NCBI GenBank assembly: GCA_009782915.1
Contig: WRIC01000002.1
Location: 62,001 to 126,000, forward strand
Origin: Propionibacteriaceae bacterium
GTDB taxonomy: Bacteria > Actinomycetota > Actinomycetes > Propionibacteriales > Propionibacteriaceae
DNA length: 64,000 nt
Direction of reading: 5' to 3'
Shown here one piece after another: positions 1 to 64,000 of the stretch. The translations under genes were made by a program, and so were the position numbers. The number at the start of each line of letters is the position of its first letter. The first letter of the stretch is position 1. The notes beneath the pieces were generated by a model, which was given only the letters and a program-made list of their open reading frames with translations, made no database searches and was not told the DNA's origin.

Positions 1-98
1 CTCTGGACGTGTGCACAGCCACGGCCTGCGATGCTCTAGGGTTGTTTTCCGGTGGTTCTGGTGAGTCACCAAAATAAACATCCCGAAAGGATAAATAC

Positions 99-899
99 AT
101 GACACGAATGATGAAGATCATGGCAGGTATTGCCGGTGCAGCCCTCCTGCTGAGCGGGTGCGGCACAAAAGTTGAAGACGATACGACACCAGCAGATCCC
201 GATGCAATCACCACCGTGGTTGACGGGAAACTGACCATGTGCTCAGACATCCCCTTCCCCCCCTTCGAGGTTGAGGATTCCGCCGCCCCACTGGGTTACT
301 CCGGTTTTGATGTGGACCTCATGAACGCTATCGCTGGCATCCTGGAGCTGGAGCTTGTTGTGGTGGTGTCCGACTTCGATGCCTTGCAGTCTGGTGTGAC
401 CCTCGCCAACGGCCAATGTGATCTCGCTGCCTCGGCGATGACGATCACAGAGAAGCGCAAAGAAAACATTGACTTCTCTGATGCCTACTATGACTCTTTG
501 CAGTCACTGATGGTCCCGGCAAACTCCGAGATCACCTCGATTGCTGATCTTGCAGGAAAGCGGGTTGGTGTCCAAGCTGGAACAACAGGCGAAAACTACA
601 CCGAAGAAAACGCCCCTGAGGGTGCCGACATTGTCAGCTTCCCTGATGACGGCGTGATGTGGCCTGCCATCCAGGCCGGCCAGATTGATGCAATCTTGCA
701 GGACTACCCGGTGAACAATCAGCACGTCAAGGATGATGCGGGTTACAAGATTGTTGAGCGCTATGAAACAGATGAGCAGTACGGCTTTGCCATGCTCAAG
801 GGTGGTAATCCTGCCCTACTGGCAGCCATTAACTCCGCTCTTGGCGAGTTGCGCGCCAATGGCACCTATCAGGAGATCTACGATAGGTATTTCGGCTAA
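99..899 (+). CDS. Polar amino-acid ABC transporter substrate-binding lipoprotein
   Basis: Lipobox LLLSGCG; periplasmic binding protein family 3 pattern (DIPFPPFEV..GFDVDLMNAIA..); followed by permease and ATPase. Confidence 0.92.
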   Translation: MTRMMKIMAGIAGAALLLSGCGTKVEDDTTPADPDAITTVVDGKLTMCSDIPFPPFEVEDSAAPLGYSGFDVDLMNAIAGILELELVVVVSDFDALQSGVTLANGQCDLAASAMTITEKRKENIDFSDAYYDSLQSLMVPANSEITSIADLAGKRVGVQAGTTGENYTEENAPEGADIVSFPDDGVMWPAIQAGQIDAILQDYPVNNQHVKDDAGYKIVERYETDEQYGFAMLKGGNPALLAAINSALGELRANGTYQEIYDRYFG

Positions 900-941
900 C
901 CAAGCAGTGATTCCACACGGAATCTCTTCTTAAGGAAAACT

Positions 942-1742
942 ATGGACATGCGTGATATCCGTCCAACCGTCAGGCGGCGGATATCACGCATGTTGTCTTA
1001 TCTCATTTTCCTGGGGCTCATTGTTGCACTGGCTTTCACAGCGGATTGGGCTTTGATCACCAAAGTCTTCCTCAACAAAGATATTGCTCTAGGAATGTTC
1101 CCTGGGGTGTTTCGGGCAGCACTCAACACGATCCTCTACACCCTGATTGCTTTCGTTATCGGACTGGTCCTTGCGATCGTACTGGCTCTGATGAAATTAT
1201 CCTCAGGCCCATTCAAATGGTTTGCTGTGGGGTTTATTGAACTGTTCCGCGGGCTGCCGGCGTTGTTGACTATTTTCATCATGGCGTTTGCTGTGCCCAT
1301 GGCTTTCGAATCATTGAGGGCCTTGCGCATTGAGGGGGTCTACTATGGTCTGATCGGGCTGGTTTTCGTCACAGGTGCCTACACCGCAGAGATCATTCGA
1401 GCAGGAATCCAGGCTGTTCCCCGCGGGCAACATGAGGCAGCTCGATCCCTGGGCATGTCCCAGATGAGAACAATGATCACTGTTATTCTACCGCAAGCCA
1501 TCCGCATTGTGATTCCCCCTTTAACCAATGAGCTCGTCATGCTCCTGAAAGACACCTCGCTTTTGTTCATCGCCGGGGCAACCAAGGCAAACAAGGAGCT
1601 CACCCAGTTCGGTCGAGACGGAATGTCCTCCCATTTCAACTCGACACCCTTGCTCGTGGTGGCCGTGTTCTATCTCATCATCACTATTCCACTGACCTAT
1701 CTGGTGGCGCGCCTGGAGAAGAAAATGGCGGTGAAACAATGA
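942..1742 (+). CDS. Amino-acid ABC transporter permease (HisM/GlnP type)
   Basis: Hydrophobic; [26 protein letters not shown] permease signature; operon context. Confidence 0.92.
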
Positions 1743-2515
1743 CCACCACCGGCGTACTGCATCCGCGAGACACCCCTGACCCTCAGGCCCCACCAATCCA
1801 GATTCTCGGGCTCCACAAGCATTTTGGTGACCTGCACGTACTCAAAGGAATCGATCTCACCGTGAACAAGGGTGAGGTTGTGTGCGTGGTGGGACCCTCC
1901 GGTTCAGGGAAGTCGACCCTGCTGCGTTCAGTGAACCTGTTGGAGCGCCCCACGCAGGGCAAGGTTTTCATCGAGGGGATTGACGTCCTTGACCCGGATG
2001 TGAACCTCGATTTGATTCGTACGCGCATTGGCATGGTTTTCCAATCGTTCAACCTTTTCCCCCATATGACTGTCCTGCGTAATGTGGCGATGGCTCAGCA
2101 GAAGGTTCTACGCCGTTCGAGCGTGGAGGCCAACAAGATAGCCCACGATATGTTGGTACGGGTGGGGCTGGAGGATAAGGTTGATGCCCATCCTTCGCAG
2201 TTGTCGGGTGGTCAGCAGCAGCGGGTGGCGATCGCTCGTAGCTTGGCGATGAACCCGGACATGATGCTGTTCGATGAACCCACTTCGGCTCTAGACCCTG
2301 AGCTGGTTGGTGAGGTTCTGGAGGTCATGAGGGGTCTCGCAGCCGAGGGAATGACCATGATGGTGGTCACCCACGAAATGGGTTTCGCCCGCGAGGTCGG
2401 CTCCCGAGTGATCTTCATGGACGAGGGCCTCATCGTCGAGGAAGGCCTCCCCTCCGAGGTCCTCGGCAACCCCCAACACCCCCGCACCCAACTTTTCCTC
2501 TCCAAGGTGCTCTAA
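1739..2515 (+). CDS. Amino-acid ABC transporter ATP-binding protein (GlnQ-like)
   Basis: Walker [26 protein letters not shown] signature, Walker [15 protein letters not shown]; overlaps the permease stop. Confidence 0.95.
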
Positions 2516-2516
2516 C

Positions 2517-2547
2517 GTGTCAAACGGGGACGGTTCCTTTTTGACAC
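2517..2547. repeat. GTGTCAAA-N-TTTGACAC palindrome with CGGGGACGG core (palindrome family 2, copy 1); possible terminator
   Basis: GTGTCAAACGGGGACGGTTCCTTTTTGACAC, 8-bp perfect arms directly after the ATPase stop codon. Confidence 0.7.
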
Positions 2548-2556
2548 GCTTGCCTC

Positions 2557-2850
2557 GTCATTCCGCGCTCCTCTTTCCCTGTCCGTGCCCCTCTTCCCCG
2601 TCATTTCGCGCTCCTCTTTCCCGTCATTCCGCGCTCCTCTTTCCCGTCATTCCGCGCGTAGTCGCGGAATCCAGACTCCACAGTCATACAACTGGGTAGT
2701 CTGGACCCTGCGACTTCGCGCAGGGAGACGGCAGGGAGACGGCGGGGAGACGGCAGGGATACGGCAGGGATACGGCGGGGAGGCGGCAGGGAGACGGCGG
2801 GGAGACGGCAGGGAAACGGGAGGGAGACGGCAGGGAAATGAGGCGGTGGG
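2557..2850. repeat. REP/BIME-like locus A: 23-bp left-edge repeats, bipartite hairpin core (2646-2729), 11-bp right-edge repeats
   Basis: GTCATTCCGCGCTCCTCTTTCCC units at 2600 and 2623; core GTCATTCCGCGCGTAGTCGCGGAATCCAGA...TCTGGACCCTGCGACTTCGCGCAGGGAGAC; then GGGAGACGGCA-type units with period 11. Confidence 0.85.
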
Positions 2851-2880
2851 ACAAAACAGTACCGTCCCCCAAATTGTCAC
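2848..2880. repeat. Palindrome family 2, copy 2 (inverted orientation)
   Basis: GGGACAAAACAGTACCGTCCCCCAAATTGTCAC; reverse complement aligns with the copy at 16407-16439. Confidence 0.6.
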
Positions 2881-2898
2881 GTCCGATAGAGTAGGACT

Positions 2899-5151
2899 GT
2901 GGTTGATACTGTGACACAAGCTGAGCAAACTCCGGACACTATCCAGCCGTGGGCTGAGTTGGGGCTCAAAGAGGACGAATACCAGCTCATTCGCGAGATT
3001 TTGGGGCGCAGACCCACCTCCTGTGAACTGGCGATGTATTCGGTGATGTGGAGTGAGCACTGCTCGTACAAATCCTCCAAGATTCATCTCAAGCGCTTTG
3101 GTGTGCTGGAACCCACGACACCTCGTGGTCCACTATTGGCTGGCATCGGTGAACAAGCTGGTGTGGTGGACATTGGTGACGGTTGGGCGGTGACCTTCAA
3201 AATCGAATCCCATAATCACCCGAGTTATGTGGAGCCCTATCAGGGGGCCGCCACCGGTGTGGGTGGGATTGTGCGCGACATTCTCGCCATGGGGGCCCGC
3301 CCGATTGGGGTCATGGATCCTTTGCGCTTTGGCCCTTTGGATGCGCCGGATACTGCCAGGGTGCTGCCAGGTGTGGTTGCGGGAATCGGCGGGTACGGCA
3401 ACTGTTTAGGTCTTCCCACGATTGGTGGAGAGGTTGTTTTCGATTCGACGTACGCCGGGAATCCGCTGGTCAATGCGCTGTGTATCGGGGTGTTGCGCCA
3501 TGAGGATATGAAGAGAGCTGTAGCTGAGGGGGTCGGCAACAAGGTCATTCTCTATGGGGCAGCCACCGGTGGTGACGGGATCGGTGGAGCATCGATTCTT
3601 GCCTCGGAGACTTTTACCGAGGGTGGGCCCACGAAGAGGCCCAGTGTTCAGGTGGGTGACCCGTTCATGGAGAAGCTCCTGATCGAATGTACGCTGGAAC
3701 TCTTCGAAGCCGGGGTCATCCAGGGAATCCAGGATTTCGGGGCCGCGGGCCTGTCATGCGCCACCTCGGAACTGGCATCAGCTGGGTCCGGTGGGATGCA
3801 TGTCAACCTCAACGCCGTACCCCTGCGTGATCCTTCACTGGCGCCTGAAGAGATTCTGATGAGTGAATCCCAGGAACGCATGATGGCTGTGGTCACACCC
3901 GCTGATGTGGATCGGTTTATGGCTATCTGTGCGAAATGGGAGGTTCTCGCCACAGTCGTGGGCGAAGTCATTGAGGGTGATCGTCTGCTCATCGACTGGA
4001 ATGGTGAGCGCGTGGTGGATGTGGACCCGAAAACGGTCGCCCATGAGGGCCCCACCTATGATCGTCCCGTAGCTCGCCCCGCGTGGATTGATGGTGTGAA
4101 TGCCAATCGAGGAGAGGATCTGCCTCGCCCTACCACTGGTGAAGAGTTGGCCCGCGACCTGGTGGCGGTTATGACTTCCCCGAATCTTGCCGACGTTTCC
4201 TGGGTGACCAGGCAGTACGACCATGTGGTTCGCGGGAACTCGGCAATGGCGCAACCGGAGAATGCTGGGATGCTGAGGATCGATGAGGAAACCGGGTTGG
4301 GTGTCGCTTTGTCGACAGATTGCAATTCCCGGTTCACCTATCTTGATCCTTTCTTGGGCGCCCAGATTTCTCTCGCCGAGGCGTACCGTAATGTGGCGAT
4401 CACTGGAGCTGAACCGGTGGCGATCACTGATTGTCTGAACTTTGGTTCCCCGGAAGACCCAGAGATCATGTGGCAGTTTGTGGAGGCCATCAAGGGTTTG
4501 GTCGAGGGCTGCCAAGCCTTGGGTACGCCGGTCACCGGTGGCAATGTGTCGTTCTACAACAAGACTGGTGAGACCGCGATCCTGCCCACACCCACCATTG
4601 GAATGCTCGGGGTGATCGACAACATTGCTGACCGTATTGGTTTCCAGTCGCCTTGTGTGGGGGATCACGTGTTGTTGCTGGGTGAGACTTTTGAAGAACT
4701 CTCTGGTTCTTCCTGGGCTGAGGTCGTTCATGGACATCTGGGTGGTGTCCCGCCCAAGGTGGACTTCAGTTTTCACAAGCGACTCACCGAGTTCTTCCAG
4801 GTGGTGTCCAAAACCCACTTGGTGTGTTCCTCCCACGATCTTGCTGATGGTGGTCTGGGGGTTGCACTGTTGGAATCCTGTTTCGCTTCGGGTTTGGGGG
4901 CGCAGATCACCCTGGAAGGCGATCCTTTCGTGGCCTTGTTCTCTGAGTCAACCGGTCGCGTACTCATCACGTGTGAGGACTCCAACCTGCCCCACCTCCA
5001 AGCCCTAGCCGAGAAGTGCGCCCTGCCTCTCACGCACCTGGGCAAGGTCATCGAAGAACCACAGCTGGTTGTCACCGATCAGTTCACCCTCAACCTCGAG
5101 GACGTACGCGTTGCTTGGCAATCCGTCATCCCCGATGCCCTGAGCTCGTAG
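2899..5151 (+). CDS. purL: Phosphoribosylformylglycinamidine synthase subunit PurL
   Basis: 750 aa; [31 protein letters not shown] motifs; GTG start. Confidence 0.96.
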
Positions 5152-5178
5152 ACTAGGAGAACACAGGGGGAACACAAC

Positions 5179-5251
5179 GGGACGTACCTTTGTGTTAATA
5201 GTTCGAATTGTGGGGTGTCCCTTTGTGTTTATAGCACAAAAGGTACGTCCC
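5179..5251. repeat. Inverted repeat GGGACGTACCTTTGTG...CACAAAAGGTACGTCCC downstream of purL
   Basis: 16-bp arms with one extra A in the right arm. Confidence 0.75.
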
Positions 5252-5302
5252 CTTGTGGTGTCGGGCTTCCTACCACCATCACAGTCTCTATCAATCGTTT
5301 AC

Positions 5303-5337
5303 GCATAGAAAACAGTCCGCATGACTGCTTTCTATGC
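5303..5337. repeat. 15-bp inverted repeat (stable hairpin) in purL-vanX-like intergenic region
   Basis: GCATAGAAAACAGTC-CGCAT-GACTGCTTTCTATGC, one mismatch. Confidence 0.75.
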
Positions 5338-5501
5338 ACAAACACGTGCATTTTGACCATCTGAAAGACCACAGAGAAGCGTTCAGCAAGTACCGTCCCC
5401 CTGGCACCCCCTGGCACCCGGGTGAGGGGGTACTGTGCTGACCAGGCACTATGCTAGGTATGTCCGCATCCCTACCATCACGTGAGTGAGCTCCCTGCGC
5501 C

Positions 5502-6314
5502 ATGGCAACAACAATGAGACGAATGATGTCCATCACGATTACTGGTCTCGTGTTGCTCACTGTTGGGTGCCAGGGGCCGAACCATGAACCGTCCGACCAA
5601 TCCAGCATGGTGACTTCCTCGCCCAGTTCAACAGAAACGGCCGACACTGCCTCACCACCACCCACCCTCAACGAATTGCCAGAATCACCCCGCTGTGATC
5701 AGGGTGCGTTACCCAGTGGTTTCACTTGCGTGAACAGTGTTGAACCATCAATTGCGGTGGAGTTACGGTACGCAACGACCAGCAATTTCACTGGTGCCGT
5801 GGTGGATGGCTATGAATCCGAGACGGCGGCTATCGTACTGGCAGATGTGGCCACAGCCCTGGCTAGGGTTCAGGCTGACTTGAAGCAGGAGGGGTTGGGT
5901 TTGTTGATCTTCGACGCCTATCGGCCAACCCGAGCTGTCGCTCACTTTGTTGCATGGTCGAAGAATTCTGACACTAGTACGAAGCAGGAGTTTTACCCGA
6001 ATCTCGCGAAATCTGATCTGTTGAGACTGGGTTATATCGCTGAACATTCGAATCACAGCCTCGGCACAGCTGTGGATGTTACCTTGGTCATTCTCGCATC
6101 GGGAGAACCCCTCGACATGGGTAGTGATTTCGATTTGTTTGACAACCGTTCCCACTACCAAACCTCAGGGTTGACCAGTACGCAATCAGCGAACCGTACT
6201 CGACTTCGACAAGCCATGCAAGCTCAGGGATTTACGCCGTACTCGAACGAGTGGTGGCATTTCAATCACTCGAATGCTCGTACCCAAGGTGCCCAGAATT
6301 TCCCCGTACGTTAG
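5502..6314 (+). CDS. D-alanyl-D-alanine dipeptidase (VanX/DdpX-like, M15D) lipoprotein
   Basis: Lipobox LLTVGCQ; VELRYATTSNFTG, FDAYRPTRAV, SNHSLGTAVDVTL and NEWWHFN zinc/active-site motifs. Confidence 0.9.
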   Translation: MATTMRRMMSITITGLVLLTVGCQGPNHEPSDQSSMVTSSPSSTETADTASPPPTLNELPESPRCDQGALPSGFTCVNSVEPSIAVELRYATTSNFTGAVVDGYESETAAIVLADVATALARVQADLKQEGLGLLIFDAYRPTRAVAHFVAWSKNSDTSTKQEFYPNLAKSDLLRLGYIAEHSNHSLGTAVDVTLVILASGEPLDMGSDFDLFDNRSHYQTSGLTSTQSANRTRLRQAMQAQGFTPYSNEWWHFNHSNARTQGAQNFPVR

Positions 6315-6413
6315 GTGACGGTATTAACTTCCACTCCACCGTGCCAGGTGGGGTCTGAGGTTTGTGACAGTTAATACCGACCCCAATTGACTTGCTCTTG
6401 GCTCCGTCGATCG

Positions 6414-6593
6414 TTAGCACCTCCAGTTGATCTTAGCTGGGTTGGGCTCGTCGTCGATGGCTAGGATGTGATCGGTTGCATAATCCAGGCACCAGTACGC
6501 TAAGGTCTGCTTGCTTTGAGTCTCGATGAGTGCCATGAGCGACTTGATGTACGGCGCATCCATGTCACTGAGCATCTTGCGATAGTGAGCCAT
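6414..6593 (-). pseudogene. Truncated remnant of a putative immunity (Imm-5-like) protein, 59 codons
   Basis: Manual translation MAHYRKMLSDMDAPYIKSLMALIETQSKQTLAYWCLDYATDHILAIDDEPNPAKINWRC*, preceded by AAGGAG; resembles the N-terminal half of that family from memory. Confidence 0.5.
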
Positions 6594-6637
6594 AGGAGTC
6601 TCCTTGGGGCAGACTCTACTAGGTTCCTGATGTGATT

Positions 6638-6710
6638 TCTGGATTCTGCGAGTCGCGGAGCCTGTGCTGCGGAGCGCGCCAGCGCGACTCGCAGTGCTCC
6701 GCAGAATGAC
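6638..6710. repeat. REP-like right arm with nested GC-rich loop insertion (locus B1)
   Basis: TCTGGATTCTGCGAGTCGCGGAGCCTGTGCTGCGGAGCGCGCCAGCGCGACTCGCAGTGCTCCGCAGAATGAC. Confidence 0.75.
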
Positions 6711-6779
6711 CGAGGTGGGTTGGTTCCGAAGGATAACTGGTTGAGTGGGTTTTTGTTCTGCGGAGTGTAACTCGCATAC

Positions 6780-7118
6780 GTCATTCCGCGCGAAGTCGCG
6801 GAATCCAGATAGTGATTGCCACGGATGGTGAGTCTGTTAGTGGTGAGCATATTTACTAGACTCAATAACATGGTTGATGTGGATTCTGGATTCTGCGACT
6901 TCGCGCAGAATGACGCAGGGCAGTTGGTGCCCTTTGCGTGCTGTCCGTCTGCGCGCGGCAGAATGACGCGGGGCAGTTGGTGCCCTTTGCGTGCTGTCCG
7001 TCTGCGCGCGGCAGAATGACGCGGGGCAGTTGGTGCTCTTTGCGTGCTGTCCGTCTGCGCGCGGCAGAATGACGCGGGGCAGTTAGTGCCCTTCGCGCGC
7101 TGTCCGTCTGCGCGCAGA
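6780..7118. repeat. REP-like locus B2: left arm (6780-6809), right arm (6885-6914) and about four 53-bp tandem repeats
   Basis: AGAATGACGCGGGGCAGTTGGTGCCCTTTGCGTGCTGTCCGTCTGCGCGCGGC starts at 6907, 6960, 7013, 7066. Confidence 0.85.
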
Positions 7119-7222
7119 ATGACGGGGCTGGGGTGCAGGGTCCATCAGTAACTACGCAAGGTTTTGTGGAGTGTGAAGGTCACCAGTTGCGGGCGGTGGG
7201 GTATGTGAACAGGGGGTCTGCA

Positions 7223-7283
7223 TTTGCACTCTCGGGGTGAGAGTGCTAGAAATGACTTAGCACTCTTGGTGTGAGAGTGCTAC
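7223..7283 (+). promoter_or_regulatory. Two tandem CIRCE elements (HrcA operators)
   Basis: TTTGCACTC-N9-GAGTGCTAG (7223-7249) and TTAGCACTC-N9-GAGTGCTAC (7257-7283). Confidence 0.95.
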
Positions 7284-7311
7284 GTCTGGTGGAAACGCGA
7301 GACGAAAATAG

Positions 7312-8967
<1,656 letters not shown>

Positions 8968-8980
8968 ACAACAGACCAAT

Positions 8981-9008
8981 CAAGGGCGGTCCTGCTGGGC
9001 CGCCCTTG
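8981..9008 (+). terminator. Rho-independent-like terminator after groEL
   Basis: CAAGGGCGG-TCCTGCTGGG-CCGCCCTTG hairpin then TTGT. Confidence 0.65.
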
Positions 9009-9016
9009 TTGTCTAC

Positions 9017-10537
9017 CTAAACCCTTGTTCCTTTGCGGGCATAGGGAATGATGTAGAAGCCAACAAGAACCAGAACGAACACAATGTAGGCACCCATCAG
9101 CCACGACAACCCGAGTTGATAGCCTTCCACCACCCAGGGGCCCTCGACTGATAGTTCTGCTTTCTTGATTCCGATTGCTCGATTAAACACCTGCGGAATG
9201 AGGAATCCTCCATAGGCCCCAAAAGCTGACACGATCCCCAGGCTGGCTGAGGTTTTACGTACTGTTGATATTCCAGCAGACTTGGTGTGGGCCTGAAGCT
9301 GCCCGGCTTTATAGGCAAAAACTGTGGGAATCATCTTGTACATTGATCCGTTGCCTATCCCGGTGGCAGCAAACAGGACCAGGAAGCACACAAGGAATCC
9401 GAAGAAGAAGTCGTTTGAGTGTCCCGACAGATGGGCTGCTGCGAGAACCTGGATGGAAGCAAAAGTCGCCAGAATCATCACTAGGAAGGCAGCCAACGTG
9501 ACGTAGGCTCCCCCGACTTTGTCTGCTAGTCGCCCGCCTAGGGGACGCACGAGCGACCCTGTGAGCGGGCCGAGGAAGGCAAGGCCCACACCAACGATAC
9601 CGAGGTTGATCTGGGAGTGGCTGGAGAATTGGTCGGCGATGAGTTTTGGGAAAGCCCCAGCCAAACCGATGAAAGAACCAAAGGTGCCGATATAGAGGAA
9701 GGAGAGCACCCACATGTGTGGTTCTTTGAGGGCAGCAATGTATGCGGATGAATCCGCTTTGGCGCTGGTGAGGTTGTCCATTCCCCAAATGGCGCCAGCG
9801 ATGCCGACGAGAATGAAGGGAACCCAGAACCAGCCAGCAATCGGAAGGTTGATGATTCGTGTGGCCCCTTCGCCGGGGGTGGTGAGCACAGCAGCGGTCA
9901 AGGTGACAAGAATGGGTACGGTGAATTGGGCGACAGCTGCTCCGATATTTCCTCCAGCAGCGTTGAGACCCAGTGCCCATCCTTTGGTCCTCTGGGGATA
10001 GAAGAAAGTGATGTTTGCCATGGAACTGGCGAAGTTGCCACCCCCGAACCCCGCCAAAGCAGCAACCAGGAGCATGATGGTGTAGGAGGTTCCTCCTGTT
10101 GTCACACCAGTCAGTGGATCTATGGTGGGGTGGTTGTTGATGGCAAGGGCCATCGCCGTGGTGGGAATGAGAAGCAACCCTGCGGAAATAATCGTCCAAT
10201 TGCGCCCACCAAGAGCAGAGACCATGAAGGTGTAGGGGAAACGGAGGGTTGCCCCCACTAGTGCCGGTGCTGAGATGAGCCAGAACTGCTGAGAGTCAGT
10301 GAAGGTGAAGCCGTACCATCCGTTGAGGTAGACCACGACAACACTCCACAATTGCCAAACGACAAAGCCTAGAAACTCAGCATAGATAGAAAAGCTGAGG
10401 TTACGCCGGGCGATTTTTGCCCCCTGGGATGACCACTGGGTGTTGTCTTCGGGGTCCCACCTCTCAATCCAGCGACCTGGGTGAAAGACCAAACCTGTGG
10501 TGGACGGTGATTGTTCACTCACAGTGATGCCCTTCAT
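9017..10537 (-). CDS. narK: Nitrate/nitrite MFS transporter (NarK family)
   Basis: FVVWQLWSVVVVYLN, FRFPYTF-like and G-rich NarK motifs; about 12 TM segments. Confidence 0.9.
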   Translation of the reverse strand: MKGITVSEQSPSTTGLVFHPGRWIERWDPEDNTQWSSQGAKIARRNLSFSIYAEFLGFVVWQLWSVVVVYLNGWYGFTFTDSQQFWLISAPALVGATLRFPYTFMVSALGGRNWTIISAGLLLIPTTAMALAINNHPTIDPLTGVTTGGTSYTIMLLVAALAGFGGGNFASSMANITFFYPQRTKGWALGLNAAGGNIGAAVAQFTVPILVTLTAAVLTTPGEGATRIINLPIAGWFWVPFILVGIAGAIWGMDNLTSAKADSSAYIAALKEPHMWVLSFLYIGTFGSFIGLAGAFPKLIADQFSSHSQINLGIVGVGLAFLGPLTGSLVRPLGGRLADKVGGAYVTLAAFLVMILATFASIQVLAAAHLSGHSNDFFFGFLVCFLVLFAATGIGNGSMYKMIPTVFAYKAGQLQAHTKSAGISTVRKTSASLGIVSAFGAYGGFLIPQVFNRAIGIKKAELSVEGPWVVEGYQLGLSWLMGAYIVFVLVLVGFYIIPYARKGTRV

Positions 10538-10690
10538 CTCAGCGCGTAGCTGATGCTAACCCCTGGGGGAATAGGTCTGCAAGTCCTGTTCACATCCCGA
10601 GGACTACCGCGACGCAAGAACAATTGTTCAGTGGTCAACAATGAAAGAGTGGGGGCGTTGCGTACGGGATTAAAGAAGAATCAAAGACCA

Positions 10691-10704
10691 TTGATTTGTA
10701 GCAA
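10691..10704. promoter_or_regulatory. Weak FNR/CRP-like site candidate TTGAT-TTGT-AGCAA
   Basis: One mismatch to TTGATNNNNATCAA in the divergent narK/regulator intergenic region. Confidence 0.25.
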
Positions 10705-10778
10705 CCCATATCCATTGTGACAATTGATAGCGAAAGCATTATGATCTTTTCTAGTGACACAAACGTCCTTGTTAATGA

Positions 10779-11582
10779 ATGGGAGTCATGATGCCTGCCC
10801 GATCGACGCCACGGATATACGATGGGACCACAGGAGGAACACCACACGGGGGGCGGCGTACCCATATCATCCAAATACTGCGCGATGCCAAGGAGCCACT
10901 GTCGGTGGTGGACATCTCAGAAATGGTGGGGATTCACGCCAATACTGCACGGTTCCACCTGGAATCCCTGGTGGATGCTGGGATGGCTCTGCGTGAAACC
11001 GAAGCATCAGGGCAACCAGGACGCCGCAGAATCCTCTACACCGGCACTCTGCCCAACCAGACCCATGAACGAGCGCAAGGATATCGCCTGCTCGCCCAGA
11101 TTCTCACTGGAACAATCGCATCAAGATTCCCCGAGGTTGGTGAAGATATGTACGAAGTGGGCCAGCAATGGGGAAGCTACCTGACCAGTCGCCCTGCGCC
11201 TTTCGAGACCCTTGATGAGGAAGCCATCGACCAGCGGGTCATGGACAAACTCGATGCCCTCTGGTTTGCCCCAGAGGCGGTCAGCCAACCCAAACCCCAC
11301 ATGCTCTTACACAATTGCCCCTTCATGGAATCCGCTCGTGAAGCCCCAGAAGTGGTGTGCCGGCTCCATGTGGGCATGATCAATGGGTCCCTCGAAGAAT
11401 TGCGTTCCACCCAGCGAATTGTGGAATTGAACCCCTTCCTCAAAAGCCACCTTTGTCGGGCCTGGCTGGGGGATGCTGGCGAGGTGGTCGGCAAACCAGT
11501 GAAGCTGGTTTTCACCAAAGAAATAGAAGAAGAAGACTCCGGTGAATTTGTCGATGAGTTCGCTTTGGATCCTCAACCCTAA
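10779..11582 (+). CDS. Winged-helix transcriptional regulator (SufR/COG2345-like), divergent from narK
   Basis: N-terminal ArsR-type wHTH; C-terminal HNCPF..VCRLH..GMINGSLEEL..SHLC cysteine/histidine pattern. Confidence 0.75.
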   Translation: MGVMMPARSTPRIYDGTTGGTPHGGRRTHIIQILRDAKEPLSVVDISEMVGIHANTARFHLESLVDAGMALRETEASGQPGRRRILYTGTLPNQTHERAQGYRLLAQILTGTIASRFPEVGEDMYEVGQQWGSYLTSRPAPFETLDEEAIDQRVMDKLDALWFAPEAVSQPKPHMLLHNCPFMESAREAPEVVCRLHVGMINGSLEELRSTQRIVELNPFLKSHLCRAWLGDAGEVVGKPVKLVFTKEIEEEDSGEFVDEFALDPQP

Positions 11583-12350
11583 TCACTGGTGAACATCAGG
11601 TCTTTCCCCAAACCGAAGGCCCTGATATTGGAGGAAAAGATCGATTCCACCAAGCCCCCAGCTTCCCAAAAATATCCACCAGGGAAGACCCAAACTGATG
11701 TTGTACATGGTGGTGTTCATCACAGCAGAAGCAATAATGATCACCACCAGAACACCCACAATGATGTAGTTTGCTGTCCGAAGTTGGGTGAACCTAAATC
11801 GTACCCGCGACATGAGAAACATCGCAGCCACAGAGTAGGTGAGCAGAGCCATCAGGGTAGAAACCGAGGCAATGATGCCAGCAAGAACCAGAGCAATCAG
11901 CAAGGGAGGGTACGCTGCGTTGAGCACGTCACGCCAGGCAACCGGCTGGGTTGAGCGTACTGGCGTAGCTGAGGCTGCAGGAGGTGCCCAGGTGGTTTGG
12001 AGCTGCGGATGAGCAGAGGTCGCGATAGCAAAAGGTGTCGTCGGTTGACGATCTGCTGGGGAAGAAGAGCTGAGTGTCGCCATTCCAGGGGTTCCCGCAG
12101 TTAAGGCGGCACCATGGTTAGCGAAAGGCTGGCGAGGGTCCCGTACCTCACCAACAGCCGGAGCGATCGCATCCAAAGGGGTAGCACTCGCGTCAAGACC
12201 ATAGGCTACGGGGGGTTGCTCAGGGGCGGGGGCGACACTAGGAGCAGGGGGTTCGCCAGCCAAAGAAACACTAGGCAAAGGCTCGGCAAAACCGAAAGGT
12301 CGCTCGACCGGAGCGTACCTCGGACCATCCCTCCACGTTGCCATGGACAC
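11583..12350 (-). CDS. Conserved membrane protein with Pro/Ala-rich N-terminus
   Basis: Disordered N-terminus followed by 4 TM helices; long ORF on the non-shadow strand. Confidence 0.7.
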   Translation of the reverse strand: MSMATWRDGPRYAPVERPFGFAEPLPSVSLAGEPPAPSVAPAPEQPPVAYGLDASATPLDAIAPAVGEVRDPRQPFANHGAALTAGTPGMATLSSSSPADRQPTTPFAIATSAHPQLQTTWAPPAASATPVRSTQPVAWRDVLNAAYPPLLIALVLAGIIASVSTLMALLTYSVAAMFLMSRVRFRFTQLRTANYIIVGVLVVIIIASAVMNTTMYNISLGLPWWIFLGSWGLGGIDLFLQYQGLRFGERPDVHQ

Positions 12351-12423
12351 ATTCTACCGTGGCTGGGAGGATAGAATGGTTTCTACAAGCGCTAAACTAG
12401 ACCAATCAAGGAAAGAGGTGGTC

Positions 12424-12807
12424 ATGCCCACAGGCAAGGTACGCTTTTATGATCCCGACAAAGGTTTCGGGTTCATTGCCAAGGACGAAGGTGGCGATGT
12501 TTACGTTCGTGCCTCGGTTTTGCCTGCTGGAGTGGCCACCCTGAGGCCTGGGCAGAGAGTCGAATTCGGTGTTGCCGATGGTCGCCGTGGAGAGCAGGCT
12601 CTGTCCCTCACCCTTCTCGAAGTTCCCGAATCCCTCTCACAAGCTCAACGAAAATCAACAGAGCAGATGACCATCATCACCGAGGATCTCATCAAACTGC
12701 TTGATTCCATGTCCAACGGTTATCGTCGCGGGCGTTATCCTGATCCTCGCCTAGCGGAGAAGGTTGCGCAGATGCTTCGAGGCTTTGCCGCTGAACTAGA
12801 GTTGTAG
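12424..12807 (+). CDS. Cold-shock domain protein with C-terminal extension
   Basis: MPTGKVRFYDPDKGFGFIAKDEGGDVYVRAS; RBS GAAAGAGG upstream. Confidence 0.9.
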   Translation: MPTGKVRFYDPDKGFGFIAKDEGGDVYVRASVLPAGVATLRPGQRVEFGVADGRRGEQALSLTLLEVPESLSQAQRKSTEQMTIITEDLIKLLDSMSNGYRRGRYPDPRLAEKVAQMLRGFAAELEL

Positions 12808-12809
12808 AC

Positions 12810-13577
12810 ATGACCATCAAAGTGGACGCTGTCGCAGCAGCAGGAGTCGATGAAGCCCTGCTGGCTGTTCTCTCCGAAGCTGGTGAAGGCCATGTCGGTG
12901 ATCATGTTGGTGTCTACGCTGAAGCAGAACGCCAAGTCACCCATGTTTTCGAATGTCTCCATCCTGGTTACCAGGGGTGGCATTGGGCTGTCACACTGAC
13001 TCGCGCCCCACGGGCGCGAACAGTCACCGTCGACGAAGTGGTTCTCCTGCCTGGTGAGGATGCCCTTCTCGCGCCACGGTGGGTGCCGTGGGCGGAAAGG
13101 ATAGCTCCAGGTGATGTGGGCCCAGGAATGCTCATGGCAACCCCCCCTGAGGATCCCCGACTTGTGCCTGGGTATACGGCGGGTTCTTCCACAACCACGG
13201 AAGAAGAAGCCATGGAAATCCGCGCAGTAGTGCGCGAACTAGGTTTAGGACGTACGCGCGTACTCAGCAAAGAGGGGCGGGATTCCACTGCTGAACGCTG
13301 GTTGAAAACACGTGGACCTGAGGCAAGTGAAGCCCGTCAAGCACCTGCCCCCTGCTCAACCTGTGGTTACTTCCTTCGCTTGCGCGGAGAACTCGGCGCC
13401 GTCTTTGGGGTGTGTAGCAATTCCTTCTCCAGTACGGACGCGGGTGTGGTCAGCATCGAATATGGTTGTGGTGCCCACTCAGATGTGGTGGAAGAACGCC
13501 GGGGAATACACCTGCCCGAAGTGATGTGGGATGACTCAGCACGAATGACCAGTGGAGAAACCTGCCTGTTTGACTGA
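12810..13577 (+). CDS. DUF3027-family protein
   Basis: GYQGWHWAVTLTRAPRARTVTVDEVVLLPGEDALLAPRWVPWAERI..CSTCGY; adjacent to the csp gene as in other actinobacteria. Confidence 0.8.
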   Translation: MTIKVDAVAAAGVDEALLAVLSEAGEGHVGDHVGVYAEAERQVTHVFECLHPGYQGWHWAVTLTRAPRARTVTVDEVVLLPGEDALLAPRWVPWAERIAPGDVGPGMLMATPPEDPRLVPGYTAGSSTTTEEEAMEIRAVVRELGLGRTRVLSKEGRDSTAERWLKTRGPEASEARQAPAPCSTCGYFLRLRGELGAVFGVCSNSFSSTDAGVVSIEYGCGAHSDVVEERRGIHLPEVMWDDSARMTSGETCLFD

Positions 13578-13631
13578 CTGGTCACCATTCCGTCTCTCTG
13601 TACGACTGCTCCCAGCCGCTTGCGACTCGCA

Positions 13632-13658
13632 GGTCAGTGGGGACGCTACCCACTGACC
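13632..13658. terminator. Hairpin, possible terminator
   Basis: GGTCAGTGGG-GACGCTA-CCCACTGACC, 10-bp perfect stem, no T-tract. Confidence 0.5.
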
Positions 13659-13678
13659 CCCGGGTTGGCTCATGTCCC

Positions 13679-13798
13679 GTCATTCCGTGCGAAGTCACGG
13701 AATCCAGACTCCACAGTTGCACCACTGGGTAGTCTGGGCCCTGCGACGTAGCCTGTGCTGCGGAGCGCGCCAGCGCGACTCGCAGTGCGCAGGGTGAC
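13679..13798. repeat. REP/BIME-like locus C, right arm carrying the nested loop insertion
   Basis: GTCATTCCGTGCGAAGTCACGGAATCCAGA-CTCCACAGTTGCACCACTGGGTAG-TCTGGGCCCTGCGACGTAGCCTGTGCTGCGGAGCGCGCCAGCGCGACTCGCAGTGCGCAGGGTGAC. Confidence 0.85.
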
Positions 13799-13827
13799 TG
13801 GGTGTGGTGCGACTAGGTGGGGTGCGT

Positions 13828-14079
13828 CTACTTGTGGAGGCGACGGTAGCGGTGAACAGCGGTGATCAGGATGAGAATGAGCCCAATGACCGTGCCAGTG
13901 GCCACCACATAAAACCATTCGGTGGCCCCATCAATCATCGAGAGTATCCCTGTGCAGGTAGCAAACAGGGCAAAACCAATGACAGAAGCGATCAGACCCG
14001 AAGCATCCCGTGGCGCCACGGGAGCTTGCTGAAGAAGTGGTTTCTTCTCTGGGGCGGTCGAAGGGCTGGTCATAGACAA
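13828..14079 (-). CDS. DUF2530-like small membrane protein
   Basis: Two TM helices, RYRRLHK C-terminus; next to NCS2 permease. Confidence 0.6.
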   Translation of the reverse strand: MSMTSPSTAPEKKPLLQQAPVAPRDASGLIASVIGFALFATCTGILSMIDGATEWFYVVATGTVIGLILILITAVHRYRRLHK

Positions 14080-14161
14080 AGACTACCGTGAGAAAAGAGT
14101 AAAAGTGTTCAGATAGCGTGCATGGTTTCCACTGACTCGGTGAGGTGACTAGTCTGGGCAC

Positions 14162-15709
14162 ATGGTACAGAAATCTCCGCGCTCAGCTTCCACAGCTGTA
14201 GCCTCCACCACACCAGCCCCCACCGGGATGGATCGTTTCTTCAAAATCTCTTCGCGTGGTTCCACCGTGTCCCGCGAAATCCGTGGAGGGTTGGTGACCT
14301 TCTTTTCGATGGCGTACATCATTGCACTCAACCCCATCATTCTCGGATTAGTGGCAGACAAGGAAGGCAACCTTGTTTCCGGGTTGCCCAAGTACGAACA
14401 GTGGCCGGCGGCTGCTGATGCTGTTCCGATCGATGCCAACATTGCACTGACCATGGCGATGGTGGCGGCAGCGACAGCGATCATCGCTGGGGTGATGACA
14501 CTGCTGATGGGTCTCGCGGGTCGCTTCCCTGTTGCTTTGGCGGCGGGTCTCGGCATCAACGCTATGGTTGCCTACAACATTGCCCCGATGATGACCTGGC
14601 CACAAGCCATGGGTTTGGTGGTCTGGGAGGGCATCATCATCTCCATTCTGGTGCTCACCAAGTTCCGCAGAGCAGTCATGAATGCTGTGCCCAAATCCCT
14701 GCGCACAGGGATATCTGTGGGCATCGGATTATTCATTGCACTCATTGGTTTGGTTAATGCTGGGTTCATCCGCAAGGGTGCGCTGATGGGGGAGCTGGGC
14801 TTGAGCGGTACGATCATGGGCTGGCCCTTGCTGGTGTTTGTGGTTGTGCTGATCGGGCTCATCATCATGTGGGTTCACCGTGTCAAGGGTGCGATGTTGA
14901 TTGCCATCTTGGGAGGTACGATTCTCGCTGTCGCCTTGGAGCAGATACTCCATATTGGCAAACTTGCACCCGAAGAGACCAATTGGATGAGTAATGTTCC
15001 TCGACTCAGTCACGACATCCAGTGGCTTCCCAACCTTGAACTCATGAAATTCTGGGAGCATGTTGACATGATTGGCGCCTTCAGCACCGATATTCGCGGT
15101 TGGCTGATCATCTTGCTCACGATTCTTGCGCTCATGTTGGCTGACTTCTTTGACACCATTGGAACGATTGTTGCAGTGGGGAAGACAGGTGGCATTCTCC
15201 AAGAAGATGGCAACCCTCCACGTACCCAGCAAATCCTGCTCGTTGATTCCATTGGTGCCATCACCGGTGGTTTGTTCTCGACTTCATCAAACACCTCCTA
15301 TATCGAATCGGCAGCTGGTGTTTCCGAGGGTGCGCGAACAGGTATGGCCAACATTGTCACAGGTTTGGCTTTCCTGGTCGCTGTGTTCATCACACCACTA
15401 GTCAACCTTGTTCCTGCAGAAGCAGTCGCCCCCGTACTCGTGGTGGTCGGCTTCCTCATGCTCCAACAAGTTACCGATATTGACTGGAAAGACCTCGAAG
15501 TGGCCATCCCGGCCTTCTTTATGATCACCATGATGGCATTCACCTATTCCATCACCGTTGGCATGGGACTCGGGTTCATTGTTTACCTCGTCATCAAGCT
15601 GGTGAAAGGCAAGGCAGGTAAGGTCAGTCCACTGTTGTGGATTATCGGACTGCTTTTCCTGATTTATTTCCTACAAGGACTGATTCTGGGATTCCTCACC
15701 GTCACCTAG
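14162..15709 (+). CDS. NCS2 family (purine) permease
   Basis: STVSREIRGGLVTFFSMAYIIALNP; GLGINAMVAYN; ADFFDTIGTIVAVG. Confidence 0.93.
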   Translation: MVQKSPRSASTAVASTTPAPTGMDRFFKISSRGSTVSREIRGGLVTFFSMAYIIALNPIILGLVADKEGNLVSGLPKYEQWPAAADAVPIDANIALTMAMVAAATAIIAGVMTLLMGLAGRFPVALAAGLGINAMVAYNIAPMMTWPQAMGLVVWEGIIISILVLTKFRRAVMNAVPKSLRTGISVGIGLFIALIGLVNAGFIRKGALMGELGLSGTIMGWPLLVFVVVLIGLIIMWVHRVKGAMLIAILGGTILAVALEQILHIGKLAPEETNWMSNVPRLSHDIQWLPNLELMKFWEHVDMIGAFSTDIRGWLIILLTILALMLADFFDTIGTIVAVGKTGGILQEDGNPPRTQQILLVDSIGAITGGLFSTSSNTSYIESAAGVSEGARTGMANIVTGLAFLVAVFITPLVNLVPAEAVAPVLVVVGFLMLQQVTDIDWKDLEVAIPAFFMITMMAFTYSITVGMGLGFIVYLVIKLVKGKAGKVSPLLWIIGLLFLIYFLQGLILGFLTVT

Positions 15710-16355
15710 AAGTCCACCATGCAATGAGGTCCAGCCCTTGGTCCTGGGCCTCAATTGCTGGGTCGCCAAAGTGGGAGTCGATGAACTCCAGCAGGGCTGT
15801 GGCCATGGGTGTGGTCGTTTCGTCGAACTGAGGAAGGGCTCTCGTCCACTCCTGCTGCAGACGCAACACCCTGTCATGTGGCATGAAACCAATCGACATG
15901 TCCTCGGTTTCGTGAAGAGGGATGTCAAGATTCTCGTACCACAGGTGACGGATCGACAACTGGGTCGGCACCTCTGCGCGTACCAAATCAAACTCCAGAT
16001 CATTGAGCTGCGAGGCTGGCAGAGGAATCACTGTGTGGCCGCAGGCTAGTTCATCCAACCATGCTTGTGTGATCGTCCAACATGCGGCTCGTCGCTCAGA
16101 GGCGATATACCGGGAGGTCATCAATGATTCGCCATCAACAACAGTGGGTTGGTTGACAGGGATTCTGGGGGCATCAACGGGGGTACGCATGAGCGGACCA
16201 AGTTTAGAAAGTAAGCCGGTCTTGGTTGGCGGTGGAACTGGTGGGGCGAGTTTTAGTGTCACCTCGCGAAGGGTCCCAGCCAGTGTTGGTGGGGGCGAAA
16301 AACACTGACGGACAAGATCAACATTGATCGCCCACAGTCGCAGTTCTTCATCCAT
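15702..16355 (-). CDS. Hypothetical protein
   Basis: 217-aa ORF between convergent/divergent genes; no family recognised. Confidence 0.6.
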   Translation of the reverse strand: MDEELRLWAINVDLVRQCFSPPPTLAGTLREVTLKLAPPVPPPTKTGLLSKLGPLMRTPVDAPRIPVNQPTVVDGESLMTSRYIASERRAACWTITQAWLDELACGHTVIPLPASQLNDLEFDLVRAEVPTQLSIRHLWYENLDIPLHETEDMSIGFMPHDRVLRLQQEWTRALPQFDETTTPMATALLEFIDSHFGDPAIEAQDQGLDLIAWWTSR

Positions 16356-16406
16356 GACACCACATTAGCGCACAGATGTGCTGGTGGGAATAGAACACCG
16401 CACCCG

Positions 16407-16439
16407 GTGACAAAATGGGGACGGGGGTGTTTTTGTCAC
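16407..16439. repeat. Palindrome family 2, copy 3: GTGACAAAA-TGGGGACGGGGGTGT-TTTTGTCAC
   Basis: 9-bp perfect inverted arms; core shared with 60391-60422. Confidence 0.75.
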
Positions 16440-16482
16440 GCCCACTGGTGGGGCACGTTATTGTTGAACCCAGGAGGCCATG

Positions 16483-17169
16483 ATGAGCACGGTGATAGAC
16501 ACAACTGAGATGTATTTGCGTACGATTTATGAACTGCTGGAAGAGGGGGTTACTCCACTGCGTGCCCGTATTGCGGAGAGGATGCACCACAGCGGACCAA
16601 CAGTCTCCCAGACCGTGTCAAGGATGGAACGTGATGGGCTGTTAGCCGTACGCGAGGATCGTCGGATCCTTCTTTCTGCGGAAGGTGAACAGCGGGCAGC
16701 ACGGGTGATACGCCGTCACCGTCTCGCGGAAAGACTGCTGGTGGATGTGATTGGTTTGGAGTGGCCATTGGCCCATGAGGAGGCTTGCCGTTGGGAGCAT
16801 GTGATCGGTGAACGGGTGGAATCCCATCTGGTGTCTTTGCTCGGAGACCCTCAAGAATCAGTGTTCGGTAACCCTATTCCGGGGCTTGATGAACCCGTGG
16901 GGGACTGCCTTACTCGCTTCCTCGATGGTGCTGAGGTTCTCTCCTTAGTGGTTTCTTCGGGCGGCCCACTGACGGTGAGGGTGGTTCGCATTGGGGAATT
17001 CCTGCAACGGGATACTGAGGCACTGTCTGCTCTTCATCAGGCAGGGATTCTTCCTGGGGTGGAGGTTCAGGTGACCTGTGATCCCACCTGTTTGACTCTG
17101 ATGACACCGAGTCATGAGTGCAGTATGGATGCTGATTGGGCTGAGCAGTTGTTTGTTGCCCGATGTTAG
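16483..17169 (+). CDS. DtxR/MntR-family metal-dependent transcriptional repressor
   Basis: DTTEMYLRTIYELLEEGVTPLRARIAERMHHSGPTVSQTVSRMERDGLL; HEEACRWEHV metal-site motif. Confidence 0.92.
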   Translation: MSTVIDTTEMYLRTIYELLEEGVTPLRARIAERMHHSGPTVSQTVSRMERDGLLAVREDRRILLSAEGEQRAARVIRRHRLAERLLVDVIGLEWPLAHEEACRWEHVIGERVESHLVSLLGDPQESVFGNPIPGLDEPVGDCLTRFLDGAEVLSLVVSSGGPLTVRVVRIGEFLQRDTEALSALHQAGILPGVEVQVTCDPTCLTLMTPSHECSMDADWAEQLFVARC

Positions 17170-17534
17170 CCAAGGTGATGGGGTGGCCGATCATCCATGT
17201 AGCGCTGCTCAGCTGGCGTGAGTTGTGTGCGCTGGGAGGGTTGTTGTGGTTCGCTGTCCAAACCCAGTATGGCTCGTACCTCCAGAAGAGTGGCGTACCA
17301 CTGGGCTGGACCAACATCCTGCAAGTTTTTACTGGTGATCGGCAGTGGCCAGGGCTCTTCTGCTGCCCACCGAGAATGAGCAAAGTCGCGAATCATCTCG
17401 CGCGACCACCCCACTGCATCAAGTTGTTGAAGCAGAGAGGTTGAATTGTCGGCCTGCTGATCATCTGAATCGACATAAAACTCGTGACCAGTGAGCCCAT
17501 AGGCCACCAGCGCGTACAGCTCCGTCATTTCCAC
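17166..17534 (-). CDS. Hypothetical protein
   Basis: 122-aa ORF, 4-bp overlap with the convergent regulator gene. Confidence 0.55.
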   Translation of the reverse strand: MEMTELYALVAYGLTGHEFYVDSDDQQADNSTSLLQQLDAVGWSREMIRDFAHSRWAAEEPWPLPITSKNLQDVGPAQWYATLLEVRAILGLDSEPQQPSQRTQLTPAEQRYMDDRPPHHLG

Positions 17535-17569
17535 CCTTGATCATTTCTCCGGTATCGTAGATTATCACG

Positions 17570-17642
17570 GGCCCCGTAGCTCAGTGGATAGAGCGAAGGT
17601 TTCCTAAACCTTGCGTCGTAGGTTCGACTCCTATCGGGGCCG
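17570..17642 (+). tRNA. tRNA-Arg (anticodon CCT)
   Basis: Cloverleaf: acceptor GGCCCCG/CGGGGCC, D-arm GCTCAGTGGATAGAGC, anticodon arm AAGGT-TTCCTAA-ACCTT, T-arm GTAGG-TTCGACT-CCTAT. Confidence 0.95.
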
Positions 17643-17654
17643 CCCCGAACCCCC

Positions 17655-17781
17655 GTCTCCCTGCGCACTGCGAGTCGCGCTGGCGCGCTCCGCAGCACAG
17701 GCTACGTCGCAGGGTCCAGAATACCTAGTTGTTCGACTGTGGAGTCTGGATTCTGCGAGTCGCAACGCTGCGCAGAATGAC
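17655..17781. repeat. REP/BIME-like locus D, inverted orientation, directly after tRNA-Arg
   Basis: GTCTCCCTGCGCACTGCGAGTCGCGCTGGCGCGCTCCGCAGCACAGGCTACGTCGCAGGGTCCAGA...TCTGGATTCTGCGAGTCGCAACGCTGCGCAGAATGAC. Confidence 0.8.
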
Positions 17782-17832
17782 TTGGTGAGTGGGCTTCGTT
17801 GCATGAGACGAGAGTGCCTTTATTCGACCACC

Positions 17833-18432
17833 TCACTCGATGGCGATGGTGGTCGTGCCCATGCCACCGGAGGAGGTGATCTGGGTGGCCAGGCGTTCAG
17901 GGACCTCCACGAGGATGACGTCAGCAGAATCAGAAAACAGTCCGGAGGAACTCGAGGAAGGGATGGTGACTACGCGGATACCACGAGTGATCGTGACATC
18001 GGAGGTGGAGGAATGTGACTGGAACACCGACACCCGGTCCCCGGGTTGGAGAAGAGTCAAAACCTGGGAGGAAACGCTCAGAGGAATGATGACATGTCCT
18101 GGGGTAGCTTGGGAGGAAGCAACAAAGTTATCGGATGTGAGGATGGCGCCTTGAGCAATGGGGGCGGAAGTCATCTGGTCGCTCAGATCCTCAGTGGTTG
18201 AGATGGCGCCAAGAGGAACCAAGCTACGAGGAACCTGAACCAGGTGAACCTGGTTGTCCGACACTATAGTCCCTGAGGGGATACGGCTTGTGGTGACGTA
18301 CACCTGGGTGGTGGGCCCCTGATCCTGGGTGAAAATCAGACACAGAGCCAAAACACAGATCCCAGCAGACAGGCTCGCCAACAGGCGACGATGCAGCAGA
18401 ACCCTGCGCAAAACAGAAGCAAGAAAGGTCAT
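17833..18432 (-). CDS. SAF-domain protein (CpaB/RcpC-like Flp pilus assembly)
   Basis: N-terminal TM; TTQVYVTTSRIPSGTIVSDNQVHLVQVPRSLVP; SSQVLTLLQPGDRVSVF. Confidence 0.75.
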   Translation of the reverse strand: MTFLASVLRRVLLHRRLLASLSAGICVLALCLIFTQDQGPTTQVYVTTSRIPSGTIVSDNQVHLVQVPRSLVPLGAISTTEDLSDQMTSAPIAQGAILTSDNFVASSQATPGHVIIPLSVSSQVLTLLQPGDRVSVFQSHSSTSDVTITRGIRVVTIPSSSSSGLFSDSADVILVEVPERLATQITSSGGMGTTTIAIE

Positions 18433-18468
18433 ACCTTAACTATGGTGAACACACGTCAGCGATTGCGG

Positions 18469-18507
18469 TTATCCACAGAAAAAAGTTCTCTCAGCGAGTT
18501 ATCCCCA
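18469..18507. promoter_or_regulatory. Paired DnaA-box-like motif (TTATCCACA ... TTATCCCCA, 30 bp apart)
   Basis: 18469-18477 and 18499-18507, in the gap upstream of the SAF gene. Confidence 0.5.
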
Positions 18508-18511
18508 GGGC

Positions 18512-18880
18512 CTAGTCTGACGACGTTGAAGAGGTTGTGGACTTGGTGGTCTTCGCTGATGAATCTGAGGACGTGGACGACGATGTTGAGGTTGATTTCG
18601 AGGAATCAGATCCGGAGGAATCCGCAGATTTTTCCGACGAGCTACTAGCCGACGATGAGGTTGCCGACGCCGAGGAGGAGGAAGTACGGCTCGTACTAGA
18701 GGACTTCTTCGAATCAGTAGCGTAAAAACCGGAACCCTTGAACACGATACCCACCGCTGAGAAAATCTTCTTCAAAACCCCACCACAATCAGGGCACGCA
18801 GTCAAAGCCTCATCGGTCATGCGTTGGAAGATCTCGTGATCGGCCTCACATGAGGTGCAGTGGTACTGGTAGATCGGCAT
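18512..18880 (-). CDS. FmdB-family zinc-ribbon protein with Ser/Thr-rich tail
   Basis: MPIYQYHCTSCEADHEIFQRMTDEALTACPDCGGVLKKIFSAVGIVFKGSGFYATD. Confidence 0.9.
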   Translation of the reverse strand: MPIYQYHCTSCEADHEIFQRMTDEALTACPDCGGVLKKIFSAVGIVFKGSGFYATDSKKSSSTSRTSSSSASATSSSASSSSEKSADSSGSDSSKSTSTSSSTSSDSSAKTTKSTTSSTSSD

Positions 18881-18925
18881 ACATCTCCTCGTTGTCAACG
18901 CCCGTGGTTTTTTCGACCCATCATT

Positions 18926-20194
18926 CTATCCAGGAGTGTCCTGCTCACCAAGTGGGGTTTCATTGCTGGTTTCCTTGCCCGAGGGATCACCCTCGATCGG
19001 TGAACTGGTGAGATCCCTGAGTTGCCCGGCAGAAAGAAGAGCCACCAACAGCGCCAGCAAACCACTCACTGTGGAACAGGCGAAACCCGCGCGGGGAGAA
19101 ATGTGGTCAATTAACAGCCCCGACACAGTCGAACCCACCGACACTCCGATACCAATGGCTGTCCCCAACCAGGCCAAGCCCTCAGTCAACCGTGAACCGG
19201 GAACAAGTTTCCCAATCAACCCATTGGCGTTGATGAAAGTTGGTGCCACCGAGAAACCGACGAGAACCCCGAAAGCCCCCAAGATGAGAGGATTCGGTGC
19301 GATCATCAAAGTCCAAATCGTTGCCCCCAGCAGGCAGACACCCAGGACGTACCTCTTCCATAAGGGACTCGCCCATCCGCGCGTACCATAGAGAAAACCA
19401 CCCACCGCAGAGCCCAAAGAAAAAACCCCCAAGACTATTCCAGCCATGGAGCGCGCCCCCCACTGGCTCGTAGCCGCCACCGTCGTGACATCAATAGAAC
19501 CGAAGACGCTGCCCATAAGGAATCCAACCGCAAGGACAGGAAAGAAACCCGCATACAAAACAATGAACTGATTGTGGGTGTGGGGCCTATCCTGGCGAGG
19601 AGTAACCTTCGGTTCAGTCGCACGAAGAGAATAGAAAATCAGTGCCCCACCGGTGAAAAAGATGACCGGGGCGACCAGACCTGCCACAGGATGAAGACTC
19701 GTGGCAAGCAGGGTAGCCAGAACCGGACCGACAATGAACCCCAACTCGTCCAAGGTGGATTCCAAAGAATACGCGGTGTGCAGGTCGTGGGGGGAAGACA
19801 AAACATTGTTCCAGCGGGCACGCACCATTGCCCCGGGGGAGCCTTGGAAGAAGCCGGCGAGGATCGTGAAAACAAACAACCACGGTAGCGGCGCTTGAAC
19901 CAGGGCCAAGATGACCACCATCGCTAGGGCGGCTGAAGAAATCAGGGCAGCAGGCAGCATGATTCTGCGTTGGCCGAAACGGTCAACCATGTTGGAGAGG
20001 ATTGCGGTGCCAATAGCCCAGGCGATCGCGTTAGACGCGGTGAGACCTCCAGCCAACCCGTACTGCCCATAGAGGCCGGAAGCCATCATGACGATCCCGA
20101 TGCCCACCATGGTCCCACCGAAGCGCGCCATGAGCCCGGCAGCACAGAAAGCTAGTGCCCCGGGAACCCTCAAAACTCGTAGATAGGCGCGCAC
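18926..20194 (-). CDS. MFS transporter (GTG start inferred)
   Basis: VRAYLRVLRVPGALAFCAAGLMARFGGTMVGIGIVMM...; about 12 TM; ORF-track start lies too far upstream. Confidence 0.85.
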   Translation of the reverse strand: MRAYLRVLRVPGALAFCAAGLMARFGGTMVGIGIVMMASGLYGQYGLAGGLTASNAIAWAIGTAILSNMVDRFGQRRIMLPAALISSAALAMVVILALVQAPLPWLFVFTILAGFFQGSPGAMVRARWNNVLSSPHDLHTAYSLESTLDELGFIVGPVLATLLATSLHPVAGLVAPVIFFTGGALIFYSLRATEPKVTPRQDRPHTHNQFIVLYAGFFPVLAVGFLMGSVFGSIDVTTVAATSQWGARSMAGIVLGVFSLGSAVGGFLYGTRGWASPLWKRYVLGVCLLGATIWTLMIAPNPLILGAFGVLVGFSVAPTFINANGLIGKLVPGSRLTEGLAWLGTAIGIGVSVGSTVSGLLIDHISPRAGFACSTVSGLLALLVALLSAGQLRDLTSSPIEGDPSGKETSNETPLGEQDTPG

Positions 20195-20529
20195 ATCCCC
20201 TAGCTTGCCACACCTTGGTGGTCCTGGGTACGAAGTGGTGCGTCCCAAAAATAGTGGACCCCCCCACATTGTGTACTGGAGGGTATAGAGTGAAGCCGTC
20301 AAAGACGATCTTCGTCGTGGTTTCCGATCGCGCGACGCGGAGATCCTTGGCGAGTGCGCTTGGCACCTCGGGGGGATGTGCAAGCGTGTCACTAGAAATA
20401 GTGTCGGAAGTGGCCCTGGTCTTTTTCGGGATCAGACGGATGGTCTGGCTCGGGAGTGCACCAGGGTCGCCTCCATTTTCAGCCAGGGAACCAACATCCA
20501 CTAGGATCAACTGTGAACCTTGAGAGGGC

Positions 20530-21219
20530 ATGATTATGAATATTATCCGTACGACAGCGGTCGAGTTGACCACGATTCCTGCGATTGCTTACAAGCAGAA
20601 ACTATCCACTGGTGGTGCGGGGTTGAAGATCCAGCGCATGGACACTGATGCGATGGCGATGTTTACTCTCGATCGCCGCAGTGGGGAAGGTGTTCCGTAT
20701 GGAAAATATGACGAATCTCTCTTCCCAGCTGAAGCTGTCACCGAAGCCAAGGATCTGACCCTCGGGCTTCCCTATACTTCCCGTGGCAAGATTAAAGTCA
20801 AGATCACCAAGAAGCCGGCAGAGAAGAATGATCCTGCCGATGACATCTTCCATGACGAGGATGTGACTGAGGCCGAAGTCGACAAGGTCGATATGGTTCA
20901 TAGCCCCGAGTACGACGCGATCCTTCAAGAGTTCCTCTCTGATGAGGGCAAGCTCAATTATCTTGTCATGAACAAGGATTTCATTCAGTTTGCTTCACGG
21001 TCCACGATGGTGGGGCAGATGATCGGTGAGCGCGCAAGCGACAAAGAGATTCTCTACTATGTGGTGGGTAGTCGTGCGATCAACCTGTCGGGCCGCAAAG
21101 AGTCATTGTCCCCCCAGGAGATCGAAGGTTTGATTGAAACCCTCGATGAGATCAATCCTCGTAGCGCATTCAAGGAGTTGTCCCTCCACATTCGCCAGAT
21201 GCTCGCCCGCAGCAAGTAA
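20530..21219 (+). CDS. Hypothetical protein upstream of the str operon
   Basis: 229-aa ORF with good codon usage; no family recognised. Confidence 0.7.
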   Translation: MIMNIIRTTAVELTTIPAIAYKQKLSTGGAGLKIQRMDTDAMAMFTLDRRSGEGVPYGKYDESLFPAEAVTEAKDLTLGLPYTSRGKIKVKITKKPAEKNDPADDIFHDEDVTEAEVDKVDMVHSPEYDAILQEFLSDEGKLNYLVMNKDFIQFASRSTMVGQMIGERASDKEILYYVVGSRAINLSGRKESLSPQEIEGLIETLDEINPRSAFKELSLHIRQMLARSK

Positions 21220-21407
21220 CTGTGTGACAAGGTGCCTGCTCCCTTGTGACTTGGTCAAGTTGACCGAGTTGGCATACTGGGACTAAAGTTGCTTGTTGGT
21301 TTGGTCCTACCAGCCTCATGGGCGCGTGTCCGTGAGTGGGATCGACCCGCTCAACTTCTGACGGTTCGCCAGAACTAATCATGATTGCACAGAAAAGGGA
21401 ATCCTAG

Positions 21408-21779
21408 GTGCCTACTATTCAGCAGTTGGTCCGCAAAGGCAGGGCCGACAAAGTCTCTAAGACGAAGACGCCTGCCCTGAAGGGCTCGCCTCAGCGTCGT
21501 GGTGTGTGCACACGTGTGTACACCACCACCCCCAAGAAACCAAACTCTGCCCTGCGGAAGGTCGCCCGTGTGCGCCTGTCCTCGGGTGTGGAAGTCACCG
21601 CGTATATTCCTGGGGTTGGCCACAACCTCCAAGAGCACTCCATGGTGCTCGTTCGCGGTGGTCGTGTGAAGGATCTTCCTGGTGTTCGCTACAAGATCAT
21701 CCGCGGCGCACTCGACACCCAAGCTGTCAAGAACCGTAAGCAGGCCCGCAGCCGCTATGGTGCGAAGAAGGAGAAGTAA
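21408..21779 (+). CDS. rpsL: 30S ribosomal protein S12 (GTG start)
   Basis: [31 protein letters not shown]. Confidence 0.98.
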
Positions 21780-22252
21780 TGCCTCGTAAGGGTCCAGCGC
21801 AAAAGCGTCCCATCGTCATTGATCCCGTCTACGGGTCACCCCTGGTCTCCCAGCTCGTCTCCAAGATCCTGCTCAAGGGCAAGAAGACTGTTGCACAAAA
21901 CATCGTCTACACCGCTTTGGAGGGGACACGCGAAAAGACTGGTGGAGCTGACCCCGTACAAACCCTCAAGCGCGCTCTTGATAACGTACGCCCCGGCATC
22001 GAGGTTAAGTCCCGCCGTGTGGGTGGTGCGACCTATCAGGTGCCGGTCGAGGTGAAGCCCGCTCGCGCTAATACTCTGGCGATGAGATGGCTGGTGTCGT
22101 TTTCTCGTGCACGCCGTGAGAAAACAATGGCTGAGAGACTCCGCAACGAGATTCTTGACGCCGCTAATGGCTTGGGTGCTTCCGTGAAGCGTCGCGAAGA
22201 CACCCACAAAATGGCTGAGGCTAACCGCGCCTTTGCCCATTATCGCTGGTAA
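21779..22252 (+). CDS. rpsG: 30S ribosomal protein S7
   Basis: [36 protein letters not shown].. Confidence 0.98.
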
Positions 22253-22390
22253 GAATAGGGCCTTCGCCCTGCTTTCCAGGATCAACGACGATACCTCGGG
22301 TGGAAAACATCCGGGGTATCTGTGCGGTCAGGGGCAAACACCCCGCAGGTGAGGATTTCCTCACACACGTATAGCAAGAAGAGGAAGATC

Positions 22391-24502
22391 GTGGCTATAG
22401 AACTGACAACGGACCTGACGAAGGTACGCAATATCGGCATCATGGCGCACATTGATGCTGGCAAGACAACAACCACGGAACGCATCCTGTTCTACACGGG
22501 CATCAACTACAAGATCGGTGAGGTCCACGATGGCGCGGCCACCATGGACTGGATGGAGCAGGAGCAGGAGCGTGGCATCACGATCACCTCAGCTGCGACC
22601 ACCTGTTTCTGGAAAAACCACCAGATCAACATCATTGACACCCCCGGTCACGTGGACTTCACCATGGAGGTGGAACGCTCTTTGCGTATCCTCGATGGGG
22701 CTGTGGCGGTTTTTGATGGTGTTGCGGGTGTGGAGCCCCAGTCGCAGACTGTGTGGCGTCAAGCAGTACGCTACGAGGTTCCCCGTATTTGCTATATCAA
22801 CAAGCTTGACCGTACGGGCGCTAGCTTCGATTTCTGTTTGAAAACCATCAAGGAACGCCTCCAGGCAACCCCTTTGGTGATCCAACTTCCTATTGGCGCT
22901 GAGGCGAGTTTCCTCGGTGTGGTTGACCTGTTGGAGATGCGGGCTTTGACTTGGCGTGGGGAAACCAAGATCGGTGAGGATTACGCGATTGAAGAGATCC
23001 CCGCTGACATGGTGGATCGGGCTAAAGAGGCTCGTGGCGAGTTGATTCATACTCTGGCGGATGTGGATGATGAGTTCGCGGAAATCTGGTTGGAACGTGA
23101 AGAGACCGGTGAGGATTACACGATCGAGGAGATCAAAGCTGGTCTTCGTCGCGCCGTACTGGCTAACGCAGCAAACGTTGTGGTGTGTGGCACCTCGAAG
23201 ATGAATAAGGGTGTTCAACCGCTGTTGGATGCTGTCAATGATTATCTTCCTTCACCACTGGATGTGCCTGCTATCAAGGGTTTCAAGCCTGGTGATGAGA
23301 CCACAGTGATGGAACGTCAGCCCAGTAATGACGAGCCTTTGTCCGTACTGGCTTTCAAGATTGCTGCTGATCCTCACCTGGGTCGCCTGACTTTCGTACG
23401 CGTTTATTCTGGTGTGCTCAAGGCGGGCCAGGCCCTGCTGAACTCGACGAAGGGACGCAAGGAACGCATCGGCAAGATTTACCAGATGCATGCTAACAAG
23501 CGTGAAGAGGTCGAAGCAATGGGTACGGGCATGATTTGCGCGGTGATGGGGTTGAAGGACACCACCACCGGTGAGACCCTGTGTGACCCAGCCCATCCGA
23601 TTCAACTCGAATCCCTGGATTTCCCTTCTCCGGTGATCGAGCAGGCTATCGAGCCGAAGACCAAGGCTGATCAGGAGAAACTCATGACAGCTATCCAAAA
23701 GCTCGCTGAAGAGGACCCGACTTTCCGTGTTCACACCGATGAGGAAACCGGCCAGACGATTATCGCTGGTATGGGTGAGCTTCACTTGGAGATCCTCATT
23801 GATCGCATGAAGCGTGAGTTCAAGGTCGAAGCGAATGTGGGCAAACCCCAGGTGGCGTACCACGAAACCTTGCGCAAGAAGGTCGAGAAGGTCGAATACA
23901 CCCACAAGAAGCAGTCCGGTGGTTCAGGCCAGTACGCATCCGTCATCATTGAGCTGGAACCCAAGGAAGCTGGTACCGGTTATGAATTCGTCAACGCTGT
24001 CACCGGTGGGCGTGTTCCGCGCGAATATATTCCCGCAGTCGACCAGGGTATCCAGGATGCTCTGCAGTTTGGTGTTCTCGCTGGTTATCCTGTCGAAGAT
24101 GTGAAGGTCACGTTGACCGATGGTAAGTCTCACGATGTTGACTCCTCGGAGCTTGCCTTCCGTATCGCTGGTTCGATGGCGTTCAAGGAGGCTGCTCGTC
24201 GTGCTGATCCGGCTTTGCTGGAACCGATGATGAGGGTTGAGGTCACCACCCCGGAGGATTTCTTGGGTACGGTTGTGGGCGACCTGAATTCACGTCGCGG
24301 TCACATCATGTCCATGGATGAGATGCACGGCAACCGCGTGGTGTGTGCCCTCGTACCCCTATCGGAAATGTTCGGATACGTCGGTGATCTGCGCTCCAAA
24401 ACCTCGGGCCAAGCCTCGTACTCCATGGAATTCGACTCCTACCACGAGGCTCCCAAGTCTGTGGCTGAGGAGGTCATCGCGAAGTCCCGCGGTGGCGAAT
24501 AG
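22391..24502 (+). CDS. fusA: Elongation factor G (GTG start)
   Basis: [42 protein letters not shown]. Confidence 0.98.
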
Positions 24503-24687
24503 ACAAGGTTTGTCCCAGAAAACTGGGAGAAAACCCCTGGTTATTTGACTTACCTACCTTGTGTGGGAAAGACTAGGGGAGTGTGCGCTCGACCTTGAGC
24601 TCGCACACAACTCATTAGCGCGCGTGAGAACCCTCACCTGCGTCCACCAGCCCCGCATATGCGTGGCAATACCGAAGAGGAGCCCAA

Positions 24688-25881
24688 GTGGCAAAGGCCA
24701 AGTTCGAGCGGACTAAGCCGCACTGCAATATCGGCACCATCGGGCATATCGACCACGGCAAGACCACGCTCACCGCGGCGATTACCATGGCGCTTCATGA
24801 TAAGTATCCCGAATTGAATGCTGTCTCTGCGTTCGATCAGATTGATAAGGCGCCCGAAGAGCGCCAGCGGGGTATTACCATCTCGATCGCTCACGTCGAA
24901 TACCAGACGGAAGCGCGTCACTATGCCCACGTTGACTGCCCAGGACACGCTGACTATGTGAAAAACATGATCACCGGTGCCGCACAGATGGACGGCGCAA
25001 TCCTGGTGGTGGCTGCCACTGATGGCCCGATGCCACAAACCCGCGAGCATGTTCTGTTGGCCCGCCAGGTGGGTGTGCCCGCCATGGTGGTGGCACTCAA
25101 CAAGTGCGACATGGTGGACGATGAGGATCTCATTGAACTAGTGGAGATGGAAGTACGTGAACTTCTGTCCTCCCAGGAATTTGATGGCGACAGCTGCCCA
25201 GTGGTTCGTACCGCTGCGTACCCCGCCATGGAAGGCGACGCGAAGTGGAAAGAAACCGTCCTGGAGCTCATGCAGGCCGTTGACGATTACATTCCACAAC
25301 CCCCTCGCGACACCGAGAAGCCCTTCCTGATGCCTATCGAGGATGTCTTCACGATCACAGGCCGTGGCACTGTTGTCACCGGTCGTATCGAGCGCGGGAT
25401 CATCAACACTGGTGAAACCGTTGACATCATCGGTATCCGTGACCAGAAGCAGTCCACCACCATCACTGGTGTGGAAATGTTCCGCAAGATCCTCGACGAG
25501 GGTCGTGCAGGCGAGAACGTTGGACTGTTGCTGCGTGGAACGAAGAAGGACGAGGTTGAGCGCGGCATGGTCGTGTGCAAGCCTGGTTCCGTGACCCCTC
25601 ACACCGAGTTTGAGGGTAACGTCTACGTGCTCACCAAGGAAGAGGGTGGCCGTCACAAGCCCTTCTTCACCAACTATTCACCTCAGTTCTATTTCCGCAC
25701 CACGGATGTGACCGGCATGGTTCAACTTCCGGAGGGTACGGAAATGGTGATGCCTGGGGACACCACAGACATGTCGGTTGTGCTGAACAAGCCCATCGCC
25801 ATGGAAGAGGGTCTCAAGTTTGCTATCCGTGAAGGCGGTCGTACCGTCGGCGCGGGTCGTGTCACCAAGATTAATAAGTAA
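24688..25881 (+). CDS. tuf: Elongation factor Tu (GTG start)
   Basis: [71 protein letters not shown]. Confidence 0.98.
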
Positions 25882-25897
25882 CTAACCACCTCCAATA

Positions 25898-25935
25898 CAA
25901 AGAACCTCGCACCTCCCTGGGTGCGGGGTTCTTTG
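25898..25935 (+). terminator. Rho-independent-like terminator after tuf
   Basis: CAAAGAACCTCGCACC-TCCCTG-GGTGCGGGGTTCTTTG. Confidence 0.8.
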
Positions 25936-25979
25936 CTTAGCATGACAAACCGGGACGCAGGTGTGTTTGCCCCACCCCC

Positions 25980-26600
25980 GTCATTCCGTGCGTAGTCACG
26001 GAATCCAGACTCCATAGTCCCACTGCGGTCATTCCGTGCGTTGTCACGGAATCCAGATTCCATAGTCCCACTGCGGTCATTCCGTGTGTAGTCACGGAAT
26101 CCAGATTCCATAGTCCCACTGCGGTCATTCCGTGTGTAGTCACGGAATCCAGATTCCATAGTCCCGCTCCGGTCATTCCGTGTGTAGTCACGGAATCCAG
26201 ACTCCACAGTCCCACCCCCGTCATTCCGTGCGTAGTCACGGAATCCAGACTCCATAGTCCCACTCCGGTCATTCCGTGTGTAGTCACGGAATCCAGACTC
26301 CACAGTCGTAAAAATGTGGATTCTGGACCCTGCGACTTCGCGCAGGGTGACCGAGTTAGACCCTGCGACTTCGCGCAGGGTGACCGGGTTAGACCGTGTG
26401 ACTTCGCGCAGGGTGACCGGGTTAGACCGTGTGACTTCGCGCAGGGTGACCGAGTTAGACCCTGCGACTCGCAACAACTCCCGCGTCACCCTGCGGAGCG
26501 GAGCGACTCGCAACAACTCTCGCGTCACCCTGCGGAGCGGAGCGACTCGCAGGGTCCAGACTACCTAGTTGTTCGACTGTGGGTTCTGGATTCCTGCCAA
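25980..26600. repeat. REP-like locus E: seven 48-bp left-arm units, four 33-bp right-arm units, then further arm copies
   Basis: 48-bp units start at 25980, 26028, 26076, 26124, 26172, 26220, 26268; 33-bp GACCCTGCGACTTCGCGCAGGGTGACCGAGTTA-type units start at 26326, 26359, 26392, 26425. Confidence 0.95.
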
Positions 26601-26686
26601 GTCGCTTTGCTCCGCGGACGAAAGACACCCCAACCGTCGGCATTTGGCACGCCCCCTGTTTGTCCTACAGGCGTAGAGTAGGGGGT

Positions 26687-28090
26687 ATGAGTAGCAACCT
26701 TGATCGGAAGAACAGATGGACTTTTTCGGTGGGGACTCTGGGGCGCGACATGGTGTACATCCTGATCTCGATGTTTTTGGTGAATTATCTGATTGATCTT
26801 CAACTCGACTCCAAGGTTTTTGCTGCGGTGTCAACGCTGATCCTCGCGGCCCGGCTCTTTGATGCGGTCATGGATTTCGTGATGGGGTCGATTGTGGATA
26901 ACACCCGCTCGCGGTGGGGGCACTACAAACCGTGGATTTTCGCTGGCATGCTCGCTTCGGGGGTTTTCACGATCCTGCTCTTCACTGATCTGGGGTTATC
27001 GGGTGCAGGTTTTGTGATCGTCTTCGCTGGCATCTACCTGATGTGGGGGTTGAGCTGGACGATGAACGACATCCCGTACTGGTCTCTCATGCCAGCCCTC
27101 ACCCTCGACCAAAAGGAACGCGAAAGAATCAGTGCGCGTGCCAAAATCTTCGCCACTATTGGTACCTTCGCTGTGGTGGTGGCTATCGTGCCCTTCGTCG
27201 AGGCTCTCACCCCACGAGTTGGAATGAGCAGATCCTGGTTGCTGTTCGCAGTGATTGTTGTCGCGGTTATGACTTTCTTCCAGTCGGTCACCCTCCTAGG
27301 AACCAAGGAACCAGATCTCGTTGTCGAGCAGGACAAAGTCAGCGCCAGGGAAGTCTTCCAGGTGGTGGCGAAAAACGATCAACTTCTGTGGACAGCCGTC
27401 GCCATGGTTTGTTTCATGACCGGGTATCTCACCTTGTCGAGTTTTGGGGTGAAATATTTCGAACACATCTATGGCAACAAGGACATGTTTTCTCCCTTTG
27501 GCGCGGTCATGGGTGTGGGCATGATTTTAGGGTACGTGCTGTTCCCTGTCCTGCGGGCGCGGATGTCACGCCGTACCCTCTACACGCTGGCAACAGCCCT
27601 CGTGGTCACAGGGTACGTGATCTTCTTTTTTGCCCCACCCAACATCCTCATCGTCGGTGTGGCCGCATTGTTGCTCTTCTTTGGAACCGCGGTCATCATC
27701 GTACTCATGTTGGTGTTCATCTCTGACACCATCGACTACGGTCATTGGAAACTCGGTAGACGCAACACCGCCCTCACCTTCGCTCTGCAACCCTTCATCT
27801 CAAAGGTCGGCGCTGCCCTCGGTACGATGATTGTGGCGATGACCGCTATAGCCACCGGCCTCAACCAGCTCACCGATGATCAACTCGATGGATACATCCT
27901 GGGTGCTTCGGATCAACTCACCTTCAAACTCATCATGATGGGCTTGCCGTTGGTTCTCACACTAGTGGGATACGGAATCTATCGCTGGAAGTATAGAATT
28001 GATGAAGCTTTCCACGCCCAAATCCTCGCCGATCTTTCAGAGCGTGGACAACTCATCGACGAAGCAGTGGAGTCATCTAAGGAGGCATGA
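26687..28090 (+). CDS. GPH-family (glycoside-pentoside-hexuronide:cation) MFS transporter
   Basis: FSVGTLGRDMVYILISMFLVNYLID; FDAVMDFVMGSIVDNTRSRWGHYKPWIF. Confidence 0.9.
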   Translation: MSSNLDRKNRWTFSVGTLGRDMVYILISMFLVNYLIDLQLDSKVFAAVSTLILAARLFDAVMDFVMGSIVDNTRSRWGHYKPWIFAGMLASGVFTILLFTDLGLSGAGFVIVFAGIYLMWGLSWTMNDIPYWSLMPALTLDQKERERISARAKIFATIGTFAVVVAIVPFVEALTPRVGMSRSWLLFAVIVVAVMTFFQSVTLLGTKEPDLVVEQDKVSAREVFQVVAKNDQLLWTAVAMVCFMTGYLTLSSFGVKYFEHIYGNKDMFSPFGAVMGVGMILGYVLFPVLRARMSRRTLYTLATALVVTGYVIFFFAPPNILIVGVAALLLFFGTAVIIVLMLVFISDTIDYGHWKLGRRNTALTFALQPFISKVGAALGTMIVAMTAIATGLNQLTDDQLDGYILGASDQLTFKLIMMGLPLVLTLVGYGIYRWKYRIDEAFHAQILADLSERGQLIDEAVESSKEA

Positions 28091-29103
28091 TGAACATACC
28101 TGATCCTATGACCGCCCCGCCTATTCGCTGGGGGATTCTTGGACCGGGCGGTATCGCTCATCGTTTCGCCCAGGAGGTCACCAAACATACCGCGTCACAG
28201 ATTGTCGCTGTCGGGTCTCGAGATATTGATCGGGCGCGCAGTTTCATTGACCAGGAGTTGCCAGGCATGGGTGTACGCGCCTATGGGTCTTACGCCGAGA
28301 TGATTACCGATCAGTGGGTGGAGGCTGTCTATATCGCTAGTCCCCATTCGGAGCATCTCGCTCATGCGACTCTTGCCCTCCAGGTGGGTAAACCGATTCT
28401 GGTGGAGAAAGCTTTCGCTTTGAATGCACACCAGGCCACCGAGATTTTCAACCTGGCCTCGGAGAGGAAACTGTTTGTTATGGAAGCCATGTGGAGTCGC
28501 TTCCTGCCCCACTATCAGGCGATCAAAGCCCTGGTGGAATCCGGTGAACTGGGCGAGGTGACCTCGATTGTGGGTGTCCATTCGCAGTCGCTGAACATGG
28601 ACCCAAGTTTCCGGTTGATGAACCCACTCTTGGGTGGTGGGGCTCTTCTCGACCTTGGGGTTTATCCGCTGTCGCTCATCCACTGGTTGTGGGGGATGCC
28701 GCAGCGGATCAAAGCAACAGGCTCGCTCAGTGCGACGGGTGTTGATCTGAGGGAGTCTATTTCTTTGTGGTACGCCGATCGACTTGCGATGGCTTACGCC
28801 GACATGGGTTCCGCGGGCAAGAGTTCCTTGCAGATTGTGGGGACCAAAGCCCGCTTGGAGGTCGATGATTGGTTTTTCACTCCCCAAGATTTGATTTTCA
28901 CCTCAGCTCAGGGGGTTCAGCAGGTGATTCCTACCCGTGTTGATGGTGGTTTCCAATACCAGGTCGCGGAGGCTGCCCGCTGTATCACCGCAGGTGCACC
29001 CATGTCGGCTATCATGCCGTGGACTCACACGGTAGAGGTGTTGCAGATCATGGATGAGGTACGTCGACAGCTGGGGGTGAGATACCCTCAGGAGATGGCT
29101 TAG
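28087..29103 (+). CDS. Gfo/Idh/MocA-family oxidoreductase
   Basis: IRWGILGPGGIAHRFAQEV; VEAVYIASPHSEHLAHATLALQVGKPILVEKAFALNAHQA. Confidence 0.93.
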   Translation: MMNIPDPMTAPPIRWGILGPGGIAHRFAQEVTKHTASQIVAVGSRDIDRARSFIDQELPGMGVRAYGSYAEMITDQWVEAVYIASPHSEHLAHATLALQVGKPILVEKAFALNAHQATEIFNLASERKLFVMEAMWSRFLPHYQAIKALVESGELGEVTSIVGVHSQSLNMDPSFRLMNPLLGGGALLDLGVYPLSLIHWLWGMPQRIKATGSLSATGVDLRESISLWYADRLAMAYADMGSAGKSSLQIVGTKARLEVDDWFFTPQDLIFTSAQGVQQVIPTRVDGGFQYQVAEAARCITAGAPMSAIMPWTHTVEVLQIMDEVRRQLGVRYPQEMA

Positions 29104-29953
29104 TTGGCGGAGGCCGTACCACCAGATACATGGCCACGAGGATCGTAGCGGCCCCGAAAGCAAACAACCAGGTGGGGTGTTCCCCTCCGAATAGGATGGC
29201 AAAGAAGGTCGCCCAGAGGGGTTCTGAACACATGATGACCGCGGCTTTGGGCGCTTCGATGTGGCTTTGAGCCCAGGTTTGAATGAGCAGGGCCAGTCCA
29301 CCACAGATGACCGCAAGATAGATCATCCACACCCAATCGGTGGTGGTGGGCGGAAGGGTGATCCCTCCCGGTAGGGCAAACAGAAAGAAGAGTGCAGTCA
29401 TCGACAGCGATTGTGCCAGGGTGAGAGCTCCTGCCTCTTGTGGGGTTGACCATAAGCCGAGTAACACGATGTGCAGTGCATAGATCACAGCGCAGACTAT
29501 GGTGAGTAGCTCCCCTGTTCCGATGATGGTGTCTGCACTGGGTCGGATAGTTAACACAGCCAAACCGATGGTGGCCAATCCGACAGCCACCCACACCCAG
29601 CGATGGACTTTGATACGGAAAATGATCAGTCCAAGTACGGGTGTGAACACGACATAGAGCCCGGTGAGAAACCCGGAAATTGAGGCGGAGGTACGCGCCA
29701 AACCGAAGGTTTGCACGAGTTGTGCTGTTCCATAGATCAAACCGAGCAGGATCCCATGGATGAGGGTGCGCCGGCTCATCTTCCATGATCGAGCGAAGAT
29801 GATCGCAAGCACCACAGTGGAAATCAAAAACCGCACGAAGAGGAAATCTGTTTCCGGCAGAACGGTGAGTATTCTTTTGGTGGAGAAGAAGGTTGACCCC
29901 CACACGATAGCGAGGATCATGAGGGACAGTGGGGCGAGGCGTTTAGCCAGCAT
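29048..29953 (-). CDS. EamA/DMT-family transporter
   Basis: About 10 TM, two EamA repeats; [13 protein letters not shown]. Confidence 0.88.
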
Positions 29954-31808
29954 TCTTGGCCTTGGCTCGGCTTCGGGCGCGGATATTGGCGTCGAGGTCT
30001 ACTTTGCGGATGCGAATATCATCCGGGGTGATTTCCACACATTCATCTTCGCGACAGAACTCTAGGGCAGCTTCGAGGCTCAGGATCTTGGCTGGGATGA
30101 GGCGCTCGAGTTCTTCCCCGGTCGACGAGCGTACGTTGGTGAGTTTCTTTTCTTTGGTGGGATTGACATCCATGTCGTCTTGGCGGGAGTTTTCCCCCAC
30201 GACCATTCCCTCATAGACCTCATCACCAGGCGAGATGAACAGGGTCCCGCGTTCTTGGAGGTTGAACAGTGCGTACGACGTAACGCTGCCCATGCGGTCG
30301 GCCACGAGGGAGCCGGTGGGGCGTAGTTTCATTTCCCCCGCCCAGGGTTGGTATCCTTCGAAGACGTGGTGCAGGATTCCTGTCCCCCTGGTTTCGGTCA
30401 GGAATTCGGTACGGAAACCGATCAGACCTCGTGCTGGAACAACGTACTCGATGCGTACCCATCCTGTGCCGTGGTTCACCATCTGTTCCAAGGTGGCTTT
30501 TCGTAACCCGAGTAGCTGGGTGACCGCGCCGATGTAATCCTCGGGTACGTCAATGGTGAGACGCTCGGTGGGTTCATGAACTTTGCCGTCAATGATCTTG
30601 GTGACGACTTGGGGTTTGCCCACGGTGAGCTCGAAGGATTCCCGTCGCATGATTTCGACGAGGATAGCGAGCTGGAGTTCACCACGGCCTTGGACCTCCC
30701 AGGCATCAGGGCGATCAGTAGGCAGGACGCGAATGGATACGTTGCCGACGAGTTCCTGGTCGAGGCGGGCTTTCACCAATCGAGCGGTCAGGTTCTTGCC
30801 TGAGCGTCCCGCCATGGGTGAGGTGTTGATGCCGATGGTGGCTGAGATGGAGGGCTCATCCACGTGGATGAGGGGCAAGGGCCGGGGGTCGTCCACATCG
30901 GAGAGGGTTTCCCCGATGGTGATCTCGGGGATTCCAGCAATAGCGACAATGTCGCCGGGACCCGCTGATTCGGCAGGCACCCGTTCTAAAGCTTGGGTAC
31001 GCAGCAACTCGGACAATCGTACCTGCGTGATGGTTCCATCGCGTCGACACCAGGCCACCATCTGCCCTTTGGTGAGGGTCCCGTTGACTACTCGACACAG
31101 GGCGAGGCGTCCCAAATAGGGGGAGGCATCAAGGTTGGTGACATGGGCTTGAAGCGGATGACCTTCCACATAGGTGGGGGCTGGAATGTGGGTGAAGATC
31201 GTGTCGAACAGTGGTCGCAGATCCTCACTGTCGGGCATCTGCCCATCCGCGGGTTGGGTCAGTGAGGCGCGTCCTGCTTTGGCTGCGCAATAAAGGATTG
31301 GGAAGTCGAGTTTCTCTGCTTCATCGTCGCTGATCAGATCAAGGAAGAGGGAGTAGGTTTCTTCGATCACCTCGGAGATTCGAGCGTCGGAGCGGTCCAC
31401 CTTGTTGATGACCACAATGATCGGCAGGTGGAGTGCCAGGGCCTTGCTCAGCACGAAACGGGTTTGCGGGAGTGGCCCTTCGCTGGCATCCACGAGTAGC
31501 AGTACGCCGTCCACCATGGCGAGTCCACGCTCAACCTCCCCACCGAAATCAGCGTGACCGGGGGTGTCAATGATGTTGATGGTGATCGGGTTACCATCGG
31601 CGTCGTGGGAGTCCACTGAGGTGTTTTTCGCCAGGATAGTAATGCCTTTTTCGCGTTCCAGATCCATGGAATCCATGACACGGATCTCGACATCCTGGTT
31701 GGCGCGAAAAGCTCCCGACTGCCACAGCATGGCATCAACGAGTGTGGTTTTCCCGTGATCAACGTGGGCAATGATGGCAAGGTTTCTCAAATCAGGGCGT
31801 GTAGACAT
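29943..31808 (-). CDS. typA: Translational GTPase TypA/BipA
   Basis: [71 protein letters not shown]. Confidence 0.96.
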
Positions 31809-31882
31809 AAGCTCGCTTCTGTGTGGTGAACCCCCCAAGCTTACTGGAAACCCCGCCCGCATCTCTCACCTGCGCACCCTCC

Positions 31883-32240
31883 CCGGTCTTTCTGCGCACC
31901 CAACCCGGTCATTCTGCGCACCCAACCCGGTCATTCTGCGCACCCAACCCGGTCATTCTGCGCACCCAACCCGGTCATTCTGCGCACCCAACCCGGTCAT
32001 TCTGCGCACCCAACCCGGTCATTCTGCGCGAAGTCGCAGAATCCAGACTTCACAGTCGGACTACTGTGGGGTCTGTGGGGAACGGTCGAGTTTGCCAGAC
32101 TCATCATTGTGCTGAGTGTGATATCTGGACCCTGCGACTTCGCGCAGGGTGACGGGGTGTTGGGCTGACAGGGTGACGGGGTGTTGGGCTGACGGGGAGA
32201 CGGGGTGTTGGGGTGGCAGGGTGACGCGGTGTTAGGGTCA
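31883..32240. repeat. REP/BIME-like locus F: 22-bp left-edge tandem array, core arms (32018-32047; 32124-32153), four 24-bp right-edge repeats
   Basis: GCGCACCCAACCCGGTCATTCT period 22; CAGGGTGACGGGGTGTTGGGCTGA-type units start at 32145, 32169, 32193, 32217. Confidence 0.9.
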
Positions 32241-32337
32241 CACTGTGAGCAGATTATTCTCGTAACGTGAGATTACGGTAAGGTGTACGTGCAGTTGGGC
32301 GCCTGGAGGTGTCCATCATTATTATCAAGGAGACGCA

Positions 32338-33330
32338 ATGAAACTACGCCGCCTGTTGCCCACACTACTGACTGTGGGTGCACTCAGTTTGGCCATGACC
32401 GCCTGTACCCCAGCGGAAACAGAAACCCCCGTTGACGATGGCACCCAATACACCATTGGTGTTGCTGTGATTGTCGCACATCCAGCCCTCCAGGCTGTTC
32501 AGGATGGGTTTGAAGAAGTTCTCAAAGAGCAGGGAGTTAACTACACTCTTGTGGTCGAGAACGCTCAAGGTGATCCCGCTAATGCTGTGACGATCGCTTC
32601 CTCTTTCGCCGACAATGAGAAGATCGACCTCATGTTGGCTATCTCAACACCAATCGCCCAGGCTATCTCTGGCGCTGAAACCGAACGCCCGATTCTCTTC
32701 TCGGCCGTGACTGATCCTGTTGATGCTGGTCTTGTTCCCTCCTGGGAGCAGGCAGGAGCCAACATCACTGGAACATCTGACTTGAATCCTGGTGCCAAGC
32801 CTGTTGCCTTGGTGAAGGAAGCTATGCCTGATGCCACCACTGTTGGTGTTCTCTACTCCACCTCCGAAGCCAACTCGCTGACCCAGCTGGAGCAGTACAA
32901 AGCTGAAGCGGCTGAATTGGGTATCACCATCAAGGAGCAGGGTATTACCTCCGCCAACGAGGTCACCACAGGACTGGAAGCCCTCGGTGAGGTTGACGCT
33001 ATCTTGATCCCGACCGACAACACTGTTGTTGCTGCGATCTCTACCGTGGTTGCTTTCGGTGAAGACAAGCAGATCCCTGTGTTCTGTGCAGACAACTCCA
33101 CCATTGAGTACGGCACTGTGGCCACCCGTGGCTTGAGCTACAAGGACCTGGGTCGTCGTACTGGTGAAATGGCTGTGGAAATCCTTCGCGACGGCAAGCC
33201 AGTTTCTGAGATCGCTCCTGAGGCGACCACAGGAACAGAACTGATGATCAACTCAGCTGCTGCAGCCAAGTTTGGTCTCACCTTGTCGCCAGAGTTCATC
33301 GACTCTGCGGTGAGCGATTTCGCAGGTTAA
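32338..33330 (+). CDS. ABC transporter substrate-binding lipoprotein (ABC.X4/TrpX-like)
   Basis: Lipobox SLAMTACT; IGVAVIVAHPALQAVQDGFEEVLKEQG; DAILIPTDNTVVAAISTVV. Confidence 0.9.
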   Translation: MKLRRLLPTLLTVGALSLAMTACTPAETETPVDDGTQYTIGVAVIVAHPALQAVQDGFEEVLKEQGVNYTLVVENAQGDPANAVTIASSFADNEKIDLMLAISTPIAQAISGAETERPILFSAVTDPVDAGLVPSWEQAGANITGTSDLNPGAKPVALVKEAMPDATTVGVLYSTSEANSLTQLEQYKAEAAELGITIKEQGITSANEVTTGLEALGEVDAILIPTDNTVVAAISTVVAFGEDKQIPVFCADNSTIEYGTVATRGLSYKDLGRRTGEMAVEILRDGKPVSEIAPEATTGTELMINSAAAAKFGLTLSPEFIDSAVSDFAG

Positions 33331-33348
33331 TGCCGGTAAGCTACTGTC

Positions 33349-34464
33349 ATGCTCGGTGCGATAGATCAAGGGCTCATTACAGCATTGCTGGCCCTGGGGA
33401 TCTTCCTCACCTTCCGCATCCTTAACTTTGCGGACCTGACAGTAGACGGTTCTTTTACCACTGGGTCGGCCACGGCTGCCATCATCGTCTTTAATGGAAG
33501 TCTGAATGGACAAGGCGAATGGTGGTGGCCGTGGCTGGCTACAGTGGCAGGAATCATCGTCGGAGCTCTCGCCGGTTGTTTGACCGGTTTGCTCCACACC
33601 AAAGCACACATCGACCCTCTCTTGGCCTCCATCTTGGTGATGCTGGCCCTCTATTCGATTAATAGCCGTATCTTGTCGGCTGGATACGATGGAGTGGAGA
33701 GATCCAATATTGGCCTGGTCTCCCACAAGGGCCAACCTATCGAAACCCTCTTCACCTGGATGAGAGCCCTCTCACTTCGAGGATCGTTGACCTCCATCGC
33801 AGTCCTGGGTGGGATCGTCGTGGTCTTTGTTCTCTTCCTCAACTGGTTCCTGTCCACCAAATTTGGCTTGGCGATCATGGCCACCGGGGACAACCCCACC
33901 ATGGCTTCAGCGATGGGCGTGAGTACGGATTTCACCAAGATCATCACCCTGATGGTGTCCAATGGTCTGGCGGGTCTGTCTGGAGCGATCACTGCCCAAT
34001 ATGTCTTTGCCTCCTCCCTGGAGGATGGGCGAGGCATGATCCTGGTTGGTTTAGCGTCGGTTATCCTGGGCAATGCGATTTTTGGTACGCGATATGTCTG
34101 GCTGATGACCATCGGTGTCGTGGCAGGATCGGTTCTCTATCGCATCGCCATCTTCTGGGCACTGAGATGGGATTTCTTGAAGAGCGCCGATATGAAACTC
34201 ATCTCCGCTGTTCTGGTGATCATTGCCCTAGTCTTGTCGCAGTGGCAGGGAGCCCATGCACTGGTGACCAAGATCAGCCCCTGGAAACCCAAGGAAGATA
34301 CCCCGGAACCTATGGCGAGCGTACCTAATCAGTTCTCTCCCTTTGCTGAGGTCGACACAGCCCATCAACCAGTTTTGCGCCCAGCTCACATCCACCACGA
34401 CGTTGCCGAGACGGTGGAGACTGTTGAAACTGTGGAGACCAATGAGACCGACAAGGCACCATGA
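33349..34464 (+). CDS. ABC transporter permease (ABC.X4 type)
   Basis: GAIDQGLITALLALGIFLTFRILNFADLTVDGSFTTGSA; operon context. Confidence 0.9.
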   Translation: MLGAIDQGLITALLALGIFLTFRILNFADLTVDGSFTTGSATAAIIVFNGSLNGQGEWWWPWLATVAGIIVGALAGCLTGLLHTKAHIDPLLASILVMLALYSINSRILSAGYDGVERSNIGLVSHKGQPIETLFTWMRALSLRGSLTSIAVLGGIVVVFVLFLNWFLSTKFGLAIMATGDNPTMASAMGVSTDFTKIITLMVSNGLAGLSGAITAQYVFASSLEDGRGMILVGLASVILGNAIFGTRYVWLMTIGVVAGSVLYRIAIFWALRWDFLKSADMKLISAVLVIIALVLSQWQGAHALVTKISPWKPKEDTPEPMASVPNQFSPFAEVDTAHQPVLRPAHIHHDVAETVETVETVETNETDKAP

Positions 34465-35252
34465 TGCTGAGAATCGAACAGGTCTCCAAGACTTTCTATC
34501 CTGGCACCGCCAATGAGCGTGTCGCACTCAACGATGTTTCCCTCCACCTCGATGAGGGGGACTTCATCACCATCATCGGATCGAATGGCGCAGGGAAATC
34601 CACCCTGCTCAACATCATTGGTGGATCGCTGTCAGTAGACACTGGTTCTGTGATCATCAATGGAAGAGATGTCACCCGCCTCAAGGAATACCGCCGAGCC
34701 CAAGGTATAGCTCGGGTTTTCCAAGACCCCGCAGCCGGAACCTCACCACACCTCAGCATCGAAGAAAACCTTGCGGTCGCTTTGGATCGTGGAAAACCCC
34801 ACACCCTCGCTCGCGGATTGACCAAGGCACGCCGTGAAGAATTCCGTGAACAACTCGCCACACTTGAACAGGGTTTGGAAAACCGGATGCGCCACCGGGT
34901 GGGTCTACTCTCCGGTGGTCAACGCCAAGCGCTCAGCCTTCTCATGGCTTCCTTCACCCATCCCCAGCTCCTGCTGCTTGACGAACACACTGCTGCTCTC
35001 GACCCTGAACGTGCTGAGCTTGTGTTGAGGTTGACCGCCTCCAAGATAGCCGAACAGGGACTCACCGCACTTATGGTCACCCACAACATGGATCATGCCC
35101 TGCGCTTGGGTAATGGTCTGATCATGATGCACGAAGGCCGCATCCTGCGTTCACTGGACGCTGAAGAAAAGGCTAAAGCACAGGTCTCTGATCTTCTCGA
35201 ATTTTTCAGTCGTGAGAAGGGCGTTCTGTCTGATCGTACGTTGCTGAGCTGA
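34461..35252 (+). CDS. ABC transporter ATP-binding protein (ABC.X4 type)
   Basis: GSNGAGKSTLLNIIGG; LSGGQRQALSLLMA; LLLLDEHTAALDPERAE. Confidence 0.93.
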   Translation: MMLRIEQVSKTFYPGTANERVALNDVSLHLDEGDFITIIGSNGAGKSTLLNIIGGSLSVDTGSVIINGRDVTRLKEYRRAQGIARVFQDPAAGTSPHLSIEENLAVALDRGKPHTLARGLTKARREEFREQLATLEQGLENRMRHRVGLLSGGQRQALSLLMASFTHPQLLLLDEHTAALDPERAELVLRLTASKIAEQGLTALMVTHNMDHALRLGNGLIMMHEGRILRSLDAEEKAKAQVSDLLEFFSREKGVLSDRTLLS

Positions 35253-36156
35253 CAGTGAGCAATGTCGCTTCGGGGCGGCAGAAGAATCGGTAGGGGGCCT
35301 TCGGTGAGGTGCCCAAGCCAGCAGACACATGAAGCCATGCTGAGGAATCGCCATGGTTGTGCAGTGAAAGCCCCTTTGCTCTACCTGGGGGCAGATCACA
35401 ATTCGTGGTCAAAGCTCGACCACCAGGAAGACACACTTGTCCACCGTGGGTGTGACCAGTGAACATGATTCCCGCCCCATCATCCACCATCTGATTCAGC
35501 ACCCAGCTATAGGGAGCATGGGTGACCCCGATGAGCAGCTCAGCATCTGTGGGGCCCATCACACGGTCATAATGGTCGATATTCCAGTGGGCATCCCCAC
35601 AACCACGTACCTCCACAGCGGTATCACCGAGGGTTACCTGGTGGCGAACCTGCTCAACGAAAACCCACCCCACCCCATCCAGGATCTCGGCGATGTCGCG
35701 AGTAGGAAGATGGGTCTTTGTTTCAGGATTCGCCTTGAACAAGGTTGGGTTGCGTGAGGATGTGAACAAATATTTCAGTGGATTGATCGGGCGAGGAGCG
35801 TGGATGTCATTCGACCCAAAAACATAGACCCCGGGAATTCCCCGGAAAGGCTCCACCATGGTTGCCAGAGCATCAAGCCCATCAGCCGAGGAAAGATTGT
35901 CCCCGGTGTTGATCACAAAATCCGGCTGAAGAGTAGCCAATTGGCGTACCCATTCAATCTTCTTGACATGGGTGGGCAGAAGATGAAAATCCGACAGGTG
36001 AAGAATAGTGAACGGTTGGTGGCCCTGCGGCAAAACAGGCACCCGGATCTCACGCAAACGGAAATCATGCTGCTCGATCAGAATCCCATATGCAAGGCAT
36101 CCAGCAGCAGTGAGGCCCAGGGCCCCCACACCACCCAGGAGAGCTGCCGACTTCAT
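35206..36156 (-). CDS. Metallophosphoesterase (YkuE-like)
   Basis: LHLSDFHLLPTHVK; NTGDNLSS; GSNDIHAPRP; MFTGHTHGGQVCLPG; start trimmed to MKSAALLGG. Confidence 0.88.
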   Translation of the reverse strand: MKSAALLGGVGALGLTAAGCLAYGILIEQHDFRLREIRVPVLPQGHQPFTILHLSDFHLLPTHVKKIEWVRQLATLQPDFVINTGDNLSSADGLDALATMVEPFRGIPGVYVFGSNDIHAPRPINPLKYLFTSSRNPTLFKANPETKTHLPTRDIAEILDGVGWVFVEQVRHQVTLGDTAVEVRGCGDAHWNIDHYDRVMGPTDAELLIGVTHAPYSWVLNQMVDDGAGIMFTGHTHGGQVCLPGGRALTTNCDLPPGRAKGLSLHNHGDSSAWLHVSAGLGTSPKAPYRFFCRPEATLLTVSSATYDQTERPSHD

Positions 36157-36172
36157 GGACGTCCTTCCGTGA

Positions 36173-37684
36173 TCAAAGGTGAATGACCACTTTATCCCCT
36201 CGGGCCAACCAGTCAAAAACCTTTTTCGCTTCAGCCTCACGCATATTGAGGCACCCATGGGACACCGGTGTGCCGAAATCATCATGCCAGTACGCGGTGT
36301 GGAAACCGTAGTTGCCCTTAAACCACACCAGCCAGCGCACCCCGGGGAAGGAATAGCATTCCCCGCCACCACAACCGCTCACAGTCTGCGAGCGAGTTTT
36401 CGCATACACTGAAAAGGTTCCGGTCGGGGTGTCCATTCCTGGTTTGCCTGAACTGAGAATGAACGTGTCTCCCACCTTGGAACCATTCATCAAGGTCACT
36501 GTTTGTGTGGTCAAATCCACATTCACCCAATGTCGAGCTGCCCATCCCGGTGGGGGATCAGCGATCGTGGGCTGGGCCTCCTCGACGCTGAAGGCAGCTT
36601 CAGTGAAAGACAGGGCAATGACAGTGTCCTCAGCATTCATCAAACAAGAGAGGATGTGGTGGGGAAGAGACTCTGTTTGAGTCAAGGTACGACCCACAGC
36701 TCCCTGCGTGAGGACCCGTACCTCTTCTTGTTTATGGTTGAGCACGACCCGCCGATTCTGTGGCTCACGGTTAACCTTTTCCGGGAAGGACTCACTGACA
36801 TACTCTGTGACCTTCTCCAAGGTGAAGGTGGCGTTCAGTCCACCCTCAGCAGTGGTATTCATCGTCACCAGGGAGGCGATATCCAGTGGGGTGAGGGTAT
36901 AGATAGTCTCGTTGTTGGTGGTGGTTGCTGCAGTCTCGGTGAAAGAGCAGGTGGTGGCGAGGCGCTCATTGACCCACAGCTGAATATCGGTGGCCTCCTG
37001 TGATCCCACCGTGGGGTCCACTGGTGTTGGTTTCAAGCCAAAGGTGGCTCCACGTGGCTCAAGGCCAAGGGTGTCGCGAATCTGGTCGAGCTCCTGATCA
37101 GCCACACCCGTACCCGCAGATGGCTCAGTGAGATCAAAAACCCCAGTGGTCGAATTGAAGCTCAAGCCGGCATTGATGGGCTGGTCGTAACTATCGGGGA
37201 AGGTGTCGGCGAGCCAGGAGTCGAATTGGGTTCGATCAATGTCGACATCCAACCGGATCGGTGTTGACTGGATCCCGCGGTAGATCCAGAACTTCTGGGT
37301 GGACTTTTCGTGAATATTCATCAGTACGCGGTCGCGATCAATGGAGATGCCCAGATCACTGGCGTTGGCGGGTCGTGACTGGTTGCCCACTTCGATAGAC
37401 AGCGAGATATCGCCTTGGGTTTCATCGAGAAAGGTGGGCAATTCCATCAGGTCCATCCCCGAGATATCGTACCCAGCAACATTCATTCCCGGCAGTGCCC
37501 GGTTGTCATAAACCCCATCCATGAGGAACCCAAGTCCGATACTCACCATGATCGCCACAACAATCCCCCCCACCACTATGAGTGGTAGCGTCGCACGCGA
37601 AGGGGTACGAAAACCCCGGTACGACTTGTTCTCATCGTACCTTTCGGTTGTGGTTTCTGTACTCAGAAATCCTCTCCTGTCCAC
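36173..37684 (-). CDS. L,D-transpeptidase (YkuD) with N-terminal peptidoglycan-binding-type region
   Basis: YGFHTAYWHDDFGTPVSHGCLNMREAEAKKVFDW catalytic motif; single N-terminal TM. Confidence 0.9.
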   Translation of the reverse strand: MDRRGFLSTETTTERYDENKSYRGFRTPSRATLPLIVVGGIVVAIMVSIGLGFLMDGVYDNRALPGMNVAGYDISGMDLMELPTFLDETQGDISLSIEVGNQSRPANASDLGISIDRDRVLMNIHEKSTQKFWIYRGIQSTPIRLDVDIDRTQFDSWLADTFPDSYDQPINAGLSFNSTTGVFDLTEPSAGTGVADQELDQIRDTLGLEPRGATFGLKPTPVDPTVGSQEATDIQLWVNERLATTCSFTETAATTTNNETIYTLTPLDIASLVTMNTTAEGGLNATFTLEKVTEYVSESFPEKVNREPQNRRVVLNHKQEEVRVLTQGAVGRTLTQTESLPHHILSCLMNAEDTVIALSFTEAAFSVEEAQPTIADPPPGWAARHWVNVDLTTQTVTLMNGSKVGDTFILSSGKPGMDTPTGTFSVYAKTRSQTVSGCGGGECYSFPGVRWLVWFKGNYGFHTAYWHDDFGTPVSHGCLNMREAEAKKVFDWLARGDKVVIHL

Positions 37685-37748
37685 CTCGGAAATAGTTCAG
37701 CCATCAAGTTTACCGGATGTGGTGGCCTGGAGAAGCTAGAGTTGTTCT

Positions 37749-37910
37749 ATGACTCGTTGGGAATATGCCACAGTGCCTTTGCTCGTTCACTCGATGAAGC
37801 AGATCCTTGATACCTGGGGGCAGGATGGGTGGGAACTGGTGACTGTGTGGAGTCCGCCGGAGGGTGGAAACCCGGTGGGGTTCCTCAAGAGGCCAGTGGA
37901 GGGTTCCTAA
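37749..37910 (+). CDS. Small DUF4177-like protein (53 aa)
   Basis: MTRWEYATVPLLVHSMKQILDTWGQDGWELVTVWSPPEGGNPVGFLKRPVEGS*, stop directly abuts the nth GTG. Confidence 0.7.
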   Translation: MTRWEYATVPLLVHSMKQILDTWGQDGWELVTVWSPPEGGNPVGFLKRPVEGS

Positions 37911-38606
37911 GTGACGAAACCCTCTCGTACCCGCAGAGAAAGGGCCTCCGCCATCCTGGTGATTCTGCAGAACACCTACCCTGAGGCAACCTGTGCCCTG
38001 CGCCATGATTCGGCGTTTCAACTGTTGACAGCAACAATCCTGTCGGCGCAGTGTACGGATCGGGGAGTGAACGCGGTCACACCCGAGTTGTTCTCGCGGT
38101 ATCCCACGGCAGACGACCTGGCGGAAGCAAACCCGGATGATGTCGAGAAGATCATTCACTCCACCGGGTTCTTCCGTGCCAAGGCGGACAAGATTCTTCG
38201 CATGAGCCAGATGCTTCTAGAGCAGTACGACGGGCAGGTTCCTTGTTCACTGGAGGAACTCATGGTCCTTCCTGGGGTGGGTCGAAAGACAGCGAATGTT
38301 GTCCTCGGGGAGTGGTTTGGTGTTCCAGGGATCACCACCGACACCCATGTCTTGCGGCTGTCGCGACGATTGGGGTTCTCCCAGCATAAGGACCCACCCA
38401 AGGTCGAGCAGGACCTCGCTGATTTGTTTGCTGAAGAATCATGGATTTCCTTGTCACGATCCTTGATCTGGCACGGACGCGCACGATGCCATGCTCGTCG
38501 TGCGGCTTGTGGGGCCTGCCCGATTGCCGAGATGTGTCCCTCTTTTGGTGAGGGTGAGGTGGACCCAGACCAGGCTCAAGCACTCGTACGCGTACCGCAA
38601 TTGTGA
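37911..38606 (+). CDS. nth: Endonuclease III (GTG start)
   Basis: LSAQCTDRGVNAVTPELF; LPGVGRKTANVVL; CPIAEMCP Fe-S motif. Confidence 0.95.
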   Translation: MTKPSRTRRERASAILVILQNTYPEATCALRHDSAFQLLTATILSAQCTDRGVNAVTPELFSRYPTADDLAEANPDDVEKIIHSTGFFRAKADKILRMSQMLLEQYDGQVPCSLEELMVLPGVGRKTANVVLGEWFGVPGITTDTHVLRLSRRLGFSQHKDPPKVEQDLADLFAEESWISLSRSLIWHGRARCHARRAACGACPIAEMCPSFGEGEVDPDQAQALVRVPQL

Positions 38607-38643
38607 GGTGAGGCGTATTATGGAGGCAGCCCAAGGAGGAAAT

Positions 38644-39183
38644 ATGGCAAGCCCAACTGAGATCTCTGATTTGGTGAATTCGATCACTGCAGACGTTCGA
38701 ACCCTCATCTCCGATGAGATCGCACTGGTCAAAGCAGAAATCAAACCCACGTTCAGGAAAGTGGGTGTTGGTTCAGGTTTGATAGCCGGCGGAGTGTATT
38801 TTGTGATCTCGGCCACCATCATTTTGTGGTTTGTCACCGCTGCCGGTCTGGGATGGTTGTACGCCGCTCACACATCGCTCAGTTCGTGGGGCGCTGTCTT
38901 TTTCGGTACGCTCGGGGCTTTCTTCCTCCTGCTGGTGGTCGCTGTGATTTTCATTCTTTTGGGTGGTAAGAGCTTCTCAGGCATCCGGGCCCCCGAGAAA
39001 TCACCAGAGTCGGTGGAGATGTCCCTGACAGCCCTGGCTCGCGGGTTAGAAGATGGAAACAATGAGGTCAGAGCTGAGGTGGGTGCCCCACCAGCGGTCC
39101 CACGATCACGCAAGGGGGCTTGGGATGAGGCACTGGGCGACGATATCGACTTTGAGCTTCTCGGGGAGTCGTGGATGTCCTAA
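38644..39183 (+). CDS. Putative Actinobacteriophage-holin-III-like / phage holin family membrane protein
   Basis: EISDLVNSITADVRTLISDEIALVKAEIKP; two TM; RBS AAGGAGG. Confidence 0.8.
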   Translation: MASPTEISDLVNSITADVRTLISDEIALVKAEIKPTFRKVGVGSGLIAGGVYFVISATIILWFVTAAGLGWLYAAHTSLSSWGAVFFGTLGAFFLLLVVAVIFILLGGKSFSGIRAPEKSPESVEMSLTALARGLEDGNNEVRAEVGAPPAVPRSRKGAWDEALGDDIDFELLGESWMS

Positions 39184-39187
39184 CCGG

Positions 39188-39937
39188 TCACAGTGGGATG
39201 GATAACCCATCATCGCCCGGGATCAGTGGCATCGTCAAACTTGATTGATCAACAACTGCCTTCCAGCATTGGATGGTGTACGGCAACAGTAACGGATTAG
39301 GAATCCGGGCGTACTGATCGTACAACTCCCCAATCTCCTCCAGCATGGCGGCTCTTCTTTCCTCCCCGAGCTCGGATGCTCCGGTGGTGTTGCAGGCGCT
39401 CTCCTGGAGCTCTGTTTTCGTGGAGGGAATCCAGTGGCGGAAGGATATCTTCTCCACCTGCGGGAAATAGGCAGCAGCAGTGAATGCCGCCACAGAATAG
39501 GAGCCGTAGTCGCTGGACATCGCATGGGGCAGGTAATACTGAACGATTCTCTTGAGTTTGTTCACCCAGGGGACTGTGTCATCTCTGGTCATATAAGCCA
39601 GCCCCACTGTGCCCTGATATTTCAAGACACGAGCCCATTCCCCCAGGGCCATCCCGGAGGCGAAGGTGTGGAAGTTTTGGATCGACAGCACCGATGAGAA
39701 GCAGCCAGGATCAAAGGGAAGTGACTCCGCTTTGCCAGCAACAATATGAACACCAGGAACCTGAAAGGCTACTTCTTTCAATGCTTCGGTGTCGGGGTCC
39801 ATGACCGTGACCGCATGCCCGGCGCGGACAAGCAGGGAGGCATATCCACTGGAAGCCCCCACCAGCAGCGTGGTTGTCGGCTCAGACCCGACAAGCCACT
39901 CCAAGGCTGAGGGCTGAATCATTGTGGTGGACGCCAT
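39188..39937 (-). CDS. SAM-dependent methyltransferase-like protein
   Basis: TTLLVGASSGYASLLVRAGHAVTVMDPDTEAL; VHIVAGKAESLPFDPGCFSSVLSIQNFHTF. Confidence 0.75.
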   Translation of the reverse strand: MASTTMIQPSALEWLVGSEPTTTLLVGASSGYASLLVRAGHAVTVMDPDTEALKEVAFQVPGVHIVAGKAESLPFDPGCFSSVLSIQNFHTFASGMALGEWARVLKYQGTVGLAYMTRDDTVPWVNKLKRIVQYYLPHAMSSDYGSYSVAAFTAAAYFPQVEKISFRHWIPSTKTELQESACNTTGASELGEERRAAMLEEIGELYDQYARIPNPLLLPYTIQCWKAVVDQSSLTMPLIPGDDGLSIPL

Positions 39938-39998
39938 GTGTGAACTGTACAGAATAAACCGTGAAGAAACCATGATTTCGCATCTGTGGCGAAGTGAG

Positions 39999-40038
39999 TT
40001 ATCCACATCTGTGGTGTCATCATCAGAATTTATCCACA
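39999..40038 (+). promoter_or_regulatory. Paired DnaA-box-like motif (TTATCCACA x2, 31 bp apart) upstream of the tad operon
   Basis: 39999-40007 and 40030-40038; operon start codon at 40089. Confidence 0.6.
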
Positions 40039-40088
40039 GATTGTGAAGTGGGCAGCATTTCCATCCTTCTGCTTGTTATTGCTTAAGT

Positions 40089-41120
40089 ATGCAACTATCT
40101 CCAGCCATACTGGTCAGCACAGAGTCCAGGTTCATCAACCTTGTTCAAGCATCAGCTGCCACCAGTGGTAGCTCGGTTGTGGTGGTGTCTACGAGCGAGG
40201 AACTACGCTCACAGTGGCATTCATCATCAGCTGTCCTCATTGGTGCCGACCAACTCGATGAGGTGAGCAGGTGGGCTTTGCCCCAGCGAGACCAGGTCTA
40301 TTTGGTGGGTGAGGATCATGACCAGGAGGCAATGTGCCGATGGTCAGCTCCACTAGCAGCCCCAGTGATTCGTCTTCCCGAGGCGTCATCGTTGCTGACT
40401 CGAATAGTTTCGGGCCACCCCAGCACCCAGCGTTCAGCATCGGTGGTGGGTTTCCGCGGTGGAGCTGGTGGAGTGGGCACCTCGACCTTGAGTGCTGGTG
40501 TGGCTTTGGTGGCAGCTCGTTCTTCGCTCAAGGTTGCCCTGGTTGATGGGGATTGGTGTGGGGGCGGAATAGACCTGCTCATGGGGGCTGAGAACACCCC
40601 AGGGTGGCGGTGGGACAAGTTGAGAAATGCCCATGGACACATTGCAGATATCACTTCGATGCTTCCTACGAGTGAAGGCATCACGTTGGTGTCTATGGAG
40701 AGAACCGAGCAGCTTCCCGCGCCGATGGAAGCCTTCGAATCGGTGGTGGATTCTTTAATGAGATGCCACGACCTGGTGATTATCGACTCAGGGCGAGATG
40801 GTGGTGTGCCAGCCGTTGTGAAGAAAACAGTGGTGGTGGCTGCCGCCACTGTCCGGGCTCTTGCTTCCACCAAGGCGGGACTTATTTCTGGCCAGACAGA
40901 CACAGGTTTGGTGGTGCGACGAGGTGGGACAGTAACCGCCTCTCAGGCAGCACGGGTGGTGGGTCTTCCTTTACTGGCAGTGGTGCCAACCCAGGTGGAT
41001 CTTCCGCGTTTAGCTGATCGGGGGATTCCACCGTACCTGGGGGGGAAATGGAGAAAAACCTGCACACAGGTCCTTGATTGGTGTGTGGGAGCGACACCGA
41101 AAAGGGGTTTGCGATGGTGA
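40089..41120 (+). CDS. CpaE/Ssd-like (septum-site-determining/Tad) P-loop protein
   Basis: VVGFRGGAGGVGTSTLSAGVALVAARSSLKVALVDGDWCGGG; first gene of tad operon. Confidence 0.85.
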   Translation: MQLSPAILVSTESRFINLVQASAATSGSSVVVVSTSEELRSQWHSSSAVLIGADQLDEVSRWALPQRDQVYLVGEDHDQEAMCRWSAPLAAPVIRLPEASSLLTRIVSGHPSTQRSASVVGFRGGAGGVGTSTLSAGVALVAARSSLKVALVDGDWCGGGIDLLMGAENTPGWRWDKLRNAHGHIADITSMLPTSEGITLVSMERTEQLPAPMEAFESVVDSLMRCHDLVIIDSGRDGGVPAVVKKTVVVAAATVRALASTKAGLISGQTDTGLVVRRGGTVTASQAARVVGLPLLAVVPTQVDLPRLADRGIPPYLGGKWRKTCTQVLDWCVGATPKRGLRW

Positions 41121-42253
41121 GCGGACAGACCCTCGAAACGGTTCGCCGCCACCTGGCGGTTTTTGGTCACCGGCCCACCTTGACCAATATTGCTGATGCT
41201 CTGCGGGAAACAGGTCAGGTAGTGTCCCAGCGACAGATTCTCGACATCTTTGAGGGCATCTCTCGGGACTCTCTTGGGTTGGGGGTGCTTGATCAACTCT
41301 TGGACATCGATGGGGTGACAGACATTGTTGTCAATGGCCCCAACCAGGTTTTCTTCGATTGTGGGCAAGGTTTGGAACCCGCTTTGATCAGTTTTTCTTC
41401 TGATGATGAGGTACGCCAGTTGGGGGTACGTTTGGCTGCATCGGTGGGGCGGCGTCTCGATGATGGCTCTCCTTTTGTGGATGCCCGACTCCACAATGGT
41501 GTTCGCTTCCATGGGGTGTTGGCTGGAATCTCTCACCCCGGAACCTGTTTGTCTTTGCGCATCCCGGCGAAAACTTGTCTCAGTTTGGAGGACTGGGAAT
41601 CTGGTGGCGGCGTTGACCGGCAAGCGGGCATGATTCTTCGCCGGATCGTAGACCTGAAGGTGGCTTTCCTTATTTCTGGTGGAACAGGATCAGGCAAGAC
41701 CACACTGCTGGGTAGCCTTCTTTCTTTGGTCCCTCCGAGTGAGCGTTTGGTGGTTGTTGAGGATTCTCGTGAACTTGATCCTTCCCATCCGCACCTTGTT
41801 TCTTTGGAGTCCCGCCCAGCTAATGGGGAGGAGGCTGGTCGGGTAACGATGACCGATCTGGTCAGACAGGCTTTGAGAATGCGTCCGGATCGCTTGGTGG
41901 TGGGGGAGGTTCGTGGGGCAGAGCTTCGGGATCTTCTTCAGGCTCTCAACACTGGTCACGAGGGTGGATGTGGAACGATTCATGCCAACTCTATTGGGGA
42001 TATTCCTGCTCGACTGGAGGCACTGGGAGCCTTGAGTGGATTGTCACCGGCAGCTACCCATGCCCAGGTGGTGTCTGCGATTCGTGTGGTGATCCATGTG
42101 GTTCGCCGCGGACCAGTACGAGAGGTCAGCCAGATCGGTGTCCTTGTTCGAGGTTCCTCCGATCGCCTTGAATCTGTCCTTGCATGGAGTAGGTGTGGCC
42201 AAGAAACCCAGCGAGGACCAGGGTGGGATCTGTTGGGTGGGCTCCTATCATGA
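41114..42253 (+). CDS. tadA: Tad/Flp secretion ATPase TadA (CpaF)
   Basis: LISGGTGSGKTTLLGSLLSLVP; VVVEDSRELDP; GEVRGAELRDLLQALNTGHEGGCGTIHANS. Confidence 0.95.
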   Translation: MVSGQTLETVRRHLAVFGHRPTLTNIADALRETGQVVSQRQILDIFEGISRDSLGLGVLDQLLDIDGVTDIVVNGPNQVFFDCGQGLEPALISFSSDDEVRQLGVRLAASVGRRLDDGSPFVDARLHNGVRFHGVLAGISHPGTCLSLRIPAKTCLSLEDWESGGGVDRQAGMILRRIVDLKVAFLISGGTGSGKTTLLGSLLSLVPPSERLVVVEDSRELDPSHPHLVSLESRPANGEEAGRVTMTDLVRQALRMRPDRLVVGEVRGAELRDLLQALNTGHEGGCGTIHANSIGDIPARLEALGALSGLSPAATHAQVVSAIRVVIHVVRRGPVREVSQIGVLVRGSSDRLESVLAWSRCGQETQRGPGWDLLGGLLS

Positions 42254-43053
42254 TCGGATTGGCTGCTGGTTGCGCTGGTTTGGCTGCGTGGTTTCTTTTT
42301 CCTGATTCATCTGTGCCGGTTGCCCGGTTGACCCCTGGTGAACCAACGCATCCTCGTCGAAGAAATACCTGGGTTCTGCTGGGTGTTGGTGTGGTGTTCT
42401 GTGGGGTTCTGGGTTTCTTTTTCCCTGGAATGCTCATCATGGCAGCAGTGTGTGCGATTGGCCTCACTGTTGGGTGGGTGGTTTCTCTTCGGCTTCGCCT
42501 CAAACGTGCGCGCTTGGGTTCGCTCCAGGTGGCACGGGCTACACAGGTGGTGGAGTCTCTAGTGGGGTTGGGACATATTCCCACAACTGCATTGAAACTT
42601 GCCGCCCAGGAATGCCCTCTTCTTGAACCCGCATCCCAGTTGGTGTCCATGGGTGGCCAACCCTGGGAGGTCATGGAGCAGCTCTCCATGGCTCCTGGAC
42701 AGGAGGGTCTGGCTCAGATCGGGCACGCCTGGAGAGTGTCCCAGATCTCGGGTTCTTCCATGTGTGATCCTTTGGAACAGGTGCGCATCAACCTGGAGGA
42801 AGCATCCGCGGCTGGTGATGTGGTGAGAGGGGAACTCGCTGGCCCGCGTGCAACAGCTCAAATGTTGGCTGTTTTTCCTTTTCTGGGTATGGCTATGGCA
42901 TCAGGGTTAGGGGCAAACCCCTTGGTTTTCTTCACTTCTACTGTCGTGGGCAGACTCTGTTTCCTCGCCGGGATTTTCTTGGGGTGTGTCGGGATGATCT
43001 GGAGTGAGTCTGTGGCAGCTAGTGAACTGTCCGAGCCGCGGAGGTCACAATGA
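42250..43053 (+). CDS. tadB: Tad inner-membrane protein TadB
   Basis: T2SSF-like segment, position between tadA and tadC. Confidence 0.8.
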   Translation: MIGLAAGCAGLAAWFLFPDSSVPVARLTPGEPTHPRRRNTWVLLGVGVVFCGVLGFFFPGMLIMAAVCAIGLTVGWVVSLRLRLKRARLGSLQVARATQVVESLVGLGHIPTTALKLAAQECPLLEPASQLVSMGGQPWEVMEQLSMAPGQEGLAQIGHAWRVSQISGSSMCDPLEQVRINLEEASAAGDVVRGELAGPRATAQMLAVFPFLGMAMASGLGANPLVFFTSTVVGRLCFLAGIFLGCVGMIWSESVAASELSEPRRSQ

Positions 43054-43793
43054 GTGGTCTTGTGTGGATAGCTAGTGGGGCGGCAGTGATGTGTCTGTGG
43101 TTTCTTCTTCCCCCTGCTGCGATCACGAGGTTGACCCCTGTGATTGCCCGCACTCTTCCGCCCTGGGCTGAGTCTCGGGTGGACGGCTTGCCGTCGAAGA
43201 CTCGGTGGATGGTGGGTGCTGGTGCAGGGGTGGGTGTGGCTATTGTCTTGTGGGATCTCTTTCCAGTTGTTATCCCCCTAGCTGTTGGTGTTGTTCCAGC
43301 GGTGTGGATTGCCTTGGGAAAACTTGAGCCTTCTTCTGCACGCCACCGTCGAGAAGTAACCCTGAATGTGCTTCCCGAGGCTCTCGATCTCATGGGAGCC
43401 TGTCTTCGTGCTGGTCAACCTTTGAGAACAGCTTCCATCACTGTTGGCCAAGCCATGGGTCCACCTATGGGCGTACTGTTCAATTCGGTCAATCACGCCA
43501 TCTCGGTGGGAATGTCGGATGAGCAGGCATGGAAGGTGCTTGGGGATGACCCGGTGCTCGGGGAGGTTGCTCGGGATATTGCCCGCTGTGCCTCCTGGGG
43601 TACGACCACGGTGGAAGTCCTGGCCCATCATAGTCGGGCTCTGCGCAGAGCAGCAGCCCAGTGTCGAATCAATCGGGCCAAACAGGTCGGTGTCAAGAGT
43701 GTCCTTCCCCTGGGCTTGTGTTATTTGCCAGCTTTTCTCCTGCTGGGGGTGGTTCCTGTCATCGCGGCAGGGGTGGCGGGCTTCCTGTCCTAG
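43050..43793 (+). CDS. tadC: Tad inner-membrane protein TadC
   Basis: LPEALDLMGACLRAGQPLRTA..; KSVLPLGLCYLPAFLLLGVVPVI. Confidence 0.88.
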   Translation: MSGLVWIASGAAVMCLWFLLPPAAITRLTPVIARTLPPWAESRVDGLPSKTRWMVGAGAGVGVAIVLWDLFPVVIPLAVGVVPAVWIALGKLEPSSARHRREVTLNVLPEALDLMGACLRAGQPLRTASITVGQAMGPPMGVLFNSVNHAISVGMSDEQAWKVLGDDPVLGEVARDIARCASWGTTTVEVLAHHSRALRRAAAQCRINRAKQVGVKSVLPLGLCYLPAFLLLGVVPVIAAGVAGFLS

Positions 43794-43799
43794 GTGTTG

Positions 43800-43839
43800 T
43801 TATCCACAGAAAAACTTTTTTCGCTGATAGTTCTCCACA
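43800..43839 (+). promoter_or_regulatory. Paired DnaA-box-like motif (TTATCCACA ... TTCTCCACA, 31 bp apart) upstream of the pilin-like gene
   Basis: 43800-43808 and 43831-43839, between tadC and the DUF4244 gene. Confidence 0.55.
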
Positions 43840-43928
43840 GGTTTCCAATCAGAGCGCATTTCTGGGCCCAAACACCCCATTGTCTGAGATGTCACGGATT
43901 TGTCGTGGCCATAACAAAGGAGTAGTTA

Positions 43929-44135
43929 ATGAAGGTTATTCTCGCCAAGGTGATGAGTCGATTGGCTGGACATCGCGAAGCAGGAATGGCAACCGCTGAA
44001 TATGCCGTGGGTACGGTGGCTGTGGTGAGTATTGGTGGAATCCTCTACAAGATCATCACTGATCCCGAATTCCAGAAGACCATCTGGGAGTTCATTTTGT
44101 GGATTATCAAGATCATCATGGGAACCATGGGCTGA
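43929..44135 (+). CDS. DUF4244 (Flp pilin-like) protein
   Basis: EAG|MATAEYAVGTVAVVSIGGILYKI: G|xxxxEY prepilin cleavage motif. Confidence 0.9.
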   Translation: MKVILAKVMSRLAGHREAGMATAEYAVGTVAVVSIGGILYKIITDPEFQKTIWEFILWIIKIIMGTMG

Positions 44136-44140
44136 GTTGC

Positions 44141-44176
44141 TACGGGAAGCCAGACCTGCGGGTCTGGCTTCCCGTA
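44141..44176 (+). other. 16-bp perfect-stem RNA hairpin between pilin-like and TadE-like genes
   Basis: TACGGGAAGCCAGACC-TGCG-GGTCTGGCTTCCCGTA; no T-tract. Confidence 0.85.
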
Positions 44177-44194
44177 ACTGATGGGAATGAGTAG

Positions 44195-44563
44195 ATGACT
44201 AGAGATCATTCACCAAAGACTCAGCGAGGCTGGGTCTCCGTGGAGATGGCTTTCGCTGCTGTGGGGCTCGGGTTGGCCATTATTTTTGGGGCAGGCCTCT
44301 TCAGTGCGGGACTCACCCAGATTCGGGTCTATGAGGCTGCCTCTCAGATAGCCCGACAAGCATCTCGCGATGATCTTGCCGCAGTACGCCAGATCACCTC
44401 CCGGTTGCCTGATGATGCTGTGGTGGCCATCAACCGAGTGGACAACCGTGTTGTGGTGGAGGTGTCGATAGAGGTGAGCCCCTGGGGGCCAGCCTTGCCC
44501 TCCCTGGTGGTTCACAGTGCTGTTTCTGCCCTTGCGGAAGGGACTGCCCATGAGCCAGTATAG
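44195..44563 (+). CDS. TadE-like pseudopilin
   Basis: QRG|WVSVEMAFAAVGLGLAIIFGAGLF. Confidence 0.85.
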   Translation: MTRDHSPKTQRGWVSVEMAFAAVGLGLAIIFGAGLFSAGLTQIRVYEAASQIARQASRDDLAAVRQITSRLPDDAVVAINRVDNRVVVEVSIEVSPWGPALPSLVVHSAVSALAEGTAHEPV

Positions 44564-44945
44564 CCACACAGGGCTATTGTCTCAGCGAGGATCGGGAACC
44601 CTATCAGCAGTGGCCCTGACCTGTGGGTTGGGGATCACCGCACTGGTGAGCTGTGTGGTGGTGATGTGTATCTCCACCTATCACCAGGCACAGACCTCCT
44701 CCGATCTTGCTGCCTTAGCTGCAGCCAGTGAAGCCATGGAATCCCTGGACGACACCCATTGTTGCTCCTCAGCTCGCTTAGTGGCTGAAGCCAATGGCGC
44801 AACCCTCACCAACTGCGAGGTGGTTCGCGCTGGAGCAGAGGTTGCCTCCCATGTTGAGGTCAGTGTTGACCTCCCCTGGAATGTGCCCGGCTTCCCCACC
44901 AAGATGACCTCCACCTCGTACGCCGGCACCCCAACAAGTTGGTAG
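44550..44945 (+). CDS. TadG/Rv3654c-like helicase/secretion-neighborhood protein
   Basis: QRGSGTLSAVALTCGLGITALVSCVVVM..YHQAQTSSDLAALAAAS; last tad gene. Confidence 0.8.
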   Translation: MSQYSHTGLLSQRGSGTLSAVALTCGLGITALVSCVVVMCISTYHQAQTSSDLAALAAASEAMESLDDTHCCSSARLVAEANGATLTNCEVVRAGAEVASHVEVSVDLPWNVPGFPTKMTSTSYAGTPTSW

Positions 44946-45245
44946 CCATTGTTCGGGTAGTAGCCGCCAGTCGGCAGGCGCCAGCGTATGACGGATGAGT
45001 GTTGTCATTTTATTCTCACCTGAGCGGACAACACCTTGAAGCTATTGGATCGCTTTTCGCCAACATGTTGGATAACACAGTCGATGAAGCACGAGGGTGT
45101 GGAATCGACGAAGTTCAGGCACTCCTATCGACCATCTCGCCTCACGTGTCTCAAGCTCCAAAGAGAAATGAAACCTGCAGGTTTCCTAGTTTTGCTTGAT
45201 CGGGCTAAGGTGGTGTGTCGTTAGCAGTTGCGTAAGGGAGCAGGA

Positions 45246-47861
45246 ATGGGTCACAGAAGTTTAGTGATTGTGGAGTCACCGACGAAGGCGTCGAAGATTT
45301 CCTCCTTCCTGGGGTCCGACTATATTGTCGAATCGAGTGTGGGCCATGTCAGAGACCTGCCGAATACTGCGGCGGAGATCCCAGAGAAATACAAGAAAGA
45401 AAAATGGGCTCGCACAGGGGTCGATATCGACAATGAATTTCGCCCGCTATATGTGGTGAACTCAGACAAGAAAAAAGTCATCTCGGAATTGAAAAAGAAA
45501 CTCAAAGACGTTGATGAACTGCTGCTGGCCACTGACGAGGACCGCGAAGGGGAAGCCATCGCCTGGCATCTGCTTGAAGAACTCAAACCCAAGGTGCCGG
45601 TCAAGCGCATGGTCTTCCACGAGATCACATCATCGGCGATCCAAGCAGCTGTCGCCAATCCGCGCGAAGTGGACACCGACTTGGTGGATGCACAAGAAAC
45701 CAGACGAATCCTGGATCGCCTCTACGGGTACGAGGTGTCACCGGTCTTGTGGAAGAAAGTCATGCCGAGGCTCTCAGCGGGCCGAGTCCAATCAGTGGCC
45801 ACTCGCCTGGTGGTGGATCGCGAAAAAGAGCGCATAGCTTTTCGCCGCGCCTCCTACTGGGATATTGTCGCGACCTTTGACGCTGGTTCACCGGCTGATC
45901 CCCCTCAGTTCACATCGAGGCTCACCCACGTTGGTGATACTCGCATCGCCCAAGGCAAAGACTTCTCCTCAAGTGGGACACTCAAATCTGGTCTGCTGGC
46001 TCTCAGCGAACAAGCAGCCACCACACTTGCGACCGGGCTCGAAGACGCCAGCTATGTGGTCGATGATGTCGAATCCCGCCCCTATACTCGACGCCCACCA
46101 GCCCCCTTCCGTACCACCACCCTCCAGCAGGAGGCTGGAAACAAACTAGGTTTCACTGCGCAAAGAACCATGAGCATTGCCCAAGAACTCTATGAAGCAG
46201 GGTGGATCACCTACATGAGAACTGACTCGGTGACGCTGTCCAACCAGGCTATTGCAGCCACCCGAACCCAGATCTCTAAGCTCTTTGGTGAGAAGTATCT
46301 CCCAGCCAAACCTCGGGTTTACACCTCAAAAGTGAAGAATGCCCAGGAGGCCCATGAGGCTATTCGCCCAGCTGGTGATGTGTTTCGTACCCCGGAAGAA
46401 TCCGGGCTCAGCGCGGATCGGCGCAAACTCTATGAACTGATCTGGAAGAGAACTCTCGCCTCACAGATGGAAGACGCCAAGGGTGAGTCAGTCTCGGTCA
46501 AGATTCTTGCCACCCATTCTTCCCTCCCCCTCGGCGACCAAGAAGTCGATCACTGTCGATTTATCTCCTCAGGTCGTACGGTGACTTTCCCTGGGTTTCT
46601 CAAAGCCTATGTGGAGTCAGTTGGTGATCCAGATGGTGACGAAGAAACCACACGCCTTCCACAGTTGACGAAGAATCAGTCACTCACACCTGTGAGCCTG
46701 ACACCTACTGGGCATGAAACCAAGCCGCCAGCGCGGTATACAGAACCCAGTCTGGTCGCCAAACTTGAAGAACTGGAGATCGGACGCCCGAGCACCTATG
46801 CCTCGATTATCCGAACCATCACCAGCCGGGACTATGTGTTCAAGCGTGGCTCCCAGCTTGTTCCCACCTGGCTTGCTTTCTCAGTGACTCGCCTTCTTGA
46901 AGAACAGTTCACCCAGTTGGTGGACTACACTTTCACAGCCACCATGGAAGACGATCTCGACGACATTGCTACAGGGACAGCCAAAAGACTCGACGTTCTC
47001 AACCACTTCTATTTTGGGGCCGAACACTCCCCAGGGCTCAGTCAGCTCGTGAGCGAATTGTCAGATATTGACCCGCGCAGCCTGGCGACATTCCCGATCC
47101 CCGGTGACGAAGGAATCAATCTACGCGTGGGGCGATATGGCCCCTATGTGGAAGACCCCCTGGGTAAGAAAGCAACCTTGGATGGTGACCTTCCCCCTGA
47201 TGAGCTCACCGAGGAAGTGGCACTTGCCCTGCTCCAGGCGCCCCAGGTTGAGGCCAGGGAATTGGGGGTTTCGTCATTGGGATACATGGTCGTCACCAAG
47301 GATGGTCGCTATGGCCCCTATGTCACTGAGGTTCTTCCCGAGGATGCACCCAAGAGTGCCAAACCACGAACAGGCTCTTTATTCAAATCGATGAGCTTGG
47401 ACACTGTCACCTTGGAGCAGGCCGAGAAACTCATGGGTCTTCCACGAGTGGTGGGCGAGATCGATGGTGACAAGGTGACAGCCCAAAACGGGAGGTACGG
47501 GCCGTACCTCAAGAAGGGAACCATCTCGCGGCCACTAGCCAGCGAGGAGGACATCTTTGAGATCACTGTTGAGGCAGCCCAGGCGCTCTTCGCTGCTCCA
47601 GCGTTGCGAGGTGGGCGCTCCACTGGTCCACTCAAAGAGTTGGGGACTGATCCCGCCACAGGTAAGCCGGTGGTAGTCAAGGATGGTCGTTTTGGCCCCT
47701 ATGTCACCGATGGCGTGACCAACGCAACACTACGTCGCAGTGACACGGTCGAAGAGATCACTGCTGATCGGGCCTTTGAGTTGCTCGCGGAGAAGAGGGC
47801 TAAACCTCCGGCCCCGAAGAGGACTCGTCGGGCTAAAACAAGTACGAAGACAAGGAAGTAG
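45246..47861 (+). CDS. topA: DNA topoisomerase I
   Basis: HRSLVIVESPTKASKISSFLGSDY; ATDEDREGEAIAWHL; YMRTDSVTLS. Confidence 0.97.
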   Translation: MGHRSLVIVESPTKASKISSFLGSDYIVESSVGHVRDLPNTAAEIPEKYKKEKWARTGVDIDNEFRPLYVVNSDKKKVISELKKKLKDVDELLLATDEDREGEAIAWHLLEELKPKVPVKRMVFHEITSSAIQAAVANPREVDTDLVDAQETRRILDRLYGYEVSPVLWKKVMPRLSAGRVQSVATRLVVDREKERIAFRRASYWDIVATFDAGSPADPPQFTSRLTHVGDTRIAQGKDFSSSGTLKSGLLALSEQAATTLATGLEDASYVVDDVESRPYTRRPPAPFRTTTLQQEAGNKLGFTAQRTMSIAQELYEAGWITYMRTDSVTLSNQAIAATRTQISKLFGEKYLPAKPRVYTSKVKNAQEAHEAIRPAGDVFRTPEESGLSADRRKLYELIWKRTLASQMEDAKGESVSVKILATHSSLPLGDQEVDHCRFISSGRTVTFPGFLKAYVESVGDPDGDEETTRLPQLTKNQSLTPVSLTPTGHETKPPARYTEPSLVAKLEELEIGRPSTYASIIRTITSRDYVFKRGSQLVPTWLAFSVTRLLEEQFTQLVDYTFTATMEDDLDDIATGTAKRLDVLNHFYFGAEHSPGLSQLVSELSDIDPRSLATFPIPGDEGINLRVGRYGPYVEDPLGKKATLDGDLPPDELTEEVALALLQAPQVEARELGVSSLGYMVVTKDGRYGPYVTEVLPEDAPKSAKPRTGSLFKSMSLDTVTLEQAEKLMGLPRVVGEIDGDKVTAQNGRYGPYLKKGTISRPLASEEDIFEITVEAAQALFAAPALRGGRSTGPLKELGTDPATGKPVVVKDGRFGPYVTDGVTNATLRRSDTVEEITADRAFELLAEKRAKPPAPKRTRRAKTSTKTRK

Positions 47862-47868
47862 GGCGGGT

Positions 47869-48522
47869 ATGAGTGCCAAGAAGAAGGGTCTTTTCATCGT
47901 CTTTGAGGGTGGAGATGGTGCAGGAAAATCTACACAGGCTGCTCGGTTGGCTGCCTGGTTATCCTCCGAGGGTTACCATGTCCACACCACCTTCCAGCCG
48001 GGAGATACTGCGATCGGGGCGAAGATTCGTGAGGTTGTCCTCAATGGTGACATCGAATTGTGCCCGCGGGCTGAAGCTCTGCTTTACTGTGTGGACAAGG
48101 CCCAACACATCTTTGAGGTGGTCCATCCCTGCCTGGACAAGGAAATGATTGTCATCTGTGATCGCTATGTGGATTCCACGATCGCCTACCAGGGTTCTGG
48201 CAAGACTCTCACCCATGAAGAGGTGGAACATATTGCCTGGTGGACAGTCAATCATCTGGTCCCCGATTTGACTGTCCTGATGGATGTTCCTGTCTCTCAG
48301 GGCTTGACCCGCAAGGAATGGCTGGATGACACTGACGAATCAGAGTTGGAATTTCACGAGCGAGTACGGGACTATTTCCTGGGCTTAGCTTCTACTGGTC
48401 CGGGAAAGTATCTGGTGGTCAATGGTCGCGATCCGAAGGATGAGGTCACAGCCCAGGTACGGGAGGCAGTCACCAAGCTCATTGCCGGGGGACATCATGT
48501 CTTGGAGAAGGACCCCGCCTAG
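47869..48522 (+). CDS. tmk: dTMP kinase
   Basis: GLFIVFEGGDGAGKSTQAARLA; ICDRYVDSTIAYQGSGK. Confidence 0.95.
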   Translation: MSAKKKGLFIVFEGGDGAGKSTQAARLAAWLSSEGYHVHTTFQPGDTAIGAKIREVVLNGDIELCPRAEALLYCVDKAQHIFEVVHPCLDKEMIVICDRYVDSTIAYQGSGKTLTHEEVEHIAWWTVNHLVPDLTVLMDVPVSQGLTRKEWLDDTDESELEFHERVRDYFLGLASTGPGKYLVVNGRDPKDEVTAQVREAVTKLIAGGHHVLEKDPA

Positions 48523-48571
48523 GACGGGCGTGTTATCTCTTCCCAACCCGGTCATTCTTTAGTGGATTGTG

Positions 48572-48658
48572 GTCATTCCGCGCGAAGTCGCGGAATCCAG
48601 ATACCACAGTTTCAGAGAAGGGGACAGGCCCGACTGTCACACGGGAACCGTCCCTTTA
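48572..48658. repeat. REP-like single left arm (locus G) followed by a GGGAC/GTCCC inverted repeat
   Basis: GTCATTCCGCGCGAAGTCGCGGAATCCAGA at 48572-48601; AAGGGGACAGGCCCG...CGGGAACCGTCCCTTT at 48617-48657. Confidence 0.7.
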
Positions 48659-49498
48659 GCGTTTGGTCAATCGAGAAATAATCGTCTCCATGTTGTTGAG
48701 CAGATACATGGTGGCCGTGTCGACGAGTCGATCAGGTAACAGGGGTAGACCCCGGGTGAGGAAGGCCCCCATTCCTTTGCGATATCTTGTCTTGGGGTGG
48801 GCTGTGGTGCAGGCATGAGCAATGACGTCTGCGATGACCTCGGGCTGTGAAGCTAACCCACCTCCAGCAGCATCGAGGGCTGTGGCAAAATTCTTGGCGA
48901 TGAGTGAATACTTGCCGAGACCTGAGACGGATCGCAGGTTCTGGGCAGCGATGGATTCCCAATTGGTGTGGATGAGTCCAGGCTGGACGAGGATAACGTC
49001 GATTCCGAAGGGGCGTACTTCCTGGCGTAGTGCATCTGAGAGAGCTTCGATGGCGTACTTGGTGGCGTGATACCAGCCACCTAGTGCCATAGAGAAACCA
49101 CTTCCAATGGAGGATACATTGATGATGCGCCCGCGGTCCTGGGTCATCATGTGGGGTAGAACTAATTGAATGAGCCTCATGGCTCCGAAAACATTAACAT
49201 CGAATTGGCGGCGCGCCTCACTGAGGGGCACCTCTTCGATAGCCCCGTAGGAGCCGTAACCGGCGTTATTCACCAGGATATCGATCTTGGACTCTTGGGC
49301 CATGACAGTGTCGATTGCTTGTCTCATGGAATCTTCAACTGTGACATCCAAACGCACAGTGGAGATGCCACGTTGTTCCAGGTCGGACATGGGGCGTCGA
49401 GCAGCGGCATAGACTTTGAAACCACGTTCATGAAGTCTCAGGGCACTGTGGTAGCCGATCCCTGAGGAGGCCCCTGTCACGAGGGCGGTTGTGGTCAT
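48656..49498 (-). CDS. Short-chain dehydrogenase/reductase
   Basis: MTTTALVTGASSGIGYHSALRL; NNAGYGSYG; YHATKYAIEALSDALR; start trimmed from ORF track. Confidence 0.93.
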   Translation of the reverse strand: MTTTALVTGASSGIGYHSALRLHERGFKVYAAARRPMSDLEQRGISTVRLDVTVEDSMRQAIDTVMAQESKIDILVNNAGYGSYGAIEEVPLSEARRQFDVNVFGAMRLIQLVLPHMMTQDRGRIINVSSIGSGFSMALGGWYHATKYAIEALSDALRQEVRPFGIDVILVQPGLIHTNWESIAAQNLRSVSGLGKYSLIAKNFATALDAAGGGLASQPEVIADVIAHACTTAHPKTRYRKGMGAFLTRGLPLLPDRLVDTATMYLLNNMETIISRLTKR

Positions 49499-49644
49499 GG
49501 AATGAATCCTAGTGGGCAGTGAGTTCTCAAGGAAAGTTGTCTGATGGTTATCGTGTGGGGCCACCATGAATTGGTGAGAACAATATGGTAAAAACAAGGA
49601 TTCTAGGATTTGGGCATAGTAACAACCCTTGATAAGCTGGAGCA

Positions 49645-50880
49645 ATGCCATTGCTATCAGTCGGCGTGTGCCACCGTGAAGCATCACCCGAGCAGTTGGC
49701 CGCGTTGGGGCGGGCAGAGAATGATCTCGTCGATTATCTTGAGCAACACAGCGAAGGATTGATCGATGGGTTTGTTGCTTTGGTGACCTGCAACCGCGTT
49801 GAACTCTATCTCGATGCCACAACCTTCCATGGTGCACTGGGCATGGTCATGGACGCGATCAACACTGTGGTGGGTGATGATTCTCAAGGGCTGACTGATT
49901 CTGTCTACACCCATGTGGGTGCTGGAGCAGTGGACCACCTCTATCGTGTTGCCGCTGGTTTGGAATCGATGGTGGTCGGAGAAAATGAGATCATCGGGCA
50001 GGTACGTTCCGCTTTGGCTGCCGGAACGATGGTATCCCCGAAACTTCGTCGCGCTTTCCAAGGTGCACTGACTACAGCAAAAGCTATCACCACGAACACT
50101 GGATTGGGTAAGGTGCGTCGTTCCCTGGCGTCGGTCGGTTTGGATCTGGCAGCTGCTGAGAGATCACTAGAAAACCCGGACGAGACCTTGTTGAATTCTT
50201 GGGACCACACTCGCGTACTCATCTTGGGAACCGGACAATATGCCGGTACGGTGGTGGCTGATCTGACGCGGCGAGGTTGCACCGACATGATGGTCTACTC
50301 TGCCTCAGGTAATGCTCTGGCTTTTGCTGAAACCCATCCGGCTGTTGTTCCCACTGCGGATTTGGTTCTCGCTCTCAAAGCTACTGATCTCGTGGTGACC
50401 GCCTCGGGCAATGGTATAGCCCGCATCGATGCTGGTCTTCTTGCTGGTGCTCAAGCCCAAGTCATCATTGATCTTAGTGGTGGTGTGGATCTGGATGAGG
50501 ATCTGCCTGTTCGGGTTATTGGCTTGGGTGAAATCGGTCGCCATGCTCCTCCGGCTTGTCAGGAGTCTGTTGATCAAGCAGAGCAGATGCTGACGGATGC
50601 TGTTGCAGAGTTAATGAACGCCGAACTTGAACGTGGTGCTGCACCAGCGATCACAGCGATCCGTGGATATGTGGCCTCCATCATTGAGGAAGAGGTTGAG
50701 CGTACCCGTAATGCCCATCCACCGGAGGTTGTCGAGGTGGTACAAAAATCCCTCCACCGTGTGACAGGAGCTATGTTGCATCATCCCAGTGTGGCTGCGG
50801 CGGAATTGGCCCGTATTGGCCGGATGGACGACTATAATCAAGCACTCCAGACCATTTTTGGAATACGAGTGGAGGTTTAA
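49645..50880 (+). CDS. hemA: Glutamyl-tRNA reductase
   Basis: TCNRVELYLD; GLESMVVGENEIIGQVRSAL; operon. Confidence 0.95.
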   Translation: MPLLSVGVCHREASPEQLAALGRAENDLVDYLEQHSEGLIDGFVALVTCNRVELYLDATTFHGALGMVMDAINTVVGDDSQGLTDSVYTHVGAGAVDHLYRVAAGLESMVVGENEIIGQVRSALAAGTMVSPKLRRAFQGALTTAKAITTNTGLGKVRRSLASVGLDLAAAERSLENPDETLLNSWDHTRVLILGTGQYAGTVVADLTRRGCTDMMVYSASGNALAFAETHPAVVPTADLVLALKATDLVVTASGNGIARIDAGLLAGAQAQVIIDLSGGVDLDEDLPVRVIGLGEIGRHAPPACQESVDQAEQMLTDAVAELMNAELERGAAPAITAIRGYVASIIEEEVERTRNAHPPEVVEVVQKSLHRVTGAMLHHPSVAAAELARIGRMDDYNQALQTIFGIRVEV

Positions 50881-51812
50881 TGGGCTTCGACACTACGTCA
50901 CGCCTCCTTCGTCTTGGGACTCGCAGTTCCCCCCTTGCTATGGCTCAATCTGGCCACGTTGCGCGTGATCTTGAGGGGGCGACAGGGCTGAAATCCGAAC
51001 TGGTTCCCATCCGTGTGGAGGGTGATGATCACACCCTGGCAATGGATGGTGCTTCTCGCCCAGGGATCTTTGCTTCTGCTTTGCGTGATGCTTTACTTGC
51101 CGGCGAGGTGGACTATGTGGTTCATTCTTTCAAGGATCTTCCCTCAGCAGGTGTTGAGGGTCTTGTGATCCCTGCTATCCCTGCTCGTCAGCCCCCTTTT
51201 GATGTCTTGGCAGGAACCTCCCTCACCTTTGATCAGTTGCCCCCTGGTGCGCGCATTGGCACCTCATCTCCACGTCGAGCTAGTGCCTTGCTCAGATGTC
51301 GCAGTGATCTTCAGATTCTTCCCGTACGCGGAAATGTGGACACTCGCCTTCGCAAAGTGACTGCTGGTGAGCTGGACGCGGTCATCATGGCCTATGCGGG
51401 ATTGGAGCGTTTGGGGGTACGCGACGAGGCTTGGCAGGTGTTTTCTCCTGAGGAACTCCTCCCTGCTCCAGCTCAGGGAGCTTTGGCGGTTGAGTGCAGA
51501 CAGGACTCTGCCTATATGGGGGCCCTCGGCGAACTTGACCACCTGTGGACTCGGTTGGCTGTGACGAGCGAGCGGTCTGTGCTTGCGGGTGTGGGGGCCA
51601 CATGCACCACCGCTGTGGCCGCCTTAGCCACCTGGGAAGCCAGGACACTCACCTTGACTGCCGAATTGTCTGACCATCTCCATGTCTGCCATGCCCTGGC
51701 CATCGGCACCTGTGTTATCCCAGATGTGACCGATGAGGCCATCCCTGCGGTCACTGATCTGGGGAGTCGTGTCGCTGAGGTTTTACTCAACCATGAAGGA
51801 AGAAATGACTGA
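50880..51812 (+). CDS. hemC: Porphobilinogen deaminase (hydroxymethylbilane synthase)
   Basis: LRLGTRSSPLAMAQSGHVA; HSFKDLPS; RIGTSSPRRASALLRCR; VRGNVDTRLRK. Confidence 0.96.
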   Translation: MGFDTTSRLLRLGTRSSPLAMAQSGHVARDLEGATGLKSELVPIRVEGDDHTLAMDGASRPGIFASALRDALLAGEVDYVVHSFKDLPSAGVEGLVIPAIPARQPPFDVLAGTSLTFDQLPPGARIGTSSPRRASALLRCRSDLQILPVRGNVDTRLRKVTAGELDAVIMAYAGLERLGVRDEAWQVFSPEELLPAPAQGALAVECRQDSAYMGALGELDHLWTRLAVTSERSVLAGVGATCTTAVAALATWEARTLTLTAELSDHLHVCHALAIGTCVIPDVTDEAIPAVTDLGSRVAEVLLNHEGRND

Positions 51813-52839
51813 ACCCACCCTGATTCAGGCCTATCGTGGCCACCGTACTCCCACTCGTCCTGTGTGGTTCATGCGCCAAGCTGGACGGTCCCTGCCGGAG
51901 TATCGTGCTGCCCGCGAGGGAACAGCCATGCTGGAGGCCTGCCTAACCCCAGACCTCGCTGCTGAGATCACTGTCCAACCGGTGCGCCGCCACCAGGTGG
52001 ATGCAGCAATCTTCTTCTCCGACATCATGATCCCTGCCAAATGTGCGGGAGTGGGGGTGGAGATCGTCCCTGGTCGTGGACCGGTCTTGGACCGCCCTAT
52101 TCGTAGTGCCCAGGATGTCGCTGCCCTGCCGGAGTTAACACCCGAAGCACTGACACCGATCACACAGGGTGTTCAAGCCACGATGGCGCTGTTGGGTGAT
52201 ACTCCGCTGATTGGTTTCGCCGGGGCGCCTTTCACAGTTGCCTCTTATCTGGTGGAAGGTGAGCCTTCACGCAGTTTCCCTCACACGAAGGCGCTCATGG
52301 CTAGTGACCCTGCGACCTGGGAGCAGCTGGCTCGCTGGGTGGCGCGGACTACTGAAGCCTTTCTGGTGGCTCAAATCGAAGCAGGCGCCCAGGCGATTCA
52401 GCTTTTCGACTCTTGGGTGGGTGCACTGAGTGTTTCCGAGTATGTGACCCAAGCTCAGCCCTACTCGGGGTTGGTCTTTGATGGGATTGCCTCCAGGTTC
52501 GATGTTCCCCGAGTTCACTTCGGTACGGGCACTGCTCACCTTCTCCCTGCGATGTACGACGCTGGTGCCACGGTCATGGGTGTGGATGTCAACCTCTCCT
52601 TGGGCGAAGCTGAGGAACGCCTCGGTGGTGGGGTTCCCCTCCAAGGCAATATCAATCCTGAGATGTTGACTGCCCCGTGGGAGGAATTGGAAGCTCACGT
52701 ACGAGAGGTGCTCATTGCTGGTCAACAAGCGCCAGGACATGTGGTGAATCTTGGTCATGGCGTACCTCCAACCACTGATCCCGATGTGCTCACCCGCGTG
52801 GTGGAATTGATCCACTCGATTCCCGACAATGACCTCTAG
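51805..52839 (+). CDS. hemE: Uroporphyrinogen decarboxylase
   Basis: PVWFMRQAGRSLPEYR; FSDIMIPAKCAG; GFAGAPFTVASYLVEG. Confidence 0.96.
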   Translation: MTEPTLIQAYRGHRTPTRPVWFMRQAGRSLPEYRAAREGTAMLEACLTPDLAAEITVQPVRRHQVDAAIFFSDIMIPAKCAGVGVEIVPGRGPVLDRPIRSAQDVAALPELTPEALTPITQGVQATMALLGDTPLIGFAGAPFTVASYLVEGEPSRSFPHTKALMASDPATWEQLARWVARTTEAFLVAQIEAGAQAIQLFDSWVGALSVSEYVTQAQPYSGLVFDGIASRFDVPRVHFGTGTAHLLPAMYDAGATVMGVDVNLSLGEAEERLGGGVPLQGNINPEMLTAPWEELEAHVREVLIAGQQAPGHVVNLGHGVPPTTDPDVLTRVVELIHSIPDNDL

Positions 52840-52858
52840 ACTCGATTAGGAATACGAT

Positions 52859-54019
52859 ATGAACCCCCATCCTCATTTAGCCCAGGGACATCCCCAAGGT
52901 CACCCTGGTGCCATCGGATCAGTGAAACCCGACAATTGGGTTTATGCCCGTGCGCCAATGATCGTCTATTGGGAACTTACCAATGCTTGTGCTTTGGCTT
53001 GTCGCCACTGTCGTGCAACCGCCCAGCCTGATCCAGGGCCGAATGAACTCACCACTGCCCAAGCGATTGCTGTGTTGGACCAGGTGGTTGAGTTTGGTGA
53101 ACCCACTCCCCATGTCACCATGACTGGTGGAGACCCACTGAAAAGACCCGACCTTGTGGAACTGTTGGATGCTGCGGCGGAGCGTGGTTTGGGGGTCTCC
53201 TTGGCCCCTGCGGTCACACCACTGCTGACCAAAGAAAGACTTGCTGAGGTCAAAGCTCATGGAGTGCAGGCTATCTCCTTGTCGCTGGATGGTTTGACAG
53301 CTCAGTCCCATGATGGTCTGCGCGGGGTGCCAGGCACCTTCGATCAGACCATGGAGGCCCTCGACATTGCTGCTGAGGTTGGTCTAGGGGTCCAGGTCAA
53401 CACCTTGGTGTGTGAGAACAATGCCGACGAGATCCGTGACATCTATGAGTTACTGAAGACCAAGACGCTGATGAGATGGTCGCTATTTTTCTTGATCTCG
53501 GTGGGTCGTGGCTCGGAGCTAACCGAGATCAGCCCTGGTGCTGGTGAAAAACTCATGATCGACCTCATGGCCTATAACCGCGAGGCCTCCTTCCAGGTTC
53601 GTACCACTGAGGCGATGAGCTATCGCCGTGTGGCTGCCCAAGCACTGGCCAAACGCGGAATGAGTGATGAAGAAATCGAAGCCTCACCGATTGCGATGTC
53701 TTTCGGAATCCGCGATGGCAACGGCGTCGTCTTCATCTCCCATGAGGGCGATATCACCCCCTCGGGTTTCCTTCCCGTACCCCTTGGTAATGTGAAGACC
53801 GACCGTCTTGCCGAGGTCTATCAAACCCATCCCACCATGCAAGCCCTGCGTGATCCCTTGCAGTTCAAGGGCCGTTGTGGGCGCTGCGACTTCCAACTGT
53901 GGTGTGGTGGTTCGCGAGCACGAGCCTGGGCATGGACTCAGGATCTGTTGGAGACTGATCCCCTGTGTCCCTATGTTCCTAACGCAGATGCTATCCCTCA
54001 AGCCCAGGGGACCCGTTGA
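52859..54019 (+). CDS. Radical SAM/SPASM protein (AhbD/NirJ-like) in heme operon
   Basis: YWELTNACALACRHCRA (CxxxCxxC); TMTGGDPLKRPD; C-terminal CGRCDFQLWCGGSRARAW..DPLCPY. Confidence 0.88.
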   Translation: MNPHPHLAQGHPQGHPGAIGSVKPDNWVYARAPMIVYWELTNACALACRHCRATAQPDPGPNELTTAQAIAVLDQVVEFGEPTPHVTMTGGDPLKRPDLVELLDAAAERGLGVSLAPAVTPLLTKERLAEVKAHGVQAISLSLDGLTAQSHDGLRGVPGTFDQTMEALDIAAEVGLGVQVNTLVCENNADEIRDIYELLKTKTLMRWSLFFLISVGRGSELTEISPGAGEKLMIDLMAYNREASFQVRTTEAMSYRRVAAQALAKRGMSDEEIEASPIAMSFGIRDGNGVVFISHEGDITPSGFLPVPLGNVKTDRLAEVYQTHPTMQALRDPLQFKGRCGRCDFQLWCGGSRARAWAWTQDLLETDPLCPYVPNADAIPQAQGTR

Positions 54020-55347
54020 AAATACTCGTCGTTGGGGGAGGCATCACTGGCCTCGCGGGGGCTCTCGAAGCCGCGCGAGGTGGGATGGAAGTCACCCTCG
54101 TGGAAGCGGAGAACCGCCTTGGTGGCAAGGTGTGGACCGAAACCACCGATAACCTGGTCATCGAACATGGCCCCGACTCGGTGATCAACTATCGGCCCGA
54201 GGCGCTGGGATTGGCCCGAGAATTGGGGCTCGGTGACTCTATCGAAGAGGTGGCCTCCTCACGGGTGGTCTACATGCGTTCAGGGGGGAAACTTCGACCC
54301 CTTCCGGCATCCATGGGAATCATCTTGCCAGCCCGTTTGTGGCCTTTTGTCACGACCGGAATCCTGTCGATCCCTGACAAATTGCGTGCCGGGTTTGATC
54401 TGGTTCTTCCCCGAAAGCTCTCGTCCGGTGAGGACCAGTCCATTGGTGAGTTCTTGGCTTATCGTCTGGGGCCAGCGATGGTACGGAAATTCGCTGATCC
54501 ACTGGTGGGCGGGATATATGGAGCGAGTGTGGATGATCTGAGCCTGGATGCCGTACTGCCTAGTCTTCGCCAGAACGAAGATGACCACAGGTCACTACTC
54601 CTAGCAGCTCGAGCTACCCGACCGCGTGGACCACAGAAGAAAGGCGCAAGCCCCTTCAGGTCACTGGCCGGGGGGATGGGCACCCTCATCGATAGCCTTG
54701 CTGAAGCTAATCGCAACGCGGGTGTGGAGATCGTACTGGGAGAACAAGTGGAACCATCGATCCTGGATTCTGGGGAGTATGACCATATTCTACTAGCTGG
54801 GGGAGTGGGCTCATCGAAGGGTCTGCTCGCCGACCATGTCCCCGAAGCAGCCGCTATCTTGTCCCAAACCCCCCTGAGTAGCTCAACTGTGGTGAGTTTG
54901 GCGTACGACCAGGATCAGGTGGGTACTGGTGCAGCCGCCCATGGATGGCTGGAGGCTCAGGTTGCTCCAGTCAGCGGGATCACGGTCTCGAGTGCCAAAT
55001 GGCCGGGCCGTGCTCCCGAGGGTACGGTTTTACTGCGGGCCTTTGTTCCCGCTCGCCTCGGAGCTATTGCTGGGGCCCCAGATGCAGAACTGCTGTCGGC
55101 AGTGAAATCTCACTTGGGTGAGGTGATGGGGGTACGTGGTGCCCCATCGATGACGAGGATCACCAGATGGACCAACGTTATGCCGACTTATACCGTGGGA
55201 CACTTGACTCGCACCCAGGCGGTAGAGAAAGCTTTAGAACTCACACATGTGCGCATAGCCGGTTCAGCGGTTCATGGTGTGGGTTTACCCGATTGCATCG
55301 GGTCCGCACGAAGAATAGTCCAGTCATGGAAAGGACTTCAGTCATGA
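54016..55347 (+). CDS. hemY: Coproporphyrinogen III / protoporphyrinogen oxidase (CgoX/HemY)
   Basis: MKILVVGGGITGLAGALEAARGGMEVTLVEAENRLGGKVWTET; operon context. Confidence 0.93.
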   Translation: MKILVVGGGITGLAGALEAARGGMEVTLVEAENRLGGKVWTETTDNLVIEHGPDSVINYRPEALGLARELGLGDSIEEVASSRVVYMRSGGKLRPLPASMGIILPARLWPFVTTGILSIPDKLRAGFDLVLPRKLSSGEDQSIGEFLAYRLGPAMVRKFADPLVGGIYGASVDDLSLDAVLPSLRQNEDDHRSLLLAARATRPRGPQKKGASPFRSLAGGMGTLIDSLAEANRNAGVEIVLGEQVEPSILDSGEYDHILLAGGVGSSKGLLADHVPEAAAILSQTPLSSSTVVSLAYDQDQVGTGAAAHGWLEAQVAPVSGITVSSAKWPGRAPEGTVLLRAFVPARLGAIAGAPDAELLSAVKSHLGEVMGVRGAPSMTRITRWTNVMPTYTVGHLTRTQAVEKALELTHVRIAGSAVHGVGLPDCIGSARRIVQSWKGLQS

Positions 55348-56414
55348 CAGACATAGATGGATTAGCCAACGCCGATGCCCTCATGGTCATCGGCTTCGGG
55401 GGACCTGAGTCACCAGATGAAGTGATCCCCTTTTTACAATCAGTGACGGCCGGTCGTGGTATTCCTGAGGAAAGACTCGCTGAAGTCGGCGAACACTATT
55501 TTCATTTCGGGGGGAAAAGCCCAGTCAATGAGCAGAATCTCGCCTTGACCTTGGCGCTCGCTGATCGGCTCAAGAAGCTCGGTTTTGATCTTCCGGTGGT
55601 ACGCGCCAATCGCAACTCGGCGCCTTTCATACCCGATGTTCTACACCAGCTAGCCGACCAGGGAGCAAAGAAAGTCATGGGTGTGGCTTTGGCTTCCTTC
55701 TCTAGTTATTCGTCGTGTCGGCAATACCGCGAAGACCTAGGAAAGGCTGTTCAATCCCTCGATGATCCGTCTATTGAGGTGGTGAAATTGCCAGGTTTGT
55801 GCCGGGTTCCAGGGTTGGAGGATGCTTTTGTTGAAGGACTCACCCCAGCGTTGGCACAGGTTGCTGATGAGTCAACAGTTGTGATGTTTGCTGTTCATTC
55901 TTTGCCCACGGCGATGGCCGCCACCTCGGGGCCTCAAGGAAACGCCTATGTCGGTCAGCACAGGGATCTGGCCCAACGAATCATCGATCGGGCCTGGAAG
56001 GATGCCGGCCTTGACCAATGCCCCCCTTGGGAGATCGTCTTTCAGTCACGTAGCGGACCAGCTCACATACCCTGGCTTGAGCCCGATATCTCCGATGCTA
56101 TCTTGGAGGCCCACAAGCAGGGGATCACCCATGTGATCTGTGTACCGCTCAGTTTCCTCACCGACCATATGGAGGTGATCTGGGACTTGGATACCCAGGC
56201 AGCCGAAACTGCTGATGATCTCGGGTTGGATTTCACTCGCGTTCCAACACCGGGAACAAACCCACTGTTTTTGGATTCTTTCGCTGGATGGGTGGCGAGA
56301 TATCTGTCTGAGTCTCTTCGCCCACCGGGCAGTGGGGAGTCTTGTTTCGGTGATTGTTGCCCAGCTCCCATGGGGAAAACAAGCCCGGTTGTGGAGGGGG
56401 TTGTTCGCTCATGA
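55344..56414 (+). CDS. hemH: Coproporphyrin III ferrochelatase (CpfC/HemH)
   Basis: MVIGFGGPESPDEVIPFL; FAVHSLPTAMA; ICVPLSFLTDHMEVIWDLD; C-terminal CFGDCC. Confidence 0.93.
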   Translation: MTDIDGLANADALMVIGFGGPESPDEVIPFLQSVTAGRGIPEERLAEVGEHYFHFGGKSPVNEQNLALTLALADRLKKLGFDLPVVRANRNSAPFIPDVLHQLADQGAKKVMGVALASFSSYSSCRQYREDLGKAVQSLDDPSIEVVKLPGLCRVPGLEDAFVEGLTPALAQVADESTVVMFAVHSLPTAMAATSGPQGNAYVGQHRDLAQRIIDRAWKDAGLDQCPPWEIVFQSRSGPAHIPWLEPDISDAILEAHKQGITHVICVPLSFLTDHMEVIWDLDTQAAETADDLGLDFTRVPTPGTNPLFLDSFAGWVARYLSESLRPPGSGESCFGDCCPAPMGKTSPVVEGVVRS

Positions 56415-57130
56415 ACACATGGAGGGCTTTAGTCCACACCCAACGCGATTGCACCCTCGGTGATGCAGTCATGGATCGAGGCGGTCTCCTGGATGAGGTT
56501 GACCTCATTCATCGCACCGGCCTACCTGTGGGTCCTGTTCGCACAGCCCTCAAAGAACTCGGTGAGGTGGATTGGGTGGCGGTGACCTCCCCGTACACTG
56601 TTGATACCTTGAGTGAACTAGGACTGCTGGAGGTGCTCAGTCGTGGGCCCAAGCGTGCTGCAGTGGGGCCATCGTCTCACAGAGCCCTGAGGAAACTCTC
56701 CTTGTCGGTGGACCTGGTTCCCACCCAAGGATCCAGTGGTGCTGCCCTCGCTGAGGTTTTCCCCCAAGGACCTGGTCACGTCCTCATCCCCGGGGCCCGC
56801 GAAACCGCAGGAACCCTCGAAGCTGGGCTTGAAGCCAAAGGATGGAAGGTGACCACACTCCCGGTCTATGCAACCCAAGGGGCTACCACGATGGACAAGA
56901 TGGTCTCTACGCGCTGGGACGAGGGAGACTACGAGGTGTTTATTGCCACCTCACCGTCGACAGCAAAGGCGGCAGCCTATCTCTTGGGTCCCACTGTTCC
57001 CACGGTGGCTATAGGCCCATCCTCCTACGCTTGCGCGATGGAGCTGGGATTCCCCAAGGTTCTCCAATCCCCCTCGGCGAACCCCGATGATCTCGTTGCT
57101 ACCTGCGCGATGATTCTCGAAGATGGATAG
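56411..57130 (+). CDS. hemD: Uroporphyrinogen-III synthase
   Basis: VAVTSPYTVDTL; HVLIPGARETAGTLEAGLEAKGWKVTTLPVYAT; position. Confidence 0.85.
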   Translation: MNTWRALVHTQRDCTLGDAVMDRGGLLDEVDLIHRTGLPVGPVRTALKELGEVDWVAVTSPYTVDTLSELGLLEVLSRGPKRAAVGPSSHRALRKLSLSVDLVPTQGSSGAALAEVFPQGPGHVLIPGARETAGTLEAGLEAKGWKVTTLPVYATQGATTMDKMVSTRWDEGDYEVFIATSPSTAKAAAYLLGPTVPTVAIGPSSYACAMELGFPKVLQSPSANPDDLVATCAMILEDG

Positions 57131-57139
57131 GATTGTGCT

Positions 57140-58120
57140 ATGACAGCTTATTACCGTCCTCGGCGTTTGAGGACCACCCCAGCGATGCGTCGGATGGTTG
57201 CCCAAACCAGGATTAACCCAGCCCAGTTGGTCTTGCCAGTTTTTGTGGCTGAGGGCATCACTTCACCAGTAGCGCTCACCTCCATGCCTGGGGTCCAGCG
57301 TCACACGATGGACTCACTGGTGAAGCTCGCCCACGAAGCCGTGATACAAGGGCTTGGAGGGCTCATGGTTTTTGGTGTGCCTGCTGAAGACAACAAAGAC
57401 GATCTCGGTACACAGGCGTACGCGGAGCAAGGAATACTCAATCAGGCTTTAGCGAGACTGCGCGCAGAGGTGGGCGACGAGATAGTCATCATGGCTGACA
57501 CCTGCCTCGACGAGTTCACCACCCATGGCCACTGTGGGATCGTGAACCGTTCTGGGCATGTCGACAACGATGCTACGTGCGATCTCTATGCCAAACAAGC
57601 CGTAGCTCAGGCGCGTGCAGGAGCTCACATGGTGGGACCCTCCGGCATGATGGATGGTCAGGTCGCTGCGATACGTCAGGGGCTCGATGATGAGGGGTTC
57701 ACTGACGTGGGGATCCTTGCGTACTCGGCCAAGTATGCTTCGGCTTTTTATGGCCCCTTCCGCGAAGCCGTGAGTTGTTCACTGAGTGGGGACCGGCGAA
57801 CCTACCAAATGGACCCAGCCAATCGTCGCGAGGGTTCCTTCGAAACTGAGCTGGATATCGCCGAGGGTGCCGACATGGTCATGGTGAAACCAGCAGGCTA
57901 CTACCTGGATATTGTGGCCGATGTCGCAGGACTGAGTTCTGTTCCTGTGGCGGCCTACCAGGTCTCCGGGGAGTATTCCATGATCCAAGCGGCTGGTGAA
58001 CGCGGATGGATTGACACTGAAGCGGCCTTGAAGGAATCGGTGTTGTGTATCTTGCGGGCGGGTGCTGATGTGGTGTTGACCTATGGTGCGATGGACCTAG
58101 CGAAAGAGATGAAGAAATGA
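57140..58120 (+). CDS. hemB: Delta-aminolevulinic acid dehydratase (porphobilinogen synthase)
   Basis: [58 protein letters not shown]. Confidence 0.97.
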
Positions 58121-59418
58121 CCGACGATGTATTTGTTGCCGCGCAAAAAGTGATGCCCGGTGGGGTGTCCTCTCCTGTTCGTGCCTTTGGCGCAGTTGGT
58201 GGTACGCCAGTGTTTGCTGCTAGTGCATCCGGAGCTTATGTCACTGGCCACGATGGCCGGGAATACCTCGACCTCGTGGGGTCGTGGGGGCCGGCCCTGC
58301 TTGGTCATGGACATCCTGAGGTGGTTGAGGCCGTCCAGCAGGCTGCTTCGCGAGGGTTGTCCTTTGGGGCCCCCACCACCGGTGAAACCGAGTTAGCCCA
58401 ACTCATCATTGATCGTGTTTCAGGCATAGAGAAGGTACGTTTCACATCCACTGGCACCGAGGCAACCATGACGGCTATTCGACTGGCACGCGGGGTGACT
58501 GGTCGTGATGCCATCATCAAGTTCGCTGGTTGCTACCACGGACATTCTGATGGCTTGCTGGCCCAAGCTGGCTCCGGGGTGGCTACTGCGGGGCTACCCG
58601 GCTCCGCTGGCGTGACCACCGGTGCTGCTGGCGACACCATTGTTGTTCCCTACAATGATCTTGAAGCCGTACAAGCGGTTTTCGACACCCGCGGTGGCGA
58701 CATTGCTGCGGTCATCACCGAAGCTGCTGCCGCCAACATGGGTGTGGTTCCCCCGGATGCGGGATTCAACCAGGGGTTACATCGGATCACGAAGGCCAAT
58801 GGCGCCTTGCTCATCCAAGATGAGGTACTCACTGGGTTCCGTGTCTCCGATGCCGGCTGGTGGGGTTTAGAAGGCCGAGAAGAAGGTTGGACCCCCGATA
58901 TCTATTGTTTCGGTAAGGTCACTGGTGGGGGAATGCCACTAGCAGCGCTGGGGGGATCAGCTCAGATCATGGATCACCTAGCACCGGTTGGTCCGGTGTA
59001 TCAGGCAGGAACCTTGTCGGGCAATCCTTTAGCGGTGGCTGCCGGCAAAGCAACCTTGTCTCTGGCAGATGGGGGAGTCTACTCCCACATTGATTCCCTC
59101 GCCGATCAACTCGCCCAGATCACCACCACCCATCTGGCAGACGCTGGCGTACCTCATCGACTTCAGCGTGCAGGTTCCCTGCTCAGTGTGTTCTGGGGCG
59201 AAGATGTGGTGGCGGCTCCAGTGAAAAACTATGGTCAAGCCCAAAGACAGGACACCACAATGTTCACACGGTTTTTCCATGCCATGCTCGACCAGGGGAT
59301 CTTGCTTCCCCCCTCAGCCTTTGAGGCGTGGTTCCTCTCAGCGGCCCATACCCGTAGCGACATGGACCGCCTCGACGAGGCTATTTCTGTGGCGGTGACT
59401 AAGGTGTCAGGACAATAG
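58117..59418 (+). CDS. hemL: Glutamate-1-semialdehyde 2,1-aminomutase
   Basis: [66 protein letters not shown]. Confidence 0.97.
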
Positions 59419-60259
59419 TTCCGCTCAAAATCACAGCGTTGTCGTAGCTGGCCATGTCTGTGATCTTGATCTCCACATCATTGGTGTTGTCGAGAAGGGT
59501 GTAGACCTCACGGATCTTGATCGTGGTGCCAGGTTGAATATCCGCGTGTCCATTCGCCTCCAGCGCACTGTCATGCAAAGAGCTATCCCAAGGAACAAAA
59601 CCCCACTGCAGCTCGGTCCCATTCTGGAAGAGTTTTGTTCTTGTTGCACGGCTGTAGGAAGTCGTCGAACTGGAGTTATTGGTGAATTCGAGATCAATAA
59701 CAAGAATGTACTTACCACTATCCTCCAGACCAGTGGTGTTGGTGACCTCAACCTTGAACTCAGAGATAGAAACCTCTCGCTCAGCATCTGCCAGGTCGAT
59801 GATTTCACGCAATATCTCAACAGTGTTGGTGTAATTCAAATTGGCAACAGTGATGACGAGTTCGACTATGCCTTCAGCGTCGAGGGAAGGAATCTCGTAG
59901 ACCAACTGAGCAGCCCCCTGATCCCCTGCACTGATATCGCTATCTCGCGGAAGGGAGTTCGGGTTGTCTTCACCCAGGTAACCACGGTTGAGGGTTTTAT
60001 CGCCCAAGGTTGCCACAGCGTCACTGCTCACAGTAAAACCCGACATGAGGTGGTCAGTGTTGTTCTTCACCGTGAGATTGATCACCAGCAGGGCAGAGTC
60101 GTCGTACGCTCCACTTCCAGTAACAAAGGCTCGATCCATTGTGACGTCCATGATTGGTTTCTTGGAACCAGCTCCCAAACCAGGGATCGAACATCCCGAC
60201 AAGGCAAGAAGACAGGTGAGTGCCAAAGTAGTGAGGGCGGTTATCGCTTTAGTGGTCAC
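59399..60259 (-). CDS. DUF5067-like lipoprotein
   Basis: Lipobox CLLALSGCS; Ig-like DUF5067 pattern [22 protein letters not shown]. Confidence 0.7.
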
Positions 60260-60390
60260 GACTCATCCTTTCCATGGTTCTCCTGTGAGTCATCGGCTGG
60301 GCGCTGAAAAACCTCACATGAGCGCGTGATAATGAGCTCTATCATACATCCGATCTCCTCATGAGTTTGCCCCCATCCCCATCATGAGAA

Positions 60391-60422
60391 TGTGTCACAT
60401 GGGGACGGGGGTGTTTTGTCAC
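60391..60422. repeat. Palindrome family 2, copy 4
   Basis: TGTGTCACATGGGGACGGGGGTGTTTTGTCAC; also within a CCCCCATCCCCAT/ATGGGGACGGGGG hairpin (60370-60411). Confidence 0.65.
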
Positions 60423-60465
60423 AGTCCCCATTCCTCGCAGGGCTGAGGGCGAGTAGAGTAGCGTC

Positions 60466-61215
60466 ATGACGTACACACTGATTCTTCTTCGCCATGGCGA
60501 ATCCGAATGGAATGCCCTCAACTTGTTCACCGGCTGGGTGGATGTTGACCTCAACGACAAGGGAGTCGGTGAGGCCAAACGTGGTGGTGAATTGCTTCTC
60601 AAAGAAAGACTCCTACCTGATATTTTGCACACTTCGGTCTTGCGTCGTGCGATCCACACCTCCTATCTAGCGCTGGACGGTTGTGGTCGCCATTGGGTCG
60701 ATGTTCGACGATCCTGGAGGCTCAACGAGCGCCACTATGGCGCACTACAAGGTAAAGATAAAACACAGATCAGAGACGAGTACGGTGAAGAGCAGTTCAT
60801 GCAGTGGAGGCGTTCCTATGACACTCCACCACCCACGCTGGATGATTCCTCGGAATTCTCTCAGGTCAATGATCCGCGTTATGCTCATCTGCCTGCCGAA
60901 GCCCGTCCACGAACAGAATGCCTCAAGGATGTTCTCGTACGCGCACTGCCGTACTGGTATGACTCCATCGTGCCTGACTTGATCACTGGAAAGAATGTGC
61001 TGGTGACCGCCCATGGCAACAGCCTGCGGGCGCTGGTTAAGCACCTGGACTCTATTTCGGATGAGCAGATTTCTGGGTTGAATATCCCCACAGGGATACC
61101 GCTGGTCTATGAGCTCAACGATGATTTCCGTCCACTGATCCCCGGTGGGCGCTACCTAGATCCTGCAGCGGCCGAAGCGGCCATTGAAGCAGTTAAAAAC
61201 CAGGGAAAGAAGTAA
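60466..61215 (+). CDS. gpmA: 2,3-bisphosphoglycerate-dependent phosphoglycerate mutase
   Basis: [45 protein letters not shown]. Confidence 0.96.
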
Positions 61216-61323
61216 CTTCATACGCAAGTGATTTGCGGATGGGTCGCTTGACAGGTGGGCGCCAGGGCGTGTTTTTCGGCATCCAAAATTGTGGTAGAAT
61301 GGTCGTCGGCAGAAAGGGTCTGT

Positions 61324-61818
61324 ATGTCGTTCTCGATCGGTGAGACGGTTGTTTACCCCAACCATGGGGCTGCTGTCATTGAAGATATCGAAACCCGTTC
61401 CATCAAGGGCGAAGACAAGCTTTACTTGGTTCTTCGTATTGTTGGACAATCGGACCTGGTGGTGAGAGTCCCAGCCTGCAATCTTGATCTCGTCGGGGTA
61501 CGAGGTGTTGTGGCTGGAGAGGATCTCGACCACGTTTTCACTGTCCTCAAGGCAACAGATGTTGAAGAGCCCACCAACTGGTCGCGGCGTTTCAAGGCGA
61601 ACCTGGAAAAGATCCACTCCGGCAATGTTGTCAAGGTTGCCGAAGTCGTTCGTGACCTGTGGCGTCGCGAACATGATCGCGGACTGTCTGCTGGTGAGAA
61701 AAGAATGCTTGCCAAGGCTCGCCAGAATCTTGTCTCCGAACTTGCGCTGGCTCAGCACGTTGATGAAGCGCGCGCTGAAGAGATCCTCGATGAGGCATTG
61801 TCCTCAGTAATGAAGTGA
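61324..61818 (+). CDS. carD: CarD-family transcriptional regulator
   Basis: [25 protein letters not shown]; followed by ispD-ispF. Confidence 0.94.
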
Positions 61819-62498
61819 ACTCCGCAACCCAAGACGAAGTCGCTGCGATTGTTGTTGCGGCAGGATCGGGTGTGAGGCTCGGGCGCGAACTGCCGAAGGC
61901 TGCTATCGAAATCGCTGGCGTACCGATGGTTACCCGTGCTGTTCAAGCCATGTTTGCTGGTGGTGTTGATCGTGTGATTGTTGTTGCTCCCGAGGCATGG
62001 ATCGAGCAGTTTGCTGCTTTCTTCGCTGACTACCATGAGCGGGTCACCGTGATTCCTGGGGGTCTTCTCCGCCAGGATTCTGTCCGTCTCGGGCTTGCCC
62101 ATATTCAGGACGCCAACATCGTACTCGTTCATGATGCGGCACGCCCCTTGGTGCCGCCTTTTATCGTGGATCGGGTGATCGAAGCAGTACGCGATGGAGC
62201 CCCAGCGGTTATTCCTGTTGTCGCCCAGGTGGATTCTCTGCGCAGAATCAGGCGAAATTGGACGGTGGCTGTGGATCGTTCCACCTTTCTGCGGGTCCAA
62301 ACTCCGCAAGGCTTTGAGGCTGATGGACTGCGTCAAGCCCACTCTCATGTCGGTGACAAGGAGTTCACTGATGATGCCACCATGTGTGAAGCAATCGACA
62401 TCCCAGTGATCACTGTCCCTGGCGACTCCCTGGCGTTCAAGATCACCGAACCCATGGATTTGGTTCTGGCGGAAGTCATTGCCCGAGGTGAGTCGTGA
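61815..62498 (+). CDS. ispD: 2-C-methyl-D-erythritol 4-phosphate cytidylyltransferase
   Basis: [44 protein letters not shown]. Confidence 0.94.
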
Positions 62499-62965
62499 AA
62501 CTGAGAACAGGCATCGGGGTGGATGCCCATCAGTTAACTGACCAGCGCCCAATGAAGATGGCGGGGTTGTTGTTTGCTGAAGAAACCCAAGGACTTGACG
62601 GCCATTCCGATGGGGACGTCGCCTGTCATGCCATGTGTGATGCCCTACTGTCTGCTGCTGGTTTGGGAGACCTGGGCGAGGTTTTTGGTGTGTCTGATCC
62701 TGCCTGGGCTGGGGCCACAGGGTCAGCACTACTCGAAGAGGTGGTACGCCGTGTCCAAGGTGATGGATGGGAGATCAGCAATATTGCTGTCCAAATTGTG
62801 GGAAATAAACCGCGGATGGCGCTACGACGTAGCGAAGCGGAACAGGGTCTCAGTAAACTCGTGGGGGCACCAGTGTCGGTGAGTGCCACCTCGACAGATT
62901 CCCTCGGGTTCACCGGTCGAGGTGAAGGGGTGATGGCGATCGCTAGTGCCCTGCTCGTATCGTAG
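62495..62965 (+). CDS. ispF: 2-C-methyl-D-erythritol 2,4-cyclodiphosphate synthase (GTG start)
   Basis: RTGIGVDAHQL; LDGHSDGDVACHAMCDALLSAAGLGDLGEVF. Confidence 0.95.
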   Translation: MKLRTGIGVDAHQLTDQRPMKMAGLLFAEETQGLDGHSDGDVACHAMCDALLSAAGLGDLGEVFGVSDPAWAGATGSALLEEVVRRVQGDGWEISNIAVQIVGNKPRMALRRSEAEQGLSKLVGAPVSVSATSTDSLGFTGRGEGVMAIASALLVS

Positions 62966-62967
62966 AG

Positions 62968-64000
62968 CTAACCCACAGATTCTTCACTAGCCACAAAGGT
63001 GTTGCACACTCCTGGTGTCCAGGCATTCAAACCCTGATTAGTCCACCAAGCCCGGTTGGAACCCATGCCATGATCATCCTTATAGGGGGTCCTTCCCCCC
63101 AGGGAAGCGAAGATGGCCTCAATGTTGCTTCGATCCTTGGAGGTTAACCCTGTGGAGTCAGCAATCGAGTTGAGATAGAGCCCAGCGAAACAATCAGCTT
63201 GCATTTCGAGGCGTCGTGAGGTGTCCCATTCTTCGGCTTGAGTATCAGCATCATGGGCAAGAACGGCCTGGCTCATGAGAATCATGGTTCGATATTGGAT
63301 GGCATGACCGAACTCGTGGGCTATCACCGACTCAGCTATATAGCGCGACTGGCGTAGCTGGGGAGGGAAAGCATCAATGAGGTTTTTAGCGTAATACACC
63401 TGTTGATCTGCTGAACAATAAACAGCGTTATACATGGGAACCTGTCCACAGCGGGTGTTAATCTCCGAGGTGTACACCGTCACGGAGGGGCGCGGGAGGG
63501 AGAAGTTCGCTGCTGTGACAGGATCATGCCAGGTTTTCATCAGGCACTCCATGAACTCATTCATGTACTGTTCGATGACTGCCGGAGAACTATTCACCAG
63601 ATCAATATCTGCCACACCACAGTTGGTGGGTGTGATGTATTGGCTGTAGAGAGGATTATTGGCCAGCGCATTGCGTACGTCGTCATAGGTGGTGGGGAAG
63701 GGCGGATCATTGGGGTTCAGGTCCGGTGGTCCAGGAACCCATTCGCCACCAGGTGCAGGTGTGGAAGATGTGGGAGGCGGTGGTGGCGGTGGCGCAGGCT
63801 GCTGGTAACTGGTCATCTGGTCGTTGAAGGAACTAATCAAGGACGTGACAAAGGGAATGACCACAAAGAAGACAAAAGCCCAGAAGATGATCGTACGCAA
63901 CATGGACTTCTTTTTCGGTGGTTGCTGCCCAGCTGCACCGAAGCGACTCCTCGAAGGATTAGGTTGCTGGCGGGCCCAGGGGCTCGAGGTTGCGGCGGGC
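62968..64000 (-). CDS. YpfJ-like neutral zinc metallopeptidase, N-terminus beyond the window edge
   Basis: VIAHEFGHAIQYR zinc motif; EMQADCFAGLYL; frame stays open upstream of 63903 to the window end (..PWARQQPNPSRRSRFGAAGQQPPKKKSM). Confidence 0.88.
   Translation of the reverse strand, partial: PAATSSPWARQQPNPSRSRFGAAGQQPPKKKSMLRTIIFWAFVFFVVIPFVTSLISSFNDQMTSYQQPAPPPPPPPTSSTPAPGGEWVPGPPDLNPNDPPFPTTYDDVRNALANNPLYSQYITPTNCGVADIDLVNSSPAVIEQYMNEFMECLMKTWHDPVTAANFSLPRPSVTVYTSEINTRCGQVPMYNAVYCSADQQVYYAKNLIDAFPPQLRQSRYIAESVIAHEFGHAIQYRTMILMSQAVLAHDADTQAEEWDTSRRLEMQADCFAGLYLNSIADSTGLTSKDRSNIEAIFASLGGRTPYKDDHGMGSNRAWWTNQGLNAWTPGVCNTFVASEESVG

Follow-up and report, generated by a model that had tools for sequence, protein, structure and literature searches.

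A dispersed paired-hairpin repeat of the CGTC-tagged REP kind in a Propionibacteriaceae genome

Between a gene for a GlnQ-like ABC ATPase (1739-2515) and purL (2899-5151), both on the forward strand, the 64,000-nucleotide stretch of Propionibacteriaceae DNA that was analysed here (the window) contains an exact 84-bp head-to-head hairpin pair at 2646-2729, which can be read directly from the window. The pair and the tandem repeats around it are laid out as follows.

2556-2657, forward strand: tandem 23-mers, flank plus left stem strand (CGTCATTCCGCG + CTCCTCTTTCC)
2646-2675, forward strand: A-arm, with tag GTCA, 7-bp stem TTCCGCG/CGCGGAA, 6-nt loop CGTAGT and tail TCCAGA
2676-2699, forward strand: connector of 24 nt between TCCAGA and TCTGGA, with a nearly constant A side (CTCCACAGT) and a B side that falls into subtypes
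2700-2729, reverse strand: B-arm, with tag GTCT, stem CCCTGCG/CGCAGGG and loop CGAAGT (as read on the reverse strand)
2720-2836, forward strand: tandem 11-mers GCAGGGAGACG, from the right stem strand and tag

Read on the forward strand, the right arm is TCTGGA-CCCTGCG-(ACTTCG)-CGCAGGG-AGAC, and the REP/BIME-like architecture with paired inverted arms proposed in the first-pass annotation of this DNA is thereby borne out. As a single strand, the 2646 copy folds with z = -7.6 relative to shuffled sequences, and a second complete copy, at 26268-26351, with z = -8.0. The latter is predicted to form three hairpins; the 2646 copy favours one long hairpin because its own two arms can pair with each other. 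Apart from one tRNA, no Rfam family scored above the gathering score in the window.

The window contains many additional arms, including those that had been named previously at 13679, 25980 (the first unit of a seven-unit array) and 32018, all of which are present as described.

6599-7115, mixed strands: mosaic of A-type arms at 6710 (reverse, 49-nt loop), 6780 (forward, 6-nt loop) and 6914 (reverse), then a 53-mer array at 6905-7115
13679-13798, forward strand: dimer of an A-arm (6-nt loop) and a B-arm (42-nt loop)
17655-17781, reverse strand: dimer directly 3' of a tRNA gene (17570-17642), with the B-arm on the left and the A-arm on the right
25971-26307, forward strand: seven 48-bp units, each an A-arm, half a connector and a 9-nt flank
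26268-26351, forward strand: complete 84-bp dimer that closes the 48-mer array
26326-26469, reverse strand: tandem 33-mers, B-arm plus 7-nt flank
26464-26593, forward strand: 39-mer array, then another B-arm (13-nt loop) whose connector leads into a decayed A-arm
31870-32047, forward strand: 22-mer array (flank plus GTCATTCTGCG) running into the A-arm at 32018
32124-32233, reverse strand: B-arm with its tag at 32153, then a 24-mer/8-mer array of stem-and-tag units
48572-48601, forward strand: single A-arm

All tandem arrays reported in the window derive from hairpin arms. A CIRCE-like inverted repeat (TTAGCACTC...GAGTGCTA) lies at 7255-7282, upstream of groEL (7324).

Allowing up to three mismatches, the arm pattern matches the 1,639,263-base draft genome (G000) 119 times on the forward and 101 times on the reverse strand, and the same pattern read backwards has no match on either strand (0 + 0), so that the approximately 220 arm matches are not due to chance. 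When the criteria were relaxed and further loop lengths allowed, 754 kb of sequence yielded 232 arms at 103 loci; the stretches behind this detailed census were picked partly for holding copies, and the whole-genome figures are pattern counts. Next to an arm stem, TCCAGA-N-TCTGGA occurs 155 times (both strands combined), in 145 cases with a spacing of exactly 24 nt, and a count on one strand gives about 71 A+B dimers with this spacing (70-71). All typable pairs combine an A-arm (TTCYGYG) with a B-arm (CCCTGCG), with zero A+A and zero B+B pairs, a composition with a chance below 1e-20 under random joining. The element is an obligate heterodimer of an A-arm and a B-arm that are almost always 24 nt apart; the dimers are approximately 84-134 bp long, and across copies the connector has the same nearly constant A side and a B side that falls into subtypes.

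When arms are picked by tag, loop and tail, with no demand made on pairing, 7 or 8 of the 8 pairs are present in nearly every one. In an alignment of 47 distinct arms (4 rows of which were added by hand, from pattern matches and other loci), standard pairs fill 95.2% of the pair cells compared to 85.5% after shuffling, double-sided changes number 55 compared to 16.0, and the covariation score is 0.439 compared to 0.238. None of 500 shuffles reached the observed value for any of these three measures, in agreement with the previously noted covariation of the stems, and the signal is lost when the partner is shifted by 1-3 columns. Five pairs vary on both sides among the 47 distinct rows; the covariation consists mostly of four pairs that toggle between C-G and T-A, and the independent changes behind it may be few. 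A strand-specific fold was considered and rejected: the excess of G.T wobbles on the A-forward strand (56 versus 4) is mostly accounted for by a single A-arm lineage and by the outermost, often unpaired position, and amounts to about 9 versus 4 when counted by distinct change.

Contrary to the first-pass annotation, the GTCA tag is not fixed: GTCT is common, even in the right arm of the 2646 copy, and for this reason the outermost pair is often open (12 of the 47 rows), which leaves a conserved stem of 7 bp. The tail, also described as fixed, is so only in part, with TCCAGA dominant, CCA nearly constant and the last bases variable. GTC itself is present in nearly all arms, and the base before it is C in 63% of the arms, G in 24%, T in 7% and A in 5%, with CGTC or TGTC in approximately 70%. 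The ~10 nt outside the tag of G000 arms are strongly C-rich and G-poor (roughly CCCCAMCCCC), a feature that seems less pronounced outside this phylum. The element may therefore extend beyond the two hairpins, or it may favour C-rich targets.

The loops fall into classes of 6 nt (CGNAGT), 13 nt (GAGCGNAGCGACT), 18 nt and ~49 nt, the last of these containing the tip of an arm with the 18-nt loop, nested within the 13-nt type. Loci with the 49-nt loop, in which the tip of one arm seems to lie inside the loop of another, are found on contigs C1, C2 and C3 of G000 (e.g., window 6710), and the nesting suggests that the hairpin tip was a site of insertion or conversion. Comparison with a relative, G152 (WRIJ, MAG Propionibacteriaceae Nt197P3bin38, whose counts and positions equal those of the genus member G167), which is collinear with G000 C2 37-94 kb at ~70-85% identity, bears on the same subject. 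The window region 6599-6860 is common to both genomes (206 bp at 90%), and its two arms, which have 49-nt and 6-nt loops in G000, have 13-nt and 18-nt loops in G152: loops are exchanged in place between arms. Given that loops were swapped in place and arms amplified locally, the covariation is not direct proof of selection on the fold, as had been claimed; the complementarity of the strands could also be maintained by template-directed correction of the palindrome or by gene conversion. The covariation supports the view that the hairpin matters for maintenance of the repeat, rather than specifically selection for a host function.

In the same comparison, the copies at six further sites fall in gaps between collinear matches. 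The gap measures 248 bp in G000 versus 14 bp in G152 at the C2:60353 copy, 187 versus 18 bp at window 17655, 751 versus 26 bp at 25980-26593 (block 25944-26696), 394 versus 35 bp at 31870-32233, and 435 bp versus 283 bp that lack an arm at 13679. At the 2646 copy, the gap is 2885 versus 18 bp, and this site is not a dimer-only difference because the adjoining amino-acid ABC transporter genes (99-2515) are missing in G152 as well, window positions 1-2884 being replaced by the 18 bp. Thus, at least six sites are empty in G152, with gain in G000 and loss in G152 indistinguishable at ~70-85% identity. Because the A+B make-up and the 24-nt connector are constant, the flanks differ and the relative's sites are empty, the dimer rather than the single arm is the unit multiplied in this genome. 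The copies sit among unrelated housekeeping genes, and therefore segmental duplication is not their general source; together with the empty sites, this speaks against the possibility, raised at first pass, that copies arose only by recent segmental duplication.

Arms are also amplified locally. We identified 152 merged tandem arrays in the 754 kb, of which 78 contain arm sequence, 22 contain GGGGAC sequence and 52 contain neither, with 29 of these 52 located within genes. The period is 21-27 in 52 and 48 in 9 of the 78 arm-bearing arrays. The 21-27-mers consist of ~10-13 nt of local flank and the outer stem strand, and most of these repeats stop 8-15 nt inside the element, close to the tip of the hairpin; many of the 48-mers stop about halfway along the connector. 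Since the flank portion is not the same at different loci, the arrays grew in situ. Hairpins act as seeds of local tandem arrays, with most units terminating close to a hairpin tip.

Some copies are located inside genes. In a gene for an OppF-like ABC ATPase (L134:12952-14070), a dimer lies in frame in the stretch that follows QIQDGLDAA, and G061, a member of the same genus that lacks the arm pattern, has a far shorter linker at this point; the preceding OppD-like protein has a C-terminal end that is another dimer, read in the same frame. These dimers, at L134:12812-12895 and 13417-13500 (G000 C1), are thus found in adjacent oligopeptide ABC-ATPase genes, one as a C-terminal extension and the other in a linker inside the ABC domain, and both translate as VIP(R/C)EVAESRLHSCATA(S/D)SGPCDFAQGDG. 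In-frame intragenic CGTC repeats are known from Rickettsia conorii (PMC3733652).

Outside genes, copies are enriched between convergent genes (31 of 84, compared to 20% of intergenic bases; p = 0.0003), as described for CGTC-tagged REPs (PMC3733652), and show no bias in orientation relative to genes (19 versus 22), counts that rest on rough gene calls from a simple home-made caller. An RNA function set by gene orientation was rejected on account of this lack of bias. Among 19 genomes of the genus, arms are present in 4 (220, 78, 39 and 4 arms) and absent from 15. These figures have to be weighed against selection of the repeat as a signal in the genome or in RNA (at transcription ends, in mRNA stability, or as a gyrase or nucleoid site), in which case the hairpin would be kept for a host function. 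The covarying stems, the strong fold and the enrichment between convergent genes are compatible with such a role, but the 15 arm-free genomes, the unbiased orientation and the many copies that are degraded, tandem-amplified or within coding regions are not what it predicts, and we regard it as improbable.

Beyond the genus, arms were detected in 6 of 148 genomes in a sample of the family and, with a covariance model, in 6 of 398 genomes in a sample of the phylum, where only the source genome scored above 33 bits. Searches of named genomes yielded at least 54 stretches with an arm among the matches listed, from Propionibacteriaceae, Coriobacteriia, Zoogloeaceae/Azoarcus, Burkholderiales, Clostridiales/Oscillospiraceae, Nomurabacteria, Geobacteraceae and other MAGs; a search of plasmids and phages found no match to the arm. 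The 30-nt arm is thus present in MAGs of several phyla, which among the matches listed come mostly from termite guts (counting JAIR, JAIS and JAIT records, which we take to be termite-derived), a proportion that is not a measured enrichment rate. The sample codes Nt197, Emb289, Lab288 and Cu122 denote termite gut metagenomes (PMC7024585). Carriers elsewhere have up to 141 arms per genome, spread over many contigs, and connectors are lineage-specific (e.g., the short Azoarcus type in L041 and L079), which in high-copy genomes argues against mis-binning; mis-binning is possible for L077 and other small single contigs. On a Zoogloeaceae contig (L032), an arm with a 6-nt loop neighbours arms that read GTCATTCCCGC(GTAG)GCGGGAATCCAG and have the look of published CGTC-1.

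One candidate for a mobilising enzyme is a Y1 (RAYT/IS200) transposase, and an orphan protein of this kind had been suggested at first pass as the thing to look for. A search with the PF01797 profile, in which the controls were positive, found no Y1 protein in G000, G022, G100 or G152, and hence none in the source genome or in the relatives with 78 and 39 copies; the estimated completeness is 93.5% for the G000 assembly and 96% and 98% for the two carrier relatives. Across 23 carrier genomes, some Y1 protein is present in 9 and absent in 14, and no arms were found at the Y1 loci of other carrier genomes, two of which (L090 and L092) contain GGGGAC repeats instead, in keeping with the TIR-flanked tyrosine transposases described in PMC3733652. 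The repeats could still be classic REPs/REPINs mobilised by a RAYT that is missing from an incomplete assembly or was lost after amplification: REPINs likewise pair tag and hairpin head to head, some carriers do encode Y1 proteins, and loss of RAYTs in some strains has been described (PMC3733652). Yet the negative searches in the source genome and its relatives, and the separation of arms from Y1 loci elsewhere, agree with the published survey, in which CGTC REPs apparently lack a dedicated transposase and are not associated with transposase genes (PMC3733652), and we consider mobilisation by a RAYT unlikely. The REP class assigned at first pass accordingly holds as regards the REP-type tag and hairpin, with the element belonging to the CGTC-tagged rather than the RAYT-mobilised GTAG REPs.

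Phage integration at dRS3 of Neisseria prompted a search for IS110/Piv DEDD transposases, which, among eight carriers, scored above the cut-off only in G150. Sub-threshold IS110 matches in G000 and G022 fall in open frames of 1449 and 1491 amino acids; no convincing IS110 transposase was found in the source genome or in two carrier relatives. The weak IS110-type (RuvC-like) match of the 1449-aa frame is located at G000 C6:52377-52628 (L154), and the size of this frame suggests a Cas9-like protein. An autonomous element bounded by arms was also considered and rejected: of 30 scanned genes located between close arm loci, 29 match housekeeping or metabolic families and one had no match. In the open literature, no later paper that names a transposase for CGTC REPs was found; RepRanger (2025) and a 2018 HuH phylogenomics paper mention CGTC only when citing PMC3733652.

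A second abundant repeat family, GTGACAAAAGGGGACGG(GGCG, TACTG, TATGAA and others)TTTGTCACA, is dispersed genome-wide and has copies at window 2526-2547 (forward) and 2869-2848 (reverse). Of the 103 CGTC loci, 23 have such a GGGGAC repeat nearby, whereas random intergenic points gave a mean of 9.4 and a maximum of 17 in 500 draws. This association, the bracketing of several dimers (that at 2646 included) by inverted GGGGAC repeats, and the Y1 genes located among GGGGAC repeats in other carriers would fit a dimer that travels as cargo in a larger GGGGACGG...GTCAC repeat, that is, a TIR-type repeat of a tyrosine transposase. The bracketing is not needed, however, because approximately 80 of the 103 CGTC loci have no GGGGAC repeat within 300 bp; furthermore, the source genome has no Y1 gene and the repeats of Neisseria interleave without common mobility (PMC3733652), so that we find the cargo scenario highly improbable.

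The repeat is real and of a mobile type, although no movement was observed. In our view, it is probably a dispersed, non-autonomous CGTC-type REP heterodimer, served by an enzyme that acts in trans on the folded single strand in a genome with no resident Y1 or RAYT, and accompanied by arrays made by slippage. The enzyme would read the tag and hairpin on the single strand much as RAYTs do for GTAG REPs, and might belong to an unrecognised family or be supplied transiently. Slippage or template switching provoked by the hairpins would build the arrays and help keep the stem strands complementary; no host function need be assumed, and side effects at the 3' ends of genes are possible. A broader proposal, which we put forward only tentatively, is that CGTC dimers form a mobile class with trans-acting machinery of its own, distinct from Y1 and IS110, and that the 30-nt arm crossed between phyla in termite guts, with the dimers built within each lineage. 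A genome this small that holds more than 200 arms, alongside genomes of the same genus that have 0 to 78, makes a tractable case, with sites that are empty in a relative, dimers inserted in frame, loops exchanged at a shared copy and one arm sequence found across several phyla, mostly in a single habitat; with carriers and non-carriers in one genus, a search for the missing enzyme is feasible.

Compared to known systems, the element resembles the GTAG REPs and REPINs that depend on RAYT (TnpA-REP) in the combination of tag and hairpin, in the head-to-head pairing, which allows a single long hairpin to form, and in high-copy intergenic dispersal, but differs from them in the tag (GTCA/GTCT) and in the lack of a Y1/RAYT in the source genome and in two carrier relatives. 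With the BIMEs of E. coli, it shares mosaic intergenic clusters of inverted palindromic units and alternative loop lengths, whereas sequence and tag are unrelated, and the element here has a fixed heterodimer, an exact connector and arrays whose growing unit combines flank and stem strand. The intergenic mosaic elements of Neisseria (dRS3 + RS repeats), compared by description and partly after PMC3733652, likewise interleave CGTC-type arms with other repeats; the interleaved partner here is the GGGGACGG...GTCAC repeat.

The closest match is with the CGTC-tagged REPs, defined by Di Nocera, De Gregorio and Rocco (2013) as families CGTC-1 to CGTC-4, which include dRS3 of Neisseria and RPE-4/RPE-6 of Rickettsia (PMC3733652). 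We place the element with these rather than with GTAG REPs because of the GTC(A/T) tag, the CCA tail and the head-to-head heterodimers. By the published description, such REPs have an unpaired CGTC (or TGTC, CCTC) tag at one end, an 8-9 bp stem whose first two positions are a complementary AT, a loop of 4-5 nt with exceptions noted, and a short unpaired tail, mostly CCA; they form mainly head-to-head dimers, with negligible head-to-tail pairs and rare clusters, large ones being found in Neisseria and Wolbachia (PMC3733652). The element agrees with them in a GTC tag mostly preceded by C, the A-arm stem starting with AT, the CCA tail, head-to-head dimers that are often heterodimers with a conserved connector, the location at gene ends, the intragenic copies and the lack of an associated transposase. 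A-arms (ATTCYGYG) fit the published stem, whereas the B-arm starts with ACCC/TCCC; GTCT is a common tag, and the eighth pair is open in arms that carry it; A+B pairing is strict, with a 24-nt connector and frequent tandem arrays; and the hosts, Actinomycetota and Clostridia, lie beyond the five phyla listed in PMC3733652. Because the loops are 6, 13, 18 and ~49 nt long rather than 4-5 nt, none of the four named families fits, and the element is a variant of the CGTC-tagged REP kind outside these families.

Follow-up and report, generated by a model that had tools for sequence, protein, structure and literature searches.

The paired DnaA-type boxes that precede the tad operon of this Propionibacteriaceae genome belong to an operator that probably serves a natural-transformation regulon and is bound by an activator, for which DnaA is the leading candidate. 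The operator itself is well supported, its sites, spacing, promoter geometry, regulon, and conservation being matters of observation. Three copies are found in the window, by which is meant the whole 64,000-nucleotide stretch of DNA that was analyzed, and the features at these sites are as follows.

39999-40007, + strand: TTATCCACA, the distal of the two DnaA-type boxes in the tadZ operator, identified from the sequence
40030-40039, + strand: TTATCCACAG, the proximal box of the same operator, 31 bp away and identified likewise
40089-41120, + strand: tadZ/cpaE-like gene (NCBIfam CpaE_hom_Actino), first of the tadZABC operon
41078-43793, + strand: tadA, tadB, and tadC (tadB by position and by similarity among relatives)
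39969-39974, - strand: predicted -10 CATGGT facing the methyltransferase gene, +25 from the box (sequence and genus geometry)
39188-39937, - strand: class I SAM methyltransferase gene, divergent from tadZ
43800-43840, + strand: box pair TTATCCACAG / TTCTCCACAG ahead of the flp pilin gene
43878-43883, + strand: CATTGT, predicted -10 for flp, at +38 relative to the box (sequence and genus geometry)
43929-44135, + strand: Flp-type pilin gene, 68 residues (pilin by size, position, and sequence character only)
44195-44945: TadE/TadG-like minor pilin genes, after flp
18469-18507, + strand: box pair TTATCCACAG / TTATCCCCAG ahead of the SAF/CpaB gene, inverted with respect to that gene
18439-18444, - strand: CATAGT, predicted -10 for SAF/CpaB, at +25 relative to the box (sequence and genus geometry)
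17833-18432, - strand: SAF-domain CpaB/RcpC-like gene

The sequence-only reading had placed two TTATCCACA boxes at 39999-40007 and 40030-40038 on the forward strand and had described the same two-box layout at 43800/43831 and 18469/18499; all of these pairs are present, and the sole further exact 9-mer in the window is, as it had reported, the reverse-strand copy at 26893-26901. At the flp site, the boxes occupy 43800-43808 and 43831-43839, the second being TTCTCCACA, and at the SAF site they occupy 18469-18477 and 18499-18507, the second being TTATCCCCA. The spacing from box to box in the window pairs is 30-31 bp, about three helical turns, with a gap of N21 or N22, and 50 bases separate the proximal box of the tadZ operator from the ATG at 40089. 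It should be noted that single boxes with at most one mismatch are not significantly enriched in the 64-kb window (16 versus 10.8 expected); box pairs number 3, as compared with 0 in 1.92 Mb of simulated third-order Markov sequence of matching composition.

In the genome from which the window comes (1.64 Mb, 93.5% complete), a search for the strict pair, TTATCCACA-gap-TTNTCCNCA, gave four matches versus none for the reversed pattern. Three of them are the sites in the window and the fourth is on contig C5, all situated before Tad, CpaB, or LysM genes; the C5 pair precedes the gene for a 1004-residue LysM protein, a class that recurs at the pairs of relatives. Exact TTATCCACAG boxes are also located before yraN-comM-dprA, the leader peptidase gene, comEA, ssb (two boxes), the M23 peptidase gene, and an AbiEi_4-DUF559 gene, and three more are present at oriC. 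The comEA, ssb, yraN, and M23 genes of this genome have a single good box or some other box arrangement. A further exact TTATCCACAG box lies directly upstream of the primase gene dnaG (L371, G000:C4:105152).

The spacing is closely maintained among relatives. When exact pairs with gaps of 8-38 bases were collected from 19 genomes of the genus, 33 of the 36 had gaps of 20-23 bases (18 at N21, 12 at N22, 2 at N20, and 1 at N23), and one of the three at other gaps adjoins dnaA. Degenerate pairs, allowing up to three mismatches over 20 positions, number about 127 in the genus versus 3 in reversed-pattern controls. In a scan of the order, exact TTRTCCACA pairs were present in 56 of 397 genomes and 20 of 40 genera, with none in the controls, and 52 of the 56 pair-bearing genomes belong to Propionibacteriaceae, the family of the window. 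In the other genera of this family, the pairs precede comEA, tadZ, ssb, yraN-comM, SAF, and DUF559 genes, and a scan of the class added one further family (f23), with up to nine sites per genome, in which they precede comEA, ssb, tadA, tadE, and DUF559 genes. The pairs first described in the window are thus retained in the genus, in genera of the order, and in family f23. In most other families of the order, no clear DnaA-box pair precedes comEA; one genome of family f3 (L413) does have a comEA pair. In family f22, the large-genome genus g58 has a single pair per genome, which is assumed to be oriC, and among the matches listed in the contig scan, most were background and oriC-type clusters. 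All of the evidence comes from sequence; the comparison sequences include many draft genomes, and the gene calls are mechanical open reading frames.

The open reading frames adjoining the genus sites were compared with the genes of the window and with Pfam. Tad or competence-type genes adjoin 92 of the 112 distinct sites, but this gene set was built in part from the site neighbors themselves, and Tad and competence genes named beforehand account for about 65 of the 112. The classes represented are tadZ (15 sites), ssb (13), SAF/CpaB (11), flp/tadE (10), LysM (10), DUF4192 (8-9), comEA (7), yraN-comM (7), M23 next to rplM (4), and PDDEXK_2 (3), with DUF559, DsbA, leader peptidase, and recA as single cases; all 20 perfect pairs (20/20) were assigned to the listed classes. 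One cis element is common to genes of DNA uptake and of DNA processing. The sequence-only reading had named a lack of enrichment near tad and com genes, or of conservation, as refuting it, and neither outcome was obtained: the enrichment extends to tad, SAF/CpaB, leader peptidase, comEA(-comEC), and yraN-comM-dprA and, together with the conservation, supports its proposal of a phased two-site operator by which DnaA or some other regulator coordinates Tad and possibly DNA-uptake genes. Because transformation in Micrococcus luteus requires Tad pili and ComEA/ComEC (PMC4322843, PMC12849477), the gene set is read as a natural-transformation regulon.

Several other protein families accompany the operator. 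DUF559 (MTES_1575 nuclease-like) proteins recur under it in several families (L408:3431-4348, L364:665-1354, L036, L423, L449, and L458), that of the window's own genome carrying an AbiEi_4 domain, and it is possible that they represent a new competence nuclease or regulator. DUF4192 proteins also recur under the operator, sometimes within a few kb of comEA (L032, L248, L333, L357, and L261), and DUF222 proteins adjoin it in other Propionibacteriaceae genera (L439, with an HNH domain, and L426). Throughout the genus, tadZ has the methyltransferase gene as its divergent neighbor; the operator is common to the two and probably drives the methyltransferase gene as well.

With respect to the protein that reads these sites, the boxes match the 9-mer TTATNCACA or TTRTCCACA and can be classed as DnaA boxes, and boxes with this consensus are also present in the dnaA-dnaN regions of the genus, the trailing G being common to both. 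The single-substitution variants compared (TTGTCCACA, CTATCCACA, TTATCCCCA, TTATGCACA, TCATCCACA, and GTATCCACA) occur at com sites and at oriC in near-equal proportions (Pearson 0.92; Spearman 0.66, p = 1.7e-4), as against a Pearson coefficient of -0.10 between com-site variants and background. A gene encoding DnaA domain IV was matched once in each of 32 of the 34 genomes, and a second DnaA-like protein, consisting of a standalone domain IV, was rejected, since none of the 34 genomes has two domain-IV matches. DnaA binding is the simplest reading because the consensus, the variants, and the trailing G match those of oriC and there is no second domain-IV gene; the operator is thus most probably bound by DnaA. 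It should be recognized that the comparison of oriC boxes in GC-rich genera draws on a thin sample, dnaA being present in only 3 of 20 contig starts. The DnaA of the genus is one residue short in the domain-IV signature (F-G-RDHTTV versus FGGRDHTTV in most other genera compared), as seen in all 17 genus sequences read, including L048 (G000:C16). In two genomes (L046/G008 and L065/G007), the 900 bp that follow dnaA are devoid of DnaA-type boxes, and the com pairs of these genomes are likewise degenerate or absent; possibly, the oriC boxes and com pairs co-evolve in these genomes.

The boxes might instead be read by a dedicated competence transcription factor, unrelated to DnaA, that recognizes a DnaA-like box of 9-10 bp and turns on this regulon. 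Competence regulons elsewhere rely on dedicated regulators, and a factor of DnaA-like specificity would leave identical sites. Candidates are an HTH_17/BldC-like protein, as at Mlut_14660, and the operator-carrying AbiEi_4-DUF559 proteins, which have a predicted DNA-binding domain: mutations in the HTH_17 gene of M. luteus deregulate comEA/EC (PMC8467076), and the regulon repeatedly includes DUF559 proteins in different families, an AbiEi_4 winged helix being present in one of them. However, the near-equal proportions of box variants at com sites and oriC speak against such a factor, HTH_17 genes are numerous, and an HTH_17 regulator beside the SAF site was rejected, none being found among the genes read there. 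A dedicated factor consequently appears unlikely, and the HTH_17 protein of M. luteus may act upstream or elsewhere.

If DnaA is the bound protein, the geometry of the promoters suggests how it could act. Within the genus, the operator has a fixed placement with respect to the promoters: a CAYNGT hexamer in the direct orientation starts at +38 from the box at 57 sites and at +37 at 10, and on the inverted side it starts at +26 at 19 sites and at +25 at 13, the totals over 111 genus sites being 67 and 32, respectively, as compared with a median of 0 elsewhere. This hexamer fits a -10 element, and a conserved CA, located at +17/18 on the direct side and at +5/6 on the inverted side, would fit the end of a -35 element, with a spacer of 19 bp on both sides. 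At all seven paired comEA sites of the genus (7/7), as well as at comEA in the genome of the window, exactly 50 bp separate the start codon from the box, and for most tadZ genes of the genus the distance is 50-51 bp; this distance matches leaderless transcripts that begin at the start codon, as we infer them to do. The tadZ transcript of the window, with its start 50 bp from the box, is probably leaderless. The tadZ -10 of the window is weaker, with no match to CAYNGT. The LysM, SAF, and yraN genes use the inverted side, and some sites have both sides, as with tadZ and the divergent methyltransferase gene. In other genera and in family f23, the CAYNGT -10 was not clearly recovered, and start codons are at a similar distance. 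LysM loci (L004, L294, L299, L358, and L361) also have an opposite-side -10 at +38 and a leaderless start of short open reading frames; a conserved small peptide opposite the LysM gene was rejected, since both the -10 and the leaderless start recur whereas the peptide shows no conservation. Between the two orientations, the placement differs by 12 bases, about one helical turn, and this offset, together with the constant phase, argues that the bound protein would touch RNA polymerase.

DnaA is able both to activate and to repress, and the same boxes could in principle allow it to repress or roadblock transcription, competence being off until DnaA is titrated or inactivated. This dual ability, and the fact that the inverted-side box abuts the putative -35, would be compatible with repression, but the direct-side boxes lie upstream of the putative -35, between about -50 and -90, where activators usually bind, and the promoter core looks weak, with its 19-bp spacer and a C at the first position of the -10; repression is accordingly improbable. 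DnaA boxes outside oriC can also titrate DnaA, but that the pairs are merely titration or chromosome-organizing sites, or arose by chance, with no role in transcription, is very hard to reconcile with the constant distance and phase that they keep to a conserved -10 and to the start codon, their strong gene specificity, and near-zero controls.

In the preferred mechanism, an activator, most probably DnaA, would occupy the two boxes on one face of the helix and turn on a weak promoter, in which 19 bp separate a -35 that ends in CA from a CAYNGT -10 and which is held at a fixed distance on either side of the pair. The Tad DNA-uptake pilus, leader peptidase, ComEA/ComEC, SSB, YraN-ComM-DprA, and RecA would then be co-expressed, along with accessory nuclease, hydrolase, and methyltransferase genes. 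Bound DnaA would activate rather than repress, and the signal would be replication or DnaA-ATP status. We lean, with moderate confidence, toward the broader view that, in Propionibacteriaceae and in one or more further actinobacterial families, natural competence has DnaA as its direct master activator, and that DnaA couples DNA uptake and recombination to replication status via a stereotyped bidirectional two-box promoter. The operator addresses the question of how natural transformation is controlled in Actinomycetota: it defines a competence regulon from sequence alone, nominates as competence genes several that are not normally classed as such (those for the LysM protein, DUF4192, DUF559, the M23 peptidase, and the tadZ-linked methyltransferase), and yields a sharp prediction, namely control of DNA uptake by the replication initiator.

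The DnaA regulons of Bacillus subtilis, Caulobacter, and Escherichia coli have TTATNCACA-type boxes near promoters, as here, and in both cases the sites share the 9-mer and its variants with oriC. No whole competence/Tad regulon run by DnaA through a stereotyped 30/31-bp two-box operator was found in the open-access literature. The link between DnaA and competence in B. subtilis is a co-localization with Rok, a repressor of comK (PMC11841835). The operators of Bacillota and Gammaproteobacteria (ComK boxes, the ComX CIN-box, and CRP-S/Sxy sites) resemble the present one in that a single cis element precedes genes for the pilus, comEA/EC, ssb, dprA, and recA. Like the operator described here, ComK boxes are phased and consist of two parts; the box sequence differs from those of the ComK boxes, the CIN-box, and the CRP-S/Sxy sites. 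M. luteus, the model of the phylum, is without ComK and ComX (PMC4322843, PMC12849477), and no operator or binding motif for actinobacterial competence, that of M. luteus included, was found in the open-access literature; a 2026 study of this organism lists the upstream signals and the regulatory nodes or cascade as unidentified (PMC12849477). Mutations at the cpaB locus of M. luteus alter comEA/EC expression and transformation, and the screen points to an HTH_17 protein beside CpaB, not to DnaA (PMC8467076). This organism, whose transformation is Flp/Tad-dependent, has homologues of the Tad pilus, comEA/comEC, SAF/CpaB, and dprA genes, as here. Competence regulons are known, and so is DnaA acting as a transcription factor; to the extent that this could be checked, what is new is their combination, together with the bidirectional two-box architecture.
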